From: Fibrobacter sp. UWR3
Lineage (GTDB): Bacteria; Fibrobacterota; Fibrobacteria; Fibrobacterales; Fibrobacteraceae
Assembly (NCBI RefSeq): GCF_900143055.1
Contig: NZ_FRCW01000011.1
Coordinates: forward strand, 1-64,000
Reading direction: 5' to 3'
DNA: 64,000 bases
Part shown: piece by piece, positions 1 to 64,000 of the stretch
Position numbering within the stretch: the stretch's first letter is position 1
How the letters are laid out: each line of letters begins with the position of its first letter
The notes under the pieces: model-generated
Seen by the model: the letters and a program-made list of their open reading frames with translations, nothing else
What the model was told of the DNA's origin: nothing
Database searches by the model: none
Made by a program: the position numbers and the translations under genes

Positions 1-164
1 CCCTTCGCCTTGTACGGGGCAACTTCTTCCTCGGACTTCGCGCAGATGCAGGCGAGTTCGAGTTCGACACCGAGCTTTTCCTTGTACTCGGCAATCTTCT
101 GTTCCAGAATCTGAATGACACCGCCACCGACGGTTCCAGTACCAATTAAGCCAATACGCAGCAT
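1..164 (-). CDS. hom: Homoserine dehydrogenase, N-terminal fragment (runs off window)
   Basis: The reading frame begins at an ATG whose complement lies at 162-164 and continues past base 1, so only about 54 residues are visible. They start MLRIGLIGTGTVGGGV, the NAD(P)-binding Rossmann glycine motif typical of homoserine dehydrogenase, the enzyme that reduces aspartate semialdehyde to homoserine on the way to threonine and methionine. An AGGAGA ribosome binding site sits just upstream (about 171-178 in complement). The rest of the catalytic domain and any ACT domain are outside the window, so a different NAD(P)-binding dehydrogenase cannot be fully excluded, but the N-terminus is very characteristic. 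Confidence 0.8.
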   Translation of the reverse strand, partial: MLRIGLIGTGTVGGGVIQILEQKIAEYKEKLGVELELACICAKSEEEVAPYKAK

Positions 165-221
165 ATTGCATCTCCTGTGAGGATTTAAAAAATAGAAAAA
201 TGTGATTGTCCTTACAATGTG

Positions 222-1175
222 TCAGCAACTAGCGATAATCTGGTTCTCGAAGTGGGAATATCCAGTTTCTTCGTTGTCCCACATGATGCAGTTATTCATT
301 GTTAGGTTTTTGAGCTTGCAGTTGTCCCCGATGGTTACGTTGGGGCCGATGGTGCAGTTCTCGATGGTGACGTTCTTCCCGATGATGCACGGGGGAATCA
401 ACTTGACATTGTGAATGGTATCTCTTTGGTCGACGGCGGCGCGGCTGATGTTATTGAGTTCGAACTTGTTCTGTAGCAACCATGTGTTAGTTTGTATGAG
501 AGTCTCGGGGAGCCCGCAGTCCAGCCATTCGCGGACGGGGGCGGTGCGGAACTTACAGCCCTGCTCAATCATCATCTGCAGTGCATCGGTCAGCTGAAAT
601 TCGCCCCTGGTGCGAATGTCGTTATCCATCAGGTGCTTCAGCGCCGCCCGGAGCGCCTTGACATCCTTGATATAGTATATGCCGACGATGGCCTCGTCGC
701 TCACGAATTCCTGGGGCTTTTCCACGAGTCGCTCGATGCGCCCATTCTCGCCGGTGACGGCCACGCCGAAGCGTCGGGGATCCTGCACCGTGTAGGTGTA
801 CAGCACGTTCTCGCTTTCGTCCGCGAGTCGTCCGAGGTCCGCGTCGAACAGGGTGTCGCCGAGTATTATGAGCAGGGGCTCGTCGTCGCTTGTGTAGGGG
901 AGCGCGAGGCTTATTGCCTGCCCCAGGCCCTGCGGGTCGCTCTGGAGAACGGTGCGAGTCTTGCCCCATTCGGGCTTGCCCGCCAGGTAGCGGTCCATGG
1001 CTTCGGCCTTGTAGCCGGTGATGAAGATGGTCTCGGTGGGCGCGAGTTGCCGGGTGTCGCCCACAATCCAGTCGATGATGGTCTTTCCGCCGACGGGCAA
1101 CAGGCACTTGGGCAGGTTGTTGGTGTAGGGGCGCATGCGCTCGCCCTTGCCAGCAACAGGCAGAATGATCTTCAT
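222..1175 (-). CDS. Sugar-1-phosphate nucleotidyltransferase with C-terminal hexapeptide repeats
   Basis: The 317-residue protein opens with the nucleotidyltransferase signature (PVAGKGERMRPYTNNLPK), followed by a GDT metal-binding motif near residue 107 (ILGDTLFDADL) and a VEKP motif. The last ~60 residues show isoleucine-rich hexapeptide repeats (CIIGKNVTIENCTIGPN) that form a left-handed beta-helix. This domain order is that of enzymes activating sugar phosphates to NDP-sugars such as dTDP-glucose or UDP-glucose; the exact sugar and nucleotide cannot be read from sequence. Start ATG at 1173-1175 is preceded by AGAAGGAA. It probably supplies precursors for surface polysaccharide; the epimerase fragment at 2.6 kb belongs to the same kind of metabolism. 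Confidence 0.85.
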   Translation of the reverse strand: MKIILPVAGKGERMRPYTNNLPKCLLPVGGKTIIDWIVGDTRQLAPTETIFITGYKAEAMDRYLAGKPEWGKTRTVLQSDPQGLGQAISLALPYTSDDEPLLIILGDTLFDADLGRLADESENVLYTYTVQDPRRFGVAVTGENGRIERLVEKPQEFVSDEAIVGIYYIKDVKALRAALKHLMDNDIRTRGEFQLTDALQMMIEQGCKFRTAPVREWLDCGLPETLIQTNTWLLQNKFELNNISRAAVDQRDTIHNVKLIPPCIIGKNVTIENCTIGPNVTIGDNCKLKNLTMNNCIMWDNEETGYSHFENQIIASC

Positions 1176-1384
1176 ATAATTCCTTCTTCAGGGTTGCTGA
1201 AATTCTCCAAACAACAGCAATATTGTGGGACAAATGTAGAAAAAAGTTTGCAATTGTGCGAGTGGCGGCTCCGCCAAAGGGCTCCGCCGCCCCTCGCAAG
1301 ATGGGGGATTTTGCCTCTTGCGGGTCGCGGCGGTGGATGGATGTTGATGCGGGTCGCAAGATGGATGAATGCTGATGCGGGGTG

Positions 1385-1422
1385 CAAGATGCCCGCGGGG
1401 TCGCTGACGCGCCCCCGCGAAA
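1385..1422. repeat. 38-bp GC-rich direct repeat, copy 1
   Basis: This 38-base sequence recurs at 3308-3345 with one mismatch. It contains an imperfect palindrome (GCGGGG ... CCCCGC). The two copies lie just outside the DUF1016 gene and the epimerase fragment, so they bracket that composite segment. The rest of the gap 1176-1570 is low-complexity GC-rich DNA (1255-1385, with degenerate repeats of GATGCGGG and GCAAGATG) passing into AT-rich DNA; I see no gene in it. Confidence 0.75.
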
Positions 1423-1512
1423 AATTCGGAAATTCCGAATTTACGTGAAATTTGACGAAATTGACCAAGAAAATAGAGGCCCAACAATACAATTTTCCCC
1501 AAAAATCGGATT

Positions 1513-1545
1513 TTGACATTTTGTGACAAAATGAAGATGTATATT
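1513..1545 (+). promoter_or_regulatory. Candidate promoter/operator for the DUF1016 gene
   Basis: TTGACA at 1513-1518 and TATATT at 1540-1545 look like -35 and -10 boxes but are 21 bp apart, longer than optimal. Between them CATTTTG-TGA-CAAAATG (1517-1533) is a perfect 7-bp inverted repeat, which suits a repressor site. No regulator is known. Confidence 0.35.
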
Positions 1546-1570
1546 TAGAGGGGTTTTAAAAGGGAAGTTT

Positions 1571-2620
1571 GTGGGTGGGCTTGTAAGCCGCAAAATTAAG
1601 AGCAACGAATGGGGAGCCAAAGTCGTTTCGGACCTTGCCGATTATATCCATACGCAGGATCCTACTTTGAAAGGCTTTAGCAAGAGAAACATCTACAACA
1701 TGGTGATGCTGTATGACGAGTATTCGTCTGGTGATTTCCTTGATTTCGTGCAATCGAAGCTGAATCCTGAATTTGTGCAGCTTGAAACTGCACAATTGGA
1801 CGTAGATGTGCTCCAAAAGAATGTGAAATCGGAAATTGTGCAGACAGCGTCTGCACAATTAGGATTGCTTCCGAGAATTGTTTTGTTGACGTCCTTCTCG
1901 AATCATGTGGAAATTCTTTGTAATTGCCGATCCTATGAGCAGAGGCTCTTTTATATGCTCTATGCAAACAAGGAACGCCTTAATTATAGGGAATTGAAAC
2001 GTTGTATCGCAAACGACACATTTACAACCCTCTTGAGGACAAAGAAGAATCTGTCGAAGGGAATGCTGAAAAGTTATCCGCAGGCAGGCATAACCTTCAA
2101 GGACGAACTTTTCCTGGATTTCTTGAATTTACCGGAAAAACATTCTGAAAACAAGCTGAAAAAATCCATCGTGGAACAGATGAAGAATTTCATTCTTGAA
2201 CTCGGCAGCAAGGAATTTCTGTTTGTTGATATGGAATATGTTCTGCAAGTGGGGTCGTCTTCGTATAAGGCTGACTTGCTCTTTTATCACAGGGGTTTGC
2301 AGGCTCTGGTGGCGATTGAACTCAAAACGACAAAGTTCCATCCCAAGGATTTGGGACAACTTGAATTTTACTTGGAGGCCTTGGACCGGGATGTTCGAAA
2401 GTCTAACGAAAATCCTTCTATTGGCATGATCCTTTGCCCCTCGGCAGATCAGGTTGTTGTCGAATATGCGATGAACCGTTCCATGAGCCCGACATTGATT
2501 GCCGAATACAAAAAGAAGTTGATTCCGCAAGAAACGGTTCAGAAATTGCTTGGTGAATACTGCGCCTCGTTCGAAACGGGAGCGTCACAAAGGAAAAAGA
2601 TTGCGAAAAAGAAACGCTGA
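1571..2620 (+). CDS. YhcG/DUF1016-type PD-(D/E)XK nuclease, N-terminally short
   Basis: The 349-residue product has a WGAKVVSDLADYI segment followed by a GFSKRNIYNMVMLY motif near residue 35, the DUF1016 N-terminal domain. C-terminally it has the nuclease core: VGSSSYKADLLFYHRGL with Asp near 233 and an IELK motif near 249-251, then LGQLEFYLEALD. YhcG-family proteins are predicted DNA nucleases often found beside restriction systems and in mobile regions. The usual ~25-30 residues before the WG motif are missing, and the frame is closed by a stop at 1532, so translation must start at the GTG (1571) or the gene is 5' truncated. Its stop codon overlaps the ATG of the epimerase fragment, marking a recombination joint. 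A small remnant of the same family occurs at 5852-5890. Confidence 0.75.
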   Translation: MGGLVSRKIKSNEWGAKVVSDLADYIHTQDPTLKGFSKRNIYNMVMLYDEYSSGDFLDFVQSKLNPEFVQLETAQLDVDVLQKNVKSEIVQTASAQLGLLPRIVLLTSFSNHVEILCNCRSYEQRLFYMLYANKERLNYRELKRCIANDTFTTLLRTKKNLSKGMLKSYPQAGITFKDELFLDFLNLPEKHSENKLKKSIVEQMKNFILELGSKEFLFVDMEYVLQVGSSSYKADLLFYHRGLQALVAIELKTTKFHPKDLGQLEFYLEALDRDVRKSNENPSIGMILCPSADQVVVEYAMNRSMSPTLIAEYKKKLIPQETVQKLLGEYCASFETGASQRKKIAKKKR

Positions 2621-3285
2621 TGCGGAATTTCGAGGCCTGCCGCCACAACCAGGTGAAGCATCTGCTCTATGCGTCGTCCAGTTCTGTTTATGGCTTGAAC
2701 GCGAAGGTGCCCTACAGCGAAGACGACAAGGTTGACAATCCTGTTAGTTTGTATGCGGCGAGCAAGAAGAGCAACGAACTGATGGCGCATTCCTACGCGA
2801 AGCTTTACGGCATCCCGATGACGGGACTGCGCTACTTCACGGTTTACGGCCCGTGGGGGAGGCCCGACATGAGCCCTATGCTCTTTGCCCGCGCCATCTC
2901 GAAGGGCGAGCCCATCAAGGTGTTCAACAACGGTGACATGATCCGCGACTTCACCTACATCGACGACATCGCCGAGGGCTCCGTGCATGCGCTCGACCAC
3001 ATGCCTGTCGCCGACAAATGCCCGAACGGGGTTCCGTATAAAGTATACAACATCGGCTGCAGCCACCCGGTGAAGCTGATGGACTTTATCGCCGAAATCG
3101 AGAACGCCTACGGCGAGCCCGCGAAGAAGGAGTTCCTGCCGATGCAGCCCGGCGACGTTTACCAGACAAACGCAGATACCACGAAGCTTGAGGCGGAATG
3201 CGGTTACAAGCCCCACTGGAGCCTGCACAACGGCATCGCCGAGTTCATGAAGTGGTACAAGAGCGACAAGAACCCGCTGAGGTAG
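2620..3285 (+). pseudogene. NDP-sugar (UDP-glucuronate-type) epimerase, 3' fragment
   Basis: The 221 residues match the second two thirds of a short-chain NDP-sugar epimerase: the Ser motif YASSSSVYG, the catalytic YAASK pair near residue 44, the substrate region GLRYFTVYGPWGRPDM and the loop DFTYIDDIAEG. The sequence closely resembles UDP-glucuronate 4-epimerases, which are about 340-350 residues long. The N-terminal Rossmann domain with the GxxGxxG NAD motif (roughly 110 residues) is absent, so the product should not bind NAD and is probably inactive. The coding sequence begins exactly where the DUF1016 gene ends, so that gene appears to have replaced the 5' part. A second 32-bp scrap of the epimerase lies at 5272-5303. 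Confidence 0.8.
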
Positions 3286-3307
3286 GGCAGTTGCTGGATG
3301 AGGGGCA

Positions 3308-3345
3308 CAAGATGCCCGCGGGGTCGCTGGCGCGCCCCCGCGAAA
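3308..3345. repeat. 38-bp GC-rich direct repeat, copy 2
   Basis: One mismatch to 1385-1422. It follows the epimerase fragment directly and leads into the promoter of the antitoxin-like gene. A degenerate version of the end of this repeat (CCCGCGCGAAA) also precedes the duplicated promoter near 5298. Confidence 0.75.
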
Positions 3346-3372
3346 TATTTTTCAAAAAATGCGTCGGGGGTA

Positions 3373-3401
3373 TTGACAATCGTTTCGCGTTTGTGTATAT
3401 T
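3373..3401 (+). promoter_or_regulatory. Sigma-70-type promoter of the antitoxin-like gene
   Basis: TTGACA (3373-3378), a 17-bp spacer and TATATT (3396-3401) form a near-consensus promoter. The surrounding ~75 bp are duplicated at 5298-5380, where the -10 box has decayed. The start codon is 110 bp downstream. Confidence 0.75.
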
Positions 3402-3431
3402 TGATAGTGAACAAATGTGTATTATTGCTGA

Positions 3432-3456
3432 TTTTGGGGAGTACTCGGCCCCAAAA
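3432..3456 (+). promoter_or_regulatory. Leader hairpin upstream of the antitoxin-like gene
   Basis: TTTTGGGG (3432-3439) and CCCCAAAA (3449-3456) form a perfect 8-bp stem with a 9-nt loop in the 110-nt leader. No T-run follows, so it is not an ordinary terminator; an operator or mRNA-stability hairpin is more likely. The hairpin is missing from the duplicated copy at 5.4 kb. Confidence 0.45.
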
Positions 3457-3510
3457 ACCGATGGTGCCATTTGCGGAATGTAGTTCAAAAATGTATATTG
3501 AGGGGTAGAT

Positions 3511-3705
3511 ATGGCCTTGGCTATTAGCAATATTCCGATTCTGACGGGCGCGGCGGCATCTTCTTTCGTGAAAAATGCGGAAGACGCCGAGAAGAACCGT
3601 GGTTCCGTTGATTTCTCCCGGCAATGTGCCGAATGGAGCGGTTTCGACGTGCGTAACGCAGCACGAATTGCCAAGCTGAGGGCCGAAGGAAAATGGCCTT
3701 TCTAA
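3511..3705 (+). CDS. Small antitoxin-like protein (partner of a lost GNAT acetyltransferase)
   Basis: A 64-residue protein with the core IPILTGAAASSFVKNAEDAEKNRGSVDF. Proteins with this core typically precede small GNAT acetyltransferase genes in toxin-antitoxin-like pairs (family recollection, not tested). AGGGG at 3501-3505 is a good ribosome binding site. At its 3' end an out-of-frame ATG (3693) begins MAFLNSIF, which matches the MAFLES start seen in the second copy at 5500. The toxin gene therefore seems to have been cut after about seven codons, and the ATPase gene was placed there. An antitoxin without its toxin is a common decay product. Confidence 0.6.
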   Translation: MALAISNIPILTGAAASSFVKNAEDAEKNRGSVDFSRQCAEWSGFDVRNAARIAKLRAEGKWPF

Positions 3706-3721
3706 ATAGTATATTTGGAGT

Positions 3722-4957
3722 ATGCAGCAGATTCTTATTCAAAATTTCGGGCCGATTGTTAACAGTTGTGGTGTAACCTTGAAAGTAAATAAGGTTACTG
3801 TTCTCTGTGGTAGGCAGGGGTCCGGAAAAAGCTCTATTGCCAAGTTGATATCGACCTTCTTTTGGCTTGAGAAAGCCTTGGTTCGGGGTGATTTTGGCAT
3901 TAATGAGTTGACTGCAAAAAATGTGTTTCGCGATAAATATTGTGCATTCCATAACATACAGAACTATTTCAAAACGGATACATATTTTTACTTCAAGGGT
4001 ACGAAGTTTGAGTTTACCTATGAAAAGGGCAGGCTGAATGTCGCTGAAATAAAAACGGCTCGGAACTTTGTCCGTCCACAGGTGATGTATATACCTGCGG
4101 AGCGCAATTTGATGGCGGCCTTGGATGATGCCGATAAGATCCAAAATTTGCCGGGGTCATTGTCTGCAATGTTGGACGAGTATTCCAGGGCCCTAAGAAA
4201 TACGAAAAAGCCTCTGTCTCTCCCGCTTAACGGGTTCAAGGTGTCGTACGACGAGCTGACCAAGTCTGCTTGGCTGAGTGATTCTAATTTTAGCATAAAA
4301 ATGACTGAAGCTGCAAGTGGCTTCCAGTCTATGGCTCCTATGGTCATTGTGACGCGTTACTTGTTTAACAAGATTAAGGAAAACAAGAAGGGGGCTGGCT
4401 TGGAATCGGCTAGTGAAGTGGAACGACGCAAGATTATTAATCGCGTTACTAAGCTTTTGAAAGATGGGTCGTTGTCTAGTTCGATGCGTGCCACGCTGAT
4501 TAAGCAACTTCATGCGGGGTATTTTAATGGGCGCTTGGTAAACATTGTCGAAGAACCCGAACAGAATCTTTACCCGGAAACTCAACGTAATGTGTTGAAT
4601 GAACTTTTGAAGGTCAACAATGAACTGGCTTATAACCAGCTTGTTTTTACGACGCATAGTCCCTATATGTTGAATTACCTTACTCTCGCCATCAAAGCGG
4701 GTATGCTTAAGGAAGATTTGAAGCATTCTGCGAAGTCAAAGGAGTTGCTCGGGAAGATGGATTTGATTGTGCCTCGCGGTGGTGCAGTACGCCCGAAGGA
4801 TGTCTCCATATATGAAATTTCGCAGGATGGCGAATTCCAACTTCTGGGCAATTATGATGGTGTTCCTAGTGATACGAATTTTCTGAATTCCGCTTTGAAC
4901 GATACGAACGAGATGTTCGATGCATTGCTTGAAATCCAGGATGAGGTGCGTAGATAA
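3722..4957 (+). CDS. AAA/ABC-type ATPase (RecF/OLD-like), likely defense-associated
   Basis: The 411-residue protein has a Walker A motif GRQGSGKSS (residues ~30-38), an ABC signature-like segment EAASGFQSMAP near 200, a Walker B EEPEQNLYP near 277 and an H-loop TTHSPY near 311. This is the layout of the SMC/RecF/OLD-like ATPases that pair with nucleases in several phage-defense systems. GGAG directly precedes the ATG with only one base of spacing, and a TATATTT box lies just upstream, so initiation may be weak or leaderless. Its stop overlaps the next start (TAATG), which implies translational coupling to the broken gene at 4957. The ATPase itself has no visible damage. Base composition is AT-richer than the housekeeping genes, consistent with transfer. 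Confidence 0.75.
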   Translation: MQQILIQNFGPIVNSCGVTLKVNKVTVLCGRQGSGKSSIAKLISTFFWLEKALVRGDFGINELTAKNVFRDKYCAFHNIQNYFKTDTYFYFKGTKFEFTYEKGRLNVAEIKTARNFVRPQVMYIPAERNLMAALDDADKIQNLPGSLSAMLDEYSRALRNTKKPLSLPLNGFKVSYDELTKSAWLSDSNFSIKMTEAASGFQSMAPMVIVTRYLFNKIKENKKGAGLESASEVERRKIINRVTKLLKDGSLSSSMRATLIKQLHAGYFNGRLVNIVEEPEQNLYPETQRNVLNELLKVNNELAYNQLVFTTHSPYMLNYLTLAIKAGMLKEDLKHSAKSKELLGKMDLIVPRGGAVRPKDVSIYEISQDGEFQLLGNYDGVPSDTNFLNSALNDTNEMFDALLEIQDEVRR

Positions 4958-5239
4958 TGGATTTCTTTAATCCCGTATATCGTAAGGAACCACCGCGGAC
5001 CGACGTCCTTTTTGGCTTGGTTGACAAGGAAGGCTGTTGGCGATGCTACCGGTCAACTTAAATCAACGATTGATGTTTTTCTGAAGACGAAATCTGCTAA
5101 AAAAGTGGGAAAACGCTATGCTTACGTAGCGAATCGGCGGCATCCTGATTTTTCGCGGGGAATGGCAGAAGTGAAACAGCGGTTCTATAATGCGAGCGGA
5201 TTTCATCTGTGCTGTAAAAATACGATAGAAGTTAAGTGA
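4957..5239 (+). pseudogene. Partner gene of the ATPase, internally deleted and frameshifted
   Basis: An ATG overlapping the ATPase stop opens a 34-residue frame (MDFFNPVYRKEPPRTDVLFG...) that ends at 5061. The adjacent frame continues to 5239 with a protein-like C-terminus (GQLKSTIDVFLKT, then KRYAYVANRRHPDFSRGM). From memory of the family, proteins encoded directly after such ATPases begin and end this way and carry a nuclease-like centre of about 100-150 residues between. That centre is missing here and the frame changes across the junction around 5000-5045. I therefore read it as a dead effector beside an intact ATPase. The family assignment is inference; the two-frame structure is seen directly. 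Confidence 0.6.
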
Positions 5240-5246
5240 GCCCCCG

Positions 5247-5303
5247 CCCCCGGCCCTGGCCGGGGAACCTCCCCGATATGAGCCCGATGCTGTTTGCCCG
5301 CGC
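5247..5303. repeat. Palindrome plus scrap of the epimerase gene
   Basis: A perfect 8-bp GC palindrome (CCCCGGCC-CT-GGCCGGGG, ~5248-5266) is followed by 5272-5303. This second stretch matches epimerase positions ~2863-2894 with three mismatches and would encode DMSPMLFARA. It shows that part of the epimerase region was copied here along with the promoter that follows. Confidence 0.65.
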
Positions 5304-5335
5304 GAAATTTTTTTTCGAAAAATGCGCCGGGGGTA

Positions 5336-5364
5336 TTGACAACCGTTTCGCGTTTGCGAACATT
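5336..5364 (+). promoter_or_regulatory. Duplicated antitoxin promoter with a decayed -10 box
   Basis: TTGACA (5336-5341), a 17-bp spacer and AACATT (5359-5364) align base for base with the promoter at 3373-3401, where the -10 is TATATT. The flanking sequences on both sides are also shared. Confidence 0.6.
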
Positions 5365-5388
5365 TGATAGTGGGCAAATGTTCAGTTT

Positions 5389-5562
5389 GTGGCGTCGGCT
5401 AGTGAAAATAGGGCGGATCTAATACCGATCTTGACGGGCGCGGCTGCCGAGACTTTCGTAAAAAATGCGGAGGCGGCAGAACGGAGCCGTGGCTCTAAAA
5501 TGGCCTTTCTAGAATCTTCCATGGGAGAAGCGGGATCTTATATATCCGGCAGTATTGATTAG
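5389..5562 (+). pseudogene. Second copy of the antitoxin-like gene, deleted and fused to the toxin start
   Basis: From GTG 5389 the frame reads IPILTGAAAETFVKNAEAAE and then RSRGSK, clearly homologous to the protein at 3511. The C-terminal ~28 residues present in that copy are deleted, and the frame runs straight into MAFLESSMGEAG, the start of the GNAT gene. A stop follows at 5560-5562. The product cannot be a normal antitoxin. Confidence 0.65.
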
Positions 5563-5851
5563 TCGCCTTGGTGTGAACAATTCGTTCAAGAAGATGCATG
5601 TCGGCAGCAAGTTGCTTGACTACATCAAGCAGTGGTTCGTGGATCCTGACAACAAGACGGGCTGCCGTTACCTAGTGGTCGATGCATATAACCAACCGGT
5701 TCCACTTGCTTTCTACGAGGCGAATGGGTTTAAGTATATGTTCTCTTCGGAACAGCAAGAATGCGAGTACCGCAAAATCGAATCGGTTGCAAAACTGCAC
5801 ACCCGTATGATGTATTTCGACTTGATGTTGTTGACTGGTGTGGCGGGCTAA
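5500..5851 (+). pseudogene. GNAT acetyltransferase (toxin-like), broken
   Basis: The N-terminal codons (MAFLES...) at 5500 are in one frame. The C-terminal half continues in another (about 5540-5851): YPAVLISRLGVNNSF, then HVGSKLLDYIKQW, RYLVVDAYN and FYEANGFKYM. RLGVNNSFKKMHVGSK covers the acetyl-CoA-binding R/QxxGxG/A region, and the AFYEANGF motif is a typical GNAT ending. Roughly 60-80 residues in the middle are missing and the two parts are out of frame, so the gene is inactive. GNAT toxins of this kind acetylate aminoacyl-tRNA; whether the ancestor did so is inference. Confidence 0.65.
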
Positions 5852-5890
5852 GTCGTTTTAGACCATGTCGATTATATCCGCCTGCAATAA
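5852..5890 (+). pseudogene. Small remnant of a DUF1016 gene
   Basis: Directly after the GNAT stop the frame encodes VVLDHVDYIRLQ and then a stop. It aligns with VVSDLADYIHTQ of the DUF1016 protein (bases ~1618-1656; 7 of 12 residues identical). It is too short to function. Confidence 0.4.
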
Positions 5891-6151
5891 CTACGATATC
5901 TAGGCACATCAAGGGGGCTGGAAAGTGGCGAGTTGGACGCGGATTCAGTTGTTGCATTTTTTGCAACAGTTCGGGGTTTCAAAACTTTCTATTCTACGCG
6001 TAATTTGCGTTAAATGAGCCCGCCAGACGGATTGCCCCCGCAAAACCCCCTTTTTTTAGTGAAAAATCCCACTTTTGGCCGTTTTGTAAAGATTTTTTGA
6101 GCCTTCTCTCCCGAAAAAAGTTATTTTAAGCAGGACGGGACTCGTGTGGGC
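5891..6151. other. Intergenic, no gene seen
   Basis: This AT-rich stretch includes a hairpin TGTTGCA-TTTTT-TGCAACA at 5950-5968 and T-rich runs. I find no supported coding sequence between the decayed island and the terminator at 6159. Confidence 0.5.
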
Positions 6152-6158
6152 CCCGCGT

Positions 6159-6181
6159 CGCGGCGTGTGCCGCGGGTTTTT
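6159..6181 (+). terminator. Rho-independent terminator ending the decayed island
   Basis: CGCGGC (6159-6164), a GTGT loop and GCCGCG (6169-6174) are followed by GG and TTTTT. The hairpin lies inside the longest possible frame of the next gene, which argues that the prepilin starts downstream of it. Confidence 0.6.
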
Positions 6182-6208
6182 GTGTACACTGAACGGACTG
6201 TGGACGGT

Positions 6209-7594
6209 ATGGGAAAGATTACTACAGACAAGCGCGCAGGCTTTACCCTCATGGAACTGATGGTCTATATCGCCATCGTGGGTATTGTCGTTATTGTCGC
6301 GGGCCAGGCGTTCAGCAATTCGACCAAGATGCGCGTCCGCACGCAGAGCATGCTCAAGGCTTCCGAGGTTGCCGAGAACGTGGCTGCGCTGATGGTGGAT
6401 GACATTGCGCAGATGGGTGCGAAGAGTGTGACGGATGCTAGCGCTTCTGACGCAAATGCGGATGCTTTTGATGTAAAGACGAAGGTCTACATAAAATCAG
6501 ATGATCCGGATAAGGATTTATCGTCTTACCATTTGCATAAGAATAAGTTTGGAACTGGCCTTGATAGTTTGGCTGTGCTTCGTGTTAATTATAGCTCTAC
6601 CGGTGAGTATATTAGAACAGAGAAGGTTGCGTGGTTTGTCAGAGCGAACCATAAACTGTATCGTACTTGTCAAGAAATTGATGGAACTCCGGATGCTGAA
6701 ACCTGTACTGCAGATGGATTAGAGGTGGAAATAGCGGAAAATGTTGAAAAATTTTCCGTAATTCCAGCAAAGCCGAGAGTGCTAGATGCAGATGCCTCAA
6801 AACTTTTCCCAAATTATCCTGATGCATCAAAAAAAGGCTTTAGATTTATTGCCTACGAAAATACATCGGAAATGTTTTTAAAGGCAGAATCTTCGCCAAT
6901 CAAGGGCGCTAGTACTGTATCGCTTACGAATATGGTAACGAATTATAAAAGCGATGGTTCAATGCCATCAAATCCTGTCAAGCATGTTTTCTTTCTTGCT
7001 GATTCTGTTGGATCGGACGAGGCGGCGGTTACGGCATCGTCATGGAAAAATAATTGTAAAGCTTTGACGTTCCAAAAGGGCAAAACGTATGAGCTCAGTT
7101 TAGAAATGACAGACATGAACAATCAGTTAAGGATGTTTAGGCCCGGGGTTGATCATTTTGCTGTAGGTATTCGTAACGTTGGTGGGGATGCTCCTGCGGT
7201 AATTCCTGATGTTCCTGATTTTCTCATTTATCCTCCCGCCCATAGCAATGGTGCAGGTAAAAGGTCTGTGTCTTTTATGACGCGGGGAATAGATGATGGT
7301 AGTGGTAATAAAATTGACGTGACCGGCTGTATTGTATTTACCGTATCGCTTTTTTCGCCGACAGTCAGCATGTCGCCGATAACTCTATCGAATATCCAGT
7401 TATATCAGATAAATGATGGGGACTATATGTTTGATGAAACTTACACACCGTTGTTGGCAGACAATTACACACCATCGTTGGCAGACAAGAAAAACGTTAA
7501 AGCGTTCCGCATTGATATGGTTGTGAAAAAAAATGGCGAAGGTAGTTCACTCAATTTAGTTATCCCGACGCCGAGCAACGGGTCTGCGGACTAG
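6209..7594 (+). CDS. Type IV prepilin-like protein (PilW/PulJ type)
   Basis: The chosen ATG gives a short basic leader MGKITTDKRAG ending in the prepilin peptidase site G|FTLMEL, with the +5 Glu and a ~22-residue hydrophobic helix (MVYIAIVGIVVIVAG). That is a canonical class III signal for type IV pili or type II secretion pseudopili. At 461 residues it is longer than usual, with a globular domain of beta-rich, Fibrobacter-like sequence and one Cys-containing loop near 155-170. An in-frame GTG at 6146 would begin inside a terminator hairpin and was rejected. The downstream gene begins three bases after the stop region, so both are one transcription unit. No strong ribosome binding site is visible before 6209. 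Confidence 0.75.
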   Translation: MGKITTDKRAGFTLMELMVYIAIVGIVVIVAGQAFSNSTKMRVRTQSMLKASEVAENVAALMVDDIAQMGAKSVTDASASDANADAFDVKTKVYIKSDDPDKDLSSYHLHKNKFGTGLDSLAVLRVNYSSTGEYIRTEKVAWFVRANHKLYRTCQEIDGTPDAETCTADGLEVEIAENVEKFSVIPAKPRVLDADASKLFPNYPDASKKGFRFIAYENTSEMFLKAESSPIKGASTVSLTNMVTNYKSDGSMPSNPVKHVFFLADSVGSDEAAVTASSWKNNCKALTFQKGKTYELSLEMTDMNNQLRMFRPGVDHFAVGIRNVGGDAPAVIPDVPDFLIYPPAHSNGAGKRSVSFMTRGIDDGSGNKIDVTGCIVFTVSLFSPTVSMSPITLSNIQLYQINDGDYMFDETYTPLLADNYTPSLADKKNVKAFRIDMVVKKNGEGSSLNLVIPTPSNGSAD

Positions 7595-7603
7595 GAGATG
7601 TTT

Positions 7604-10600
7604 ATGATTTTGAACGAAATGCGAAAGAAAACAGGCGTGTCGCTCATCACCGTCCTTCTCTTTATGCTTGTTGCAACCATCGCGGCGACAGCAACTTACA
7701 AATGGCTCACTAGCGAAGGACGTTCGAGTGCGTCAAGAATGATGCAGGCTGAAGCGCGACAGGCTGCTGTGGCCGGTATTGAATCTGCGCGTTCGTGGAT
7801 GACCTATCATGGTAACGATGTTGGCGCTATTATCAAGCAGTATTTCGATAATAAGAAAAAACCTATTAGTTTAGACAAGGTTCTTCCTGAAACAGAAATT
7901 GGTAATAATGGGCAAGGTAGCCAGAATTTTAGTGTATCTGTGGTCGCTGTAGATGCAAGTACCAATGTCTATAAGATAAAGGTTGTTTCTACGGGTAAGG
8001 CGCGGAATGGTAGTACGCATACAGAAGCAGCTGTCATGAAAGTTTCTGGACTTTACAGGGTGATGGTGCCGACTAAGGAAGAAGATGTTTCTGCTGATTT
8101 AAATTACAACTTTGCATATTATGGTGGTTCTACGACTATGGGAACCAATTCAAAGGCTGATGCCATGTTGGTTAATGGCGACCTTACAGGAAGTCAAATA
8201 ACGGTAGAAAATGATGCTATTATTACAGGTAATCTTAGCAGCAACAATACAAACCACCTGAAATTGGGAGCGAATACTTGCGTGCGGCAAAATCTTATAA
8301 TTTCTAACCAAGGGTTGGATTCTGCTCACAATATTTACGTTGGTGGAAATGTCAATAGTTTTTCGATATCTGCAAATGGTAATAAGAAAATAACAGGTGA
8401 TGCGTATTTTAATGGTAATGTTGGTGTGTCTCAAAGTGGAGCGGGTATTACAATTTTGGGAAATGTTTCGTTGAGGGGTCGATGGGATGGTAACCCGACA
8501 GCGCATAAGACCTACATTGGAGGAAATATGTGCTTGCTGGAGAATGCGTCTAAAGTTGACTTTAAAAATCCGGGTAATGAAAACCAGGGAAATTTCGAAC
8601 TTAAGGGCTCAATGTGGGTCCCGAATGAAAGAGGTCTTGTTGGCAATAAGGTTGCGCCAAATGGTAATTATGCTTATGTAAAACTAGGAACAAACGCTAA
8701 TTCGCAGTTATATATAAAAAACGTCAACATATGTGATGAAAAATATCGTGTAGGGTCATTTCCGACTAATAGACTCTATTTTACTCCAACGACAAACTAT
8801 TATGATGATCATATCCCGAGTATTTTGTACCCCTGGACACTCTATACAGCAACTGGATCATGCCCGAATGATAATGGAGACTATTCTTATTATTATCAGG
8901 CTCATGATTTAGGATTATATCACATTAGGTACTCTTGTAAGGGAGACTGGAATAATTGTGAAAAAGAAGTGACGCGAACTCATACGGGTGATTATACGGC
9001 TTTCTATTCCGAAGCGTTGAAGGATAACTTGCATTCGGATGTATCCGGCGAACCATCCATAGCATGTGCGGATGGTATTTATTCGTATTGCAATGAGTAC
9101 TTTAAAAATCTGAATAATTGTCCGGATGATAATGCGAAAAAGGCTGTCCCCGATATCTTAAAGACGGACAGTTCCTATGGTGCCGCAAAATATCAGACAG
9201 AATGTGTTGCAAATGTGCTTGCAAAGTCTTTTGCTCAGTTGAAAGATGGAAAAGGTGTGGAAGAATTGAATAATTGCGAAAAAACCGTTCCGGCAAGTGA
9301 AAAATATGGCAGGGGGGATAATCTTTATCTTGTCGTGCGTGCAACTCCTGAAAAGTTGGGATACATTTTTACTGATCCTAAAACCGAGTTTGACGGAAAG
9401 TTTATCATTTTTGTTGATGGAACAGGATTGACGGGAAAAGTGCCTGGGACAACGTCAAGTAGCGAAGTTTTTATGTATTTACCATATGGTTCTGGGGAAC
9501 TTCAACAGTATAGTAGTCACAGCCTGTTTAAATATTTCATTTTTTCAGATGCTGACATATCAGCACTTGGAAATGGTTCTACCGGAATGTGGAAGGGCTC
9601 GTTCTACATGAAATCCGCAAACTGCGCCAAGATACCAGGAGGCTTGAATGACAAGCAGACAATGGAATATGATTCAGCAATGGCAAGCCATTTGGCTTCT
9701 GTAGGGGTTATTTGCCCAAGGTTGGCTGAAACTTGTGGTGAGGCAATGAATGAACCTGCTGATCCTACACTGACCGATGACGAACTCGTTTCAGAAGGAG
9801 GCTACGATAAGAACTATATTGCGACGGGGGCTCAACTCCATATAGAAGTAGAATCGGAATATGCGAATGCGGAAACAGTGTCCAGGCCTGATACTGTCAA
9901 GAGTTCCTTGATTGTCTTGCCTCGCGTGATATATTTGAGTGAAGAAGCCGTTGGCAAACTGACGGATTACTTCACGGTTATGCCGTTGAACAGAGCGAGT
10001 ACGCAACTTAATGGATTGACCACTTGCGCGGGAGGCCCCTCAGCGACGACCGAACTTTCTACGCAGACGTCAGTAATGAAGTTTGGTAAGAACTACAAGT
10101 GTACCTATAGGGAAGGCGACTTTGAGAGTGAATTCTATGTTTCCGTGACGGGAGAAGCCCCAACGGATGCGCGTGTTTCTTTTGAAAGTCCCGCTTCTGT
10201 GTACATAACATCTGGTACGGCCAGTACAAATGCAGTAAATCTCCTGGTTCCGGCCGTAGGTGGAACAGCTTCTCAGAATTTCAGCGTCGAAATAAATGTG
10301 ATGAATGATAACCTTACCGGTTGGACGATTACTTCCGCAAATCCCAATTTAGAGCCGAAAGCTGGTTATGACAATGTTTATGTGTATAGCGGATCTGCGG
10401 GGAATACGGCTCAAACAATTCCGTTGTTTACGGTCACGACCACATCTAGTGCTCAGACGGGATCCGTGATTTTCGCTCTGCAGTCTCCGACTAATTGCGC
10501 AATTCTCGGAAATGCTACCAAATCGTTCAATATAACAGGGTATGCGACCATCAAGCGCGAAGGAATCGACAGATATTGTGAAAAATACCCCGACAACTGT

Positions 10601-13600
10601 AAGGGTGATAATTTGAAATATGCTACTGCTGCGGATGACGAAGAGTGCGATATGGTTTCGGGGGTCTGGGTTGAAGCTATTTCTAACTGCACAACAGAAG
10701 AGGGCATGGCAAATGAACAGTGGAGATGTCCGTCGGGCAATAGTAGCAGCAATCCGATCCAACTTAGGGCGCTTTCGTTTAATTCCAACTACTGTGTCCT
10801 TTACAAGCCTGATTTGGACAACTCTATTGTTGGAGCGAAGGATGATAACGATAATCCCGACAAGCCCTATATCTTGTATGCGTCTCTCAAAAAGAAAAGT
10901 GTCCCGTTGCGTATAGAAAAGGTGGGTGCTAAGGATTCCGATACAAAAATTGAGGTTTGGAAGAAAAAAACTGGATTGGAAGAATTTGAAGTATTTAATG
11001 ACGAATGCAAGAGTACCGTTTGCGAGTATTCGATACCTGTGGGGACTACGATAAAGTTGGTTCCAAATGCGTCAGGGAACGATGCTTTCAAGTATTGGTC
11101 GTGCCACGATACTCACTGCGATTGGGTGAACAACGTGAGTGAGGAACTTGTGTTTACAATAAGTGAGAACCGTTCTTTAATGGCGCATTTCAACGAACGA
11201 GACGAACACTGCTTCTATTCCTCTCTTGATACTATGACTACGGCATGCGCTAGTGTCTCGGAACCGGAGACAAATCGCCATTGCATAGACGAATGTGACA
11301 ATTCGTCAAAATGTAATGTCGGCAGCGGTAAGTATGGAGATAACGCAAAGTGGCTTCGTGTGGCATCGACTGCTGGGGCGCAGGTTCCGTCAGTAGATAA
11401 CGGATTCCTGAGTCATATTTCAGGAGGCCAGACGTCTCTAATCATGCACCGTAATCTGGCTGGACCAAACGGAATGTTGACTGCGAGAATAAAAACTGCG
11501 AAAGTTTCTGCTGGTCATGAAAATGAAATGTTGAACGATGGCTTTGTTGTAAGGTCGAACAAGGCCGTTGGCGAATACCTTATGGTCAATATATATGGGA
11601 AATCAAATGCTGCGTACGCTCGTGTATGCCTTGCTTCTGGCCTTTCTACATCTTCGGCTAACTGCATTGAACATCGCCTTGTGAATGGCTCCGATAACTC
11701 CTTCACCATTGACCCAATGGAGCCGATAAATGTGAAGCTGACTTTAAATAGGTCCGATTTGACAGTTGTGGCTAAGGGTGCTTACAGCCACACGTTCAAT
11801 TTGTCGTCTGATTGGTCTTATGGAACCCTGAATGATGCTGAGCATCAGTATGTCGGCTTCAAACTTTCTAATCCTGAATTCCAGATTCACGATATCGGTT
11901 GGAGGACTGACGATTTTACGAATACGGCTTGCTTTGACTATCCGTCGATAAGTTGCTCGTTTGCTGCAAACTATTTGGGAGGACAGGTTCCGCTTGAAAC
12001 GGCGGTCGAACCATGGGTTGGCTACTCTAGCTGGTTTGAAAATTCTGGAAGTTGCAGTATTGACGCGTATTACTATAATGGCTGTGATATGCCCTCTAGT
12101 TACTTTGTGAATCGATGGAATGGCTCTCTTGTTGGTTCTTGCTCGCAGGGGACGGATGATGGGTACTACAAGAGTGTAAACAATGCTGCGGATGGTTTGA
12201 AACTGACTAGCGGAAACAAGTTCTACTTTGAAGAAGAAGGCTTGCATGGATATTTACACAACGATGGAAATGGGTATGTTCAAAATGGTTCCGTAAAAGC
12301 GGCTTGTCCGAATACGGATAATACCAGCATTGACTTGTTTGCAAATTGCGGACGTTTCTATGTTGGAGACCAGAAAAAATGCTCGAAAAATGTAAAAATC
12401 TTCCTGGGAAGCGAGTATATATCGGGTGAAAGAGCGTTCACTCAGAATGATGCTGTGTTCAATTTGAGAGAGGCTGCACTAAACTTTGATTTTGAAGGCC
12501 TGTCCGACGGCGCCGACATAAAGATCGTCCTTGTCGACGAAAACGGGGTTGAATCTCCAGCAAGATATCTCAGCAATTCGGCAACGTCAATCCCTGTTGA
12601 AGAATTCTTGAACAAGTACGGATTCAACCCGGAAAAGGTAAAAACGGTCCGGTTGCAGGCTTCTTCTGGCTTTACACTGAAGGCGATATCCAGTGATTGC
12701 CCGTATGCGATAACCATGAATTGCGATGCAGTTTCTGCAGGGTTTGATAAAGAAAATACGAAAAAATGGGTTATCACAGCTCCGATTGGAAACGTGTCGA
12801 ATGCGAAACATTGCAAGATAACGGCGAATTCAGGTGATATCGTTGTTCCTGGTGAATTTGTGAGCTGCAATGAAAATGGCCAGTTCATGGTGGATGATAA
12901 TGCGGAAACGCCGTTCGAAGAACATTTGCATACGGGAACTGGCTCGCTCCAATATACGTTCACGATTGGCGCATACGAGGACGATGATGCCGATTACAAT
13001 GATGCGCCGACGGTAAGTTGCAATGCGACTACTAAAGAATACAAAAAGATGACGATAGATTGTAGCATTCCGGAAAACGAAAAGACTGTGATTCAGGGGC
13101 TTGGTGTTCCAACATTGACTTATTCGTTTGAGAACTGCCCGAGTACAGGGTGCTATTACTCTGTTTCGCTGACAAGTGACATAACTGATATCGGGTATGG
13201 CGAAGGGAAACAGCCTGTTACAGGAGATATTTGGACCCCATCTGTCAATACGAAGGCGGAAAAGTTCTCGACAGGAAAATACAGTTATACAGTCAAGGCT
13301 ACGAATAAAGCTGGCGCTGTATACGAAAGTTGCACTACAGATGAATTTGAGGTAATTGCCGCTGTGGAAGCAGAAGCAAGCTGTAGTATTTCAGGGAATA
13401 CGTTGAGTATTTCTGCTTCTAGCTCTAATTATGAAAATGTCCCTGTCAAGGTTGTTGAGACGAGTGTCTTAGGGCATGTTTTGTGGACGCAGAATATGCT
13501 GGTAAATGCAAACGCTGTTTCAACATCTTTGGATCTTAATAGAGATGATGTTGTTGCGGAAGGAGGAACAATCGTTTTATCTATTCTATATGGAACGGAT

Positions 13601-14752
13601 GGACAGTCATCTTGCGGGACTTACAAGCGACCCGTCGGAGTGCCTACCGGTGAATGCTCTGTTAGTCCGGAATCAATGTATTCTGATGCTACAGAAAAGG
13701 CAACGTTCTCTGTTACCGGCGTAACGCATTGCAATAGCTGGGTCTTGAAAAAAGATGGCGTGACAGATCCTGTTTCGTCGTCAAGCGAATGTGGAGAAAG
13801 TATTTCAGTTCCGAATCTGGGCCTAGGCACTTACAGTTTGTACTTTAATGGAAGTACGGACTCGCTTTGTTCTCGAACAGTGGCAGAAAAAACGCACGCA
13901 ACGCTTTCGTGTAGTAGCATTGCTATAGAGGATAAAGATGCTGCAAGTTCTGTTGAGATAACGATTCCTCATGGGAATCTAACTGTAGGTGGATGTGAAG
14001 GTGCCGGATGTACATATACCGTTGCTGCAACGACAACTGGCGCTGCTGTTTCTGGTGCAACAGGTGATTTTACGGGTGGAGATATCACGTTCAACGCGAC
14101 AAATCCGTCTGGTACCATAGGTTATTCGCTGACATTGACTGATGATGGCGGACACACAACGGACGCATGTACCTTTGAAGTGAAGTATACTTCGGGAGGT
14201 TCCGGTGGAGATGTATGTGAATGTTCTTGTGAAAGCGCCAGTTGCTCGAATATAGAAACAGCATCTATGACATACAACAATGCAAACACTCATTGCATAT
14301 TCTTCGAAACAGCGTCGAAATTACATTGGGGCAATCAAGCTTCGCAATCTTTCAAAATTAATGGCAAGTCATTCACGAACAACCTTGAGACGGTATGCGA
14401 AAATGAAACAGCGTGCAACACGTGGCTTTCGGCAAATGTCCCCCAAAAGAAAAATGGAGGTTATTATATAGACCTTCCCACATGGACTTATGCAGAAGTG
14501 ATAATTACTGGCACTGTTCCCTCTATTTGCAGTAGCGGTAGCGGTGGTGGCGGTGGTGGCGGTAACGAAGGCAAGTGCATTGCTTTCGTGAATGGAGTCG
14601 GCGAATACGATGAACATTGTTACAAATCTGGATTGAAAAATATGGCAAATGGAAAGTGCTATACAATGAATCCTGATCGCAAACCTTCTCCTGTGTGGAT
14701 AAATGATGAAGCCAATCAGACCTGGTGGTGGATTGAAACGTCTTGCGATTAG
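7604..14752 (+). CDS. Giant PilX/GspK-like pseudopilin with adhesin-like extension (~2,382 aa)
   Basis: The N-terminus (MRKKTG|VSLITVLLFMLVATIAATATYKW) is a pilin-type helix without the +5 Glu, as in GspK/PilX tip subunits. The remainder is extracellular. Residues ~185-345 are Asn/Gly-rich beta-helix-like sequence (NGDLTG, VGGNVN, FNGNVG). A Cys-rich region lies at ~400-750 and a beta-sandwich near 850-960. A divergent InlB/bacterial-repeat domain at ~1105-1205 has KLVPNASGNDAFKYW and LMAHF. A LamG/jelly-roll-like domain lies at ~1245-1445. About four Ig-like modules, each opening with a Cys, begin near 1800, 1925, 2015 and 2100. A poly-Gly linker and a final ~60-residue Cys/Trp-rich module end the protein. 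GGAG 7594-7597 is six bases from the ATG at 7604, so that start is preferred over 7598. The gene is AT-richer than its neighbours. Likely a pilus-tip adhesin; the ligand is unknown. Confidence 0.7.
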   Translation: MILNEMRKKTGVSLITVLLFMLVATIAATATYKWLTSEGRSSASRMMQAEARQAAVAGIESARSWMTYHGNDVGAIIKQYFDNKKKPISLDKVLPETEIGNNGQGSQNFSVSVVAVDASTNVYKIKVVSTGKARNGSTHTEAAVMKVSGLYRVMVPTKEEDVSADLNYNFAYYGGSTTMGTNSKADAMLVNGDLTGSQITVENDAIITGNLSSNNTNHLKLGANTCVRQNLIISNQGLDSAHNIYVGGNVNSFSISANGNKKITGDAYFNGNVGVSQSGAGITILGNVSLRGRWDGNPTAHKTYIGGNMCLLENASKVDFKNPGNENQGNFELKGSMWVPNERGLVGNKVAPNGNYAYVKLGTNANSQLYIKNVNICDEKYRVGSFPTNRLYFTPTTNYYDDHIPSILYPWTLYTATGSCPNDNGDYSYYYQAHDLGLYHIRYSCKGDWNNCEKEVTRTHTGDYTAFYSEALKDNLHSDVSGEPSIACADGIYSYCNEYFKNLNNCPDDNAKKAVPDILKTDSSYGAAKYQTECVANVLAKSFAQLKDGKGVEELNNCEKTVPASEKYGRGDNLYLVVRATPEKLGYIFTDPKTEFDGKFIIFVDGTGLTGKVPGTTSSSEVFMYLPYGSGELQQYSSHSLFKYFIFSDADISALGNGSTGMWKGSFYMKSANCAKIPGGLNDKQTMEYDSAMASHLASVGVICPRLAETCGEAMNEPADPTLTDDELVSEGGYDKNYIATGAQLHIEVESEYANAETVSRPDTVKSSLIVLPRVIYLSEEAVGKLTDYFTVMPLNRASTQLNGLTTCAGGPSATTELSTQTSVMKFGKNYKCTYREGDFESEFYVSVTGEAPTDARVSFESPASVYITSGTASTNAVNLLVPAVGGTASQNFSVEINVMNDNLTGWTITSANPNLEPKAGYDNVYVYSGSAGNTAQTIPLFTVTTTSSAQTGSVIFALQSPTNCAILGNATKSFNITGYATIKREGIDRYCEKYPDNCKGDNLKYATAADDEECDMVSGVWVEAISNCTTEEGMANEQWRCPSGNSSSNPIQLRALSFNSNYCVLYKPDLDNSIVGAKDDNDNPDKPYILYASLKKKSVPLRIEKVGAKDSDTKIEVWKKKTGLEEFEVFNDECKSTVCEYSIPVGTTIKLVPNASGNDAFKYWSCHDTHCDWVNNVSEELVFTISENRSLMAHFNERDEHCFYSSLDTMTTACASVSEPETNRHCIDECDNSSKCNVGSGKYGDNAKWLRVASTAGAQVPSVDNGFLSHISGGQTSLIMHRNLAGPNGMLTARIKTAKVSAGHENEMLNDGFVVRSNKAVGEYLMVNIYGKSNAAYARVCLASGLSTSSANCIEHRLVNGSDNSFTIDPMEPINVKLTLNRSDLTVVAKGAYSHTFNLSSDWSYGTLNDAEHQYVGFKLSNPEFQIHDIGWRTDDFTNTACFDYPSISCSFAANYLGGQVPLETAVEPWVGYSSWFENSGSCSIDAYYYNGCDMPSSYFVNRWNGSLVGSCSQGTDDGYYKSVNNAADGLKLTSGNKFYFEEEGLHGYLHNDGNGYVQNGSVKAACPNTDNTSIDLFANCGRFYVGDQKKCSKNVKIFLGSEYISGERAFTQNDAVFNLREAALNFDFEGLSDGADIKIVLVDENGVESPARYLSNSATSIPVEEFLNKYGFNPEKVKTVRLQASSGFTLKAISSDCPYAITMNCDAVSAGFDKENTKKWVITAPIGNVSNAKHCKITANSGDIVVPGEFVSCNENGQFMVDDNAETPFEEHLHTGTGSLQYTFTIGAYEDDDADYNDAPTVSCNATTKEYKKMTIDCSIPENEKTVIQGLGVPTLTYSFENCPSTGCYYSVSLTSDITDIGYGEGKQPVTGDIWTPSVNTKAEKFSTGKYSYTVKATNKAGAVYESCTTDEFEVIAAVEAEASCSISGNTLSISASSSNYENVPVKVVETSVLGHVLWTQNMLVNANAVSTSLDLNRDDVVAEGGTIVLSILYGTDGQSSCGTYKRPVGVPTGECSVSPESMYSDATEKATFSVTGVTHCNSWVLKKDGVTDPVSSSSECGESISVPNLGLGTYSLYFNGSTDSLCSRTVAEKTHATLSCSSIAIEDKDAASSVEITIPHGNLTVGGCEGAGCTYTVAATTTGAAVSGATGDFTGGDITFNATNPSGTIGYSLTLTDDGGHTTDACTFEVKYTSGGSGGDVCECSCESASCSNIETASMTYNNANTHCIFFETASKLHWGNQASQSFKINGKSFTNNLETVCENETACNTWLSANVPQKKNGGYYIDLPTWTYAEVIITGTVPSICSSGSGGGGGGGNEGKCIAFVNGVGEYDEHCYKSGLKNMANGKCYTMNPDRKPSPVWINDEANQTWWWIETSCD

Positions 14753-14830
14753 TAAATCGTCAGATAGAGTAATTCTTTTTGCAAATGTATAAGCCCACCG
14801 GGGAGCCTTCCCTTTCTCCCTAAACAAATC

Positions 14831-14865
14831 AAAGCCCCAGGACGCACACACCGCCCGGGGCTTTT
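14831..14865 (+). terminator. Rho-independent terminator after the giant pilin gene
   Basis: AAAGCCCC (14831-14838) pairs with GGGGCTTTT (14857-14865). It lies ~80 bp after the stop codon. Confidence 0.7.
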
Positions 14866-14914
14866 GCCGATGAAAGGGGAGGGGCTTCTAGGAGATTCCC
14901 GCCAAATCTGGTGC

Positions 14915-14985
14915 GCTTCGACAACACTTCGATAAACTCAGTGCATCGGCTCAGCGACCTTATGACGGGCTGGGGATGACAATAG
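14915..14985. repeat. Degenerate intergenic palindromic repeats
   Basis: The segment contains CTTCGA/TCGATAAACTCAGTG and CTCAGCGACCT followed by GGGGATGACA. These are pieces of the dispersed repeat family that also appears at 28553-28590, 55133-55153 and 59797-59829, and inside trpCF. Confidence 0.5.
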
Positions 14986-14987
14986 AA

Positions 14988-15926
14988 CTACGCCGTTGCC
15001 AGTTCTTTCGCGGCTTGCCGCTTCAGCTTGACCACTTCCTGCTTCGGGAGCTTGGTAACACGGACAATTTTGTCAACGGAATCGCCTTCGGCAAGCATCG
15101 CGAGGGCGATTTCGTTTGCCTTGTCTTCGCCGCCCTGCAAATATGATCCCTGTTTTTCGTAAATAATATTCGTCATCCCGTCAACCTCGTTCAGGAGTGT
15201 TTCGTCGGTGTACCCTACTAAAGATACATCTTTCATGAAGTCCTTGTCAAGCAGTTTCTTCAGCTTTTCCTCGGGGATGTCCTTTTCTTCAAGAACATCC
15301 CGGAATAAGCGCAGCATCTCAGCCCTGTCGGTCGCTTCGCGCTTGCCCGGCGGGGTGCGCTTGTCGATGGCGAAGAACTTCTCGATTTCGACCAGATAGA
15401 TATCCAGCTTGTTGTAGAAAATGCGACGGTTGCGCACGATTTGCGCATGGTGCAGGTAGGTATCCGGTTCCTTCGGGAACTGGTTCTCGGTCAAAAGCGA
15501 GAGCACGTAGATGTGCGGCAGCTTGTAATCTTGCGATTTCTTGACGGTGCGCGAGACGACGCGGCTGGTGTAGTAGAAGAGTCTGTTGACGAAAAGCTTG
15601 TTGAATGTCTGCTGTACCTCGATAAGCACCGGCTCACCGGATTGCGTGGTGCCGTAGATGTCGAAGATGGCGGTCTTGTCGTTGAGTACTCCCGGATTCT
15701 CGGGTACGCCCAGCGTGTAAGTCTTGATAGCCTTGTGACCGGTGAGGCCGAGCATGGCGTTCAGGAACTTCACGGTGCGCCGAGGCTTGGCCTCGTTTGC
15801 CATGAGCATCTTGAAGATGCCATCGCTGAACGGGTAGACGTTCTTGTACTTCTTGCGGTATTTCGCCAGGTGCTCGGGATGCTCGTGTACGTCCTTGACC
15901 ATGGCGAGGAATTCCTCTCTTGTCAT
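14988..15926 (-). CDS. Rpn/PD-(D/E)XK nuclease family protein (PF12784-like)
   Basis: The 312-residue protein begins with a segment typical of the family (VYPFSDGIFKMLMANEAKPRRTVKFLNAMLG) and carries the nuclease core FDIYG ... LIEVQQ near residues 88-105, then FVNRLFYYTSRV. These proteins are recombination-promoting nucleases often annotated as transposase-like, common in many copies in gut and rumen bacteria. The C-terminal ~60 residues form a helical region rich in Lys and Glu (KANEIALAMLAEGDSVDKIVRVTKLP). Start ATG 15924-15926 follows a purine-rich stretch. No terminal inverted repeats mark it as an active element. Role in the cell: unknown, probably DNA cleavage or repair. Confidence 0.8.
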   Translation of the reverse strand: MTREEFLAMVKDVHEHPEHLAKYRKKYKNVYPFSDGIFKMLMANEAKPRRTVKFLNAMLGLTGHKAIKTYTLGVPENPGVLNDKTAIFDIYGTTQSGEPVLIEVQQTFNKLFVNRLFYYTSRVVSRTVKKSQDYKLPHIYVLSLLTENQFPKEPDTYLHHAQIVRNRRIFYNKLDIYLVEIEKFFAIDKRTPPGKREATDRAEMLRLFRDVLEEKDIPEEKLKKLLDKDFMKDVSLVGYTDETLLNEVDGMTNIIYEKQGSYLQGGEDKANEIALAMLAEGDSVDKIVRVTKLPKQEVVKLKRQAAKELATA

Positions 15927-16063
15927 TTTTATTTCGTTTATTGCGGGAACGCGCCCGTGTCGCGGATAAGGAATACCCTATCTATACTATAAAACGATTT
16001 CGCGGCCAAAATGTGCCAAATAAATTTTGTTTACGTGCAATTTTTACATTGCGGAAACAAAAA

Positions 16064-16290
16064 GATCCCCGACCGAGTCGGGCAAGACGAATGAAAAGAT
16101 CCTCGCCTGCGCGAGGATGACGATGGTAAGGCGGGGATGACAATGGTGGGGGTGACGAATGAAAGGATCCTCGCCTCCGCGAGGATGACGATGGAGGGGG
16201 CGGGGATGACGAATGAAAGGATCCTCGCCTCCGCGAGGATGACAATGGTGGGGCGGGGATGACGAAGGTAAGGTGGGGATGGCTAAACTG
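16064..16290. repeat. Array of palindromic GGATCCTCGC repeats
   Basis: Three near-identical palindromes (ATCCTCGCCTNCGCGAGGAT) recur at about 16098, 16167 and 16222, separated by spacers containing GACGATGG, GGCGGGGATGAC and GACGAATGAAA. A related GATCCCCGACCGAGTCGGG unit begins the array. It looks like clustered REP/BIME-type elements, not CRISPR, because the spacers are themselves repeats. The rest of 15927-16063 is AT-rich and has no gene. Confidence 0.75.
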
Positions 16291-16298
16291 ATTTGAGC

Positions 16299-19200
16299 CT
16301 ACTTGCCTTCGACGAGTTCGGTGGCGAGTTTCTTCATACCCGGGAAATCCCACTTGCCGCTACCCAGCTTCGGGATGTTCTCGACGCTGAATACGCTCCC
16401 GGGCTGCATCAGGGGCGGCATGCCGGACTTGCGCAACTTGCGGGCGATATCTTCCGGGTCTTCCGCTTCCTTCACGAGCAGCACGATGCGTTCGCCCTTC
16501 GAGGAATCGGGCACTGCCGTGACGGCGAATTCCTTGCCGTCAAGAATCTTCGTTTCGCCGATGCGGAGTTCGACTGCGGTAAGCGAGATCATTTCTCCTC
16601 CGAGTTTCGCGAAGCGGCTGTATCGCCCGAGAATCTTCACGAATCCTTCTTCGGTAATGATGCACTTATCGCCGGTCTTGTACCAGCGCCTGCCTTCGGT
16701 AATAAAGACAACGTTGTTTGTCTTTTCCTCGTCCTTCAGGTAACCCTTCATCACCTGCGGGCCGGTAACGGCGAGCATGCCTTCGGCGCCTTGCGGCAGG
16801 AACTCGTTTGTCTCGGGGTCAATGATGGCGGCTACGGTACCGGGAGGCGGTATGCCGATGGTATCGGGGTCGCTGCATTTTTCCATGGTGAGGAAGTCAT
16901 CGAGCAGCACGTTGGGCGCGTTTATCGTCGCGAGCGGGGTAAGTTCCGTGCAGCCGTAGCCTTCGTAGATATCCTTGCCGAACTTGAGCTTGAACGCCTC
17001 GCGCATTTCGGGGCGCAGCTTTTCGGCACCCGCGATAATATAGCGGAGCGTATCGAGACACATCGGGTGTACCCAGCGGTTTATCGCAATCGCGCGCAGG
17101 AACGTGGGGGTGCCCATGAGGATGGTCGTCTTGTACTGGGCGCACACGCGGGCGAGCGTCTTGATGTCGGTCGGGTCAGGGCAGAGCACCATGGGCACGC
17201 CGTCAAGGAGGGGCAGGATAAACGTGAGCGTGAACCCGAACGAATGGAAAAGCGGGAGCAGTGCAGTCATCACGTCGGTACGGCACAGCTTGATGACGTT
17301 ATCGCCCTGGAGTGCGTTCGAGATTACGTTCTTGTGCGTGAGTTCGACGCCCTTGGGCGTACCTTCCGAGCCTGAACTGAATAGGATTACCGCATCGTCG
17401 GAGAGTTTTGCGGAAGTGAACCAGAGCGGCCTCAGGATGCTCTTGGGGCATGTGCGGATAATGAATGCCGAGACGAGTTTCCCGAGCGTCGTGAGTTTCT
17501 TTTCTTCGTCGTCCAGATAAATTATCTTGCACTTTTCTGCAATGTGGACAAATTCACCATTCTTGTTGCAGAGCTTGTCGAGGAAGGCGTGCGTCGTGAC
17601 GACGGTAGAAACTTCTGCCTTTTCGATGCAGCCGAGGATGGTGTCCACGGGGGAGGAATAGTTTAGGTTGACGCTCGTCTTGCCGGTGCCGAGAATCGAG
17701 ATAATCCCGAGTGCGGCGTCGCGGCTTGTCGGGAGCATGAACCCGATGTTCTTCTCGTTTCTCGCAATTGACCTGATTGCCTTGCCGAAGTGATGGCAAA
17801 GGCGAATCATGTCGTAGCCGTTCACGTGGTTGCCTGCGGGGTCTATGAGTATCGGGCGGCTACGGCGCTTGCGCATTGCCTTGAACCAGAGCGGGATGAT
17901 GGATTCGGAATGCTCCATCGCGAGGTTCCATATGTCGCTTCCGAGGTACTGCAGGTCCTTGCGGATTTCTTTTTCGGATGCGCTTGTGGGGAGCGGCTTG
18001 GAGAACCCGACGCTTATCACGCGGTTGAACGCCTGCGGGCGCATCACGCATTCGGATGCCTGGCTGTAGCGGCTGCCCCAGAGCCCCTGGATGTAGAACG
18101 GGATTATCTGCGCGCCCGTGTTCTCGATTGCCTTGCTGTAGTCGAGCGAGAACTTTGAAACAAACGGTGTCTTGGAAACTTCGCCTTCGGGGAAGATTAC
18201 CACTGCCTCGCCGTTCAGGAGCGCCTTGCGGATTTGTTCCATGGCGGGGGCGGGGTCGCGGCGGTTAATGTCTATCACGTATTTCCCGTGCATGAACCAG
18301 CGCTGGTACCAGTCGGCAAACGTGTTGCGGTTGCTTGCGAGGCGTAGCGGGCGTGGCGATGCCATCTGGAGTACAGCCCAGTCAATAAAGCTGAAGTGCG
18401 GGCCAACAAGAAGAACGGGGCCTGTTTCGGGAATGTTCTCGACTCCCTTCACGATAAAGCGGTAGCGGAACACGAAGGCGAACGCGAAGCGGAGCGACGC
18501 GCGCAGGAGCGTCATGGGGGTCTGCTTCAGGTTCATGATAAAGCACAGCGCGAGGATTACCGCAAGAATCATGAAGCAGTAATCGAGCGTAATTGGCGTG
18601 AATATCAGGAGCAGCGTCTGCCCGCCCATGATGAGCACGAGGAACGCCATCTGAATCATGTTCGCGACGGCGTGTATGCGGCCTGCGGTATCGGGGCGCG
18701 TGAAACTTTGGAGAACCGTCCGCAATATCACAAAGCCTGCGCCGGTGCTGAACCCGATGATGCCGTAGAGAACTGCCTGCAGCCAGTCGTTGTGCACGAA
18801 CGGGATGGCGAACATCGTGATGGCGGAAGCGGCCGCGGCAAACGGGATGAGCCCGGTTTCGACAAAGCCCTTGGAAGCCCAGCTGGCGGAAAGTGCACCG
18901 ACAAAGTAACCCGCGGCAACGATGAACATCGATATGGGAATGACCGCCGTGTTGAGCATGTCGTTCATGCTCTGGATGAGTATGAGGAATATCTGCGTTA
19001 CGCCCCAGAAGGCGGTGAGCCCGAGGATGGCGAGCCGCACGATGGGGTGGCTCCAGGTGGCGGAAAAATTGCGCATGGGGGAGCGCATCTTGAGTTCGTT
19101 GTGCGATACGCCCGCGCGGATGAAGAATGCGGCGAGGGTCGAAAGTGCGCTGAGCCCGAGATAAATCCAGAGCGTAAGGTCGATGCTTACCGGGGAATCG

Positions 19201-19691
19201 GGGCGGCCCGAAAGCCCCATCGCGAAAAACGCCGCACCCGCGGTGCCGAGCACGGAGAGTGCCATGTACCACGAGTTTATTTTCACGAGGTCCTCGTTCT
19301 TGACGATTTCCTTCATTATCCCGAGTTTTGCCGGAGTGAGGACCGCGAGGAACACGCCGTATAGGCCCAGCAGGCCATAGGCCACCCATTCCGCACCCGC
19401 GACGTAGCACACGACAATCGCGATGACGGAGGCGAGCATGCCCACGGACGACCACGCCATCACGCGGCCCTTGTGGTAGTGGCCCGCGAAGTAGCTTGCC
19501 GCTGGCATCATGAAGATGCTCGGGGCAAAGATGGCGACCTGCAAAAGCATGCTGCGCCACCAGAAGGCGGAACCTTCGAACGAGAAGGAGAGCCAACGTT
19601 GGAAATGGACGAACAGGCCCATCTGAACGAAAATGCTGCAAAAGACAAACAGCAAAAACAACGGGGCACTCGGATACTTGCTCAGTTTCAT
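16299..19691 (-). CDS. Trifunctional MFS lysophospholipid flippase / acyltransferase / acyl-ACP ligase (LplT-Aas-like)
   Basis: The 1,130-residue protein fuses three domains. Residues ~1-400 form a 12-helix MFS transporter like LplT. Residues ~420-620 are a PlsC-type acyltransferase with HFSFID (HX4D, near 430) and FPEGE (near 500). Residues ~640-1,125 are an AMP-forming acyl-acyl carrier protein ligase with ILFSSGSEGTPKGVE (near 775) and a YKTGD motif. In E. coli LplT and Aas are separate and re-acylate lysophosphatidylethanolamine at the inner membrane; here one polypeptide would flip and repair it. The ATG at 19691 has AGAGGA three bases upstream and is preferred over an in-frame ATG 21 bases earlier. 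Confidence 0.85.
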   Translation of the reverse strand: MKLSKYPSAPLFLLFVFCSIFVQMGLFVHFQRWLSFSFEGSAFWWRSMLLQVAIFAPSIFMMPAASYFAGHYHKGRVMAWSSVGMLASVIAIVVCYVAGAEWVAYGLLGLYGVFLAVLTPAKLGIMKEIVKNEDLVKINSWYMALSVLGTAGAAFFAMGLSGRPDSPVSIDLTLWIYLGLSALSTLAAFFIRAGVSHNELKMRSPMRNFSATWSHPIVRLAILGLTAFWGVTQIFLILIQSMNDMLNTAVIPISMFIVAAGYFVGALSASWASKGFVETGLIPFAAAASAITMFAIPFVHNDWLQAVLYGIIGFSTGAGFVILRTVLQSFTRPDTAGRIHAVANMIQMAFLVLIMGGQTLLLIFTPITLDYCFMILAVILALCFIMNLKQTPMTLLRASLRFAFAFVFRYRFIVKGVENIPETGPVLLVGPHFSFIDWAVLQMASPRPLRLASNRNTFADWYQRWFMHGKYVIDINRRDPAPAMEQIRKALLNGEAVVIFPEGEVSKTPFVSKFSLDYSKAIENTGAQIIPFYIQGLWGSRYSQASECVMRPQAFNRVISVGFSKPLPTSASEKEIRKDLQYLGSDIWNLAMEHSESIIPLWFKAMRKRRSRPILIDPAGNHVNGYDMIRLCHHFGKAIRSIARNEKNIGFMLPTSRDAALGIISILGTGKTSVNLNYSSPVDTILGCIEKAEVSTVVTTHAFLDKLCNKNGEFVHIAEKCKIIYLDDEEKKLTTLGKLVSAFIIRTCPKSILRPLWFTSAKLSDDAVILFSSGSEGTPKGVELTHKNVISNALQGDNVIKLCRTDVMTALLPLFHSFGFTLTFILPLLDGVPMVLCPDPTDIKTLARVCAQYKTTILMGTPTFLRAIAINRWVHPMCLDTLRYIIAGAEKLRPEMREAFKLKFGKDIYEGYGCTELTPLATINAPNVLLDDFLTMEKCSDPDTIGIPPPGTVAAIIDPETNEFLPQGAEGMLAVTGPQVMKGYLKDEEKTNNVVFITEGRRWYKTGDKCIITEEGFVKILGRYSRFAKLGGEMISLTAVELRIGETKILDGKEFAVTAVPDSSKGERIVLLVKEAEDPEDIARKLRKSGMPPLMQPGSVFSVENIPKLGSGKWDFPGMKKLATELVEGK

Positions 19692-19871
19692 AAATCCTCT
19701 AGAGTTACCCAAAGTTAGTATTATGGGTATGTTTATCCACGAGTCTGTAGTTTACATTAAACTTACTTTTTAGTGACGGGGCGCCCGATTCGTTTATTGT
19801 TGGCAAGTGTTTCCATATAAACGCAAAATTTTTTAAATTTTCTTACCCGAAACCCGGATTGAAGGTAACCG

Positions 19872-21485
19872 ATGAGCGAAGATATTTTGTCAAAAATCGT
19901 ACGCATGCGCCGCGAGGATATCGAGCGGCTGGGCCTGAATTTCGGAATAGAGATTCCGGAGAAGCGACGCCGCGGGCACATCGAGTTCCTCGGGACGCCG
20001 GGTGCCATTCTCGAAGTCAAGCGTGCATCGCCCTCGAAGGGTGACATCGCTCCGGACCTTGACCCGGTTGGGCTTGCCAGTACGTATGCGGATGCACACG
20101 CCCAGGCGGTTTCGGTGCTGACCGAAGGCAATTTTTTCAAGGGAACGCTCCGCGACCTGATTGCGGTCGCCGATTCGATGGAAGAACGCGTAAAGAAGGG
20201 ACTGCACGCCTGCGCCGTTTTGCGCAAGGACTTTCTTTTGTTCGAAGACGAAATCGATATCGCGTACCGTTGCGGTGCTGATGCTGTGCTCCTGATTGCA
20301 AGAATCCTGGATGACGGACAACTTATTAAAATGGCGAAGCGTGCCCAGGGCCTCGGGATACAGGCGTTTGTCGAGGTCCGCGAGAAGGACGACTTCCGGA
20401 AGTTGGATGTTGTTCTGGAGGCGCTCGGGGCAGATGCCGTGAAGACGATTGTCGCGGGCGTGAACTCGCGCGATCTCGCTACGTTCCATACCGACCCGCT
20501 GGTTCCTGCTGCGGTGCGCGGTAAGTTGCCGGCGAAGGCGGTTTTTGAATCGGGCATACTGAGCGCGGGCGATGCAGCGTATGCACGCAACCTCGGGTTC
20601 ACGGGAATCCTTGTGGGCGAGGCTGTCGCGAAGAACCCGCCGCTCGCGAAAGAAGTTGTGGCTGCGTTCGAAAGCGGGTGCGAAAATGCCCGCGGCAAGT
20701 TCTGGAAAAAGTTCGCGGAACGCAGGGATGCCAAAAGGTTTTCCGCAAAGTTCCCTGAGCTTGCCGAAGGGAGCGTGCGGCCTCATCCGCTTGTTAAAAT
20801 CTGCGGCATCACACGCGAAGAAGACGGCATGCTTGCCGCTGAACTCGGTGCCGACATGCTGGGCTTTGTATTCAGCACTACCAAGCGCTTGACAACTGAA
20901 GAATTCGTGCGCGGTTTCGCTGCGAAAATTCGCTTGTGTCATCCTGAGCGTAGTGTTAACGGAGTCGAAGAATCTCCGCTCCTCGTCGGCGTCATCACTG
21001 ACCCGGATTCTCCCGAAGGCAAGACCGCCATCAGGCTCGCCCAGGAAGGCGTCTTGGATGCGGTGCAGCTTCACGGAATCGAGCCGACAAAGTGCCTGGA
21101 GCTGGCGGATGATAAGGTCACTGAGCTTGTCGAAGGGACAAATAAAGTTGGAATTCCCTACTACTGCGCTGCCCGCGTAGGTGCTCCCGAGGATTTCAAT
21201 TACGTCACTGCCCTCCGCAGGAACGGCGAACCCCGCATCTTGCTGGACGCGAAAGTCGAAGGCATTCCCGGCGGCACCGGAAAGACCATTCCCGAATCAT
21301 TACTGCGAGAAAAAGTGGGCGACCTGCCGCTTTGGCTTGCGGGCGGTATAAACCCCGAAAACGTGGGCGAAATCGTGGCCAAATTCCGTCCCGAACTTAT
21401 CGATGTATCCAGCGGCGTCGAAGACGCACTGGGAATCAAAAATGCGGAAAAAATGCGCAAACTGTTCGAAATTTTGCAAAAATAG
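19872..21485 (+). CDS. trpCF: Bifunctional indole-3-glycerol-phosphate synthase / phosphoribosylanthranilate isomerase
   Basis: The TrpC half (~1-260) shows the catalytic Lys motif EVKRASPSKG, LRKDFL and GVNSRDL. The TrpF half starts near residue 305 with VKICGITREED (catalytic Cys) and ends with LLDAKVEG (catalytic Asp) and LAGGINPENV. The two consecutive (beta/alpha)8 barrels carry out steps 3 and 4 of tryptophan synthesis, as in E. coli TrpC(F). Three segments do not belong to the family: the linker FPELAEG, CHPERSVNGVEES near 355-368, and VTELVEGTNK near 416-425. Each is the translation of an intergenic repeat inserted in frame. All catalytic motifs survive, so the enzyme is probably active. 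GAAGG precedes the ATG. Confidence 0.93.
   Translation: MSEDILSKIVRMRREDIERLGLNFGIEIPEKRRRGHIEFLGTPGAILEVKRASPSKGDIAPDLDPVGLASTYADAHAQAVSVLTEGNFFKGTLRDLIAVADSMEERVKKGLHACAVLRKDFLLFEDEIDIAYRCGADAVLLIARILDDGQLIKMAKRAQGLGIQAFVEVREKDDFRKLDVVLEALGADAVKTIVAGVNSRDLATFHTDPLVPAAVRGKLPAKAVFESGILSAGDAAYARNLGFTGILVGEAVAKNPPLAKEVVAAFESGCENARGKFWKKFAERRDAKRFSAKFPELAEGSVRPHPLVKICGITREEDGMLAAELGADMLGFVFSTTKRLTTEEFVRGFAAKIRLCHPERSVNGVEESPLLVGVITDPDSPEGKTAIRLAQEGVLDAVQLHGIEPTKCLELADDKVTELVEGTNKVGIPYYCAARVGAPEDFNYVTALRRNGEPRILLDAKVEGIPGGTGKTIPESLLREKVGDLPLWLAGGINPENVGEIVAKFRPELIDVSSGVEDALGIKNAEKMRKLFEILQK
20752..20772. repeat. Intergenic-type repeat inside trpCF, insertion 1
   Basis: CCTGAGCTTGCCGAAGGGA is a form of the CTGAGCTTGTCGAAG repeat half. 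It lies in the linker between the TrpC and TrpF barrels and encodes PELAEG. Confidence 0.6.
20937..20976. repeat. Intergenic-type repeat inside trpCF, insertion 2
   Basis: TGTCATCCTGAGCGTAGTG followed by GGAGTCGAAGAATCT is the full-length version of the dispersed repeat. It encodes CHPERSVNGVEES between a helix and the next strand (LVGVI) of the TrpF barrel. Confidence 0.75.
21117..21140. repeat. Intergenic-type repeat inside trpCF, insertion 3
   Basis: GTCACTGAGCTTGTCGAAGG encodes VTELVEG and lies in a surface loop of the TrpF barrel before the YYCAARV strand. Confidence 0.7.
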
Positions 21486-21531
21486 GCGTTTTTGACTAAA
21501 TTTTAATTTACAAAAATTTGCTTGTAACCTA

Positions 21532-21560
21532 TTGACAGACAAGGAATTAGTATATATATT
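21532..21560 (+). promoter_or_regulatory. Strong promoter of the trpB-A-E-GD transcript
   Basis: TTGACA (21532-21537), a 17-bp spacer and TATATT (21555-21560) match the sigma-70 consensus. Transcription would start near 21567, just before leader element 1. A weaker second candidate, TTGCCG (21712) with a 17-bp spacer and TAATTT (21735), precedes trpL. Confidence 0.8.
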
Positions 21561-21572
21561 GAATTTCATAAG

Positions 21573-21690
21573 GATGAAACGGGCAATCCGCTCTGGCCGC
21601 TAGCGGCAGGGTTCTCGGGAAAAGGGATTCAGGACTTGCCTTTTCATCTAGTGTTTCAGAAGGCTCCTCCGGGGGCCTTCAATTTTTTTT
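21573..21690 (+). ncRNA. Structured leader element 1 with terminator
   Basis: GATGAAACGGGCAA (21573-21586) can pair with TTGCCTTTTCATC (21636-21648) to close a multi-arm structure holding a GCCGC-TA-GCGGC hairpin (21596-21607). A terminator follows: GAAGGC (21659-21664) pairs with GCCTTC (21675-21680), then eight T. An ATG at 21574 opens a 9-codon frame (MKRAIRSGR) without Trp. The outer stem resembles that of the trpL leader downstream (GATGAATTCTGCAA pairing with a TTCATC arm), so it may be a diverged duplicate, an attenuator for another signal, or a terminated small RNA. Confidence 0.5.
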
Positions 21691-21747
21691 CAAAAATTTT
21701 GGGGCGACCCCTTGCCGCCAAAAAGATACATTCCTAATTTTGGCAAC

Positions 21748-21804
21748 ATGAAGATGAATTCTGCAATCCGTTTCAACCGTTGGTGGTGGGGCTCTAGAAC
21801 ATAG
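21748..21804 (+). CDS. trpL: Tryptophan leader peptide
   Basis: The 18-residue frame reads MKMNSAIRFNRWWWGSRT. Three consecutive Trp codons (21781-21789) lie just before the stop at 21802-21804. A run of Trp codons in a short ORF directly upstream of a terminator and trpB is the classical signature of ribosome-mediated transcription attenuation. The second ATG (21754) may also be used. Too short for normal ORF searches. Confidence 0.85.
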   Translation: MKMNSAIRFNRWWWGSRT

Positions 21805-21887
21805 AGTCCGGTTTTGCTGATTTCATCAAGTGCTTAAAATCAAGAATTGAAAAAGGCTTTCGGACTCCCGAAGGCCTTTAATTTTTT
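21804..21887 (+). terminator. trp attenuator: antiterminator and terminator
   Basis: Terminator: AAAGGCTTTCGG (21852-21863) pairs over 12 bp with CCGAAGGCCTTT (21868-21879), followed by a T-run to 21887. Antiterminator: GAGTCCG (21804-21810) is exactly complementary to CGGACTC (21861-21867), which overlaps the terminator's left arm and loop. The 5' antiterminator strand begins at the last base of the trpL stop codon. A ribosome that finishes trpL would cover it and allow termination; a ribosome stalled at the Trp codons would leave it free. Confidence 0.85.
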
Positions 21888-21929
21888 ACCCCGAGAACCT
21901 TTAACCACTAACCACTGCTCACTAACCCT

Positions 21930-23204
21930 ATGACTTCTACAACTTCTAACAACGGTTTCTTTGACAAGTTCGGTGGCAAGTACGTTGCCGAAATCATCCG
22001 TCGCCCGCTCGACGATCTCGAAGCGGCGTTCAACAAGTACATCCACGATCCGGAATTCCTCGAGGAGTTGCACGTTATCCAGCGCGACTACATTGGCCGC
22101 GAGACTCCGCTGTACTTCGCCCCGACCGCGACCGAACTCCTAGGCGGTGCGCAGATTTACATCAAGCTCGAAGGCCTTGCCAACACGGGCGCCCACAAGA
22201 TCAACAACGCCATCGGTCAGTGCTTGCTCGCAAAGAAGATGGGCAAGACCCGCATTATTGCGGAGACGGGTGCCGGCCAGCACGGGCTCGCTACCGCAGC
22301 CGCTTGCGCCAAACTCGGGCTCGAATGCGTCGTGTACATGGGCGAGGTTGACGTGCGCCGCCAGCAGCCGAACGTGGCGACCATGGAAATGTACGGTGCC
22401 AAGGTCGTGCCGGTCACGAGCGGTAGCCGCACCCTGAAGGATGCCGTGAACGAAGCCATGCGCGACTGGGCTACGAATTTCAAGAACACGCATTATGTGC
22501 TCGGTTCTGCCCTCGGTCCGGCTCCGTTCCCGGATATCGTGCGTACGTTCCAGTCCATCATCGGCGAAGAAGTCAAGCGCCAGGCCGCAGAACGCAACAT
22601 CGACATTGCCGCGATCGTTGCCTGCGTGGGTGGCGGTAGCAACTCCATCGGCGTGTTCACCCCGTTTATCGAAGACAAGAACGTGCGCCTGATTGGTGCG
22701 GAAGCGGGTGGCATCGGCCCGAACGTGGGCGAGAACGCATCCCGCATGACAGGTAACGCGAGCCGCGAAGGCATTCTGCAGGGTTACAAGAGCCGCTTCC
22801 TCATCGATGAAGACGGCCAGTCTATGCCGACCCGCTCCATTTCGGCAGGTCTTGACTACATGGGAATCGGGCCGCAACTCGCCGCCCTCGGCGAATCGGG
22901 CCGCGTGGAATTCACGAGCATTCTCGACAAGGAAGCTCTGGAAGCTGTGAAGTTCTTTGCCCGCAATGAAGGCATTCTCTTTGCGCTCGAAAGTGCGCAC
23001 GCGGGTGCCGCCGCCATGAAGATTGCGAAGGAACTCCCGAAGGACAAGGCGCTCGTCATCAACATGAGTGGCCGCGGCGACAAGGACATCTTTATCACGA
23101 GCCCGGTATTCCGACCCGAAAAGTGGAAGGAATTCCTGAAGGCCGAACTCAAGCGCCTCGAAAACAACGAGGACATCCACGACGCGGAGATTATGAACAA
23201 ATAG
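21930..23204 (+). CDS. trpB: Tryptophan synthase beta chain
   Basis: The 424-residue protein makes Trp from indole and serine with PLP. The PLP lysine motif is GAHKINN near residue 88-92, with ETGAGQHG and the phosphate-binding GGGSNSIG near 230. HAGAAAMK and SGRGDKD occur as in canonical TrpB1. Length is normal (~400). It is the first gene after the attenuator and works in the alpha2-beta2 complex with TrpA. The start ATG at 21930 lies 42 bases after the attenuator T-run; a CACTAACC-rich tract fills the gap and no strong ribosome binding site is visible. Confidence 0.97.
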   Translation: MTSTTSNNGFFDKFGGKYVAEIIRRPLDDLEAAFNKYIHDPEFLEELHVIQRDYIGRETPLYFAPTATELLGGAQIYIKLEGLANTGAHKINNAIGQCLLAKKMGKTRIIAETGAGQHGLATAAACAKLGLECVVYMGEVDVRRQQPNVATMEMYGAKVVPVTSGSRTLKDAVNEAMRDWATNFKNTHYVLGSALGPAPFPDIVRTFQSIIGEEVKRQAAERNIDIAAIVACVGGGSNSIGVFTPFIEDKNVRLIGAEAGGIGPNVGENASRMTGNASREGILQGYKSRFLIDEDGQSMPTRSISAGLDYMGIGPQLAALGESGRVEFTSILDKEALEAVKFFARNEGILFALESAHAGAAAMKIAKELPKDKALVINMSGRGDKDIFITSPVFRPEKWKEFLKAELKRLENNEDIHDAEIMNK

Positions 23205-23272
23205 ACGAAAGAATTTTCATTTTCTCGTATTTAAGGATAAATCCAATTAATAAACAATTAAACTTTGACTAT

Positions 23273-23366
23273 AAGGAGAAGACCAAGCAATGCTTCTAGA
23301 TGAAGTAGATTGAAATTAAGCTCTTTCGTCTATCGTCTACCAGCGAAGCGGTCTATCGTCTAATCT
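23273..23366 (+). promoter_or_regulatory. Displaced ribosome binding site, 7-codon ORF and short repeats before trpA
   Basis: A strong AAGGAG (23273-23278) precedes an ATG (23290) that opens only MLLDEVD and a stop. trpA starts 53 bases after that stop with no ribosome binding site of its own. The gap contains two copies of GTCTATCGTCTA (23328-23339, 23351-23362). This may be a coupling leader, or an insertion that separated trpA from its original start. Confidence 0.4.
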
Positions 23367-24119
23367 ATGAACTTAATGTCTCATCTCATTGCCGGGTTCC
23401 CGGACGCAGAAACTTCTATTGCCATCGCCGACGCTCTCGTGAAGGGTGGCGCCAACATCCTTGAAATCCAGCTCGCGTTTAGTGACCCGAGCGCCGACGG
23501 TCCCGCTATCCAGACGGCCTCTACCGTCGCTCTCGAGAAGGGTTACTCCACCAAGCAGGGGCTTGAAGTCGTGAAGAAGATTCACGAACGCCACCCCGAA
23601 ACGCCGATTTACATCATGACCTACGGCTCACTTGCCTTTACGCCGGGTATAGACAACTTTGTACGTATGTGCAAGGACGCGGGTGTTTCGGCCTGCATTA
23701 TTCCCGACCTGCCGTTCGATTGCGACGAGGGCCTCACCGAAGCCTGCAAGAAGCACGGCCTCGAAAACATCCCGGTGGCAGCGCCCAGCATGACGAAGGA
23801 ACGCCTCGAAACGATGGCCTCCAAGGGTTTCAAGTACATCTACGCTGCCCTCCGCGCGGGCACGACCGGCAGCGAAACCACGATTGACCAGGCGACGCTC
23901 GACTTTATCGACACGGTCGGTAAGGGCGGCGCGAAGGTGCTCGGCGGCTTCGGTATCCGTAACGGCGAACAGTCCAAGGTGCTCAGCAAGCACGTGTATG
24001 CCGTTGTCGCGGGTTCCGTTTTCGTGAACATCGTGCTCGGCAACGAAGACTCTGCCGAAGGCCGCAAGAAGGCGATTGCCGAAATCGAGGCGAAGGCCAA
24101 GGAACTTACCCAATTCTAG
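23367..24119 (+). CDS. trpA: Tryptophan synthase alpha chain
   Basis: The 250-residue barrel cleaves indole-3-glycerol phosphate to indole for TrpB. The catalytic Glu is in LEIQLAFSDPSADGP (near 31) with the catalytic Asp in the following DGP motif, and the GFGIRNGEQ phosphate-binding loop is near 195. The protein starts directly at strand 1 (LMSHLIAGFPD), matching the shorter TrpA subgroup that has LMTHxxxGYPS rather than the E. coli type. An in-frame stop directly upstream excludes a longer N-terminus. It lies 162 bp after trpB in the same transcription unit. Confidence 0.93.
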   Translation: MNLMSHLIAGFPDAETSIAIADALVKGGANILEIQLAFSDPSADGPAIQTASTVALEKGYSTKQGLEVVKKIHERHPETPIYIMTYGSLAFTPGIDNFVRMCKDAGVSACIIPDLPFDCDEGLTEACKKHGLENIPVAAPSMTKERLETMASKGFKYIYAALRAGTTGSETTIDQATLDFIDTVGKGGAKVLGGFGIRNGEQSKVLSKHVYAVVAGSVFVNIVLGNEDSAEGRKKAIAEIEAKAKELTQF

Positions 24120-24150
24120 GGAATCAGGAATTTTAAAACAAGAGGATCAT

Positions 24151-25599
24151 ATGACCAACAAGATCAAGCACATTACAGAACAACCGACCTACGAGCCGCG
24201 TACTGATAGCATTTACGTGGCGCTCCCGGGCGAACGTTACACCCCGTTTTCGCTCGGCAAGAAGCTCGGTGCGAAGGCCATCTTCGAATCGGCAAGTTTC
24301 TCGCATGGCCGTAGCCGCTACTCCACCTTGATGGTGGACGAAGGATTCCGTCTGCGCCAGAACGAGAAGGACGTGAGCATCATCATCGACGGCAAGGAAA
24401 GCACGTTCCTCAAGGAAGGCGAGGGTGACATTCTCGACGCCCTCACGCTGATCTCTGCCGAAAACACGGTGCCGCCCAACCAGATTCCTATTCCTTCTTC
24501 GGGCGTGGGCTACCTCGGTTATGAATTCTGTGCCCGTTGCGATACGATTCGCCTTGCCCCGCAGGTGGACGAACTCAACATTCCCGAAGCGGAATTTTTG
24601 GTGGGCCACATCTACATCGTGTTCGACCACTTTACCGAAAAGCTTCACTTGTTCGCCCTGAACTACGAAGAACACCAGATTGACCTGAAGGCGGCCATCG
24701 AGAACGTGAAAACTCGCCTCGCGGATTTGGACTTCAGTTACCTCGCTCCCGAACCGCAGTACGGCAAGGGCATTACGATGACCGACCTGGAACAGTCCCG
24801 CAAGGAATACGTGGAAAAGGTCGAAGCCCTGCAGAAGCACATTGTCGCCGGCAACATCGTGCAGGCCGTGCCTTCGCGCCGCATCCAGTTTGCAAGCGAC
24901 ATCGCGGCGCTGGATATTTACCGCAGGCTCCGCACGGTTAACCCGTCTCCGTACATGTTCTTCCTCGATTACGGCACGCACCAGTTTATTGGTGCCTCGC
25001 CCGAAAGCCTCGTGCGTGTGCGTGAAGGCATTGCAACGATTCACCCGATTGCAGGTACCCGCCGCCGCGGTAAGGACGACGCAGAAGACGAAGCCCTGAT
25101 GAAGAACCTGAAGGGCGACCCGAAGGAACGCGCCGAACACCTGATGCTCGTGGACTTGGCCCGTAACGACCTGGGCCGCGTCTGCGAAGCGGGTACGGTG
25201 GAAACCACCAAGTACATGGAATGCGAAAAGTTCAGCCACGTGATTCACCTGGTCTCTGACGTGCAGGGCCGTGTGGCGAAGAACAAGAAGGCCATCGAAG
25301 TGCTGCGCTCCAGTTTTCCGGCTGGTACGGTGAGCGGTGCCCCGAAAATCAGCGCGATTGAAATCCTTTCTGGCCTCGAGAAGGTCAAGCGCCGCTTCTA
25401 CGCAGGTGCGGTTGGCTATATGGAATCCGACGGCGACTTGGATTTCTGCATCGCCATCCGTTGCTGCCTCAAGCAGGGCAAGACCATCAGCTTGCAGGCC
25501 GGTGGCGGCATTGTCGCGGCATCTAACGCCGACCGCGAATTCGAAGAAACGAACGAAAAGCTCGGAGCAATCAGAGCCGTGCTCGAAGGAGAAAACTAA
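24151..25599 (+). CDS. trpE: Anthranilate synthase component I
   Basis: The 482-residue chorismate-utilizing enzyme joins chorismate and ammonia to anthranilate. It shows the IAGTRRRGKDD motif, the LVDLARNDLGRVC segment, FPAGTVSGAPK and the C-terminal QAGGGIVAASNADREFEET. Near the N-terminus FESASFSHGRSRYS corresponds to the ES...RYS tryptophan-binding site of feedback-inhibited TrpE. The ATG at 24151 has AGAGGA eight bases upstream; the frame extends 25 codons further up into trpA, which is not coding. It works with the glutaminase domain of TrpGD. Confidence 0.96.
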   Translation: MTNKIKHITEQPTYEPRTDSIYVALPGERYTPFSLGKKLGAKAIFESASFSHGRSRYSTLMVDEGFRLRQNEKDVSIIIDGKESTFLKEGEGDILDALTLISAENTVPPNQIPIPSSGVGYLGYEFCARCDTIRLAPQVDELNIPEAEFLVGHIYIVFDHFTEKLHLFALNYEEHQIDLKAAIENVKTRLADLDFSYLAPEPQYGKGITMTDLEQSRKEYVEKVEALQKHIVAGNIVQAVPSRRIQFASDIAALDIYRRLRTVNPSPYMFFLDYGTHQFIGASPESLVRVREGIATIHPIAGTRRRGKDDAEDEALMKNLKGDPKERAEHLMLVDLARNDLGRVCEAGTVETTKYMECEKFSHVIHLVSDVQGRVAKNKKAIEVLRSSFPAGTVSGAPKISAIEILSGLEKVKRRFYAGAVGYMESDGDLDFCIAIRCCLKQGKTISLQAGGGIVAASNADREFEETNEKLGAIRAVLEGEN

Positions 25600-25600
25600 G

Positions 25601-27196
25601 ATGATCATCATTATCGACAACTACGACTCTTTTACTTACAACGTCTATCAGGCGCTTGCAAAAATAACTAACGAAGAAATCCGCGTGCTCCGTAGCCGCG
25701 AATGCACCATCGCCGACATCGAAAAACTGAACCCGAGCCGCCTTATTGTGAGCCCGGGCCCGGGCCGCCCCGAAGACGCCGGCATATCCGTGGAAGCCAT
25801 CAAGCACTTTGCGGGCAAACTCCCGATTCTCGGCGTTTGCCTCGGCCACCAGGCCATCGGTTACGCTTTCGGCGCAAAGATTGTGCAGGCCAAGTTCATC
25901 AAGCACGGCATCGCCGAAGAAATCGACCTGGACGGCAAGGGACTCTTCCGCACCATCGGCAAGAAGAACATCTTCACGCGTTACCACAGCCTGGTCGTTG
26001 ACGAAGCGACGCTCTCTCCGGATTTCGAAGTGACCGCGCGTGCTACCGACGGCGATATCATGGGCATTCGCCACAAGACGCTCCCGATTGAAGGCGTGCA
26101 GTTCCACCCGGAATCTATTGCCAGCGGCCGCGCCGACGAATTCTTCAAGGCGTTCCTCAACTACCGTCGCGAACCGCTTGACGTGCGCGGAATCTTGAAC
26201 ACGCTTACCGAAGGCAAGGACTTGAGCCGCGAAACCGCCGAAATGTTCATGGAAGACTTGACCGACGGCATCATGGACGAACGCCAGATGGCTGCTATCC
26301 TTACCGCACTTTCCAGCAAGGGCCCTGTTGCCGACGAAATCGCTGGCTGCGCGAAGGTACTCAGCAGCAAGAAGCGCAAGTTCCCTTACAGTGGCGACGA
26401 ACTCACCGACATCGTGGGTACCGGTGGCGACGGCAAGGGAAGCTTCAACGTGAGCTCGCTCTCCGGCCTGATTGCTGCCAGCTGTGGCGCAAAGATTGCT
26501 AAGCACGGCAACCGCGCGGTTTCCAGTAAGTCCGGCGCCGCCGACTTCTATACGGCCGCAGGCTTCAAGCTGGACATGGTTCCCGAAAAGGCAGCCTCCG
26601 TCATCGACAAGACGAACTTCGTGTTCCTCATGGCGCCTGTTTACCACAGTGCCATGCGCTTTGCGGGCCCGGTTCGCGGCGTTCTCGGCGTGAAGACCAT
26701 CATGAACCTGCTCGGCCCCCTCACGAACCCGGCCGAAGCCAAGTACCTGATGCTCGGTGTCTATAGCACGACCGTGCTGGAACCGTTCACCAAGGCGGCG
26801 AAGGCCCTCGGCGCGAAGCGCGTGATGGTCGCCATCAGTGACGACGGCTACGACGAAATTTCGCCCTGCGTGCCGACGACCATCGCCGAAATCCTGGAAG
26901 ATGGCGAGTACAAGACTTACCGCATCGACCCCAAGGACTTCGGCATCCCCTCCGTGGATCCCGAAGACCTCGCCGGCGGTACGGGAGTCGACAACTTCAA
27001 CCTCGCTCTCGACGTGCTGAACGGCAAGGGCCGCCCGGGCATTAAGTACGCCTGCGCCCTGAACGCCGGTGCCGCCCTCTACATCAGCAAGAAGGCAGCC
27101 AGCATCAAGGAAGGCTTCGACAAGGCCATGAAGGCGATGGAAGACGGCTCCGTTCTGAAGAAAATCGAGGAAGTCAAGGCTGCAACGAATTCGTAA
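25601..27196 (+). CDS. trpGD: Anthranilate synthase glutaminase / anthranilate phosphoribosyltransferase fusion
   Basis: The 531-residue fusion has an N-terminal class I glutamine amidotransferase with nucleophile motif GVCLGHQAIGYAFG (near 79) and GVQFHPES. It is followed by the TrpD domain with VGTGGDGKGSFNVSS (near 272) and KHGNRAVSSKSGAADF. The length and domain order equal E. coli TrpGD. It gives TrpE its ammonia and performs the next step with PRPP. The ATG overlaps the trpE end region (AAACTAAGATG), so translation is coupled; AAGGAG lies just upstream. Last gene of the trp operon. Confidence 0.96.
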   Translation: MIIIIDNYDSFTYNVYQALAKITNEEIRVLRSRECTIADIEKLNPSRLIVSPGPGRPEDAGISVEAIKHFAGKLPILGVCLGHQAIGYAFGAKIVQAKFIKHGIAEEIDLDGKGLFRTIGKKNIFTRYHSLVVDEATLSPDFEVTARATDGDIMGIRHKTLPIEGVQFHPESIASGRADEFFKAFLNYRREPLDVRGILNTLTEGKDLSRETAEMFMEDLTDGIMDERQMAAILTALSSKGPVADEIAGCAKVLSSKKRKFPYSGDELTDIVGTGGDGKGSFNVSSLSGLIAASCGAKIAKHGNRAVSSKSGAADFYTAAGFKLDMVPEKAASVIDKTNFVFLMAPVYHSAMRFAGPVRGVLGVKTIMNLLGPLTNPAEAKYLMLGVYSTTVLEPFTKAAKALGAKRVMVAISDDGYDEISPCVPTTIAEILEDGEYKTYRIDPKDFGIPSVDPEDLAGGTGVDNFNLALDVLNGKGRPGIKYACALNAGAALYISKKAASIKEGFDKAMKAMEDGSVLKKIEEVKAATNS

Positions 27197-27204
27197 AGGA
27201 GATG

Positions 27205-27275
27205 GGTTATAGGAAAAACCTATAACCTACGCCATATAAAAAGTATTGGACGCCCAGAAACGGGCGTTCTATATT
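27205..27275 (+). terminator. Two hairpins after the trp operon, overlapping a candidate cytX promoter
   Basis: GGTTATAGG-AAAAA-CCTATAACC (27205-27227) is a perfect 9-bp hairpin without a T-run. ACGCCC-AGAAAC-GGGCGT (27250-27267) follows, with TCTATATTT behind it. The TATATT at 27270-27275, with TTGGAC 18 bp upstream, could also serve as the -10 of the next operon. I searched for a TPP riboswitch here and saw none. Confidence 0.45.
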
Positions 27276-27310
27276 TGCGCACAAATTTGTTAGAAGATAG
27301 GGAAAAAATT

Positions 27311-28546
27311 ATGGAAAAACGCACAAGTCTATTCACCAATGCCGTCATCTGGTTCGGCGTCGCAGTTTCCGTTTCCGAAATTGAGGCGGGTATAGAAATC
27401 GGTGCCGAGGCTGCTCCGGGTTCCCTGTGGTTGCCTCTGGTTCTCGGGCATATCGTCGGCGGAATTTTCCTGTTCTTCGTGGGGCTTATCGGCGCCCGCA
27501 TCCGGGTGAACGCGATGGAAACGACAGCCTCTGTCTACGGGACATACGGCTCCAAGTTCTTTGCGTCGCTGAACCTTTTCCAGCTGGTGGCGTGGATTGC
27601 GGTCTTGAACGCGCAGGGCGCCTCCGTGCTCGCGGGCCTGGACCTTCCGATTTCGTTCCCGTTGACCTGCGTGCTGCTTGCGGTGCTTATCGCGCTCTGG
27701 GTTTTCGTGGGTCTGCGTCGCTTCGCGAAGGTCACTACCGTCGTGATGGCGGTGCTCGCCGTCTTGCTTGCTGCCTTGACGGTTAAGTTGTTCGGAACGG
27801 GCTCGATTTCTGCCGGGGCATCCTCTTCGGGTGCGGATTCCGCGGGCCACGCCCTCGGTTTCTGGAACATCTTTGAAATATCTATGGCCCTGCCTCTCTC
27901 GTGGTTGCCCGTGATTTCGGACTACACGAAGGATGTGGAAAAGCCGGTGCGCGCTACGGCGGTTTCTGCCATCGCTTACTCCATCGCCAGTTTCTGGATG
28001 TATTTCATCGGGCTTGAAATCGCAAGTGCCGGTGTGGGCAACGACATCGCGAAGGCGATTCTCCTTGCGGGTCTCGGAATCCCGGGCATCGTTATCGTTG
28101 TGCTCTCTACCGTCACGACGAACTTCCTTGCGGCAAATTCCGCGGGCGAATCGGCGAAGGCGATTGTGCGCAGGCTGAACCCGAAAATCACGGGCGTCGT
28201 GGTGAGCGCCATCAGTGCACTCCTCGCGATTTCGGGAATCATGGACCACTACATCAGCTTCCTCTACCTCATCGCTTCGGTCTTTGCACCGATGGCCGCC
28301 GTTCTTCTGGTGTCGTTCTACTTCGGGAAGGCCGGCGCAGTTCATACCGGCGAAGAAACTGCCCGCGAAGAAATTGCCTGCGCATCCGGCAAGGCGTTCT
28401 GGATTTGGAACCTTTTCGCGTGGCTTGCGGGCTTTGTCGTGTACCAGGTCGCCGTGCGCTTGGATTCCGTGCCGCTCGGTCCCACGCTTCTCGCTGTCAT
28501 CGTATCGGCGGCTCTTGCCTACGCTCGCGTGCTTGTGAAGCGGTAG
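27311..28546 (+). CDS. cytX: NCS1-family permease, CytX-like (hydroxymethylpyrimidine uptake)
   Basis: The 411-residue protein has about 12 hydrophobic segments and the CytX/NCS1 N-terminus (FTNAVIWFGVAVSVSEIEAG), with WLPVISDYTKD in the middle. CytX transporters import the thiamine pyrimidine precursor HMP, and the following kinase and thiS/thiF genes support that role. ATG 27311 follows TAGGG at 8 bases; the longer frame begins with a TTG inside the promoter. It heads a five-gene plus-strand run. The substrate is inferred from family and context. Confidence 0.75.
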   Translation: MEKRTSLFTNAVIWFGVAVSVSEIEAGIEIGAEAAPGSLWLPLVLGHIVGGIFLFFVGLIGARIRVNAMETTASVYGTYGSKFFASLNLFQLVAWIAVLNAQGASVLAGLDLPISFPLTCVLLAVLIALWVFVGLRRFAKVTTVVMAVLAVLLAALTVKLFGTGSISAGASSSGADSAGHALGFWNIFEISMALPLSWLPVISDYTKDVEKPVRATAVSAIAYSIASFWMYFIGLEIASAGVGNDIAKAILLAGLGIPGIVIVVLSTVTTNFLAANSAGESAKAIVRRLNPKITGVVVSAISALLAISGIMDHYISFLYLIASVFAPMAAVLLVSFYFGKAGAVHTGEETAREEIACASGKAFWIWNLFAWLAGFVVYQVAVRLDSVPLGPTLLAVIVSAALAYARVLVKR

Positions 28547-28552
28547 ATTCTG

Positions 28553-28590
28553 TCACTCCACTGCGTTCCGCTCCAGAATGACTTCGCTTT
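28553..28590. repeat. Dispersed intergenic repeat
   Basis: TGTCACTCCACTGCGTTCCGC followed by TCCAGAATGAC lies between cytX and the kinase gene. It belongs to the same general class of TGTCAT...GAATGAC repeats seen inside trpCF. Confidence 0.45.
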
Positions 28591-28612
28591 AATTTCTAAA
28601 TTATAGCCTGCT

Positions 28613-29443
28613 ATGCCACAGAAAAAGATTGCGTTGATCAATGACATCACTGGTTTCGGTCGCTGTTCTGTTGCCGTCATGGCGCCAGTCGTTTCGGCCA
28701 TGAAAATTCAGGCCGTTGCCGTGCCGACTGCAATCCTTTCGACGCATACGCAGTTCCCCAAGTATTTTTTCGACGATTACACTTCCAAGATGCGCGACTA
28801 TATCCAGACCTATAAGGATTTGGACATGTCGTTCGATGCAATCGCTACGGGATTCCTGGGTTCTGAAGAACAGGTCGATATTGTTGTCGATTTTATAAAG
28901 ACCTTCAAGAAGCAGGGCGTGTTTACGCTGGTCGACCCGGTGATGGGCGACTACGGCAGGCTTTACACCACCTACACTCCGGAACTTTGCGAAAAGATGC
29001 GCGCGCTCGTGCATTACGCCGACATACTCACGCCGAACCTCACGGAACTTTGCTCCCTGATGGGCGTTGATTATCGCGATGGAAAATTCAGCGCCGATGA
29101 ACTGGAAGGCTTGTGCCGAAATTTGAGCGAACGTGGCCCCGAACATATCGTGGTGACGGGAATCCATTACAGCGATAAGCAGATTATGAACTACGTGTAC
29201 AGCCGCGGCAGTGCGCCCCGCACTATCATGGTGGACCGCATCGGCCGTGACCGGAGCGGGACCGGCGACGTGATAAGCGCTGTGATTGCGGGTATGTACC
29301 TGAATGGGCATGGATTCTATGAATCGGTACTGCGCGCTACGGAATTTGCGTCCAAGTGCATTGAGTATTGTGAACAAAATAACGTTCCCGATCACTGGGG
29401 CCTGAGCGTCGAGATGTTCCTTCGCGACCTCATAGAAGATTAA
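28613..29443 (+). CDS. Pyridoxamine/pyridoxal kinase-like (PdxK/ThiD superfamily)
   Basis: The 276-residue protein starts with INDITGFGRCSVA and has the DPVMGD motif near residue 105-110, LTPNLTELCSLMG, and the catalytic GTGDVISAVIAG near 220. These are ribokinase-fold signatures of the PdxK/PdxY group. Close relatives are annotated as pyridoxamine kinases, but some members phosphorylate hydroxymethylpyrimidine. Beside CytX and ThiS/ThiF, an HMP or HMP-phosphate kinase role is plausible; substrate choice cannot be read from sequence. Confidence 0.85.
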   Translation: MPQKKIALINDITGFGRCSVAVMAPVVSAMKIQAVAVPTAILSTHTQFPKYFFDDYTSKMRDYIQTYKDLDMSFDAIATGFLGSEEQVDIVVDFIKTFKKQGVFTLVDPVMGDYGRLYTTYTPELCEKMRALVHYADILTPNLTELCSLMGVDYRDGKFSADELEGLCRNLSERGPEHIVVTGIHYSDKQIMNYVYSRGSAPRTIMVDRIGRDRSGTGDVISAVIAGMYLNGHGFYESVLRATEFASKCIEYCEQNNVPDHWGLSVEMFLRDLIED

Positions 29444-29454
29444 AGGGGGACTGA

Positions 29455-30114
29455 ATGATAGTATATACGGTTACAGGAAAAGTCGGCCAGGCCGGCTATT
29501 TGGATATCGCGAACAGCGGCGACATTGCGGGCAAGAACATCTATGTGAACATGACGAACCGCTGCCCGTGCAGTTGCGTGTTTTGCCTGCGCCAGACCAA
29601 GAAGATGATGGAAGGCAATTCGCTCTGGCTCAAGGAAGGTGAACCGAGTGTAGATAAAGTAATGGACCTGTTCGCGCCCTACGACCTTTCCGTTATCAAC
29701 GACCTGGTTTTTTGCGGGTTCGGCGAACCGCTTGAACGCCTGCACGACGTGTGCGAGGTGATTGACCGGCTCAAGGCGAAGTACCCGAAGCTCAAGGTGC
29801 GCGTGAATACGAACGGCCTTGCAAATTTGATTCACGGCAGGGATATTACGCCCGAACTCGAAGGTCGCTTCGACACGGTATCCATTTCGCTGAACGCCCC
29901 CAATGCCGAGGAATTCCTGGCACTCACGCGCTCCAAGTTCGGCATACAGTCGTTCGATGCCATCAAGGAATTTGCGGTGCTCGCGAAGGCTCACGTGAAG
30001 AACGTGGTTATGACGGTGGTCGAGAAGGTAATGCCCGAAGAAAAGATTGAAGCCTGCCGCAAGATTTGCGAAGAGCTTGGCGTTACGCTTCGCGTGCGTC
30101 CGTTCGAGGAATAG
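29455..30114 (+). CDS. Radical SAM protein, TatD-linked type (TIGR04038-like)
   Basis: The 219-residue protein carries the 4Fe-4S motif CPCSCVFCLRQ (near 38-47, CxxxCxxC) after NIYVNMTNR, followed by VFCGFGEPLERL (the GGEP-like SAM site) and VRVNTNGLAN. This is the minimal radical SAM barrel with no C-terminal auxiliary cluster. Similar proteins are usually encoded next to TatD nucleases and have no established reaction. Here the gene sits between the kinase and thiS, with AGGGGGA before ATG 29455, so it may take part in thiamine or another cofactor pathway; that is inference. Confidence 0.8.
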   Translation: MIVYTVTGKVGQAGYLDIANSGDIAGKNIYVNMTNRCPCSCVFCLRQTKKMMEGNSLWLKEGEPSVDKVMDLFAPYDLSVINDLVFCGFGEPLERLHDVCEVIDRLKAKYPKLKVRVNTNGLANLIHGRDITPELEGRFDTVSISLNAPNAEEFLALTRSKFGIQSFDAIKEFAVLAKAHVKNVVMTVVEKVMPEEKIEACRKICEELGVTLRVRPFEE

Positions 30115-30117
30115 TCT

Positions 30118-30312
30118 ATGCTTAAAATTAACGGTGAAAATGTAGACGCAGCCGGAAAGACGCTTGTCCAGTACCTTGCCGAGGCGGGTTACAACCAGGT
30201 GCGCATCGCTGTCGAGCGGAACGGGGAAATCGTTCCAAAGGCCAAGTACGGCGAGACGGTGCTTGCGGAAGGCGACTGCGTCGAAGTCGTGAACTTTGTA
30301 GGTGGCGGGTAA
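30118..30312 (+). CDS. thiS: Sulfur carrier protein ThiS
   Basis: The 64-residue ubiquitin-like protein ends in VGGG, the C-terminal Gly-Gly tail that is adenylated and thiocarboxylated to donate sulfur to the thiazole of thiamine. Length and the beta-grasp pattern (MLKINGENVD, EGDCVEVVNFVGGG) match the family. It starts three bases after the radical SAM stop and is followed by thiF. Confidence 0.92.
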   Translation: MLKINGENVDAAGKTLVQYLAEAGYNQVRIAVERNGEIVPKAKYGETVLAEGDCVEVVNFVGGG

Positions 30313-30313
30313 C

Positions 30314-30961
30314 ATGGACTGCCATCCGGTTCCATCGCGCGAAGAAATCCTTGCCGCCCTCGAAAAGAAGCAGGGGAGCGTTGCGACTGCAAAACTGCAG
30401 GCGGCGACGGTCGCTATTTGCGGGCTCGGCGGGCTCGGCTCGAATATCGCTATCTCGCTCGCGCGTTCCGGAATCGGGAAACTCATCCTGATTGATTTCG
30501 ATACGGTCGATATCACGAACCTGCATCGCCAGCAGTACAAGGCCTCCCAGGTGGGGCTCCCGAAGGCGGAGGCACTTCTTGCGAACCTGAAGGAAGTTGC
30601 GCCCTATGTCCGGTACGAGGTTCATAACGAGAAGGTGACTGCCGAAAATGCGGTGCGCCTGCTTGAAGATGCCGACGTCGTGTGTGAGGCGTTCGACAGG
30701 GCCGACGCGAAGGCGATGCTTGTGGATGTTGTCCTGGAACAGTTCCCGCAGAAGACGCTTGTCGCTGCGAGTGGCATGGCGGGTTTTGGCAGCGGGAACG
30801 CGATTCGCACCCGCAAGGTAACGGGGCGCTTCTACCTCTGCGGCGACGGCAAGAGCGACGTGGACCAGGATATCGGACTCACCGCCCCCCGCGTGATGCT
30901 CTGCGCCGCACACCAGGCCCTGACTGTCATCCGGCTTATTCTTGGCGAAAAAGACGCCTAG
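30314..30961 (+). CDS. thiF: ThiS adenylyltransferase ThiF
   Basis: The 215-residue E1-like enzyme has the nucleotide-binding GLGGLGSNIAISLARSG loop, LIDFDTVDITNLHRQQY with the conserved NLHRQQ, and EAFDRADAKAML. It activates the ThiS C-terminus. The zinc-binding CxxC pairs of longer ThiF/MoeB proteins are absent, as in the shorter ThiF group. The ATG at 30314 lies one base after the thiS stop; an in-frame GTG at 30302 overlaps thiS and is less likely. thiG, thiH and thiC are not in the window. Confidence 0.9.
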   Translation: MDCHPVPSREEILAALEKKQGSVATAKLQAATVAICGLGGLGSNIAISLARSGIGKLILIDFDTVDITNLHRQQYKASQVGLPKAEALLANLKEVAPYVRYEVHNEKVTAENAVRLLEDADVVCEAFDRADAKAMLVDVVLEQFPQKTLVAASGMAGFGSGNAIRTRKVTGRFYLCGDGKSDVDQDIGLTAPRVMLCAAHQALTVIRLILGEKDA

Positions 30962-31084
30962 ACGGCAAAATGCGGTTTATAACCACTTGCCAAATATATA
31001 GTTTTAATCTATATTTATTCCTACTAATTCAATAGGAAAACAAAAAAACAAGCGCGTTATAAAACAAAAGTAAGCCCGCAACAA

Positions 31085-31136
31085 ACACCCCGCGCCCCGA
31101 ATAACCATTAACCAATGACCAACAACTAACAACCAG
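31085..31136. repeat. AATGACC-type heptamer tract before the LysR gene
   Basis: CCATTAACCAATGACCAACAACTAACAACC is a degenerate run of 7-base units like those near 44520 and 45420. It fills the space directly upstream of the start codon. The rest of 30962-31084 is AT-rich with no gene seen. Confidence 0.5.
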
Positions 31137-31141
31137 GTTTT

Positions 31142-32068
31142 ATGACTCTCCAGCAACTCCGTTACGCCATCGGCATCGCAGAAACCGGCTCCTTCAACAA
31201 GGCTGCCGAGAAACTCTACATTTCGCAGCCTTCGCTCACGGCCGCCATCCGCGACCTGGAAGACGAACTGAATATCCTCATATTCAACCGCACGAGCCGC
31301 GGTGTCAAGCTCACGAGCGAGGGCGAGGACTTCATCTCGTATGCGCGGGAACTCTACCACCATTATGAAACCGTGCTCGAGAAGTACGGCAAGATTGGCA
31401 AGCGCAAGAAGAAGTTCGGCGTGTCTACACAGCATTACTCCTTCGCTGTCAAGAGCTTCGTCGAGACTGTTAAGTTGTTTGATACCGAGAAATACGAGTT
31501 CGCCATCCGCGAAACCCGCACCAAGGAAGTCATCGAGGACGTGGCATCGTTCAAGAGCGATATCGGAATCCTGTACCTGAGCGACTTCAACCGCAAGATT
31601 ATCACGAACCTGCTGAACGCCCGCGACCTCGCGTTCCACAAGCTTATCGACTGCAAGGCGTATGTTTATCTGTGGAAGGGGCACCCGCTTGCGAAAAACA
31701 AGTTCATTACGCTCGACGAACTTGCGGAATACCCGTGCCTCTCCTTTGAACAGGGTGACAACAGTTCGTTCTACTTTGCCGAAGAGATTTTAAGTACAAA
31801 CGAATACAAGCGCACCATCAAGGCGAACGACCGCGCCACCATGCTGAACCTGATGATTGGCCTCAATGGCTACACGCTCTGCTCCGGCATCATCTGCGAG
31901 GAACTGAACGGTTCCGACTACCTGGCCGTGCCTTTCAAGGACAAGAGCGAGGAATCGCGCCGCGTCATGGAAATCGGCTACATCGCGAAGCGCAACATGC
32001 TGCTTGGCCTGGTGGGCGAGCGCTACGTCGAGGAACTGCAGCGCTACCTCGCGACTTGCTCGTCGTAA
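31142..32068 (+). CDS. LysR-family transcriptional regulator
   Basis: The 308-residue protein has the LysR winged helix-turn-helix (MTLQQLRYAIGIAETGSFNKAAEKLYISQPSLTAAI) and a periplasmic-binding-like effector domain. The effector is unknown. The gene is single, with its own bidirectional terminator, and has no divergently transcribed neighbour of the usual LysR kind, since the thi operon upstream points the same way. It could control the thi genes or a distant target. The start is fixed by the conserved first residues. Confidence 0.92.
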   Translation: MTLQQLRYAIGIAETGSFNKAAEKLYISQPSLTAAIRDLEDELNILIFNRTSRGVKLTSEGEDFISYARELYHHYETVLEKYGKIGKRKKKFGVSTQHYSFAVKSFVETVKLFDTEKYEFAIRETRTKEVIEDVASFKSDIGILYLSDFNRKIITNLLNARDLAFHKLIDCKAYVYLWKGHPLAKNKFITLDELAEYPCLSFEQGDNSSFYFAEEILSTNEYKRTIKANDRATMLNLMIGLNGYTLCSGIICEELNGSDYLAVPFKDKSEESRRVMEIGYIAKRNMLLGLVGERYVEELQRYLATCSS

Positions 32069-32130
32069 GTGTTCTGTTCTTCGTAGCAACTAAAATCTTG
32101 AAAAGGAAAACTCGTTTAAAAAAAAGAAAG

Positions 32131-32154
32131 CCCCGCTCGTGTGAGCGGGGTTTT
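32131..32154. terminator. Bidirectional terminator between LysR gene and tRNA-Cys
   Basis: CCCCGCTC (32131-32138) pairs with GAGCGGGG (32143-32150). TTTT follows on the plus strand, and on the minus strand the complement of AAAAAAAAGAAAG supplies a long T-run, so it can end both the LysR transcript and the tRNA transcript. Confidence 0.8.
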
Positions 32155-32158
32155 CAAG

Positions 32159-32231
32159 AGGCAACGATCAGACTCGAACTGATGAATAAGGCTTTTGCAG
32201 AGCCGCCCCTTACCAACTTGGGTACGTCGCC
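32159..32231 (-). tRNA. tRNA-Cys (GCA)
   Basis: On the minus strand the 73-nt sequence folds into a cloverleaf: acceptor GGCGACG/CGTTGCC, D-arm CCC-AAGTTGGTAA-GGG, anticodon loop CTGCAAA with anticodon GCA, T-arm ATCAG-TTCGAGT-CTGAT and discriminator T, which is the expected base for Cys. The 3' CCA is not encoded. Confidence 0.93.
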
Positions 32232-32304
32232 GATGTGAGCGCTAATATAGATAATGATTGCACTTTTGCCAAGAGCAAATGGGCAAAAAAACTAATTTTT
32301 GAGC

Positions 32305-32850
32305 ATGTTCGGTGCGTTTGGCGTTGATTTTGCGGCATTTGTGTGCAGGCTCTGGATAAAAAGCCTGCGGGTCCGCGTCCATGCGCCGGAAGGCTACGGG
32401 CCGGGTATTCTCGGGGTCTGGCACCGCGACCTGCTCGCCTGCGGTGCGGCTTTCCGCGGAATGGGGGTGCACGCGCTTGTCTCGGAATCGCATGACGGGG
32501 AATTCCTTGCCCGCACGCTCACGCGCCTCGGGTACACCGTCACCCGCGGGTCCGACACGCGCGGTTCGCTGAACGTGCGCCACCTGCTAAAAACGCTCCG
32601 TTCGGGCGGATTTGTGGGCATGGCGCTCGATGGCCCCCGCGGTCCGGCACTCGAAGTCAAACCCGGTTCCCCATGGCTCTCGAAGGCTTCGGGCCGGCCT
32701 CTCTGGCAGGTCGACGCCCGCTACGGGGCGCATTTTACGCTCCATACCTGGGATAATTTTGTAGTTCCGCTCCCGATGTCATCTATTGACATCGAAATTA
32801 AGTATTTTTGCATTGAAAATTCAGAAAATAGAAAGGAGGTTCAGCCGTGA
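32305..32850 (+). CDS. DUF374 lysophospholipid acyltransferase family protein
   Basis: The 181-residue protein shows ILGVWHRDLLACGAAFRG (the H...D acyltransferase motif), LVSESHDGEFLARTLTRLGY, TRGSDTRGS and FVGMALDGPRGP. This combination is the DUF374 family of lipid A or phospholipid acyltransferases acting at the inner membrane. Start ATG 32305 has no clear ribosome binding site; a TTG two codons earlier is possible. The stop overlaps the GTG start of the exonuclease gene (GTGA), so the two are translationally coupled. Confidence 0.83.
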   Translation: MFGAFGVDFAAFVCRLWIKSLRVRVHAPEGYGPGILGVWHRDLLACGAAFRGMGVHALVSESHDGEFLARTLTRLGYTVTRGSDTRGSLNVRHLLKTLRSGGFVGMALDGPRGPALEVKPGSPWLSKASGRPLWQVDARYGAHFTLHTWDNFVVPLPMSSIDIEIKYFCIENSENRKEVQP

Positions 32851-33494
32851 TTACATTGCCGCCAAAATTTGTCGCATTTGACCTGGAAACGACTGGATTG
32901 GTAAATACAAAGGACGAAATCATCGAAATCGGTGCGGTCAAGTTCACCGTCGCCGTCGAGGGGAACAAGGTGGTGCCGAAGTTGCTCTCGGAATTCAACA
33001 TGCTCGTGAATCCCAACATGCTGATTCCCGAGGAGGCCTCCAAGGTGAACCACATTACCGACGACATGGTGAGGGATGCCCCTCCCGTGGGTGAGTGCCT
33101 CAAGAAGTTTACAGCCTTCTGCGGCCAGGGCACTATCCTGCTGGCCCACAACGCGAACTTCGACGCGAGCTTTTTGCGCGTGGCGTATGCCAAGAACCCG
33201 CAGCTCGTGCCCGTGAACCCCGTGGTCGACAGCCTCGTGATGGCGCGTACCATCTTGCCCGAACTCAGCAACCACAAGCTGGGCTTTATGGCGGGCCTGT
33301 TCATGAAGCGCGGGGAGTTCACCATGAAGATTGACCCCGCCAAGATGCACCGTGCCGTCTACGACTGCGAGATGCTCATGGAAGTGTTCGTTGCCCTGCT
33401 CCGCCGCCGCTTCAAGGAGAAGGACTGGGAAATGGCGAACATCATGGCTAGCCTCGCCAAGTACAAGGGCGTGCCGCAGTTTATCAATAAGTAG
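32847..33494 (+). CDS. DEDDh 3'-5' exonuclease (DnaQ/RNase T family)
   Basis: The 215-residue protein contains all exonuclease motifs: VAFDLETTGL (Exo I), LLAHNANFDASFL (Exo II) and HRAVYDCEM (Exo III with the DEDDh histidine). It resembles DNA polymerase III epsilon-type proofreading domains, but these motifs alone do not separate epsilon subunits from stand-alone nucleases. An ideal AAAGGAGG precedes the GTG start at 32847. Confidence 0.9.
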   Translation: MITLPPKFVAFDLETTGLVNTKDEIIEIGAVKFTVAVEGNKVVPKLLSEFNMLVNPNMLIPEEASKVNHITDDMVRDAPPVGECLKKFTAFCGQGTILLAHNANFDASFLRVAYAKNPQLVPVNPVVDSLVMARTILPELSNHKLGFMAGLFMKRGEFTMKIDPAKMHRAVYDCEMLMEVFVALLRRRFKEKDWEMANIMASLAKYKGVPQFINK

Positions 33495-33565
33495 TCATTG
33501 GTCAATAGTCATTAGTTATTGGTCAAAAAAAGCGCCAGAGGCGCCAAACTAAACTAATGACTAAT
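33495..33565. repeat. Heptamer-like intergenic tract
   Basis: TAGTCATTGGTCAATAGTCA and TAGTTATTGGTC, then CTAATGACTAATAACTAG downstream, are degenerate ATTGGTC/AATGACC units on both strands. Confidence 0.5.
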
Positions 33566-33574
33566 AACTAGATA

Positions 33575-33607
33575 CACAAAACACCGCCAAAGGGTCACCT
33601 TGGCGGT
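33575..33607 (-). terminator. Terminator of rpmB
   Basis: ACCGCCAA (33583-33590) and TTGGCGGT (33600-33607) form an 8-bp stem; on the minus strand GTTTTGTG follows. Confidence 0.7.
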
Positions 33608-33631
33608 TAAATTCTGTAGCCGGAGCGGGAA

Positions 33632-33853
33632 TTAGATTCCGAGTTCCTGGGCGACGGCCTGAATGCCGACCTTGTTGATGGTGCGGAGACCGGCGGCGCT
33701 CACGCGGAGGGTCACCCAGCGGTCTTCTTCAGGAATGTAGAAGCGCTTCTTCTGGAGGTTGGGAAGCTGCTTCATCAACTTCTTGCGGTTGGAGTGGGAA
33801 ACCATGTTGCCCACGAGGCCGGCCTTACCGGTAACTTCACAAATGCGGCTCAT
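33632..33853 (-). CDS. rpmB: 50S ribosomal protein L28 (bL28)
   Basis: The 73-residue protein begins MSRICEVTGKAGLVGNMVSHSNRK and has KKRFYIPEEDRWVTLRVSAAGLRTI, the standard bL28 sequence. Only one Cys is present near the N-terminus, so it lacks the zinc-binding form of the ribosomal protein. It is transcribed in the same direction as ispH upstream and has its own terminator. Confidence 0.97.
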   Translation of the reverse strand: MSRICEVTGKAGLVGNMVSHSNRKKLMKQLPNLQKKRFYIPEEDRWVTLRVSAAGLRTINKVGIQAVAQELGI

Positions 33854-33918
33854 AATAAACTCCGTTGTTTTTCGGACACCAATTTTAGATAAAAATCACT
33901 GAATTGTCAAGGCTAAAG

Positions 33919-34851
33919 TTAATCCTGCAGCTCTTTGGGCAGGTTAAACTTGGTCGATTCCAGCAATTTTATCAAATTTTCGGTATTTAGAGGGCTAAAA
34001 CGGGCTTTTAGCCAGTCCACCACCTCCTGGACCAGGATTTCGGGTGCGCTCGCCCCGCTCGAAATGCCCACGGACTCGATGCCCTCGAACCAGGAGGGGT
34101 CGAGGTCGTTCACGCCGGCGATCAGGTGGCTCTTGATGCCCTGCTCCAGCCCCAGTTCCATGAGTCGGGTGGAATTCGAGGAGTTTTTCGCCCCCACCAC
34201 GAGGAGCATGTCGACCTGCTTGCAGAGGTCGAGAACCGCCGCCTGCCGGTTGCCTGTCGCGTAGCACAGGTCGCCCGCATTCGGGCCGACGATGTTCGGG
34301 AATTTCGCCTTGAGGGCGTCGATAATCTTGCGGGTCTCGGCCACGGAGAGCGTCGTCTGGGTAATGTAGGCGAGTTCCTTGCCTTCGGGTACGGCGACCT
34401 TCGCGACGTCAGCCTCGTTCTGGATGAGCGTGATGGCGCCTTCGGGGAGTTGCCCCAGCGTGCCTTCCACTTCGGCGTGTCCCGCATGCCCGATAAGGAT
34501 GGTGTGGCGGCCCGCGGCGTAGTGCCTCTTGGCGCTGTAGTGCACCTTGAGCACCAGCGGGCAGCTTGCGTCGAGCACCTTGAGCCCGCGCTTTTCGGCA
34601 TCGGCGTAGATGTGTTCTGCGACCCCGTGGGCGGAGAATATCACGACCGAGCCTTCCGGTACCTCGTCGACCTCGTCGACGAACACGACGCCCTTCTCCT
34701 TGAGGGTGTCCACCACGAACTTGTTGTGCACGATCTCGTGACGCACGTAAATGGGGGTACCGAACTTTTCGATGGCTTTTTCTACCACGTGGATGGCACG
34801 GTCGACGCCGGCACAGAACCCACGCGGGGTGGCAAGTACGAGTTTTTTCAT
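33919..34851 (-). CDS. ispH: 4-hydroxy-3-methylbut-2-enyl diphosphate reductase
   Basis: The 310-residue protein has the three Fe-S cysteine motifs (PRGFCAGV, DASCPLVLKVH, GDLCYAT) and the histidines of IVHNKFVVDTL and SAHGVAEH. IspH makes IPP and DMAPP in the final step of the MEP isoprenoid pathway. It starts directly after the waaA stop with no gap, so it is the promoter-distal member of the minus-strand operon ABC-ICMT-waaA-ispH. The last ~20 residues are family-specific tail. Confidence 0.97.
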   Translation of the reverse strand: MKKLVLATPRGFCAGVDRAIHVVEKAIEKFGTPIYVRHEIVHNKFVVDTLKEKGVVFVDEVDEVPEGSVVIFSAHGVAEHIYADAEKRGLKVLDASCPLVLKVHYSAKRHYAAGRHTILIGHAGHAEVEGTLGQLPEGAITLIQNEADVAKVAVPEGKELAYITQTTLSVAETRKIIDALKAKFPNIVGPNAGDLCYATGNRQAAVLDLCKQVDMLLVVGAKNSSNSTRLMELGLEQGIKSHLIAGVNDLDPSWFEGIESVGISSGASAPEILVQEVVDWLKARFSPLNTENLIKLLESTKFNLPKELQD

Positions 34852-36042
34852 TTAGACCGCTCCCTGCGGAATTATACTGCGGATGTATTCGACAAACTGG
34901 CGGTAGGAATCCTGGATTTTCGCCTTCTCGTGGGTGAGGAACGTGCTCACGAGTTTCGGGTCGGGAAGGTTCCGCCTCGCGTACCCGGCGGTGGACATGA
35001 GCTGCGTCAGCACGCCTTCGCGTACGAGTGCCGCGACGTTTTCCTTTTGCCCGGTAGCGAACGGCCCGATGCAGGTGGCAACGCCCATCTGCAGGGGTTC
35101 CCAGAAGTCGTGCACGCCTATCCCGCGGCTGAACGAGCCGCCCACGATTGCAGTGCGGGCCTTGCTGAACACGTCCTTGGTGAGCCCGAAGTGAGTCACT
35201 ATCGAGACCGTTCCCTTCTGCACGAGCGGCCAGTCCACGACCAGGAGTTCCTGCTCGAGGAGCGCCTTGCGGAATGCCTCGACCTCGGTGAGCCTGCGCG
35301 GGATGAGCACTACGGATTCTTGCCGCTTGATGGAAGAGACTATCATGCGGCTCAGGCTTGCCCATTCGGCCATGTGCATCGACACGAATACGGTATCGAT
35401 GGTCGGGTTCTCGTTGCGCGCGATATCCTTGCCCGCACGCACCCAGGGGAGAATCTTCCAGTCGCCGCCAATCATGGTGTTCGCGATGTTGGCCTTGGAG
35501 GCGACGTTCATGAACCGCGAGAGGTCGCCGCCGGTCTGCATGCTGGCAAACCCGACGGGCGAAAAGTCTATGCCCGGGAACGAACTGCGGTAGCGGCCCG
35601 AGACTATGGCGACGGAGGGCTTTACGCTAAGCGTGCGCATTGTCGAGATGTAGCCTGGCCAGAGCTCGTTTTCGGCGAGCACGAGCGCGACGGGCTTGAC
35701 CTTCTTCACGAAGGCCTTCATGGCGGTCTGCGTGTCGGCGGGTGCGATGGCCGCCTCGATTTGCCCGCCCGATTCCTGCAGGAACTCGACCACCTCCACC
35801 TTTTGCGTGGTGATGAGAATCCAGGGCAGGTTCGCGATGTCCTCTTGCAGGAACTTCGCGAGGTTCAGGAGCATCTTGCATTCCCCGAGGCTTGCCCCGT
35901 GCATCCACAGGAATGGGCCTTCGGGCCAGGGTCCGTTCAGGCGGTCGCCGATATGGAACCGTGTATTTACGGCAGGGACCTTAGCGACTGCCTTGGCGGC
36001 AGTGCCAATGGCGAATCGTGCAAAATCAATCGCGTTAAACAT
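34852..36042 (-). CDS. waaA: 3-deoxy-D-manno-octulosonic acid (Kdo) transferase, divergent
   Basis: The 396-residue protein has the N-terminal GASLGE motif (WMHGASLGECKML), LAENELWPGYIS near 125, and the C-terminal GGSFSRGIGVHDFWEPLQMG, where canonical WaaA has GGSF..xGGHN..EP. It would add Kdo to lipid A precursors at the inner membrane, consistent with a Gram-negative envelope. The usual N-terminal membrane anchor is weak. The gene lies between an isoprenylcysteine methyltransferase-like gene and ispH. Divergent motif 3 lowers confidence slightly. Confidence 0.78.
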   Translation of the reverse strand: MFNAIDFARFAIGTAAKAVAKVPAVNTRFHIGDRLNGPWPEGPFLWMHGASLGECKMLLNLAKFLQEDIANLPWILITTQKVEVVEFLQESGGQIEAAIAPADTQTAMKAFVKKVKPVALVLAENELWPGYISTMRTLSVKPSVAIVSGRYRSSFPGIDFSPVGFASMQTGGDLSRFMNVASKANIANTMIGGDWKILPWVRAGKDIARNENPTIDTVFVSMHMAEWASLSRMIVSSIKRQESVVLIPRRLTEVEAFRKALLEQELLVVDWPLVQKGTVSIVTHFGLTKDVFSKARTAIVGGSFSRGIGVHDFWEPLQMGVATCIGPFATGQKENVAALVREGVLTQLMSTAGYARRNLPDPKLVSTFLTHEKAKIQDSYRQFVEYIRSIIPQGAV

Positions 36043-36049
36043 GTTTATC

Positions 36050-36682
36050 TCAGGCCGTGTAGATTTTGAGTAGAACCATTATCAAATTAAAAAATACGAA
36101 CCAGAACCACGTGGAGGCATCGGCGCGGAAGGCCTGTAAAACGGTGCGCGCGGGGCTGCCGCCGGAGTTGCGGCAGAAAAGCGCCTCGATATTCGCGGAA
36201 CTCATCGGCGTTCTTTGGGCCCAGGCGCGCCAGGTGTCGCCGAACTTTTCTTCAAGGAAGCGGTCTTCGGCGCGGGCGAGCGCGTATTCGAAGAAGGCAA
36301 TCGCTATAATGAAGATGTGGAAGAGCCCGCTCACGCCGAGATGGAAAAAGATTGCGCCCAGCGCGATGTAGGTGTTCGACGTGTACAGCGGGTGGCGCAT
36401 GTGGGCGTAGGGCCCTGTGGTAACGAGTACGGCGGCCTCGTGCGTGGAGCCGCGCGTGTGCTGGCCTATAAACTGGCGGGCCCTGATGCGGAGCGCGATG
36501 CCCAGAATGTAAAAGAGAAGCGTGCCGATGTAGGGTATGCATGTCGTGCCGCCGCCCTTTAGGGCAAGGGCATCCAAAGATACATGCGGGAAGGGCGCTG
36601 CGGGGCAGGCGAGGAGCGCCACGGCGCCCAGCGCGAGGATATAGCCGCGGAAGCGGTAGAGAATTTCGCTAGCCTTTCGCAC
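36050..36682 (-). CDS. ICMT/PEMT-like membrane methyltransferase
   Basis: The 210-residue protein has about five hydrophobic segments and the motif GPYAHMRHPLYTSN near 90, with EDRFLEEKFGDTWRAW (ICMT/PEMT C-terminal motif). Such integral membrane enzymes transfer a methyl group from SAM to isoprenylcysteine, phospholipid or unknown lipids; the substrate is unknown. Its first codons overlap the end of the ABC gene by 14 bases, and waaA starts 7 bases after it, so it is in the middle of an operon concerned with the envelope. Confidence 0.8.
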   Translation of the reverse strand: MRKASEILYRFRGYILALGAVALLACPAAPFPHVSLDALALKGGGTTCIPYIGTLLFYILGIALRIRARQFIGQHTRGSTHEAAVLVTTGPYAHMRHPLYTSNTYIALGAIFFHLGVSGLFHIFIIAIAFFEYALARAEDRFLEEKFGDTWRAWAQRTPMSSANIEALFCRNSGGSPARTVLQAFRADASTWFWFVFFNLIMVLLKIYTA

Positions 36683-38438
36683 GTTCCATCTCCACTACGT
36701 TGAAGCGGGACTGCGTCGTAGCGCTGAACGGGTCGTGACTCGCCATGATGACCCACTTGCCGAGGGCGGCTGCGGTATCGAGGAATGCGAGGAGAATGCG
36801 TTCGCGGTCGTCGAGCGCGATGGCGGCCATCGGTTCGTCGAGGAGGACGGTGGGCGAGTCGCTTGCGAGTGCCCACAGGAGGGCGATGCGGGAGCGTTCC
36901 CCGCCCGAAAGGCCCTGCTTTTCGAGCAGGCGGTCGGTACCGGCGGTTCGCGCGAAGCTTGCGAGAAGGTCTGATTTCGGGATGTTTGTCGCGGGGTCGT
37001 CGTTTATCGCGGGGCTGTTGCTTATCGCGGGGTTGAACGTGCCCGCGGATTTCGGGCTTTTTTCGGGTGCCGAGCTGCCCGCGGATTTCACTCTGTTAAG
37101 TTGTTCTATAAGCAGGCGGCGGGGCGGGAGTTCCAGGTCTTGCGGGATAAAGAACACGTTTGCGGGCTGGGCTGTTCCTTCGGGCAGTGACTGCGCGGGT
37201 GTATCGCGGGTCGCGGCCTCCCACTCCTCGAGGCCCGCAAGCAGGCGCAACAGGGTCGATTTTCCGATGCCGTTCTGCCCGCGCAAGAGTACGGGCTTTT
37301 CTCTGGACAAAGTAATCCCGAAATCGCGATAGACCGGCGTATCGCTCCCCTCGTAGGTAAAGTTCCCGTGCGCGATTACAATGCAGTCGTCATTGCGAGC
37401 CTCGGAGAGGCGTGGCAATCTCGAACCCGCCTCCAGACCGCATGCGTCGCCGGCATCCTTAGCGGCGCCGTTTAAATCCTGATTAGAACGGTCCGCCGCC
37501 CGCATCGGCAACCCCTCGAATTCCTCCAGCATGTCGCAGGCGCTCGCGGCGGCCCGGAACTGCGGCACGGCGCGGGCGCATTCCTTCACCGGCTTGTAGC
37601 AGAGCAACAGCGCCGAGCAGAACAGCACGAGCCCCGTGCCGTCCATCCACCCGCGGGCGATAAGCATCGCGCAGAATGCGAGAACCGCGACCATCGCCAC
37701 CACCGAGAGCGTCTCCATCGCGATGGAAAGCGCGTTCTTGCGGATGCTCGCATCTAGCCCCTTGCGGTTGAGCGTGCCAGCCTCTTCCGAAACCTCGCGG
37801 GCAAGGTGCTCGATTTCGGCATTGCCGCTCCAGTTGCGGTAGAGCCTGCGGGCGGTATTCAGCGAAAGCCTAAAGTTCGACCGCGCGTACAGGAGCGATT
37901 CTTCTTGCGGGCCGAGCGCGTGGAGCCTGCGCTGCATCCAGGCGACAAACGGCACCACCGCCGCAAACAGGAACAGCGTGAGCGGCCACGAGATGTACAG
38001 GAGCACCGGCAAGAAGATGGCGAGTTGCAAAAGCGCCTGCACCAGCTGGAAATACGCCCCGGCGTTGCTCTGGAGCGAGAGCGTCGCCTCGTAGGCGGCC
38101 TCGACCTTCGAATCGCCCGAACCGTCGTGGAAAAGCCGGGGCGAAAGCATGCGGATGCGCCCAAGGAACCACTCGGTGACGTTTTTCCCGGTATTGAACA
38201 GGAATGTCTCGGAATTGCGGGCCTTCGCGAACATGAACACCAGGCGGAGCGCTGCGAGGAGGGCCATCAGTCCTGCCCATTCCCAGAGGGTAAACGGCGA
38301 ACTGCCCTCGAGCAGCCCCATGAACGAGCGGATGCCCCACAGGAGCCCCGCGTCGGCGAGGCTTGCCATGAAAGCGAGCGGCAAATACCGCAAAATCCCG
38401 CGCAAAAGGGACTTTTTTAGCCTTTTTTTGATGTTCAC
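36669..38438 (-). CDS. ABC exporter, fused permease and ATPase
   Basis: The N-terminal ~320 residues form a six-helix exporter permease domain. The ATPase domain has Walker A LLRGQNGIGKSTLLRLLAG (near 384), signature LSGGERSRIALLWAL (near 506), Walker B VLLDEP (near 530) and the switch MASHDPF. Two regions are unusual. SRLPRLSEARNDDC (near 340) is the translation of an intergenic repeat. A Ser/Ala/Pro/Asn-rich insert (about 455-495) separates the Q-loop from the signature. The frame is open to 38555, but that overlaps tRNA-Glu; GTG 38438 gives VNIKKRLKKSLLRG and is preferred, although no ribosome binding site is clear. Substrate unknown. Confidence 0.8.
   Translation of the reverse strand: MNIKKRLKKSLLRGILRYLPLAFMASLADAGLLWGIRSFMGLLEGSSPFTLWEWAGLMALLAALRLVFMFAKARNSETFLFNTGKNVTEWFLGRIRMLSPRLFHDGSGDSKVEAAYEATLSLQSNAGAYFQLVQALLQLAIFLPVLLYISWPLTLFLFAAVVPFVAWMQRRLHALGPQEESLLYARSNFRLSLNTARRLYRNWSGNAEIEHLAREVSEEAGTLNRKGLDASIRKNALSIAMETLSVVAMVAVLAFCAMLIARGWMDGTGLVLFCSALLLCYKPVKECARAVPQFRAAASACDMLEEFEGLPMRAADRSNQDLNGAAKDAGDACGLEAGSRLPRLSEARNDDCIVIAHGNFTYEGSDTPVYRDFGITLSREKPVLLRGQNGIGKSTLLRLLAGLEEWEAATRDTPAQSLPEGTAQPANVFFIPQDLELPPRRLLIEQLNRVKSAGSSAPEKSPKSAGTFNPAISNSPAINDDPATNIPKSDLLASFARTAGTDRLLEKQGLSGGERSRIALLWALASDSPTVLLDEPMAAIALDDRERILLAFLDTAAALGKWVIMASHDPFSATTQSRFNVVEMERAKG
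37388..37423. repeat. Intergenic-type repeat inside the ABC exporter gene
   Basis: CGTCATTGCGAGCCTCGG and GCGTGGCAATCTC form the classical GTCATTGCGAGC...GCAATCTCG repeat. Read on the minus strand it encodes SRLPRLSEARNDD, upstream of the Walker A motif. Confidence 0.7.
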
Positions 38439-38516
38439 CGAAAAAAAATACAAAAAATGTCGCTCGGCCCCCTTTACAAAAATCCACGAATAACTATATT
38501 TGGCCCTACATAAGAC

Positions 38517-38589
38517 GCCCCTATCGTCTAGTGGCCCAGGACTCGGGATTTTCATTCCCGCAACAGCGGTTCGAAACCGCTTGGGGGTA
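38517..38589 (+). tRNA. tRNA-Glu (TTC)
   Basis: Acceptor GCCCCTA/TGGGGGT, D-arm, anticodon stem CGGGA/TCCCG with loop TTTTCAT (anticodon TTC), and T-arm AGCGG-TTCGAAA-CCGCT complete a cloverleaf of 73 nt with discriminator A. The CCA is not encoded. Confidence 0.95.
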
Positions 38590-38590
38590 T

Positions 38591-38620
38591 AAAAGAACCA
38601 TTCGAAAGAATGGTTCTTTT
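38591..38620 (+). terminator. Terminator of tRNA-Glu
   Basis: AAAAGAACCATTC-GAAA-GAATGGTTCTTTT is a 13-bp hairpin with a GNRA-type loop, beginning right after the tRNA. Confidence 0.85.
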
Positions 38621-38672
38621 ATTTTGTGGTTGGCCTTGGCGCGAAGCGGCGAGGCCCAACCTTAAAGGGTAT

Positions 38673-38708
38673 AATAAGACCAACCGAAAGGTTGGTCTTA
38701 TTTTTTTA
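38673..38708 (+). terminator. Second, similar terminator hairpin
   Basis: AATAAGACCAACC-GAAA-GGTTGGTCTTATT plus seven T. The sequence before it (CCTTAAAGGGTATAATAAGACC) resembles the tRNA-Glu 3' end and its terminator (GCTTGGGGGTATAAAAGAACC), suggesting a duplicated tRNA 3' region. Confidence 0.7.
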
Positions 38709-38736
38709 GGTTGAACTTTTTTTTATCATTTTTCTA

Positions 38737-38774
38737 TTGACTTATCATAATTATGATATTATATTATCATAATA
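38737..38774 (+). promoter_or_regulatory. Promoter with palindromic operators for the Phd/ParE module
   Basis: TTGACT (38737-38742), a 17-bp spacer and TATATT (38760-38765). The spacer is filled by the perfect 16-bp palindrome TATCATAATTATGATA (38743-38758). A second inverted repeat TATTAT-C-ATAATA (38762-38774) covers the -10 and the start region. Antitoxins of the Phd/YefM group bind such sites to repress their own operon. Confidence 0.8.
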
Positions 38775-38786
38775 AAGGAGGTTCCC

Positions 38787-39044
38787 GTGCCGAATATTCG
38801 ACCGATTTCAGACTTGCGCAACAACTTTACGAGCGTCGCAGAAACCGTACACAAGTACGACGAGCCCATGTATCTGACCAAGAACGGTGTGGGCGACATG
38901 GTTGTGATGTCCATCGAGTGCTACGAAAAGCAGATGGCTCAATTGGAACTCTATTCGAAACTTGCCGAGGCTATTTCCGAAGTGGAACGTGGTGCGGAAT
39001 GCGCTGATGCGGAAAAATTCCTGAAGGACTTGATGAATGGCTAA
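38787..39044 (+). CDS. Phd/YefM-family antitoxin
   Basis: The 85-residue protein starts PNIRPISDLRNNFTSVAETVHKYDEPMYLTKNGVGDMVVMSIECYE, the Phd/YefM DNA-binding domain, with a C-terminal helix that would wrap the toxin. AAAGGAGG precedes the GTG start. The 3' end overlaps the toxin gene by 8 bases. Expected roles: neutralise the ParE-like protein and repress the promoter through the palindromes at 38743-38774. Confidence 0.92.
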   Translation: MPNIRPISDLRNNFTSVAETVHKYDEPMYLTKNGVGDMVVMSIECYEKQMAQLELYSKLAEAISEVERGAECADAEKFLKDLMNG

Positions 39045-39369
39045 AAAGTACGAAGTCGTCGTCACGCCTTCGGCACAAAGAGACCTGACCGAGATCAAGT
39101 CTTATTTTACGAACATTCTAAAAACGGCTTCAAATTCCGTTTTTGAGAAATTCATTGAGCAGGTCAGGCTGTTGAAGGCGCATCCGTTCACGTATCCCGT
39201 CCATCAAGATTCGTTATTGAAACTCGTTGGCTACAGGGTCATTCCCATTGACAACTATCTGATGTTCTATGTGGTTAGGGACAATACGGTCCAAATACAC
39301 CGCGTACTCTACGCCAAGCGTAATTACACTCAACTATTGGGCATAGGCGAAAATGCTTCATGTGACTGA
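39037..39369 (+). CDS. RelE/ParE-family toxin
   Basis: The 110-residue protein has the ParE-type fold signature: VVVTPSAQRDLTEIKSYFTNIL, a HPFTYP segment, KLVGYRVIPIDNYLMFYVVRDNTVQIHRVLYAKRNYTQLL. ParE members poison DNA gyrase and RelE members cleave mRNA at the ribosome; the sequence does not decide which. It overlaps both neighbours, which is typical for tight stoichiometric control. Confidence 0.92.
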   Translation: MAKKYEVVVTPSAQRDLTEIKSYFTNILKTASNSVFEKFIEQVRLLKAHPFTYPVHQDSLLKLVGYRVIPIDNYLMFYVVRDNTVQIHRVLYAKRNYTQLLGIGENASCD

Positions 39370-39592
39370 CGCGAAATATATTGGCGACTACAAGATATCC
39401 GTCGAATTCAACGACGGATGCCGTTTTGTCGCTGATTTTGAAGGCGTCATCAAGTCGGACCACCGACCCATCGTGCAGCAACTTGCAGATATCAATACCT
39501 TTAAGGATTTCACGCTGCAAACGCACACAATCACATGGCCGAACGGAGTCGATTTCGCCCCGGAATTCATCAAGAGCCTTCTGAAGTTTTAA
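39353..39592 (+). CDS. DUF2442 protein
   Basis: The 79-residue protein (MLHVTDAKYIGDYKISVEFNDGCRFVADFEGVI ... WPNGVDFAPEFIKSLL) is a DUF2442-type protein. These small proteins are often found beside toxin-antitoxin or DUF4160 genes and have no proven function. It overlaps the ParE gene by 17 bases, so it is part of the same three-gene operon and may modulate the toxin. Confidence 0.88.
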   Translation: MLHVTDAKYIGDYKISVEFNDGCRFVADFEGVIKSDHRPIVQQLADINTFKDFTLQTHTITWPNGVDFAPEFIKSLLKF

Positions 39593-39734
39593 TTCCGATT
39601 GAAGAAAGTTCGCGTATTCATTTTCGAACTCCTCTTTCTGCTTCGGGTCTTCCATGACTCTTTCAAAAGTCGATTTAGTTTTTTTTCATAATTCAAATGT
39701 ATCTCCTTTTTGATGCGGGGTCAAGAGTAAAAAC

Positions 39735-39767
39735 AAAAAAAGAGTCCGCATGCGCGAACTCTTTTTT
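39735..39767 (-). terminator. Terminator of the carboxyltransferase gene
   Basis: On the minus strand AAAAAAGAGTTCGC-GCAT-GCGGACTCTTTTTT forms a hairpin with T-run. It may also work for the plus-strand toxin module (poly-T at 39762-39767). Confidence 0.75.
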
Positions 39768-39783
39768 AATTTGTCTATAAGAC

Positions 39784-41358
39784 TTACTTGAGGGTGCTGA
39801 CCTGCACGTCCCAGCTCTGGTTGCCAAGGGCAATGCGGTAGGTGCTCGTTGCACCGGCCTTCATGTTCTTGGTGTCCACTGCCGGAGCGGCGTTCGGGTC
39901 CTTCTTCGGCACGCCAATGTGGCGGTTGCCCTTGAGGAACTCGATACCCTTGTTGCCGGCCTTCGTCTGGAGGCAGCCCGTGATGAAGATGGTCTCGTCG
40001 GTAACCGGCAGACCATTTTCTTCCAGGAGTTTCTTGGCGGCGGGGATGCCCGGCGGCAAGATTTCTTCTGCGCACTGGATGCCCGGGTAGGCTTCCTTGA
40101 ACGGCTTCATGTTGAACTGGTCGGCAGCAATCTTCACGAGCTCCGGATCCGGTTCGCACGGGGTCTTGCCCTGGTAGCCGAGGAGCATCTTGCCGTAGCC
40201 TTCCGTCATCTTGAACCAAGTACCGCGGCCTGCGGCCTGGTTCAGGGTGTTCATGTAGGCCTGCTGGAAGTAGAACTGGGAAACCGGCGTCACGGAAGAA
40301 GCAAAGCCACCGCGGCGGACGCATTCACTCATGTTCTCGATAACCTTCGGGAACAGGTGGAACGTCTTGGTTTCGCGCATCATGAGGGTGTTGGCGGTAA
40401 GAGCGCCACCCGGCATGGGGCTGAAGATCACGTCGGTCGTAATCTGGCGTGCTTCAGGCGGGAAGTTGTAGTCCTTGAGGCATTCAACGGCGACGTTGTT
40501 CGCTTCCATGAGTTCCGGAATGTGATCGTCGACGATGCTGTCTTCACCGAGGGCGAGCTTGTATTCCGTACCCTTGAGGGCGTGGAACATGGAGAACAGG
40601 TCGGGCTGAGCCGTACCGCCAGAGAGCGGCTTGCGGCCGAGGTCGACGCCATCGGCGCCACCTTCGATAGCGGCCTTGTACTGGGCCACACCGGTACCGC
40701 AGGTGTCATGGCTGTGGATGCGGAGTTCCACCTTGTCACCGAGGAGCTTGCGGGCGCGCTTGAAGGTCTCGTACACCTTGGTCGGGTTCGTGGTACCGGA
40801 AGCGTCCTTGAAGCAGACGGAAGCGAACGGAACGCCCGCGTCCAGGATGTTGCGGAGGATGCGTTCGTAGAATTCCGGGTTGTGGGCGGCGTTGAGGTCG
40901 CATCCCGGAGGCAGTTCCATCATGGTCACGACGACTTCGTGTTCCAGACCGGCGTCAGTGATGCACTTGCCGGAGTAGATGAGGTTATTCACGTCGTTGA
41001 GGGCGTCGAAGTTACGAATACGAGTCATGCCGTGCTTCTTGAACATGTCGGCATGGAGCTTGATCATGTCGCGCGGCTGCGGAGCGAGGGCCACCACGTT
41101 GATACCGCGGGCGAGGGTCTGCAGGCGGACGTTCGGGCCCACGACGCGACGGAATTCGTCCATCATGTCGAAGGCGTCTTCGCCGCAGTTCTGGTAAAGG
41201 GCCTGGAAACGGGCGCCACCACCAGCTTCAAAGTGGGTGATGCCGGCCTTGCAGGCAGCTTCGACGGCGGGCATGAAGTCCTTCGCGAAGACACGGGCAC
41301 CGAAAATAGACTGGAAACCATCGCGGAACGAGGTATCCTGGAACTTGATCTTTTTCAT
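39784..41358 (-). CDS. Biotin-dependent carboxyltransferase subunit (pyruvate carboxylase B / oxaloacetate decarboxylase alpha type)
   Basis: The 524-residue protein has the HMGL-like barrel with QDTSFRDGFQS (metal Asp near 8), the carbamylated-lysine motif SVCFKDASGTTNP and the metal-binding HSHDTCG, followed by the conserved PycB/OadA C-terminal domain (PMPGGALTANTLMM). It moves the carboxyl group between biotin and pyruvate/oxaloacetate, which fits a succinate-producing fermenter. No AMKM biotinyl-lysine domain is present; the biotin carrier must be encoded elsewhere. Strong own terminator, no operon partners. Confidence 0.85.
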   Translation of the reverse strand: MKKIKFQDTSFRDGFQSIFGARVFAKDFMPAVEAACKAGITHFEAGGGARFQALYQNCGEDAFDMMDEFRRVVGPNVRLQTLARGINVVALAPQPRDMIKLHADMFKKHGMTRIRNFDALNDVNNLIYSGKCITDAGLEHEVVVTMMELPPGCDLNAAHNPEFYERILRNILDAGVPFASVCFKDASGTTNPTKVYETFKRARKLLGDKVELRIHSHDTCGTGVAQYKAAIEGGADGVDLGRKPLSGGTAQPDLFSMFHALKGTEYKLALGEDSIVDDHIPELMEANNVAVECLKDYNFPPEARQITTDVIFSPMPGGALTANTLMMRETKTFHLFPKVIENMSECVRRGGFASSVTPVSQFYFQQAYMNTLNQAAGRGTWFKMTEGYGKMLLGYQGKTPCEPDPELVKIAADQFNMKPFKEAYPGIQCAEEILPPGIPAAKKLLEENGLPVTDETIFITGCLQTKAGNKGIEFLKGNRHIGVPKKDPNAAPAVDTKNMKAGATSTYRIALGNQSWDVQVSTLK

Positions 41359-41550
41359 AGTGTTTTCCTGTGGGATAAATCCCTTGTTTTACTGTACAAT
41401 AAAATACGGGGGGAAAGATAGTAATAGTTGCTAGTTGCTGGTTATTCGTTACTAGGAAATGAGGGAAAAATGGGTTGGAAAAGGGCGCTAGTAGACCTAA
41501 AATGATGATTATTATATTTATAATAATTGCTTTTATAATAAGCCTGCTGG

Positions 41551-42636
41551 CTACATCTCGGACGTTCCGACCCTTACGAGGACGTTCAGGGTGGCGTACC
41601 AGTTGTACCCGGTAATATTGAGGTCGGTATCCCCGAAGGTGGCTACCCCTATGCGTGCGCCGACGCCGAAGATTTTAGGCGCGGCATTGCCTCCACCGAA
41701 ATACTTGGCGCCCATAATGCCCGTGGTGTACCCGAACGAATAGAAGTCGTCCATGGTGCGCCCGTACTTTTCCTTGTACTTCTCGTCCGTCTTGGTATCG
41801 ATTTCGAGGGCGTGGAGCCTGAGCCCGCCAAAGACAGCAAGGTCGTAGTCGTAGGAGGTGAACACGTTGACCCTGAAAAGGCCTTCGATGGTGGTGTAAG
41901 AGATGTCCTTCCTGGAGTAGGTGTAGCCATCCTGCACCACATCTTCCTTGAGGTCGCACTTGATTCCTCCGATGTGGAAGTCGATGCAGTACCTCCCGTA
42001 AATGCAGTAGCCTATGTTCATGTCGACCGAGGGCGCATTCTTGATAATATCGTCTGCACCGTTGCTAAAGAAGTTTGCTCCAATGCCGAATCCTAATAAC
42101 AGACGGCCATTATGGAGTTCTTCTGCTTCGGTTTTTATGTGGTAGATTTTTTTCAGGTAAGTGAGTTGTTTCTCGTCCGTAATCTTGGAAAGTTGAATTT
42201 GTACGTAACGCCTGTCTACGTTGTTGAAAAATGCGTCGTAGACGATAACCCTAATGAAAGCGGCATCCCCTTCGGGGAGTTTTTCAAGGTCCTGTTCCCA
42301 GGCATCGCTATTGAGGTAGGCAAAGACGTTCTTGAAGAACTCTGCCCGTTCTGCGTTCCACTGGTACTGGCTAGCGTGCCGGTATGCTATTTGGGATTTT
42401 TCTGCGGCATCCCTTACGGAGTCGGCATTCGCGATAAACTTGAAGTCCTTGTTGAGCAGGCGTTCCCCAAGAGCCTCGTCGAATAGCGGGACTCTCGGGG
42501 TGTTGTTCGCAACCGTGCGGAAGGACTCCTTCGGGAGTTCCTCGCCGCCCCAGCCCCAGTTTTCTTCGCCTGCGGCATCCTGTGCAAGGGCGTGCGTGAA
42601 TGATATCGCGAGAATTAGGAAGGGAATGAATCGCAT
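41551..42636 (-). CDS. Secreted/outer-membrane protein of unknown function, beta-barrel-like C-terminus
   Basis: The 361-residue protein has a signal peptide (MRFIPFLILAISFTHALA), a helical region to about residue 165, then alternating hydrophobic strands (LLLGFGIGANFF, DMNIGYCIYGRYCIDFHIGG, LAVFGGLRLHAL, YNWYATLNVLVRVG) like an outer-membrane barrel. It shares LPEGDAAFIRVIV and the following helical segment with the next protein upstream (LPSGDRAFWRIVI), so the two are distant paralogues. The gene starts 6 bases after its neighbour. I recognise no function. Confidence 0.7.
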   Translation of the reverse strand: MRFIPFLILAISFTHALAQDAAGEENWGWGGEELPKESFRTVANNTPRVPLFDEALGERLLNKDFKFIANADSVRDAAEKSQIAYRHASQYQWNAERAEFFKNVFAYLNSDAWEQDLEKLPEGDAAFIRVIVYDAFFNNVDRRYVQIQLSKITDEKQLTYLKKIYHIKTEAEELHNGRLLLGFGIGANFFSNGADDIIKNAPSVDMNIGYCIYGRYCIDFHIGGIKCDLKEDVVQDGYTYSRKDISYTTIEGLFRVNVFTSYDYDLAVFGGLRLHALEIDTKTDEKYKEKYGRTMDDFYSFGYTTGIMGAKYFGGGNAAPKIFGVGARIGVATFGDTDLNITGYNWYATLNVLVRVGTSEM

Positions 42637-42642
42637 CGTCTT

Positions 42643-44472
42643 TTACTCCCCGTATTTCTTGAGCCTGCTTCCGTAGCCCTGGAATACAAGGCTCAGGGTT
42701 GCATAGAAGTTTCCGCCGTCAGCGTTCTTGAGAAGGTCTGTGGCATAGCCGCTGTAGCCAACCAGCAGGCGGAGGCCCAAGCGACCGTGTCCCTTGTTCA
42801 TGGCGCGCTTGTCATCCGGGTCATCGACCTTGATGCCGCTAAAGTAGAAGTCCAGGGATGTCGAGACGTTGTACCTCAAGAGAGTCTCTTCTTCGAGTAC
42901 GGCGTCTTTTGAATCGGGAGGGTCCTTCAGCCTGATATCGGTAAAGATGACGGAGGGGCCCGCCATAATGCGGTGCTCGAAATGCGAGGTTCTGAAGGTC
43001 CTGTACCCAAGGAGCATGTCTATGTACATCGCGTTCGCGAACGTGGAGTCGGTCAGGTCGTTGCTGACCATGCTGTGTATGGAGTACCCGATGTCGAATC
43101 CCCTGTAGGTGAAACTGAGCCACAGGTAGGGTGTCCAGTCGGTGGGGAAGTAGTCGCGCGAGTCTCCCAGCGGGAGGCTTAGCCCCGCACCCAAGCCGAC
43201 TTGTGCCGTCAGGTTGCTCAGGGTGGCTTCCTTGTAGTAGTTCTTGAGCACAAAGTCGCGCTGCTCGATTTTCTTGATGCTGTCGACGTTCGCCTTTACG
43301 AGCGTGTTCGTCTTGTCCTGGTCTGCAGAGAGCGATGCGATGACAATCCGCCAGAATGCCCTGTCTCCGGAGGGGAGGCTGGCGAGGTTCTTTTCGAGTT
43401 CACCGGACTGGTGCATGGCCTTGAGGGAATCGCGAAGCATTACATATATCAGGCCGTCGTTCGATTTGTTGTCAAGGGAAGTGGATATGCAATCCAGGTT
43501 GCCTTGCAGGTTGTCGTCGTATGTGCCCAGGTAGAAGTTCATGAATTGGCGCGTCTGGCAACTGAGATTCAGTACCGGTCCGATGACGAACGAGCCTTCT
43601 GCCTTGACAGAGAAGGAATCTAGCAGGGGGACCGTTTTCCGGAGAACATCCTTGTTGCCCTCTGCAAGAGCCTGCTGTATGCGGGTCATGTAGATGGGCG
43701 ACATGTTCTTGATGACTTCCACGACGAATGCCTGCGGCACGAAAGTCCCGCGCCTGCTTGCAAACGCGTCGAGGGAATCGAGCTTTTTCTCGTCGACAAT
43801 CGTGGAGTTCCCGTTGCTCGTGTAGATTCTGCCGTACTGCGAATTTGCCCGGATGGCGGACCTGTTCGCCCGCAGGCCAATCGGGTCGGTTACCACGAAT
43901 GCGCCCCTCCGGACAAGAATCTGCCGGGTGTACGCCTTCTGGCTATCTGCCGGAGCGATCCACTTCTTTGTACCGCGGTCATAGACCTTCTTCACGTTGT
44001 AGGTCAGTTTCAGCAATGCGTAGTCGATATCCGGGGCTACCGCGCGGAAAGTTGTCTGCAAGTCCTTCGGTGCGGATTCAAGCCTTGCATTTATGGTGTC
44101 GATATGCGGCATGGCCCATGCGGCAAAGCGTTCCTTGTCTTGCTCGCTGGTGCTGTCGCCAAAGACGGTGTTGCCGTATTTGCTGTGCCCGAGTTGCTCG
44201 GTTGGCCCGCCCTGCTGGTATGGGTTCAGGTATGCTTCGACATCGAATTTCTCGATGGAGCCGTAGAACACGAAGGAGGTATCCCGGTCGAGTTCCACCT
44301 GCAGGGTCGTGTTGATGGAATCGGGAACCTGATATATGGTGGAGGAATCCGCGTAGTCTTCGCACTCCTTCGCGTCGAACAAGCAATGAAGGCTTCCTTC
44401 TGCGAATACGTTCCCGGTGCCCGCAAGTAGCAGCATTGCCACGAGAAAACGTGCTATACCCAATTTACCCAT
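42643..44472 (-). CDS. Secreted/outer-membrane protein of unknown function, paralogue of the downstream gene
   Basis: The 609-residue protein has a signal peptide (MGKLGIARFLVAMLLLAGTGNVFA), a Cys pair near 30-36 and a mixed N-terminal domain. Next comes the shared module (LEKNLASLPSGDRAFWRIVIASL near 385) and C-terminal beta strands ending in GNFYATLSLVFQGYGSRLKK. It is the first of a two-gene minus-strand operon with 41551-42636. A cell-surface or secretion-accessory role is possible but not shown. Confidence 0.68.
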   Translation of the reverse strand: MGKLGIARFLVAMLLLAGTGNVFAEGSLHCLFDAKECEDYADSSTIYQVPDSINTTLQVELDRDTSFVFYGSIEKFDVEAYLNPYQQGGPTEQLGHSKYGNTVFGDSTSEQDKERFAAWAMPHIDTINARLESAPKDLQTTFRAVAPDIDYALLKLTYNVKKVYDRGTKKWIAPADSQKAYTRQILVRRGAFVVTDPIGLRANRSAIRANSQYGRIYTSNGNSTIVDEKKLDSLDAFASRRGTFVPQAFVVEVIKNMSPIYMTRIQQALAEGNKDVLRKTVPLLDSFSVKAEGSFVIGPVLNLSCQTRQFMNFYLGTYDDNLQGNLDCISTSLDNKSNDGLIYVMLRDSLKAMHQSGELEKNLASLPSGDRAFWRIVIASLSADQDKTNTLVKANVDSIKKIEQRDFVLKNYYKEATLSNLTAQVGLGAGLSLPLGDSRDYFPTDWTPYLWLSFTYRGFDIGYSIHSMVSNDLTDSTFANAMYIDMLLGYRTFRTSHFEHRIMAGPSVIFTDIRLKDPPDSKDAVLEEETLLRYNVSTSLDFYFSGIKVDDPDDKRAMNKGHGRLGLRLLVGYSGYATDLLKNADGGNFYATLSLVFQGYGSRLKKYGE

Positions 44473-44519
44473 GACTCCTCCTTGCCCGACAACAACCTGT
44501 ATAAAAAACTACAAAAAAA

Positions 44520-44570
44520 CTATAACCAACAACCAATAACCAATGACCAATGACCAATGACCAATGACCA
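44520..44570. repeat. CCAATGA heptamer tract
   Basis: Several consecutive or near-consecutive CCAATGA/CCAATAA units fill the gap between two minus-strand genes. It is the purest tract in the window. Confidence 0.75.
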
Positions 44571-45395
44571 CTAAATAAACATCATCGTGTTGAGCTTGGC
44601 GCGGTATTTCCACGTGAGTTCGTGCTTGGGCCCGAGCACCCCGAACAAGGTAAGCATCGCCTTCTTTGCGGCGCCGTCGTTCCATTCGGGCGCTTCTACG
44701 AACAAGTTAAGGAATGCCTGGAGTGCGCTTTCGAATTCTTCGGCGCAGGCGAGTTTGCAGGCCTCGTGGTACACGATGGCTTCCTTGCCCTGAACGTCCT
44801 TCTTCGCGGCTTCGGCGTGGAAGTCGAGGAGTTCCAGCGGGGATTTCGCCTCGCGGTACTGGTCGTCGCCCTCGTTGAACTTCTGGAGCACGGCTTTCGC
44901 CTTCTCGGTGTCGCCCATGCCGAGGCTCGCCTTCGCCCACAATAACTGCAACTTCTTGTCGTCGGGGGTCTTCGCGAGGGCCTCGTCGAGCATCGGGAGC
45001 GCCTGGTCAAAGTTCTTCTGGGCAATCGCATCTTCGAGGGCGGTCTGGAAGCGGGCCTCGTCCGAGATAAAAAACTTCTCGAGTCGCTTTTTCAGATCGG
45101 CTTCGGGCAACACGCCTGCGATGACATCTGCAATCTGGCCCTTGTCCACCACGTGCACCTCCGGCACGGACTGCACGCGGAACGCCTGGATGAGCTGCAT
45201 GTTTGCGCGGTCATCGCAACTCACCACGCCGAGGGTAAAGTCCATGCTGGTGGAGAGTTGGCCCAGCAACTGCGAATAGGGAGCGCAGTCGGGGTATTCT
45301 GCGGAGGAGAAAAGCACTGCGACAGCGCGGGTCTCGGAGGCCTGGATGACCTCGGTCTCAAAATTTTCAGCGGTAATCTGTACTACTTTAGCCAT
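44571..45395 (-). CDS. Thioredoxin-like TPR protein (CnoX/YbbN type)
   Basis: The 274-residue protein has an N-terminal thioredoxin fold in which the CxxC is replaced by YPDCAPY, with VQSVPEVHVVDKGQ as the cis-Pro loop. The rest consists of TPR-like helices (DQALPMLDEALAKTPDDKKLQLLWAKASLGMGD). This is the layout of CnoX/YbbN co-chaperedoxins, which protect unfolded proteins from over-oxidation and hand them to chaperones. The loss of the first Cys is common in the family. Heptamer tracts flank the gene on both sides. Confidence 0.78.
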   Translation of the reverse strand: MAKVVQITAENFETEVIQASETRAVAVLFSSAEYPDCAPYSQLLGQLSTSMDFTLGVVSCDDRANMQLIQAFRVQSVPEVHVVDKGQIADVIAGVLPEADLKKRLEKFFISDEARFQTALEDAIAQKNFDQALPMLDEALAKTPDDKKLQLLWAKASLGMGDTEKAKAVLQKFNEGDDQYREAKSPLELLDFHAEAAKKDVQGKEAIVYHEACKLACAEEFESALQAFLNLFVEAPEWNDGAAKKAMLTLFGVLGPKHELTWKYRAKLNTMMFI

Positions 45396-45417
45396 ATTAC
45401 ATAATATAGTTTTTTAA

Positions 45418-45472
45418 ATAACTAACAACCAATGACTGATGACCAATGACTAATGACTAATGACTAAAAACC
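45418..45472. repeat. AATGACTA/CCAATGA heptamer tract
   Basis: ACCAATGACTGATGACCAATG and repeated ACTAATG units, between the CnoX-like gene and the small Cys-rich gene. Confidence 0.7.
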
Positions 45473-45494
45473 ATTTTATACTATATTATCTAGT

Positions 45495-45647
45495 ATGAGT
45501 TGGGAATGCAAATATTTGCGCGAGACGTTTTGCGATAAGCGGAAACAGGAATGCTGCCCGGGTGCGAAGGGCTGCGTGCTTGAAGGGCGGTTTGTGTTCC
45601 CGCTACGCACCGACGTACCCGAGAAAAATCCGAAGAAAAAAGACTAG
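45495..45647 (+). CDS. Small Cys-rich protein (50 aa), unknown function
   Basis: ATG 45495 opens a 50-residue frame: MSWECKYLRETFCDKRKQEC, then CPGAKGCVLEGRFVFPLRTD and a basic tail. The five cysteines (CX7C, C-C, CX5C) could bind a metal or Fe-S cluster. I recall a conserved family of small proteins with the pattern WxCxY...FCxxR and PGAKGCVLxGxFxFP, which supports it being real. The protein is too short for most ORF filters. A TATATT box lies 11 bases before the ATG, so it may be leaderless or start very close to the promoter. Confidence 0.65.
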   Translation: MSWECKYLRETFCDKRKQECCPGAKGCVLEGRFVFPLRTDVPEKNPKKKD

Positions 45648-45650
45648 GCA

Positions 45651-45680
45651 TATAAAAAAGATCCCCACCTTGGTGGGGAT
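45651..45680 (-). terminator. Terminator of the AlkD-like gene (repeat-derived)
   Basis: ATCCCCACC-TT-GGTGGGGAT followed on the minus strand by CTTTTTTATA. The stem is a version of the GATCCCC...GGGGATGAC repeat. Confidence 0.6.
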
Positions 45681-45722
45681 GACTGTGAATTATTTGCGTG
45701 GGCGCCTTTGGCGCTTTCTTTA

Positions 45723-46385
45723 TTATATAAGGCGGAGGATTTCCTGGGTGGTCTGCTCGGCGAAGCTGTTGTCTTGCACGAAGCGGCGCACTTCGGTGGG
45801 GTTGATCCTCGCGTATTCCGAGAGGGCGCGCCCGATACCATTCCTAATATAGTAGTCGTCTTCCTTGGCGCAGGTCAGGCAGAACTGCCTAAGCAGGGGC
45901 CAGTCGGTACGGTCCTTGTACTGCACCTGGAAAATGATGGCGCTGCGCCTTACCCAGATGTTCGGGTCGCGGATCCACGAGGTAATCTTGGTGCGGAGTG
46001 CCGGCAGGCGGAGGGCGAGGTCGCCCAGGATGCAAGATGCAAGGATGTCGACCGTATCGCGCCAGGCGCGGGTCTTGATCAACTTCTTGAGGAAGTTGAG
46101 GTGCTGGCCACCGAGCATTTCCTTATGGCGGAAGAGGTAGTCGCAAGCGGCATACTGTATTTCGCGATAAGGCTGCGACCACATGTCTTCGACCCGGGTG
46201 ACTAGCTCGGTATCGTTTTTGGGCGGGTTCTTATCAAAAATAGGGTAGGTGACTTCGCGGCGGGGGACAAGACGGACTCCAAGAAAATCGAACTGTTCGC
46301 GCGTCTTTTTGGACATCTCGTGAGCTTCTTCCTCGTTCGCGATGGCACGTAGTGCGAGTAGTATATCTTGCGTGAATCTTAACAT
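45723..46385 (-). CDS. HEAT-repeat DNA alkylation repair protein (AlkD/AlkC-like)
   Basis: The 220-residue helical protein has the segments WSQPYREIQYAACDYL, TRAWRDTVDILASCILGD, WIRDPNIWVRRSAIIFQVQYKD and DDYYIRNGIGRALSEYARINPTEVRRFV, characteristic of AlkD-type HEAT-like DNA glycosylases that remove positively charged alkylated bases. Trp and Asp in the concave face (IWVRR, WRDTVD) are conserved. It is a single gene with an AT-rich upstream region. Confidence 0.85.
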   Translation of the reverse strand: MLRFTQDILLALRAIANEEEAHEMSKKTREQFDFLGVRLVPRREVTYPIFDKNPPKNDTELVTRVEDMWSQPYREIQYAACDYLFRHKEMLGGQHLNFLKKLIKTRAWRDTVDILASCILGDLALRLPALRTKITSWIRDPNIWVRRSAIIFQVQYKDRTDWPLLRQFCLTCAKEDDYYIRNGIGRALSEYARINPTEVRRFVQDNSFAEQTTQEILRLI

Positions 46386-46532
46386 GACCCCACAAAAATA
46401 GTCCTAAAAAAATTTTTTTTCTAGACCTTGACAAAACTTTTTTTCATTTTTTTTTAAATTTTCTCTGCAATTTTGCAAAAAAATGACAAAAATTACTCTT
46501 GACAAGCGAAAAAATTGATTTTTTGGGGCTAT
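46386..46532. other. AT-rich divergent intergenic region
   Basis: This segment is dominated by A- and T-runs with two TTGAC boxes (46427, 46499). It separates divergent genes and is likely bent or promoter DNA for both. Confidence 0.4.
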
Positions 46533-47213
46533 ATGGGTACTGAAAAAACGGTTTTTGACAGTGGGGTTATCGAGGTTCCGCCGGAGCTTCGGGGCCCTTC
46601 CAATGAAGAAATCCTGCAAAAAGAGGGGCGTGAAGATACCCCCAGGCGTCGCAGGGCGGCTGCCAGGCCCTCCAAGCGTGAACGCATGGACAAAAAACTC
46701 GGGATTTCGCGTGCGGAGATGTCGAAAATTGCCGCAAATTACGCCGAAAACGCCAAAAAGAGGGCCCCGCGCGTAGAAAAGAGGCATTACGCGAGTTTTT
46801 CAGCTTCTGTAAAGCCTGCGGGCGATTTTCCGGCACAGACGCCCTCCCGCCCGGCATCGAAGCTTTCCGTGGCCCGCAAGAAGCTGGAATCGCTGTTTAC
46901 CTCGGTTACCCGCAGGCCGGCGGAACCCGAAACCCCTCGGGTCGAGCCCAAGCCGGAAGCCCCGAAGGCTGTTGCCCCGGCTGTCCCGCCCTCGGGTCGC
47001 GTGCTTCGTGGGTCCTTCGGGCAAAAGCCCAGCGATACGGCGAAGGCGCAGGTGTATTCCGCGGCTGAACTGAGCCGTATCCGCATGGAAGAACGTGCCA
47101 AGAAAATCCGTGCCGAACTTGCCCGCAGGAACGGTCCCGGCCCCCTCGTGGATGCCGACGGACAGCCCGTAAAGCGCCCGCGTGGACGCCCCCGCAAGAA
47201 CCCCTTGCCGTAA
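46533..47213 (+). CDS. Basic low-complexity protein with C-terminal AT-hook
   Basis: The 226-residue protein is rich in Arg, Lys, Pro and Ala. It has a predicted helix near 50-80 (ERMDKKLGISRAEMSKIAANYAENAKKR), a Pro/Ala linker and the C-terminal AT-hook KRPRGRPRKNPLP, which contacts the minor groove of AT-rich DNA. It looks like a nucleoid-associated or replication-accessory protein; no enzymatic domain is visible. ATG 46533 is preceded by GGGGCT. The name of the family is not known to me. Confidence 0.6.
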   Translation: MGTEKTVFDSGVIEVPPELRGPSNEEILQKEGREDTPRRRRAAARPSKRERMDKKLGISRAEMSKIAANYAENAKKRAPRVEKRHYASFSASVKPAGDFPAQTPSRPASKLSVARKKLESLFTSVTRRPAEPETPRVEPKPEAPKAVAPAVPPSGRVLRGSFGQKPSDTAKAQVYSAAELSRIRMEERAKKIRAELARRNGPGPLVDADGQPVKRPRGRPRKNPLP

Positions 47214-47278
47214 ATAAATCTTTGCGTCCTTATTGATTTTTTGTCCATAAAAACACCCCTTTTTGATGAAATTTCCGC

Positions 47279-47301
47279 CTTTTTCGGAGGTAATTTTAGA
47301 G
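47279..47301 (+). promoter_or_regulatory. CAZyme-locus upstream element before the CE6 gene
   Basis: CTTTTTCGGAGGTAATTTTA matches the elements at 49179, 53247, 58079 and 59891. It ends 19 bases before the start codon. TAATTTTA may be a -10-type box. Confidence 0.5.
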
Positions 47302-47319
47302 AAGACAAAGGAGTGTGTT

Positions 47320-48978
47320 ATGGATGTGAAAAAGTATTCCGAGATTCTGACTATCGCGCTGTGGCTCGTAGGCGGAATTTTAATGCTTGCGACGGTCGCG
47401 ACTGCGGCCCCGAACCCCAATTTCCATATTTATATTGCCTACGGGCAGTCCAACATGGCCGGTAACGGCGATATCGTCCCTGCCGAAGACCAGGACAAGT
47501 ATTCCGAAAAGTTCCTGATGCTTGCCTCGCATAACGCAAACGCGAGCCAGCGTAGCGGCAAGACGAACCAGTCCATCAAGACTGGCGAATGGTACACCGC
47601 GATTCCCCCGATGTTCCACCCGTTCGAGAACCTCTCCCCGGCGGACTACTTCGGCCGTGCGATGGTGGATTCCCTGCCGGGCGTAACCGTGGGCATTATC
47701 CCGGTTGCAATCGGTGCGGTGAGCATTCGTGCCTTCGACAAGGACCAGTATGAAAGTTACTTCAAGGGCGACGGCAAGGACATCATGAGCTGGGGCTGGC
47801 CCAAGGATTACGACAACAACCCTCCGGGACGCATTCTGGAACTCGCCAAGAAGGCTAAGGAAGTGGGCGTCATCAAGGGTTTCGTTTTCCACCAGGGCGA
47901 AAGCGACGGCACCGACGACAACTGGCGCCGCACCGTCTACAAGACCTACAAGGATATTATCGACGCGCTCGACCTCGACGAAAACGAGGTGCCGTTCGTT
48001 GCCGGCGAACTCCTCCAGGAAGGCAACAACTGCTGCGGAAGCAAGAATGGCGGCATTGCCCAGCTCAAGAACAACTTCAAGAAGTTCGGGCTTGCCTCCT
48101 CGAAGGGCCTGCAGGGTAACGGCAAGGACCCGTACCACTTCGGGCGCGCGGGCGTGATTGAACTTGGCAGGCGCTACTGCTCCGAGATGCTCAAGCTTAT
48201 CGACAAGACGATTGACCCGGATGCCCCGCCGGTAAACCTGGTGGACCCGAGCCAGTCTACGGTTCCTGACGAACCTCCCGAGGAATATGGACCCTATACC
48301 GACCCGATTGAAATCCCGGGCAAGGTGCAGGCCGAAAACTACAACAAGGGTGGTGCAAACGTTGCCTACTACGATTTGAACAAGGGTAACGAGGGCGGCA
48401 AGCTCCGCAAGGACGATGTGGACATTTACCAGCCGAACATGGGCATTGTCGTGGGCTACAACCAGAAGGGCGAATGGCTCAAGTACACCGTGAACGTGGC
48501 CGCCGATGGCGATTACGGAATTTCCGCCAACGTGGCGGGTGAAAACGGCACGGGCGGTTTTGTGCTCTATATCGACGGCGAACGCATCGGCGATGAAATC
48601 GTCAACGAGGGCAAGGGATTTGACGCGTATTCTGTCGTGGATGGCGGCAAGGCTTCGCTTAAGGCGGGCGAGCACGAACTGAAAATTGAAATAACCAACG
48701 ACTGGATTGATATCGACTACGTGGAATTCAAGGAAGTTTCCTCCCAACAGCCTCTTGGATTTAAGGATGTACGCCTGGGCATGACCGAAGCAGAGAGCAA
48801 TTTTGAACTGTTCGACCTTCGCGGCAACCGCGTGGCTCGCTTTAGTGCGGGCGGCATGGCTAGCGCGATGGATTACGTGAAGTCGGGTGCGCTCAAGGTT
48901 CGCGGCGGCGTGTACATGCTCCGTGGCAACACGGCGAACGGGATGGTTTCCAGGAAGGTAGGCGTTTATGCAAAGTAG
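47320..48978 (+). CDS. Acetylxylan esterase CE6 with CBM6 and sorting tail
   Basis: The 552-residue secreted enzyme has a signal peptide, then the SGNH-type CE6 motifs IAYGQSNMAGNGD (near 42, nucleophile Ser), FHQGESDG (near 191) and DPYHFGRAG (near 270, His). A Pro/Glu linker leads to a CBM6 (about 330-475; PGKVQAENY, WLKYTVNV, IDIDYVEF) and a ~65-residue C-terminal tail (FDLRGNRVARF ... GVYMLRG). CE6 enzymes remove acetyl groups from xylan; Fibrobacter Axe6 enzymes have this architecture. AAAGGAG precedes ATG 47320. The tail resembles type IX secretion/anchoring domains, which is inference. Confidence 0.88.
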   Translation: MDVKKYSEILTIALWLVGGILMLATVATAAPNPNFHIYIAYGQSNMAGNGDIVPAEDQDKYSEKFLMLASHNANASQRSGKTNQSIKTGEWYTAIPPMFHPFENLSPADYFGRAMVDSLPGVTVGIIPVAIGAVSIRAFDKDQYESYFKGDGKDIMSWGWPKDYDNNPPGRILELAKKAKEVGVIKGFVFHQGESDGTDDNWRRTVYKTYKDIIDALDLDENEVPFVAGELLQEGNNCCGSKNGGIAQLKNNFKKFGLASSKGLQGNGKDPYHFGRAGVIELGRRYCSEMLKLIDKTIDPDAPPVNLVDPSQSTVPDEPPEEYGPYTDPIEIPGKVQAENYNKGGANVAYYDLNKGNEGGKLRKDDVDIYQPNMGIVVGYNQKGEWLKYTVNVAADGDYGISANVAGENGTGGFVLYIDGERIGDEIVNEGKGFDAYSVVDGGKASLKAGEHELKIEITNDWIDIDYVEFKEVSSQQPLGFKDVRLGMTEAESNFELFDLRGNRVARFSAGGMASAMDYVKSGALKVRGGVYMLRGNTANGMVSRKVGVYAK

Positions 48979-49051
48979 TGAAATCAAAATAGTGAAGCAG
49001 ATAGTCTTCTTTATGGTGATTGCCGTTTCCCTCGGCTTCATCTACGGATAG
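48968..49051 (+). CDS. Possible 27-residue membrane peptide
   Basis: The ATG overlaps the end of the CE6 gene by 11 bases in another frame. The product MQSSEIKIVKQIVFFMVIAV plus SLGFIYG has a basic start and one ~18-residue transmembrane segment. It ends before the terminator of the same transcript. No homologue is known to me; a chance frame is possible. Confidence 0.3.
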   Translation: MQSSEIKIVKQIVFFMVIAVSLGFIYG

Positions 49052-49073
49052 TCTTCTCCTAATCATATATCGG

Positions 49074-49100
49074 GCCCCGGCTAAGCCGGGGCTTTTTTTT
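49074..49100 (+). terminator. Terminator of the CE6 transcript
   Basis: GCCCCGGC-TAA-GCCGGGGC followed by eight T. Confidence 0.9.
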
Positions 49101-49131
49101 GCACACCCCTCCCTAGTCAAACGCGTCTCCT

Positions 49132-49200
49132 ATTGACAAAATATCAATGGAAAACATATCGGAACCCTATAAAAAAGCCTTTTTAGAGGGTATTTTTAGG
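49132..49200 (+). promoter_or_regulatory. Two-part upstream region of the GH43 gene
   Basis: An inverted repeat ATTGA-N7-TCAAT (49132-49148, containing TTGACA at 49133) lies exactly 58 bp before TATTTTTAG (49191), inside the shared element CTTTTTAGAGGGTATTTTTA (49179-49198). The same pair and the same 58-bp distance are found before the GH27 gene. Confidence 0.55.
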
Positions 49201-49218
49201 GTTATAAGGAGTTTCTGT

Positions 49219-51552
49219 ATGGGATGTTTCAAACTTCTGACTCGCGCAGCCCTCACTGCTGCTGCTTTTACCGGCATTTCCTTTGCCGTTACGGTCAATA
49301 ACCCGATTATGTACGTCGATAGCCCGGACCCCTCGATTGTCCGCGTTGACGACGCTTACTACATGGTGACGACGACCATGCACTTTGCGCCTGGCGTGCC
49401 CGTTTTCAAGAGCACGGATTTGGCCCAGTGGCGCACGGTGGGGTATGCCTACCAGACGCTCACCAACAACGACCAGCAGAACTTGAATGGCGGCAAGGAC
49501 GCCTACGGTAAGGGCTCTTGGGCTTCGAGCATCCGTTACCACAAGGGATTCTTCTACGTGCTGACCCCGTCCTACACGACAGGCAAGACTCACCTGTACA
49601 AGACCGCCGACGTGGAAAGCGGCCAGTGGAGCGAAGTGCAGCTCCCGTTCTATCACGATCCGTCCCTCTTCTTCGATGACGACGGCACCGTGTGGGTGTT
49701 CTACGGCAGCGGCGACCAGATTAGCTACGTGCAGCTCAATGACGATGCGAGCGGCGTGAAGGCCGGCGGCAAGAGCGGCAAGCTCGGCGGCGTGAGCGTG
49801 AACCAGGTGACCGGCACCAGCAACTACTACGTGCCGCAGGAAGGCTCGCACATGGAAAAGGTGAACGGCGAATACTACCTGTTCACGATTTCCTGGCCGG
49901 CGGGCAAGAGCCGTAGCGAAATTGTTTACCGTTCCAAGAGCCTGCTCTCCGGATTTAGCGGAAGGTATTTCCTCTCCGATAACGGTGTTGCGCAGGGCGG
50001 CATTTTTGATACTCCCGATGGCAAGTGGTATGCCCTCCTGTTCCGCGATTCCGGCCCGGTTGGCCGTATGTCGCACCTGGTCCCGATGGAATGGAAGGAC
50101 GGCTGGCCGGTTCCGACCAGCGGAAGCAAGGCACCCTCCACGATTGACCTGCCGGAATCCCCGCTCCCGGGCTATGGCATGGTCACCAGCGATGATTTTG
50201 AATCCAGCGAACTTGCTCTTGAATGGCAGTTCAACCACAATCCCGATAACAAGAACTGGAGTTTGTCTGCAAATCCGGGTTTCTACCGCATTACTACGAG
50301 CCGCACCGATAGCCGCGTGGTGAATGCGAAGAACACCTTGACACAGCGCTCCTTTGGCCCCAAGAGTTCGGGCCGTACGCTTGTCGATGGCACCGGCATG
50401 AAGGATGGCGATATGGCCGGCCTCGTTGCCCTGCAAGATGACAAGGGCTTCGTGGCGCTTGCTAAAGATGGCGGCAGCTACAAGGTGGTGATGTACACCG
50501 GAAACAAGGACGGTGAAAGCCTGAAGGACAGCAAGGCGATTTCGGGTTCCAAGGTTTACCTGCGTATCGATTTCGACCTGCCGATTGACCGCGGTACCGC
50601 ATACTTCTACTACAGCACCGATGGCAATACCTGGACAAAGATTGGTAGCGACGTGAAGCTCAATTACGACCTCCACATGTTCGTGGGTGTGCGTTGGGGC
50701 CTCTTCAACTTTGCAACAAAGCAAGCGGGCGGCTATGCGGACTTTGACTGGTTCAAGGTCGGTGTTGATGCGAACGATGAAATTTACCTCGATGGCGCTG
50801 GCTCTGAACCTGTCCTGCAGACTCCGTTCTGTGCCGCCGGCGAAAACTGCCCCGCCATTGCGCTCCCGGGCAAGATTGAGGCCGAAAACTTCGACGTGCC
50901 GGGCAAGGGCAAGGACGGTACCTCTTACTACGATGGCGATTCCGAGAACCACGGCGACAGCGACTACCGCGCAGGTACCGGTGTTGACCTTTACAAGAAG
51001 GCGACTGGAATCATCGTGGGCTACAACAGCGAAGGTGACTGGCTCGAATACACCGTGAACGTGAAGGAAGCGGGTGATTACACCATGTTCGCGGCTGTCG
51101 CTGCTGCAGGCAACACCTCGAGCTTCAAACTCTCCCTGGACGGCAAGGACCTCACCGAAGAAATCGCGGTGCCTGCGGCAAGTTCTGGCGAAGAGAATTA
51201 CGACGACTACAACAAGGTGCAGGCCAACGTGACGCTCCCTGCTGGCGAACACGTGCTCCGCTTCACGGTTACTGGTGCCTGGCTCGATATTGACTACTTC
51301 ACGTTCGTGAAGGGCAAGGACGCTACGGACCCGGAACCCATCGGGACTGATATTGCGCAGAAGGTGCGCTTCGGCGTGCAGGGCGTGCAGACTTATCGCG
51401 TGTTCAGCCTGAATGGCACGCTCGTGGGAACCGTAGATGCTACAAGCACGTACGAGGCCCAGTCCAAGGTGCGCGCGATGGTTTCTGAGAAGGGCGTGTA
51501 CCTGATCAGGACCGCGACAGGCATGACTCGCCGCGTTCTTGTGACAAAGTAA
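49219..51552 (+). CDS. GH43 xylosidase/arabinofuranosidase with beta-sandwich, CBM6 and sorting tail
   Basis: The 777-residue secreted protein has a signal peptide and a five-bladed GH43 domain: DSPDPSIVRVDDAYY (catalytic base Asp near 37), FYHDPSLFFDDDGTVW (near 147) and EGSHMEKVNGEYYLF (acid Glu near 208). A concanavalin-like beta-sandwich (about 320-515) follows, as in GH43 subfamily 12-type enzymes, then a CBM6 (551-697) and a tail with YRVFSLNGTLVG ... KGVYLIRT. Expected substrates are xylo-oligosaccharides or arabinosyl side chains. ATAAGGAG precedes ATG 49219; the longer frame (49147) overlaps the promoter element. The CBM6 is very similar to that of the GH27 enzyme. Confidence 0.88.
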   Translation: MGCFKLLTRAALTAAAFTGISFAVTVNNPIMYVDSPDPSIVRVDDAYYMVTTTMHFAPGVPVFKSTDLAQWRTVGYAYQTLTNNDQQNLNGGKDAYGKGSWASSIRYHKGFFYVLTPSYTTGKTHLYKTADVESGQWSEVQLPFYHDPSLFFDDDGTVWVFYGSGDQISYVQLNDDASGVKAGGKSGKLGGVSVNQVTGTSNYYVPQEGSHMEKVNGEYYLFTISWPAGKSRSEIVYRSKSLLSGFSGRYFLSDNGVAQGGIFDTPDGKWYALLFRDSGPVGRMSHLVPMEWKDGWPVPTSGSKAPSTIDLPESPLPGYGMVTSDDFESSELALEWQFNHNPDNKNWSLSANPGFYRITTSRTDSRVVNAKNTLTQRSFGPKSSGRTLVDGTGMKDGDMAGLVALQDDKGFVALAKDGGSYKVVMYTGNKDGESLKDSKAISGSKVYLRIDFDLPIDRGTAYFYYSTDGNTWTKIGSDVKLNYDLHMFVGVRWGLFNFATKQAGGYADFDWFKVGVDANDEIYLDGAGSEPVLQTPFCAAGENCPAIALPGKIEAENFDVPGKGKDGTSYYDGDSENHGDSDYRAGTGVDLYKKATGIIVGYNSEGDWLEYTVNVKEAGDYTMFAAVAAAGNTSSFKLSLDGKDLTEEIAVPAASSGEENYDDYNKVQANVTLPAGEHVLRFTVTGAWLDIDYFTFVKGKDATDPEPIGTDIAQKVRFGVQGVQTYRVFSLNGTLVGTVDATSTYEAQSKVRAMVSEKGVYLIRTATGMTRRVLVTK

Positions 51553-51580
51553 CGCTTTTTACAAAATGACAATGATTTGT

Positions 51581-51617
51581 TATACCCCGCAGGTAATTTT
51601 CGACCCTGCGGGGTATA
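51581..51617 (+). terminator. Hairpin terminator after the GH43 gene
   Basis: TATACCCCGCAGG (51581-51593) and CCTGCGGGGTATA (51605-51617) form a 13-bp stem; a weak T-tract (TATT) follows. Confidence 0.65.
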
Positions 51618-51661
51618 TATTATGGTAGGGCAGTTTGGTGTTTTGCCCTTAAGGAGTCAAT

Positions 51662-53173
51662 ATGTTTGGTCATAAAATTTCCTCCGCGAAGGCGGTTTCT
51701 GCCCTTGCGCTAATAGCAGCGACTGCTTTCTCGGTTCCTGCACTTGCAGACAACATAACGGTTGATGGCAAGAGCCGCAGCATGCTCGTGTATGCGCCTT
51801 CGGGTATCGAGAAGAACCGCCCGCTCATCATCCAGATGCACGGTATGAACCAGGACGCCCCCTACCAGAAGAATGCGGCGAAGTGGGAATCCATTGCCGA
51901 TACCGCGCGTTTTGTGGTGGTGTTCCCGAACGGCGAAAACAAGGCCTGGGATATCTCCGGCAACAAGGACCTCAACTTTATCAAGGCCATCATCAACGAG
52001 ATGTACAATAAGTACGGTATCGACAAGAACCGCGTGTACGTTTCGGGCTTCTCGATGGGCGGCATGATGAGCTATCACGTGGCAAACAAGATGGGCGACC
52101 AGATTGCGGCCATCGCGCCTGTTTCGGGTGGCGGCGGCGTAAACTCGCCCAAGCGCGCCATGCCGATTATGCATACGCACGGAACTACCGACGACGTGGT
52201 GAACTACAATAGCACCGTGAATACCCTCAAGGGCTGGGTCAATGCACAGAAGTGCTCCAGCAATTCGCAAAAGATCAAGCCGTATCCCTCGACCAAGCCG
52301 GGTTCTGCCGCATCGCTCGAAATCTGGAGCGGCTGTACCGACGGTGTCGAGGTGCGCCTGCTGACCATTGACGGCAAGGGTCACTGGTATTCTATGGACG
52401 AGGCCGTGAGCGTCAATACGAGCGTGGAAATCTGGAACTTTGTGAAGAACTACTCGCTTGATGGTTCCAGCATCACGCCGCCTCCTCCCGCGATTGTGGT
52501 GCCCACGAATCGCGACAGCATCTTTAATGGCGGTTTCGATTCCACCTCCGTGGCTTGGGACCTGCAGGTGCACGGTGACGCGCAGGCGACGGGCGAGGCC
52601 AAGGGTGGCAAGTACCAGCTGGACATTTCCACTGTCGGTACCGAGAATTACCAGGTGCAACTTATCCAGCACGATTTGCACCTCGAAAAGGGACAGTGGT
52701 ACGAAATCAGTTTTGACGCGAGCGCGGGTGCGGCCCGTACGCTCGAGGTGAACGTGGAACAGCACAACGACCCGTGGGCATCTTACCTCAAGGAAAAGCA
52801 GAATTTTGAACTCGGCACTACGCCAAAGACGTTCACGTTCAAGTTCCAGATGACGGCCGCGACCGATACGAACAGCCGCCTGAGTTTCAATGCGGGCGCC
52901 GCCACCGGCACGCTCACGCTTGATAACGTGAAAATCGCGAAGACGGAAGCCCCCGCTGATACGGGAACGACCGCCCTGCGCGGGGTACAGTTTGTGCGCG
53001 AACAGCCGGCATCGTATGCCGTGTTCGACCTGCGCGGTCACAGGCTCGGGACTATCGAAATGCACGATGCGACCGAGGCCGAAACGCTCCTGCGTGCGGG
53101 TTACACGAAGGGAGTTTACCTCCTGCGCGGCCTGAAGGGCGAAAAATCGCTTCTGGTGCCCGTTTCCCGCTAA
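51662..53173 (+). CDS. CE1-type feruloyl/acetylxylan esterase with C-terminal carbohydrate-binding sandwich
   Basis: The 503-residue secreted protein has a signal peptide, a CE1/PHB-depolymerase-like alpha/beta hydrolase with GFSMGGMMS (Ser near 131), HGTTDDVV (Asp near 176) and GKGHWYS (His near 241). A CBM4/22-like sandwich follows (about 285-430; NGGFDSTSVAWDLQVHGDA, LSFNAGAATGTLTLDNVKI) and then the tail FDLRGHRLGTIE ... KGVYLLRG. Such enzymes remove feruloyl or acetyl esters from arabinoxylan. TTAAGGAG precedes the ATG. Unlike its neighbours it has no CBM6 and no clear copy of the shared upstream element. Confidence 0.82.
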   Translation: MFGHKISSAKAVSALALIAATAFSVPALADNITVDGKSRSMLVYAPSGIEKNRPLIIQMHGMNQDAPYQKNAAKWESIADTARFVVVFPNGENKAWDISGNKDLNFIKAIINEMYNKYGIDKNRVYVSGFSMGGMMSYHVANKMGDQIAAIAPVSGGGGVNSPKRAMPIMHTHGTTDDVVNYNSTVNTLKGWVNAQKCSSNSQKIKPYPSTKPGSAASLEIWSGCTDGVEVRLLTIDGKGHWYSMDEAVSVNTSVEIWNFVKNYSLDGSSITPPPPAIVVPTNRDSIFNGGFDSTSVAWDLQVHGDAQATGEAKGGKYQLDISTVGTENYQVQLIQHDLHLEKGQWYEISFDASAGAARTLEVNVEQHNDPWASYLKEKQNFELGTTPKTFTFKFQMTAATDTNSRLSFNAGAATGTLTLDNVKIAKTEAPADTGTTALRGVQFVREQPASYAVFDLRGHRLGTIEMHDATEAETLLRAGYTKGVYLLRGLKGEKSLLVPVSR

Positions 53174-53194
53174 AAAACACTAAAAACACTAATA

Positions 53195-53267
53195 GCGCCA
53201 TTGACAAATAATCAATGGCGCCTTCCGTTTTGGCGGGTATTTTGCCGTTTTTGGAGAGTATTTTTAG
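53195..53267 (+). promoter_or_regulatory. Hairpin/operator and shared element before the GH27 gene
   Basis: GCGCCATTGA-N7-TCAATGGCGC (53195-53221) is a perfect 10-bp inverted repeat that could end the CE1 transcript or act as an operator. TTGACA (53201) lies 58 bp before TATTTTTAG (53259), part of GTTTTTGGAGAGTATTTTTA (53247-53266). This spacing and both motifs repeat the arrangement before GH43. Confidence 0.55.
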
Positions 53268-53297
53268 ACCAGTAAATCAAAAAAAGTGGAGATGAAG

Positions 53298-55127
53298 ATG
53301 TTTGGTTTAAAAAAATGCTCGCTCGGCGGGGCTTGTGCCCTTGCCTTTTTGGGTATGGCCTCTCAGGCCTTTGCACATCCGGATAGCCTGGTGCTTACGC
53401 CCCCGTTGGGGTGGAACAGCTGGAACGTGTTCCACGAAAATATCAACGAAAAGCAGATTCAGGAAATTGCCGATGCCATGGTCAATTCCGGTTTGAAGGA
53501 TGCCGGCTACATTTACCTGAACCTCGACGACAACTGGATGGACACCAAGCGCGATGCGCAAGGCAACCTCCAGAATAATCCGAAAACCTTCCCGAGCGGC
53601 ATGAAGGCCATTGCCGATTACGTGCATTCGAAGGGCCTGAAGTTCGGTCTTTATGGCGACCGCGGCAAGCGTACCTGCCACCATTACAATAGCAACTGGC
53701 AGAGCGAAAGCGGTTCCAACGGTCACGAAGAACAGGATGCCAAGAAACTCGCCGAATGGGGCGTGGACTACTGGAAGTACGATAACTGCGATTCCGATCC
53801 GAGAACCCAGGAAAAAGATTACACTGCCATGTCCAACGCTCTCCGCAATTCCGGACGCGATATCGTGTTCAGCATTTGCATGTGGGAATACAAGGACTGG
53901 ATGCCGAAAATCGCTAACCTCTGGCGTACTACTTTCGATATTGGCCCCGAATGGATTTCTACCTCCTGGTACCGCGGCGTCTATGAAATTATCGATGCCA
54001 ACAACAAGTACTGGCAAATTGCAAAGCCCGGTCATTGGAACGACCCGGATATGCTCGAAGTGGGCAACAGGGGCCTCTCTTACGAGGAACAGCGCTCCCA
54101 GATGACGATGTGGTCCATCATGGCTGCTCCCATCATGATCAGTTCCGACGTGCGCAACATGAGCAACGAGACCAAGGAACTCTACCTGAACAAGGACATG
54201 ATTGCCATCAACCAGGACTCCCTGGGCGTTCAGGGCCACCGTATCTCTGACCAGAACGGTAAGCAGATTTGGACCAAACCCTTGAAGAATGGCGACCTTG
54301 CCGTGGCGCTCCTCAACAACAATTCCTCTACCCAGACTGTCGAATGCAACTTTGCTGACATCGGCGTAGAAGGCGAAGTGGAAGTCCGCGATGCCTGGAA
54401 AAAGAAGGACTTGGGCCCGGTTTCGCACGTTTCTATCGAACTTCCGGCTCACGGCTCTGCACTCCTCCGCTTGGTTCTCAAGCCGGTTCCGCGCAAGCCG
54501 TTCAAGGGCGAGGCTCTCGCTATTCCAGGCAAGATCGAAATGGAAGACTTTGACGTGAACGGCGTGGGCCAGGGCAACACCACCTACAACGAAAGCGATA
54601 CCGAAAACCATGGCGATAGCGATTACCGCCCGGGTACCGGTGTGGACCTTTACAAGAAGGCTACGGGAATCATCGTCGGCTACAACCAGGCCGGCGAATG
54701 GCTCGAATACACCGTGAAGGTTGCCAAGACGGGAACTTACACGATGAGTGCCTCCGTTGCCTCTGCCAACAGCACTTCTGGCTTCAAGCTCTCCATGGAC
54801 GGCAAGGATATCACCGAAGAAATTGCGGTGCCTGCGGCAACCTCGGGTGAAGAAAACTACGACGAATACAATACGGTTGAAGCCGAAGTGAGCCTGACCG
54901 AGGGCGAACACATTCTCCGCTTCACGGTTACCGGCGACTGGATGGACATTGACTGGATAAAGTTCAGCGAACCGGGGAGCACCGAACCGGGTACGGATGC
55001 AATCCGCCAGGTAATGCCTGCCGTTCGTGGCGATGCCTCTGCGCCGCGCCTTGTCAAGAAGGGCAATACGCTCTTTGTCGAGAAGAACGGCATGCGTTTC
55101 GACCTGACCGGCCACCGCCTCCGCTAA
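53298..55127 (+). CDS. GH27 alpha-galactosidase-like enzyme with CBM6 and sorting tail
   Basis: The 609-residue secreted protein has a GH27 barrel with PPLGWNSWNVF, YLNLDDNWM, DYWKYDNCD (nucleophile Asp near 161) and HWNDPDMLEVGN (acid/base Asp near 249), then a C-terminal beta domain. A CBM6 (408-557) follows and a short tail PRLVKKGNTLFVEKNG plus MRFDLTGHRLR. It would release alpha-galactose (or beta-L-arabinopyranose) from galactomannan or side chains. GGAG is six bases before ATG 53298 (MFGLKK); upstream in-frame GTG/ATG codons overlap the ribosome binding site. Tail type is shared with the GH5 enzyme. Confidence 0.88.
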   Translation: MFGLKKCSLGGACALAFLGMASQAFAHPDSLVLTPPLGWNSWNVFHENINEKQIQEIADAMVNSGLKDAGYIYLNLDDNWMDTKRDAQGNLQNNPKTFPSGMKAIADYVHSKGLKFGLYGDRGKRTCHHYNSNWQSESGSNGHEEQDAKKLAEWGVDYWKYDNCDSDPRTQEKDYTAMSNALRNSGRDIVFSICMWEYKDWMPKIANLWRTTFDIGPEWISTSWYRGVYEIIDANNKYWQIAKPGHWNDPDMLEVGNRGLSYEEQRSQMTMWSIMAAPIMISSDVRNMSNETKELYLNKDMIAINQDSLGVQGHRISDQNGKQIWTKPLKNGDLAVALLNNNSSTQTVECNFADIGVEGEVEVRDAWKKKDLGPVSHVSIELPAHGSALLRLVLKPVPRKPFKGEALAIPGKIEMEDFDVNGVGQGNTTYNESDTENHGDSDYRPGTGVDLYKKATGIIVGYNQAGEWLEYTVKVAKTGTYTMSASVASANSTSGFKLSMDGKDITEEIAVPAATSGEENYDEYNTVEAEVSLTEGEHILRFTVTGDWMDIDWIKFSEPGSTEPGTDAIRQVMPAVRGDASAPRLVKKGNTLFVEKNGMRFDLTGHRLR

Positions 55128-55173
55128 TGTCATCCCCGGCTTGACCGGGGATCTTCAAAAGTTCCTCCTAACA

Positions 55174-55211
55174 AAAAGCGTCTCGCTAGCAATAGCGGGG
55201 CGTTTTTTTTT
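55174..55211 (+). terminator. Terminator after the GH27 gene
   Basis: AAAAGCGTCTCGCTA pairs with TAGCGGGGCGTTTT (two G-U pairs), followed by a T-run. A separate repeat CATCCCCGGCTTGACCGGGG (55134-55153) lies directly after the stop. Confidence 0.7.
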
Positions 55212-55335
55212 GAAAAATTTTACACCGGGGCTTTTGAATTTTTAGCAAAAGTGTTTTGTGTAAGGGGGTGTTTTTTGCCGTGCTGCGAATCTAATTTTTA
55301 TGATGGTGCATGGTATAGGGAAAGGATGGTACAAG

Positions 55336-58035
55336 ATGTTTGGTATTAAGACGAAGCGGCTCGCCGCCATTACCTTCGCTGCGGTGTGCGGATTGTTTTC
55401 ACAGGGGTTCTCGCAGGATTTGCTTTACCCCGACATGTTCGCGCTGAGCGATGTGCAGCTCCTTGACGGGGTTCTGAAGGAACGTCAAGACCTAAATGCG
55501 GAAACGCTGCTAGCCTATGATGTAGACCGCCTGCTTGCGCCGTTCTACGAAGAGGCGGGAATGCGCCCGAAGGCATCCAAGTTCCCGAACTGGGCGGGCC
55601 TCGACGGCCACGTGCTGGGCCATTACCTGAGCGCCTTGGCTATGCACTATGCAGATAACGACGATATCATGATAAAGGAACGTCTGGAGTATATCCTGAA
55701 CGAGCTCAAGACCATCCAGGACCAGAATTCCAAGGACGCGAACTTTGTGGGCTATATCAGCGGCGTGCCGAACGGGAAGCAGATGTGGCTCAAGATGAAG
55801 AACGGCGATGCCGGTGCGCAGAACGGCTATTGGGTCCCCTGGTACAACATCCACAAGCTTTACGCGGGCTTGCGTGATGCATACGTGTATGCGGGCTACG
55901 AACAGGCGAAGACGATGTTCCTCAAGCTCTGTGACTGGGGCATAACCATCACGAACGGCCTGAACGATTCCAAGATGCAGCAGATGCTCGGTACTGAACA
56001 TGGCGGCATGCCCGAAGTCTATGCCGATGCGTATTACCTCACGAAAAACGAGAAGTACCTGAATGCGGCGAAGAAATGGTCTCACCAGTGGCTCTTGAAC
56101 CCGATGTCGCAGGGCAATGACAACCTCACGAACGTGCACGCGAATACGCAGGTCCCGAAGGTGGTGGGTTTTGCCCGCATTGCGGAACTTTCCGGCGATC
56201 AGAACTACAAGAAGGGTTCCGATTTCTTCTGGCAGACTGTCGTGAACAAGAGGAGCATCGCGATTGGCGGCAACAGCATTTCGGAACATTTCCCGGCGCT
56301 CAATAACCACAAGAAGTTCGTGGAGGAACGCGAAGGACCGGAATCTTGCAACACCTACAACATGCTCAAGTTGACCGAGCGCCTGTTCAACATGAAACAC
56401 GATGCGCATTACGCCGATTTTTACGAGCGGGCGCTTTTTAACCATATCCTTTCGACAATCCACCCGAAGCATGGCGGCTACGTGTACTTTACGCCCGCGC
56501 GCCCGCGCCATTACCGCGTGTATTCCAAGGTGAATGCGGGCATGTGGTGCTGCGTGGGTTCGGGCATGGAGAACCCCGCGAAGTACAACCAGTTTATCTA
56601 CACGAAGGATAAATCTAGTTTGTATGTAAACCTGTTTGTGGCTTCGCTTTTGAACTGGAAGGATAAAGGCGTGAAAATTAAGCAGGAAACGGCCTTCCCG
56701 AAGGGCGAATCCTCCAAGTTCACGATTACGGGTAGCGGCGATTTCGATATGCAGATTCGCCACCCGTACTGGGTCAAGGAAGGCGAGTTCAAGGTTATCG
56801 TGAACGGCGATACCGTCGTGAAAAAGTCTGAGCCCTCTAGCTATGTGTCTGCGGGTAAGTCCTGGAAGTCCGGCGACGTGATTGAGGTCCTTTACCCGAT
56901 GTACACGCATACCGAGGACTTGCCGGGCGTGAGCGACTACGTGGCGCTTATGCATGGCCCCATCGTGCTTTCCGCAAAGACGGGGACGGCGAACCTGAAC
57001 GGCCTTGTTGCCGATGACGGACGCTGGAGCCATATCGCGTCGGGAGCGCTCGAATCCCTGGATCAGGCCCCCATGCTTGCGAGCAAGAAGGAAGATATCC
57101 CTTCGAAGGTGGAACCCGTGAAGGGGGAACCCCTGCACTTCAAGGCGCCCTACCTGTTTGCCGCCAAGAAGGATGCAAACCTGTTGCTGGAGCCGTTCTA
57201 CGAGGTGCACGATGCCCGCTACATGATGTACTGGATGGTGCTTACTGACCCCTCCGTTCTGGAACGCCTGAAAAAGGAACAGGAAGAGGCTCTCGCGCTT
57301 GACGAGAAGACGGTTGACAAGGTGGCACCCGGCGAGCAGCAGCCCGAAGTGGACCACAAGATGAAAATCGAGAATTCCACGTCGGGAACGGCGAATGGGG
57401 AATTCTACCGCGACGCGGGTAAGTGCAGCGGTGGCGACGGCGGCCTCATCAGCTATGAATTCGAGACGAACAGCGAGGATTCCCTGAGCCTCATGGTGCG
57501 CTACTGGGGCAACGAGGGCTGCACCCGCATATTCGATATCGATATCGATGGCGAGAAACTCACGACCGAGACGATTTCGAATCGCTGGAACAAGAACGAG
57601 TTCGTGAACGTGACGTACCCGATTCCGGACAACATGGTGAAGGGCAAGAAGATTGTGCGCATCTCGTTTACGGCGACTTCCGGCATGGTGGGTGGCATCT
57701 ACAGCGTGCGATTGCTCCGCAACAAGCCGAAGCCCGAAGTGCAGGATACCGTGCCGACGATTGCCGCACCCGCAAAAATGCCCGCACGCCCCGACTTGAA
57801 GGCGCGCGTGATGGGCAACGAACTGCAGATTGCCTCCGGAGCGGTGCTTTCGCAGGGCCTCACCGCGAGAATTTATGCGATGAACGGCCGTCTAGTAAAA
57901 ACCGAGGCGCTACCGGCGGGGCAGTCCAGCTTTAGCATCGGAATTGCCGATATGAAAAATGGCATGTATATCCTGAAAATCCAGCGCGATGGTTTCAGCT
58001 ATGCTTCAACAATTTTCAGGAAGGGCGGCTTTTGA
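55336..58035 (+). CDS. GH127/GH146-type beta-L-arabinofuranosidase with accessory domains and sorting tail
   Basis: The 899-residue secreted enzyme has an (alpha/alpha)6 barrel with PNWAGLDGHVLGHYLSAL, the zinc-site motifs EGPESCNTYNMLKL (near 335) and GMWCCVGSGMEN (near 403), whose Glu and three Cys form the metal/nucleophile centre of GH127/146. DUF4986-like and DUF6805-like beta domains follow (to ~800). The end has a true type IX-like tail (ARIYAMNGRLVKTEALPAGQ, MYILKI). It would remove beta-L-arabinofuranose from plant glycans or glycoproteins. AAAGGA precedes ATG 55336; an upstream start at 55300 is less likely because the MFG start is shared with neighbours. Confidence 0.87.
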   Translation: MFGIKTKRLAAITFAAVCGLFSQGFSQDLLYPDMFALSDVQLLDGVLKERQDLNAETLLAYDVDRLLAPFYEEAGMRPKASKFPNWAGLDGHVLGHYLSALAMHYADNDDIMIKERLEYILNELKTIQDQNSKDANFVGYISGVPNGKQMWLKMKNGDAGAQNGYWVPWYNIHKLYAGLRDAYVYAGYEQAKTMFLKLCDWGITITNGLNDSKMQQMLGTEHGGMPEVYADAYYLTKNEKYLNAAKKWSHQWLLNPMSQGNDNLTNVHANTQVPKVVGFARIAELSGDQNYKKGSDFFWQTVVNKRSIAIGGNSISEHFPALNNHKKFVEEREGPESCNTYNMLKLTERLFNMKHDAHYADFYERALFNHILSTIHPKHGGYVYFTPARPRHYRVYSKVNAGMWCCVGSGMENPAKYNQFIYTKDKSSLYVNLFVASLLNWKDKGVKIKQETAFPKGESSKFTITGSGDFDMQIRHPYWVKEGEFKVIVNGDTVVKKSEPSSYVSAGKSWKSGDVIEVLYPMYTHTEDLPGVSDYVALMHGPIVLSAKTGTANLNGLVADDGRWSHIASGALESLDQAPMLASKKEDIPSKVEPVKGEPLHFKAPYLFAAKKDANLLLEPFYEVHDARYMMYWMVLTDPSVLERLKKEQEEALALDEKTVDKVAPGEQQPEVDHKMKIENSTSGTANGEFYRDAGKCSGGDGGLISYEFETNSEDSLSLMVRYWGNEGCTRIFDIDIDGEKLTTETISNRWNKNEFVNVTYPIPDNMVKGKKIVRISFTATSGMVGGIYSVRLLRNKPKPEVQDTVPTIAAPAKMPARPDLKARVMGNELQIASGAVLSQGLTARIYAMNGRLVKTEALPAGQSSFSIGIADMKNGMYILKIQRDGFSYASTIFRKGGF

Positions 58036-58048
58036 CATTCTGTCCATA

Positions 58049-58075
58049 GGAACTCCCTAGCGGGGGTTCCTTTTT
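58049..58075 (+). terminator. Terminator after the GH127 gene
   Basis: GGAACTCCC-TAGC-GGGGGTTCC followed by TTTTT. Confidence 0.9.
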
Positions 58076-58078
58076 GCG

Positions 58079-58099
58079 CTTTTTTCAAGTAATTTTCTT
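58079..58099 (+). promoter_or_regulatory. CAZyme-locus upstream element before the GH5 gene
   Basis: CTTTTTTCAAGTAATTTTCT, a looser match to the element before CE6, GH43 and GH27; ends 25 bases before the start codon. Confidence 0.4.
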
Positions 58100-58123
58100 A
58101 TTGGTGTTAACAAGGAAGTTCTT

Positions 58124-59788
58124 ATGATGTTTGGTTATGGTTTCAGGCGTGTAGCCTGTTCTGTTCTTGCTGCAACAGCACTTTCGGCAGTGAGTTCCTT
58201 CGCCGTCACGAGCCAGTTCCGCGGCGTAAACTGGGCGGACAAGCGTGACAATTTCGTGTCTGACGTGCTGGTGCTTTCAGGCATGAGCCTTTCGGATAAT
58301 TACCAGTCTGCATCGGTTGTTGCTGACCGCGTTATCGGGCAGTTCCAGGAACTGTTCGGCACCAACAGCGTGCGAATTCCGGTGAACGAGCCGACGGTAC
58401 TCAAGTTCTGGGATACCTACACGGGCGTTATCGACATGGGCCTTTCCAAGGGCCGTATCGTGATGGGCTACTGGGGCCCCGCACAGCCTTCGGGCCCGAA
58501 AAATATGAATGACTGGTGGAGCATGTGGGCAAAAATCGTCGAAAAATACGGCGACCACCCGAATGCCTATTTCGAGATTTTCAATGAGCCGCACATGTAC
58601 AGCAAAACGGAACTGCGCGACCTTTACGCCCAGTGGCTGAGCAAGTTCCCGAATGTGCCGCGCGACCATATTCTGCTAGACGGTTCGGGCCTTGCATGGA
58701 ATGTACCCGACATTGCCGATGACCCGCGCTTCGAGGGTTGCCTTTTCGCGGTGCACGAATACACCTTCTGGAACATGAGCATTACCACCGAGCAGGGCTG
58801 GAAAAACAGCTTCAAGGGCAAGGTGGGCAAGTATGCCGACCGCACCGTGTGTACGGAATGGGGCGGCGCCATGAGCCCTGGCGACAAGGCGGGCGTGCAT
58901 TACGACTACATGGACTACAATTCTACTCCGACGAATTACTTTATGGCCTACATTCGCGGCATGTCCGACCAATTGCGCGAATGGGAAATGGGTAGTTTTT
59001 ACTGGCCGGGGCTTCGCGATGGTGACTGGTACAGCATGACCAAGCGCACCGGCGAAGGTGCCAACATCAAGCTCGAAATCGTGAACCAGTCGGGCGTGGA
59101 CCGCATGAAGATGGCCTGGGCCGATACGGTCGAGACAACCCCGCTCGTCCGTGAGGCGTATAACGGCGAACCTGCGGCGATTCCGGGTATAATCGAGGCG
59201 GAGAATTACGACAAGGGCGGAAACCGCTTCAGTTTCTACGACAAGGATGCTGCCAACAAGGGCGAGACCTACCGCGAAGATGCCGTAGATGTCGTTACCC
59301 TGGAGGGCGCAACCTGTGGCGGCGAGGCCTGCAAGGGCTATGCCGTCGGGTATACGGAAGCGGGCGAGTGGCTCGAATACAGCGTGAAGGTCGCGGCAAG
59401 CGGCAAGTATGCAATCCGTGCGAATGTGGCGACGGCTTCAGAGACCTCGAAAATCCAGCTGTTTGTCGATGGCGAGGCGATTGGCGATACGGTGACTTTC
59501 GAGAAGGTCGATACCACATGGAATGTGTACAAGGAAGTTGATATCGGTGTCGCGAACCTTACGGCGGGCGAACACATCCTGAAACTTGCCATTGCGGGTA
59601 GTTACGTGAACGTGGACTGGCTCAAGTTCTGCGAAGGCGAGGCCTGCGAGGCGCCTACGGGAATCCGTGAAATCATGCCCGCATCCGTTACCAAGACTTC
59701 GGTCCCGCGCCTCCGCAAGCAGGGTGGCCAGCTGTTTGTCGAAAGGAACGGCATGCGCTTCGACCTGACGGGCCACCGCATCAAGTAA
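58124..59788 (+). CDS. GH5 endo-glycanase with CBM6 and sorting tail
   Basis: The 554-residue secreted protein has a signal peptide and a GH5 barrel with FRGVNWADKRD, VRIPVNEP, YFEIFNEPH (acid/base Glu near 154), VHEYTFW and CTEWGG (nucleophile Glu near 244). A CBM6 (352-505) and the tail PRLRKQGGQLFVERNG plus MRFDLTGHRIK follow. The subfamily and substrate (glucan, mannan or xylan) cannot be fixed by eye. AGGAAG is five bases before ATG 58124. The CBM6 groups with that of the GH141-like enzyme, while the tail groups with that of GH27. Confidence 0.85.
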   Translation: MMFGYGFRRVACSVLAATALSAVSSFAVTSQFRGVNWADKRDNFVSDVLVLSGMSLSDNYQSASVVADRVIGQFQELFGTNSVRIPVNEPTVLKFWDTYTGVIDMGLSKGRIVMGYWGPAQPSGPKNMNDWWSMWAKIVEKYGDHPNAYFEIFNEPHMYSKTELRDLYAQWLSKFPNVPRDHILLDGSGLAWNVPDIADDPRFEGCLFAVHEYTFWNMSITTEQGWKNSFKGKVGKYADRTVCTEWGGAMSPGDKAGVHYDYMDYNSTPTNYFMAYIRGMSDQLREWEMGSFYWPGLRDGDWYSMTKRTGEGANIKLEIVNQSGVDRMKMAWADTVETTPLVREAYNGEPAAIPGIIEAENYDKGGNRFSFYDKDAANKGETYREDAVDVVTLEGATCGGEACKGYAVGYTEAGEWLEYSVKVAASGKYAIRANVATASETSKIQLFVDGEAIGDTVTFEKVDTTWNVYKEVDIGVANLTAGEHILKLAIAGSYVNVDWLKFCEGEACEAPTGIREIMPASVTKTSVPRLRKQGGQLFVERNGMRFDLTGHRIK

Positions 59789-59851
59789 ACCAGGTTGGTG
59801 CACTTCGGCAAGTTCAGTGACCTAAGTTGAATCATTGATAAGTTGTCAACG

Positions 59852-59880
59852 AGAACTCCCTTTCCGGGGGTTCTTTTTTT
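59852..59880 (+). terminator. Terminator after the GH5 gene
   Basis: AGAACTCCC-TTTCC-GGGGGTTCT with seven T. The stem sequence closely resembles the terminator at 58049. A repeat fragment (CTTCGGCAAGTTCAGTGACC, 59803-59822) lies between the stop and this hairpin. Confidence 0.88.
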
Positions 59881-59890
59881 ATTCGTAAAT

Positions 59891-59903
59891 GGTAATTTTC
59901 GGG
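59891..59903 (+). promoter_or_regulatory. CAZyme-locus upstream element before the beta-helix gene
   Basis: GGTAATTTTCGGG preceded by a T-run; core GTAATTTT as in the CE6 and GH5 elements, 46 bases before the start codon. Confidence 0.35.
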
Positions 59904-59948
59904 ATAGGGATTCCCCCTTGGTGTAAAAACGGGAAAAAAGAGGAAATT

Positions 59949-62564
59949 ATGGGAACGAAGTCGTTACTATCCTTCTGTTTGGTGATGTCGGGCATGTCTC
60001 TGGCCGCGACGCAGGCAACCTTCTATGTGGCCCCCTCGGGCAGTGATGCTGCCGCGGGTACAAAAGATGCTCCCTTCAAGACGATTACGCAGGCCCAGAA
60101 GGCCGTGCGCGCCATAAACGGCTCCATGACGGGCGACATCGAGGTAATTTTACGCGAAGGCACCTACGCGCTCCCCGCAACCATTGCATTTGACGAACGC
60201 GACGGTGGCAAGGACGGTCACTACGTGCGTTACAAGGCTGCCGATGGCGAAAAACCGCTCATTACGGGCGGTATGCCCATTACGGGCTGGACCATTCACG
60301 ACGAGGCGAACAACATCTGGAAAGCCGAAGGCGTGGAAGGCCGATTCCGCCAGCTTTACGTGAACAACCGTAAGGCTGTTCGCGCATGCTTCCCCAATGT
60401 GATTGACGCAAAGGAAAAAGGCAACGGCGGTTTCGACCACGATTTTGTGCGACTCACGAAGGTGGACTCTACGGGCCGTGCCTTCGATGTCTCTGCCGAC
60501 TACATCAAGAATATCAAGAACATCGAGGATGTCGAAATCCACTTGATGATTGCCTGGTCCGAAAACATTTTGCGCTTGGAAAAGGCCCAGGTAAACGGCG
60601 GCACCGCAAAGCTCATCCCCAAGGATCCTGAACGCACCAAGCTGTTCCACCGCGCTTTCCCCATGCTCGGCACCGCCTTCATGAGCAATCCGCCCAAGCA
60701 GCAGGTTTTCTATCTGGAAAATTCCTACGACCTGATTGACGCTCCGGGTGAATGGTACCTGGACGAAAAGAATCAAACGCTTTATTACAAGCCCCGTGAA
60801 GGCGAAAGCATGGCGACTGCCCACGTGGTTGCACCTCGCCTCAATACTTTGTTCAGCGTTTTGGGTAAAGACACCAAGAACAAAGTGGGCTACATGTCTT
60901 TCGAAGGCTTGACCTTCGCCCATTCCAACTTTACACGCCCTAGCGAAGAAGGCTTCTTGGATTTGCAGGCGGCAAACTTCAACGTAGACGTGCTTCCGGA
61001 TCCAAGCCGCGGAAACTGGGAAAAGCTGAACAGCAACAAGTACTTGCTGTGGCGCCCCGATGCGGCCTTCCGCGTTGAAAATGCCCATCACTTTTTGGTG
61101 CAGGGCAACGTGTTCTCGCAGATTGCGGCTACGGGCCTCGACTTTGTCTCCGGCACCAACGACGACATGATTCAGGGCAACGCCTTCTTCGAAATCGGCG
61201 CTGCGGGCATTATGCTCGGCAAGTTCTATCAGGACTCCACGACCGAAATCCATATCGCCTACAACCCGAGCGACAAGGACGAAATCAGCACTCGCGATAC
61301 GGTCAAGAACAACCTGGTCACCAACGTGACGAACGAGCATCAGGGTGCCGTAGGTATTGGCGCAGGTTACCCGCGCTATGTGGTGATTGAACACAACGAA
61401 GTCTCTTACACGTATTACTCCGGCATTTCCATCGGTTTTGGCTGGACAAAGGCTCAGACCGCCATGACCAACAACCATGTGAATTGGAACGAAATTCACC
61501 ACATTGCCCGCCTGCTTTGTGACTCGGGCCCGATTTACACTTTGAGTAACCAGGGCACCGGTAGCGAAATCCAGCACAACTACATTCACGATAACGGAAC
61601 TTCCAAGTGGGCCGATTACTGGAACGTGCCTATCTACCTGGACGAAGGCTCCAGCGGCTTTACCGTGAAAGAGAACGTGTTCAAGAATTCTCCCGCAGGT
61701 GTGGGTCAGAACCAGGCTGGTCAGAATAATCTCCAGCAGTCCAACAACTATTACAGCGACGAAGTCGTGAACAACGCTGGTATCGAGAAGAATTTCCGTT
61801 ACATCCGCGACATCAAGGAAATTCCGCTCGCTGACTTCAGCAACACCGTGACGCAGGAAGCCTTCAAGGCCGTGGCGACCCTTCCAGGAACCATCCAAGC
61901 CGAAGACTACGATGTGGGCGGCCAGAGCGTTTCTTACAGCGACAAGGACTTCGTGAACGAGGGCAACACCTATCGCGAAGACGGCGTGGACGTGGTGGGC
62001 TTCGGCTGCTCCGACACGCTCAATACCCAAGACTGTAAGGGATTCGCCATCGGTTACACGCAGGCAGGCGAATGGCTCGAATACAGCGTGAATGTGACTA
62101 CGGCGAGCAAGTACGTGTTCCGCGCGAACGTGGCGACCGGCCTTGAGGGTGGTAGCTTCCGCCTGTTCCTTGACGGCAAGGCGGTTTCGGATACGATTCC
62201 TGTGCCGCAGGGCGAAGACTGGAATACCTATGCCACAATTGACGGCGAAACTAGCGAACTTGCGAAGGGCGAACACATTCTGAAAATTCAGTTCACCGGC
62301 AGTTACGTGAATCTTGACTGGATAAAGTTTGCGCTCACTGCCGAGGAACTTACCCCCGTTCGTCAGGTTTCCGGAATGCGCCTAGACCTCGGCGAACGCG
62401 GCTACGACGTGTTCGGCATGAACGGCAAGTTTGTCTGTAGAATCGAAGGCGTAGCGGCCGCGGGTGGCATCAAGGCGGCCCTCTCTGCGAAGGGCGTGAA
62501 CCCCGGCATGTACGTGGTCCGCGGGCTCGACAGCAAGAAGGCGATTCGCGTCAACTTGCATTGA
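59949..62564 (+). CDS. Right-handed beta-helix glycosidase (GH141-like) with CBM6 and sorting tail
   Basis: The 871-residue secreted protein begins FYVAPSGSDAAAGTKDAPFKTITQAQKAV, the usual start of parallel beta-helix enzymes, and has MSFEGLTFAHSNFTRP, LDFVSGTNDDMIQGN and RLLCDSGPIYTLSNQGTGSEIQHNYIHD (near 522). The last motif recalls GH141 enzymes (fucosidase/xylanase); GH120-like or polysaccharide lyase activities are alternatives. A CBM6 (644-794) and a tail (YDVFGMNGKFVCRIEG ... GMYVVRG) follow. AGAGGAAA precedes ATG 59949; the 20-codon upstream extension contains the promoter element. Confidence 0.78.
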   Translation: MGTKSLLSFCLVMSGMSLAATQATFYVAPSGSDAAAGTKDAPFKTITQAQKAVRAINGSMTGDIEVILREGTYALPATIAFDERDGGKDGHYVRYKAADGEKPLITGGMPITGWTIHDEANNIWKAEGVEGRFRQLYVNNRKAVRACFPNVIDAKEKGNGGFDHDFVRLTKVDSTGRAFDVSADYIKNIKNIEDVEIHLMIAWSENILRLEKAQVNGGTAKLIPKDPERTKLFHRAFPMLGTAFMSNPPKQQVFYLENSYDLIDAPGEWYLDEKNQTLYYKPREGESMATAHVVAPRLNTLFSVLGKDTKNKVGYMSFEGLTFAHSNFTRPSEEGFLDLQAANFNVDVLPDPSRGNWEKLNSNKYLLWRPDAAFRVENAHHFLVQGNVFSQIAATGLDFVSGTNDDMIQGNAFFEIGAAGIMLGKFYQDSTTEIHIAYNPSDKDEISTRDTVKNNLVTNVTNEHQGAVGIGAGYPRYVVIEHNEVSYTYYSGISIGFGWTKAQTAMTNNHVNWNEIHHIARLLCDSGPIYTLSNQGTGSEIQHNYIHDNGTSKWADYWNVPIYLDEGSSGFTVKENVFKNSPAGVGQNQAGQNNLQQSNNYYSDEVVNNAGIEKNFRYIRDIKEIPLADFSNTVTQEAFKAVATLPGTIQAEDYDVGGQSVSYSDKDFVNEGNTYREDGVDVVGFGCSDTLNTQDCKGFAIGYTQAGEWLEYSVNVTTASKYVFRANVATGLEGGSFRLFLDGKAVSDTIPVPQGEDWNTYATIDGETSELAKGEHILKIQFTGSYVNLDWIKFALTAEELTPVRQVSGMRLDLGERGYDVFGMNGKFVCRIEGVAAAGGIKAALSAKGVNPGMYVVRGLDSKKAIRVNLH

Positions 62565-62586
62565 TTCTTGTGAACGGCTATGTATG

Positions 62587-62617
62587 AAAAAGGTCTCCGC
62601 ATTTGCGGAGGCCTTTT
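62587..62617. terminator. Terminator between convergent genes
   Basis: AAAAAGGTCTCCGC-ATTT-GCGGAGGCCTTTT; symmetric enough to serve both the beta-helix gene and the esterase on the minus strand. Confidence 0.85.
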
Positions 62618-62645
62618 GGATTTGGAGTTAGTAAAGAAGCTTGTA

Positions 62646-64000
62646 TTATTTCACGAAGCTTGCCGGCAGAGTGAACTGCTTCAGGAACGGCCAGCCGATG
62701 CTTGCGTCACCGTAGTCGTGGCCACCACCCTGCTTGGTGCAGAGCACGACCTTCACGCCGTCCTGGCAGTTGGAGTATTCGTCACAGCCGTTGGAGTTCT
62801 TGCTCGGGGAGCCCGTGCAGCCATTCTTCTCTGCCCAGAACTTGAAGGTGCCTTCGGCGCCGAGGAAGTTCAGGCCGTCGTTGAATCCGCTATCGCCGCC
62901 CTGATATTTGCAGACCGGGTCGTTTGTGCCGCGGAAGTTGATGACAGAGATAGGACGAGACATCTTGCACTGTGCACTGTTGGTCTTGTTCAAGTCCATA
63001 GCTGCCGGAGCGACTGCTGCAAAGACGTCGGACATCATGCAAGCCACGTGGTTACTCATGCCGCCACCCATCGAGAAACCGGTTGCGTAGATGCGCTGCG
63101 GGTCGATACAGGCGATTTCTTTGAGCATGTCGATCATTGCGTAAGAGAACTTGACGTCGTCGTCGTTGGAGCAGCAGGGGCCGACGTTCCAGCCGTTACC
63201 CATTCCACCCGGTTTGCTGGTGCCGTCCGGGTAAAGCGTGATTACGCCTTCGGGGTCAGTCTTGGCCTTGTACGGAGAACTTCCGAATTCGCCATTGCCG
63301 GAACCGCCAATCGGGTGGTAGTCAATAACGAGCGGTACGGGCTTGTCGCCCTTGTAGGCACTCGGAATGTGCATAATAAAGGTGCGCTGCTTGCCATCGA
63401 CGGTCACGGACATGTTTTGCTTATCTCCGACCTTTGCAGTCTTGCCGGAGCAATCGACTACGATAGGTTCGTCGCTGCCAGCGTTGCTGCTGGAAGACTT
63501 CGGCGGTTCAACCTGTTGAGAACTGGAGGATTCTGCCGGCTTGACTTCGGTAGAGCTCGAGCTGGAGGGCCTTACCATCTCGATGGTCACACCGGTTTCG
63601 ACTTCAGCCTGCATCTGGTAAGCCAGGTTTGCATAGCCGTCCAACGCGAACTGGAGCATCGGCAACAGGTCGCCCTCTTTCTTGAGAGCCTTTACGCCCT
63701 TGCTGGTTACCATGTAGGTAGCCTTGTCGCTATCGGCATTGATGCGGATGAATTTTGCACCGCGGGCGAGCTTGCCAAAGTTGAGAGTGACGATACCTTG
63801 GACGTGCCCGGGGTTGCTCTGTGCAAGGACCTTGCCCAGGGCGTCAATCACGGAAACCTTGAGGTTGTTGGCGTCCGCATTGTAGATGGTGAGCATGCCA
63901 CCTTCCATGTGGATGGCCATATTGGCGACCTTCATGCCGGGCAATGCGTCCGTACCACCGCTGAGGCTGAACGTGCCATCTTCTGCGGAGGTCGTTTCGT
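62646..64000 (-). CDS. CE1/PHB-depolymerase-like esterase, 5' end beyond window
   Basis: The frame is open to the right edge, so at least 451 residues are encoded and the N-terminus is missing; an internal ATG at 63942-63944 is not the true start. The C-terminal ~280 residues form an alpha/beta hydrolase with YATGFSMGGGMSNH (nucleophile Ser), FRGTNDPVC (Asp) and GGGHDYGD (His). A Ser-rich linker (SSSSSTEV ... PKSSSS), typical of Fibrobacter secreted proteins, joins it to a sandwich or tail-like domain (LTIYNADANNLKVSVIDALGKVLAQ). Here that domain comes before the catalytic part, the reverse of the other enzymes. Likely a feruloyl or acetyl esterase. It is the only gene of the locus on the minus strand. 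Confidence 0.82.
   Translation of the reverse strand, partial: ETTSAEDGTFSLSGGTDALPGMKVANMAIHMEGGMLTIYNADANNLKVSVIDALGKVLAQSNPGHVQGIVTLNFGKLARGAKFIRINADSDKATYMVTSKGVKALKKEGDLLPMLQFALDGYANLAYQMQAEVETGVTIEMVRPSSSSSTEVKPAESSSSQQVEPPKSSSSNAGSDEPIVVDCSGKTAKVGDKQNMSVTVDGKQRTFIMHIPSAYKGDKPVPLVIDYHPIGGSGNGEFGSSPYKAKTDPEGVITLYPDGTSKPGGMGNGWNVGPCCSNDDDVKFSYAMIDMLKEIACIDPQRIYATGFSMGGGMSNHVACMMSDVFAAVAPAAMDLNKTNSAQCKMSRPISVINFRGTNDPVCKYQGGDSGFNDGLNFLGAEGTFKFWAEKNGCTGSPSKNSNGCDEYSNCQDGVKVVLCTKQGGGHDYGDASIGWPFLKQFTLPASFVK

Follow-up and report, generated by a model that had tools for sequence, protein, structure and literature searches.

The window analysed here is positions 1 to 64,000 of contig NZ_FRCW01000011.1 of Fibrobacter sp. 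UWR3 (GCF_900143055.1). Near its start lies a stretch that an earlier note, made from the sequence alone, had described as a single giant gene for a tip-type pseudopilin. The giant is real, but the coordinates given for it had merged two open reading frames, a prepilin gene, here called J, and the giant gene itself, called K (Table 1). The stop codon of J and the start codon of K are 3 nt apart. J has a canonical prepilin cleavage-site region, RAG/FTLMELMVYIAIVGIVVIV (the slash marks the predicted cleavage site), and is the canonical partner that the note had placed beside the giant, now located directly upstream. The "very many" cysteines attributed to K number 73. A chance reading frame can be dismissed, because the divergence between K and its closest relative at the three codon positions is 0.31/0.25/0.57 and because K homologues, typically of 2.0–2.7 kaa, were found in 61 of 61 Fibrobacter genomes.

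Table 1. Features of the J–K locus (positions in the window; residues are those of K).
Feature	Position	Strand	Evidence or size
J, prepilin in the GspJ/PilW position, Glu5, 461 aa	6209..7594	+	Pfam N_methyl, E 5e-7
K, giant tip pilin (candidate), GspK/PilX position	7598..14752	+	2384 aa
Class III leader of K, 13 aa, Gly at end	7598..7636	+	sequence; Gly invariant in homologue alignment
Predicted mature pilin helix alpha1, residues 14–84, Thr at +5	7637..7849	+	AF2 helices; homologue alignment
Pilin-like sheet, three strands, residues 110–150	7925..8047	+	AF2 model
Beta-solenoid, residues ~174–373	8117..8716	+	AF2 short-strand solenoid; Bactofilin in 8/35 members; ComZ 6qvi
Calx-beta/cohesin-like Ig domain, residues 856–982	10163..10543	+	3fq4, Z 10.3, rmsd 3.0, 104 aligned
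Streptococcal pilus Ig-like stretch, residues 981–1199	10538..11194	+	6bbt, Z 9.5, rmsd 6.5, 182 aligned
Concanavalin-A-like lectin/CBM66-like fold, residues 1204–1443	11207..11926	+	9n6a, Z 15.6; CBM66 4azz, Z 13.6, rmsd 3.0, 155 aligned
Ig-like array, residues ~1799–2199	12992..14194	+	AF2 model; Foldseek to Ig arrays; profile match 9ncf, E 4e-7
Tip module A, exchanged, residues 2200–2312	14195..14533	+	identity drop vs sister K; 46% with an inner stretch of the L105 K
Gly-rich linker, residues 2313–2324 (approximate)	14534..14569	+	sequence
Tip module B, mobile, Cys/Trp type, ~60 aa, residues 2325–2384	14570..14749	+	L119 K, 61% over 57 aa
Rpn-type PD-(D/E)XK 'transposase' gene, convergent, just 3' of K, role putative	14988..15926	-	PDDEXK_2, E 5e-26

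K begins with MFMILNEMRKKTG/VSLITVLLFMLVATIAATATYKW, which places Gly at -1 and Thr at +5. The leader is short, hydrophilic and Gly-ended, and it is followed by about 20 hydrophobic residues that lie in an extended helix of the AF2 model; cleavage by prepilin peptidase would fall after Gly13. The absence of Glu5 from the pilin helix, pointed out in the earlier note, holds for the whole set analysed: among 110 distinct K proteins the +5 residue is Thr in 72, Ala in 27, Val in 9 and Ile and Met in one each, and it is never Glu. It is very improbable that K is a surface protein with only the look of a pilin, anchored by a simple membrane or signal helix and lying next to J without any relation to it. 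The N-terminus of the window K does score under the cut-off with two profiles, PilX_N (PF14341; 17.2 against 25.5 bits) and the GspK equivalog NF037980 (12.6 against 130 bits), but PilX_N matches 23 of 35 members of the K family (best 9.7e-10) and linkage with J, H and I is kept across genera. The helix is not an ordinary anchor, since the AF2 model has a pilin-like alpha1 (residues 16–84) followed by three strands, the Gly that ends the leader never varies, most relatives are recognised by PilX_N and the gene belongs to a minor-pilin cassette. No homologue of the K body without the pilin N-terminus occurred among the matches listed.

The gene pair, which the earlier note had proposed to look for in Fibrobacter genomes, does recur. 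An automatic scan recognised a Glu5-bearing J as the next gene upstream for 102 of the 106 K genes whose upstream DNA was usable, with Glu5 present in 102 of 102 scored J genes, and the J of the remaining four was recognised by eye. I is found directly upstream of J in 59 of 94 cases, and most J–K pairs form the end of an H-I-J-K minor-pilin cassette in which K is the last gene. The PilV/FimU partners that the earlier note had called missing are adjacent in many relatives; in the UWR3 genome, H and I are on another contig (G000:C1), J–K having moved to the window while H and I stayed at the ancestral site. The complete K proteins of the analysed set range from 742 to 3195 aa, half of them being longer than about 2,430 aa, those of the sister genera being shorter than those of Fibrobacter.

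PilHIJK is a type IV pilus tip complex whose cap subunit lacks Glu5, and HIJK sets are known from type IV pili (T4P) and type II secretion systems (T2SS) alike (PMC10191384). K might accordingly be the GspK of a T2SS pseudopilus, its body working at the secretin, for example in holding or sorting cellulases, and not as a pilus adhesin. The GspK and GspH models give weak matches, and a second secretin is encoded in the UWR3 genome beside GspI-like prepilin genes; however, that cluster has minor prepilin-like genes of its own, the GspK equivalog was missed by far, PilA-type major pilin genes lie near the HIJK cassette or K in several loci, and variable, exchanged tips would match surface exposure better. 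We consider the pseudopilus reading unlikely. Of the two sites proposed for K in the earlier note, the type IV pilus is favoured over the secretion pseudopilus, and pilus genes for PilQ, PilM, PilO, PilB, two copies of PilT and PilC are present in the UWR3 genome.

Searches of the K body and tips against Pfam, NCBIfam and PHROGs gave almost no matches, and a PDB sequence search with K returned weak matches to Ig arrays only. The modelled folds agreed in large part with the modules that had been read from the sequence: the beta-helix-like module appeared as a short-strand solenoid, the LamG-like module as a concanavalin-A-like fold, the Ig-like modules were backed by both the AF2 model and fold searches, and the Gly-rich linker is present in the sequence near the C-terminus. 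The InlB-like repeats were dropped, as neither Pfam nor the fold search backs them. The only solved pilin that matched the N-terminal half of K was ComZ (PDB 6qvi), aligned to residues 43–758 with Z 8.7 and 229 residues, but with an rmsd of 25 and a match that is spread out; the modelled solenoid is possibly ComZ-like, ComZ being a pilin whose solenoid is set into its beta-sheet. The predicted lectin fold is by itself no proof of sugar binding. A CBM_5_12 match, under the cut-off, was found in one outgroup K. K had no match in phage and plasmid collections, so on present evidence it is neither a phage tail fibre nor a plasmid pilin.

Up to residue ~2200 the window K shares an identity of 0.79 with a sister K, and beyond it 0.22; the modules past this point resemble stretches of other K proteins (Table 1). 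Sequence comparison shows that the C-terminal tip has been exchanged between otherwise distant K proteins, which is a new observation. Modules of the B type also occur in tandem in secreted Fibrobacter proteins; the terminal module of K has a pLDDT below 50 in the AF2 model. Orphan tips were found downstream of four K genes. K 3' ends also stand out for Rpn-type nuclease genes, with an enrichment of about 20-fold. These arrangements suggest that tips may be exchanged actively. A programmed form of the process, in which orphan modules are recombined into K with the help of the Rpn-type nuclease and a population can thereby direct its pilus at different ligands of plants, microbes or hosts, is doubtful in our view. 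Shufflon-type inversion was rejected for the two loci inspected, L148 and L066, where no recombinase ORF was recognised and the flanks shared no long repeats.

Tip variation could instead reflect phage or host pressure on a tip pilin whose body serves DNA uptake, as in ComZ, cell–cell or host binding, or phage evasion. ComZ binds DNA (PMC6561018) and Rpn genes, present at K 3' ends, have elsewhere been tied to defence against phages (PMC10327210), but the lectin fold and the CBM_5_12-like stretch of the outgroup K favour glycans, and Fibrobacter depends on attachment to cellulose, with type IV pili implicated in its adhesion; such a role is distinctly improbable.

We think it probable that K is the minor pilin that caps the type IVa pilus of Fibrobacter, with a built-in tip adhesin whose contact module has been swapped over evolution. 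K would bind J and I and start the fibre, so that its body of ~2200 residues would be the first to leave through PilQ and would end at the pilus tip; we know of no earlier case in which a protein of this size passes through PilQ. The stalk would consist of the solenoid and the Ig and lectin beads, with the contact module at the extreme C-terminus, and retraction by PilT would pull the cell toward the fibre. As the 3' end of the K gene recombines over evolution, the contact module would be replaced, and with it what the pilus grips would change. We infer both adhesion and ligand. As a built-in adhesin, K would take the role that a separate PilY1 has in other diderms. PF05567 (PilY1) had no match in K, in the UWR3 genome or in 168 genomes of the phylum, which is suggestive only, as no control genome scored above the cut-off either.

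Contact with cellulose is required for its degradation by Fibrobacter. We found no account of a giant Fibrobacter pilin in the open-access literature, and the literature found names no pilus adhesin of this genus. K is a strong candidate for the fibre-gripping hook of Fibrobacter, and because it is one concrete, genus-wide candidate adhesin gene whose product combines a lectin-fold domain with a variable tip, the question of attachment becomes directly testable.

K shares with the GspK/PilK/PilX caps the lack of Glu5, the last place in the H-I-J-K cassette, a Glu5-bearing J partner and an extra domain past the pilin fold (PMC10191384), whereas the GspK model has 307 positions and K proteins reach the sizes given above with a lectin and Ig body. 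ComZ of Thermus thermophilus likewise combines a pilin helix and fold with a beta-solenoid; it is GspK-like, has been argued to occupy the tip and pairs with an adjacent pilin (PMC6561018), but its chain has ~520 residues and K has ~1,600 more of Ig, lectin and tip modules.

Variable C-termini on a constant body are also known from the IncI PilV shufflon and from Rhs proteins, the latter with orphan C-terminal tips beside the main gene (PMC3967940), and pilus tip variation has been reported (PMC9045228, PMC5430464). The shufflon, however, has a site-specific invertase and recombination repeats on either side of alternative C-termini, none of which was clear at the two K loci, and K, unlike Rhs, has no toxin. 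Active tip exchange, if true, would give the Rhs-like and shufflon-like systems a counterpart on a pilus.

The PilY1/PilC adhesin resembles K in being large, modular and located at the tip of diderm type IVa pili (PMC10191384), but PilY1 is not a pilin and K itself is one, which suggests that a diderm cap pilin can itself take the PilY1 role. In Streptococcus sanguinis, PilB and PilC are minor pilins onto which an adhesive module has been grafted, that of PilC being a concanavalin-A-like lectin module, although PilB is a protein of 50.5 kDa with Glu5 (PMC8179133). By its architecture, a pilin module joined to a concanavalin-A-like fold that is not T4P-specific, K is a modular pilin. The survey of such pilins was keyed on IPR012902, so that K would probably escape it, and its most extreme cited case has 860 residues (PMC8179133); K would widen this range about threefold. 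K is a new variant within the modular tip pilins.

The span 6209-14752, which the earlier note had taken for one protein, was found to hold two genes: J, at the GspJ/PilW position, and K, encoding a giant pilin at the GspK/PilX position. We conclude that K, which is universal in Fibrobacter, is a new form of capping tip pilin with a modular build. Its N-terminus reads MFMILNEMRKKTG followed by VSLITVLLFMLVATIAATATYKW; the leader is of class III and position +5 is Thr, in agreement with the tip-type helix lacking Glu5 that had been proposed; among 110 distinct K genes this residue was Thr in 72, Ala in 27, Val in 9 and Ile or Met in one each, and never Glu. The canonical prepilin described beside it is J. 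Compared with its closest relative, from Fibrobacter sp. UBA4309, K showed codon-position divergences of 0.31, 0.25 and 0.57, as expected under purifying selection on the protein. Elsewhere in the window, a DUF1016/YhcG nuclease gene at 1571-3285 (+) adjoins an epimerase ORF, a possible insertion; the epimerase looks 5'-truncated, since its Pfam match begins only at profile position 99. A 1137-aa Aas-like fusion (MFS-acyltransferase-AMP ligase) lies at 16299-19712 (-).

Genes of the UWR3 cassette and its surroundings, and regions of the K protein
Feature	Position	Strand	Details
J	6209-7594		461-aa prepilin; canonical N_methyl motif; Glu5
K	7598-14752		2384 aa; 73 Cys; begins 3 nt past J
Rpn-type PDDEXK_2 gene	14988-15926	-	convergent with K
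H (FimU/GspH-like)	L083:7687-8283		contig C1
I (PilV/GspI-like)	L083:8261-8800		contig C1
Helix	K residues 16-84		AF2
Strands	K residues 110-150		AF2
Short-strand solenoid	K residues 174-373		AF2
Mixed alpha/beta	K, after the solenoid, to residue ~850		AF2
Calx-beta/cohesin-like domain	K residues 856-982		fold search, Z 10.3
Stretch resembling streptococcal pilus Ig domains	K residues 981-1199		Z 9.5, rmsd 6.5
Concanavalin-A-like fold	K residues 1204-1443		fold search
Ig-like domains	K, after the concanavalin-A-like fold, to residue ~2199		AF2 and fold search

The pair recurs in other genomes, where the earlier note had suggested looking for it. J was directly 5' of K in 102 of the 106 K genes with enough upstream DNA in an automatic scan, always with Glu5 (102/102); the four misses, all at loci L213 and L214, have J-like genes visible by eye outside the search pattern, two of them with Ala replacing Gly at -1. 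The PilV/FimU partners were also found: a PilV/GspI-like gene lies directly 5' of J in 59 of 94 J with enough upstream DNA, often preceded by a FimU/GspH-like gene, and UWR3 carries both on another contig, C1. The order H-I-J-K is kept in other genera too. K homologues occurred, in one or several copies, in all 61 genus genomes searched, and the N-terminal K profile matched 114 of 168 phylum genomes. Strong matches were confined to the same family and one genome of another family of the same order; the matches listed beyond these were weak and lay mainly within the solenoid part. Complete K proteins (n=93) measured 742-3195 aa (median ~2,430), the short ones being those of sister genera. Two contigs labelled Bacteroidales (L153, L165) also carry K and are likely mis-binned Fibrobacter MAG sequence.

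In UWR3 the H-I pair on C1 (G000:C1:365686-366799) has no J and K behind it. In UBA4309 the row begins with recJ and a 233-aa gene and continues through H, I, J and K; C1 matches it as far as the end of I and the window from about the start of J, which indicates that J-K moved away with a break at the I/J junction. From this gene order we infer that the recJ site is the ancestral one, where H-I stayed behind as an orphan when J-K was transferred to the window. At other loci the J-K pair has been duplicated, or is inverted with respect to H-I, as at L063:1765-10027 (H-I on the plus strand, an inverted J-K directly behind, a second J-K farther on), where the J-K units look mobile or invertible.

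The K body could be aligned genus-wide to about residue 2060, and the end could not. Identity to the UBA4309 K was 0.79 at residues 2101-2200 versus 0.22 at 2201-2300, the drop being located at about residue 2200-2213. In 15 of 4,278 distinct-K pairs, which were not independent and came from a sample gathered through similarity searches, the bodies were <36% identical, yet the tips shared 48% identity or more across a stretch of 45 aa or longer. The last ~60-aa Cys/Trp module of the window K (tip B, residues 2325-2384) is 61% identical to the tip of another K, the two bodies being 32% identical. In addition, orphan tips lie shortly 3' of four K genes (L066, L148, L156, L168). That at L066, on the opposite strand, has 89% protein and 92% DNA identity to the K tip of another species (L056); at L148:10986-12485 (-), tail-to-tail with K, a headless 499-aa ORF with Ig-like and K-type tip fragments holds all five fragments matching K tips. 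Read across genomes, these comparisons indicate that C-terminal tips are exchanged between otherwise distant K proteins. Tip B also occurs in secreted proteins, often in tandem with Ser-rich linkers, and in proteins bearing M6 peptidase domains or Por_Secre_tail signals. Secreted Fibrobacter proteins at L198, L200, L204:6231-8615(-) and L211:2445-4733(-), with repeated tip-B-like ~60-aa Cys/Trp modules and Ser-rich linkers, matched no Pfam family; the module is possibly an undescribed binding module.

Downstream DNA of 3.5 kb or more was available for 52 distinct K; for 12 of them it contained an Rpn-like gene, mostly convergent and at most a few hundred bases away. Since 51 genomes carry 1-25 Rpn genes each (mean ~9), about 1% of K would be expected to have one downstream. 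The resulting ~20-fold enrichment sets a count made with phmmer against one made with Pfam, and a P value would be unsafe because the K loci are related. In E. coli, Rpn proteins promote recombination that does not depend on RecA (PMC5350276), and Rpn proteins are also described as phage-defence toxin-antitoxin genes (PMC10327210); a causal part of Rpn in tip exchange is offered only as a hypothesis.

It is very likely that K is carried on a type IV pilus. PilA-type major pilin genes adjoin several K loci, and the best NCBIfam match of the UWR3 PilA-type pilins was the Myxococcus PilA model, under its cut-off. UWR3 also encodes a PilQ secretin barely above the model cut-off, PilO, PilM, two PilT-family ATPases above their cut-off, a PilB-like ATPase and a PilC-like protein, both under equivalog cut-offs, and a second secretin near GspI-like prepilin genes. 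PilY1 (PF05567) had no match in the 168 phylum genomes, a weak negative as no control genome matched either. Type IV pilus gene sets were reported in every Fibrobacteres genome studied (PMC4704652), and the S85 genome paper called its set incomplete (PMC3079729).

AF2 models of K, for which 42 and 41 relatives were aligned, had a mean pLDDT of 79, falling below 50 in the final ~70 residues. Together with fold searches they bore out the beta-helix-like, LamG-like and Ig-like modules noticed earlier, as a solenoid, a concanavalin-A-like fold and Ig-like domains. Residues 1204-1443 matched a phage receptor-binding domain (Z 15.6), CBM66 (Z 13.6) and many lectins and GH16 enzymes. An outgroup K of 1500 aa (L212:2273-6775, -) contains a CBM_5_12-like stretch (E 3.6e-4, under cut-off). 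K is probably an adhesin, and because of the lectin fold and this weak match we favour glycans as its putative ligand. In known systems the tip complex is PilHIJK, with a capping subunit lacking Glu5 (review, PMC10191384). The fold match to ComZ (Z 8.7, residues 43-758) is counted as suggestive in view of its rmsd of 25; ComZ is a tip pilin carrying a solenoid (PMC6561018).

Follow-up and report, generated by a model that had tools for sequence, protein, structure and literature searches.

The trpL leader of Escherichia coli combines a short open reading frame (ORF) with adjacent Trp codons, four RNA strands (1 to 4), and a stop codon at which a terminating ribosome masks strand 2. In Sinorhizobium meliloti, according to the excerpted text of PMC7298713, the trpLE(G) RNA starts at the leader ATG, the trp genes are split over several operons, and only trpE(G) of the three trp operons is attenuated. 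For the actinobacteria, the available part of PMC1262725 shows that in C. diphtheriae candidate attenuators precede both trpB1EDGC and trpB2A, two separate trp operons, with the strand sequences gGCC-rGCy-GGCC. In Flavobacterium psychrophilum, leader-peptide attenuation was inferred before amino-acid operons, and a TAnnTTTG promoter box sits at -12 to -5 (PMC9723704, accessible sections).

The locus studied here lies in a 64,000-nucleotide stretch of the Fibrobacter sp. UWR3 genome (contig NZ_FRCW01000011.1), referred to below as the window. Positions 21748 to 21887 share the listed features of E. coli trpL and reach the same fold outcomes through the same ribosome states. This region is very probably a complete, family-wide ribosome-mediated trp attenuator of a kind already known, which would place classical trp attenuation in the Fibrobacterota, rumen cellulose degraders. 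In contrast to E. coli trpL, to which no relationship in sequence could be detected (no Rfam match), the Fibrobacter leader controls a trpB-first instead of a trpE-first unit and has a predicted leaderless start, an extra outer stem (P0), and WWW instead of WW. The predicted start at the ATG and the division of the trp genes over several operons are shared with S. meliloti; however, leaders in the Fibrobacteraceae precede trpB, trpE, or trpCF. Candidate attenuators before more than one trp operon of a genome are shared with the actinobacteria, which belong to another phylum and differ in strand sequence; leader-peptide attenuation, itself inferred there, and the promoter box are shared with F. 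psychrophilum. No description of trp attenuation in Fibrobacter was found in a literature search that returned general papers or work on other groups and did not reach the bulk of the subscription literature, older reviews of trp operon regulation among it, nor do the accessible portions of PMC2864571 and PMC4833913 contain one. The features of the locus are as follows.

19872 to 21485, plus strand: trpCF (indole-glycerol-phosphate synthase/phosphoribosylanthranilate isomerase fusion), outside leader control; full-length match to NF006945 TrpC/TrpF, E 5.7e-56, below cutoff
21532 to 21561, plus strand: sigma70-like promoter of the upstream element, TTGACA-N17-TATATT(G), read from the sequence; CTATTGAC...TATATTG is kept before the element in relatives
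21564 to 21689, plus strand: upstream conserved RNA element of about 120 nt, with a terminator at about 21661 to 21689; models R1 and R2, alignment A2 (see below)
21712 to 21742, plus strand: trp leader promoter, with TTG at 21712 to 21714 and TAATTTTG at 21735 to 21742; predicted transcription start 21747 +/-1
21748 to 21804, plus strand: leader peptide ORF MKMNSAIRFNRWWWGSRT, 18 codons, with ATG 21748 to 21750, Trp codons 21781 to 21789 (codons 12 to 14), and stop TAG 21802 to 21804; read from the sequence
21753 to 21769, plus strand: 5' arm of outer stem P0, pairing with 21810 to 21827; folding
21789 to 21796, plus strand: strand 1, pairing with strand 2 and overlapping the third Trp codon by that codon's final base
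21802 to 21811, plus strand: strand 2, the switch strand, of which 21804 to 21811 pairs with strand 3; holds GAGTCCG at 21804 to 21810
21810 to 21827, plus strand: 3' arm of P0, pairing with 21753 to 21769; folding
21852 to 21863, plus strand: strand 3, the left arm of the terminator; the antiterminator takes 21860 to 21867 (left arm and loop)
21868 to 21887, plus strand: strand 4, the right arm of the terminator (21868 to 21879) and the T-rich run; sequence and alignment
21930 to 23204, plus strand: trpB, the first gene behind the attenuator; TIGR00263, 546.8 bits (cutoff 392)
23367 to 24119, plus strand: trpA; TIGR00262, 194.1 bits (cutoff 102)
24148 to 25599, plus strand: trpE; TIGR00564, 476 bits, just below the cutoff of 517.7
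25604 to 27196, plus strand: trpGD fusion; NF011201, 790 bits (cutoff 670)

A thiamine-linked gene stands directly behind the trp operon: a CytX-like hydroxymethylpyrimidine transporter (match below cutoff) follows trpGD at 27308 to 28543.

Direct reading of the sequence bore out the initial annotation, which had described the 18-codon WWW ORF, the 12-bp terminator, and an antiterminator whose 5' strand (21804 to 21810) begins at the last base of the stop codon and finds its complement in the terminator loop and left arm. That description is extended here by strand 1, which overlaps the last Trp codon, by outer stem P0, and by another element, homologous to the leader, at 21568 to 21688. The terminator stem (21852 to 21863 with 21868 to 21879) has 12 pairs including G-U, a loop at 21864 to 21867, and a T-rich run to 21887; GAGTCCG is complementary to CGGACTC at 21861 to 21867, extended by one G-U pair. 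Folding 21740 to 21890, as had been proposed, gave -49.7 kcal/mol (z -3.76), and 0 of 200 dinucleotide shuffles were equally stable. The 2:3 complement of the window was equaled by 0.4% of shuffled strand-2 windows. By itself, WWW is weak evidence, since TGGTGGTGG occurs 75 times in the 3.55-Mb genome. Conservation among relatives is the decisive evidence for an attenuator.

Bacteroidota and Fibrobacterota are kin, and Fibrobacter may be served by the same promoter type as Flavobacterium. The conserved blocks upstream of the leader are CCCTTGCC and TAnnTT; the spacing from TTG to TA is 23 nt in all 56 aligned leaders, and that from TA to the ATG is 12 to 14 nt. With the box at its Flavobacterium distance, the Fibrobacter leader would start at the ATG or 1 to 2 nt before it, and the leader mRNA is thus predicted to be (nearly) leaderless, as in S. 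meliloti trpL. Among Bacteroides 5' untranslated regions, only about 3.7% are shorter than 10 nt (PMC7366714, accessible text). A literature search on Fibrobacter transcription start sites found nothing.

The hairpins 1:2, 2:3, and 3:4 are mutually exclusive, and 3:4 is an intrinsic terminator with a U-run. With a ribosome footprint assumed to mask 12 nt past the codon in the A site, the positions of the Trp codons and of the stop suit the switch: strand 2 stays free when the ribosome stalls and is covered when it terminates. For nascent RNA that stops just beyond strand 3, a ribosome stalled on the last Trp codon gives the 2:3 hairpin a predicted p(2:3) of at least 0.996 in 56/56 leaders. In the nascent RNA without a ribosome, p(2:3) is at most 0.035 in 51/56 and 0.12 to 0.70 in the remaining ones (L010, L021, L122, L131, and L139). 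A ribosome at the stop codon gives a terminator p of at least 0.996 in every one of the 56. For the complete RNA with a stalled ribosome, equilibrium still favors the terminator in 54/56; antitermination must therefore be kinetic and, in line with the classical model, set by the order of events rather than by stability. The E. coli K-12 trp leader showed the same pattern in minimum-energy folds under the same ribosome states, which supports the enterobacterial-type logic that had been proposed for this locus.

In the outer stem, leader codons 3 to 8 are paired with the stretch that follows strand 2. This pairing equals or beats at least 95% of shuffles in 48/56 rows, and exchanging the arms between clades gave poorer pairing than the cognate arms in four representatives. 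As modeled, P0 would sequester strands 1 and 2 until translation begins. RNA polymerase would start at or just before the leader ATG, and the ORF would be read from a (nearly) leaderless mRNA. Lacking a ribosome, P0 and hairpin 1:2 would lock strand 2, allowing the terminator to form. When Trp is scarce, a ribosome waiting at the UGG codons 12 to 14 would open P0 and 1:2 and leave strand 2 free from 21802, after which 2:3 would form before strand 4 is made and the polymerase would read into trpB. When Trp is plentiful, a ribosome at the stop (21802 to 21804) would cover strand 2, and 3:4 would terminate transcription. We infer leader translation, stalling, termination, and a response to Trp; with high confidence, 21748 to 21887 is a ribosome-mediated transcription attenuator through which charged tRNA-Trp would control the expression of trpBA-E-GD.

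TrpB-like matches are present in 102 of the 111 family genomes, and the region upstream of trpB was inspected in 70, including that of the window. Adjacent Trp codons in a TGGTGG leader precede trpB in 61/70 regions, one of them (L124, from G096) without a start codon. There, the leader start and the N-terminal codons are missing and the -33 box of the promoter runs into the Trp codons, reflecting either a deletion or an assembly error. The nine regions without a TGGTGG leader comprise a genus-mate (L013), three of genus g5, one of g9, one of g7, and three of g4; trpB lies directly behind trpF in L013 and behind a trpF-like sequence in g7. The g4 genomes (G010, G013, and G009; L150 to L152) carry a distant TrpB, 51 to 55% identical to that of the window and without an R1 match, which by its sequence appears to be another trp gene lineage within the family.

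Alignment A1 holds 56 distinct trpB leaders that were chosen by TGGTGG, such that WW is present by construction; exact duplicates, L039 and L126 (too little 3' sequence), L124, and loci without TGGTGG were left out. Strands 1 and 2 pair at 8/8 positions in 48/56 leaders and at 6 to 7 of 8 in the other eight, by hand-anchored counting. This counting was used because the MAFFT alignment, which misaligns strand 1 of clade B and g6, yielded no column covariation for 1:2. The 2:3 core GTCCG/CGGAC is complete in 51/56, and each of the remaining five has a single mismatch where strand 3 contains an additional G, so that four of the five core pairs are present in all 56 leaders. In clade B (six rows), strand 2 changes C to U and strand 3 G to A, turning a C-G pair into U-A, and strand 4 changes to match. 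Across the 2:3 columns, 94.9% of cells are paired and seven are two-sided, which 0 of 500 shuffles reach; the terminator columns have 19 two-sided cells, likewise reached by 0 of 500. The switch pairing is thus conserved with compensatory change, though in few independent events: most 1:2 and 2:3 pairs are invariant, and the two-sided 2:3 change rests on essentially one event. The initial annotation had made conservation of the Trp codons and of GAGTCCG/CGGACTC its test, and both are kept in the genus; where the pairing is changed, its two sides change together.

A broader set comprises 20 leader types. A terminator was found in 17 of these, and the shuffle figures exclude L200, L239, and L240. 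The 2:3 complement is better than 95% of shuffles in 16/17 types, the exception being L205, a main-clade trpE leader with an internal 2:3 mismatch (shuffle p 0.27). In the ATCGGAG/CTCCGAT and GAGTCTGG/CCAGACTC types, the pairing is preserved in different letters. The mean 2:3 score is 9.8 for cognate and 8.0 for swapped strands (sd 1.7), with many swapped pairs being of the same type. The L239 and L240 leaders have a weak T-run.

The leader peptide is kept across relatives while the flanking sequence diverges, reading MKMN..IRFNRWWWGS(R/T)(T/K) in the main clade, MKMINVLCENFDGRWWRGL in clade B, and MKNVKNNNRWWRRA in genus g6. In the main clade, not only the Trp codons but also the N-terminal IRFNR is conserved, which would fit a terminated leader RNA or peptide that also acts in trans, like rnTrpL/peTrpL of Sinorhizobium, with attenuation being only part of the function; the leaderless start would be a further likeness to S. 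meliloti (PMC7298713, excerpted text). However, the same bases build P0, which may explain the conservation of IRFNR, and the clade B and g6 peptides differ. We consider such a trans function unlikely. Far less credible is a hairpin that merely terminates an upstream transcript, with a coincidental Trp-rich ORF and another promoter driving trpB. The T-rich intrinsic terminator and its dominance at equilibrium without a ribosome agree with that proposal, but trpCF already has a terminator (21661 to 21689) ahead of the leader promoter, only 42 nt separate the leader terminator from trpB, and 56 leaders share the placement of the stop, strands 1 and 2, and the spacing of the promoter.

The Rfam family Trp_leader gave no match at the gathering score in the whole window nor at E<=10 in 21480 to 21930, where only sub-threshold matches to any family appeared. 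The T-box covariance model had no match before trpB. Attenuation through a protein or RNA ligand (T-box, TRAP-like, or riboswitch) instead of the ribosome is scarcely credible: TRAP does control tryptophan genes in Bacillus (PMC4027176, accessible part), but only two tRNAs reach Rfam cutoffs within the whole window, no T-box is found in 21480 to 21930 even at E<=10, and such mechanisms need no conserved Trp-codon ORF over the switch.

Leaders of this kind are widespread in the family. The covariance model of the leader, R1, matches 90/111 family genomes at E<=1 and 92/167 phylum genomes at E<=0.01, so that the suggestion that such a leader is unusual for a Fibrobacter-type genome does not hold. 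Among the fetched loci, WW or WWW leaders precede trpE in 19 genomes (G053, G062, G108, G102, G018, G076, G038, G025, G047, G072, G028, G070, and G021; G015, G106, G105, and G103, as single-operon leaders; and G151 and G152, of another family). WWW leaders precede trpCF in five (G076, G038, G077, G039, and G108; loci L213, L214, L217, L227, and L229, for example MQIKVASTAKEFFANRWWWGSIG). Leaders before all three of trpB, trpE, and trpCF occur in three examined genomes (G076, G038, and G108). The paralogous trpE and trpCF leaders keep WW or WWW and, for the most part, a complementary 2:3 in other sequences. In main-clade trpE leaders (L205, L215, and similar), both the 2:3 and the 1:2 helix contain a C/A mismatch (TAGAGCCCGG versus CCGGACTC).

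In the genomes with trpB directly behind trpF and a fetched leader (G039, G015, G105, and G103), the leader precedes trpCF or trpE and therefore tracks the first gene of the trp unit, following operon breakpoints. The family offers a natural experiment, with one and the same attenuator placed ahead of trpB, trpE, or trpCF in operons that have divided or merged. Besides the trpB leader and the upstream element, the R1 search had no match in the genome of the window; no leader was found before trpCF, which therefore lies outside this control. The regulatory split described in the initial annotation is thus true here, but it is lineage specific, given that trpCF has its own WWW leader in five relatives. 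Likewise, trpCF does lie upstream of the leader promoter, but the region before that promoter is not empty and holds a homologous RNA element. Several R1 matches were taken as chance: those outside the order (G163, G130, and G138) and at L221 and L218 have neither a trp gene match nor a WW leader, and L222 has no WW leader, the sole match next to it, to the TrpGD query, being at 26%. L223 to L226, L231, and L232 are upstream elements, refound by the model R2.

In the window, R1 matches this upstream element at 21568 to 21688 with 48.8 bits (E 2.3e-9). It is homologous to the leader but has no Trp codons or antiterminator, and its long stem is built of the same sequences as P0. In its terminator, the pairing is kept while the letters vary, with two-sided changes at 4 of 16 predicted pairs. 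R2, built on the upstream element, scores the window copy, a row included in model building, at 109.1 bits (E 1.8e-27) and reaches at least 96 bits at 51 places in 50/111 family genomes, all in the genus of the window; the trp leaders themselves score 44 to 94 bits. Relatives for alignment A2 were collected by TTTCATC(A/T)AGTGTTT and CTATTGAC, meaning that both motifs are present by selection, while R2 is independent of exact motifs. From the 33 found, the long rows L123, L127, and L129 were dropped and the window was added, giving 31 sequences.

A conserved ORF in the element was rejected, as the peptides differ and are frameshifted from genome to genome. A mere decayed leader also fits poorly, with the promoter, body, and TTTCATC(A/T)AGTGTTT conserved in the 31 aligned sequences. 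Across the 111 family genomes, R2 did not find the element in clade B or outside the genus, and duplication within the main clade is therefore the simplest origin. The element is a candidate sRNA that would have arisen by duplication of an attenuator. It had no Rfam match at cutoff, and a literature search on Fibrobacter sRNA, judged by titles and the opening lines of abstracts, yielded nothing on topic.

Tentatively, a tandem duplication of the attenuator in the core Fibrobacter clade may have produced a stand-alone sRNA. This copy, driven by a strong TTGACA/TATATT promoter, would have shed its Trp codons and antiterminator while retaining, in longer form, the outer stem and the terminator. 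It might act in trans or as a decoy for a leader-recognizing factor, linking transcription beside trpCF to trpBA-E-GD; this full scenario is possible but doubtful. If the element is an expressed RNA, it would exemplify an attenuator that has become an RNA gene of its own next to a parent that is still intact. It is single copy in the genome of the window, save for a 34-nt match to its promoter part.
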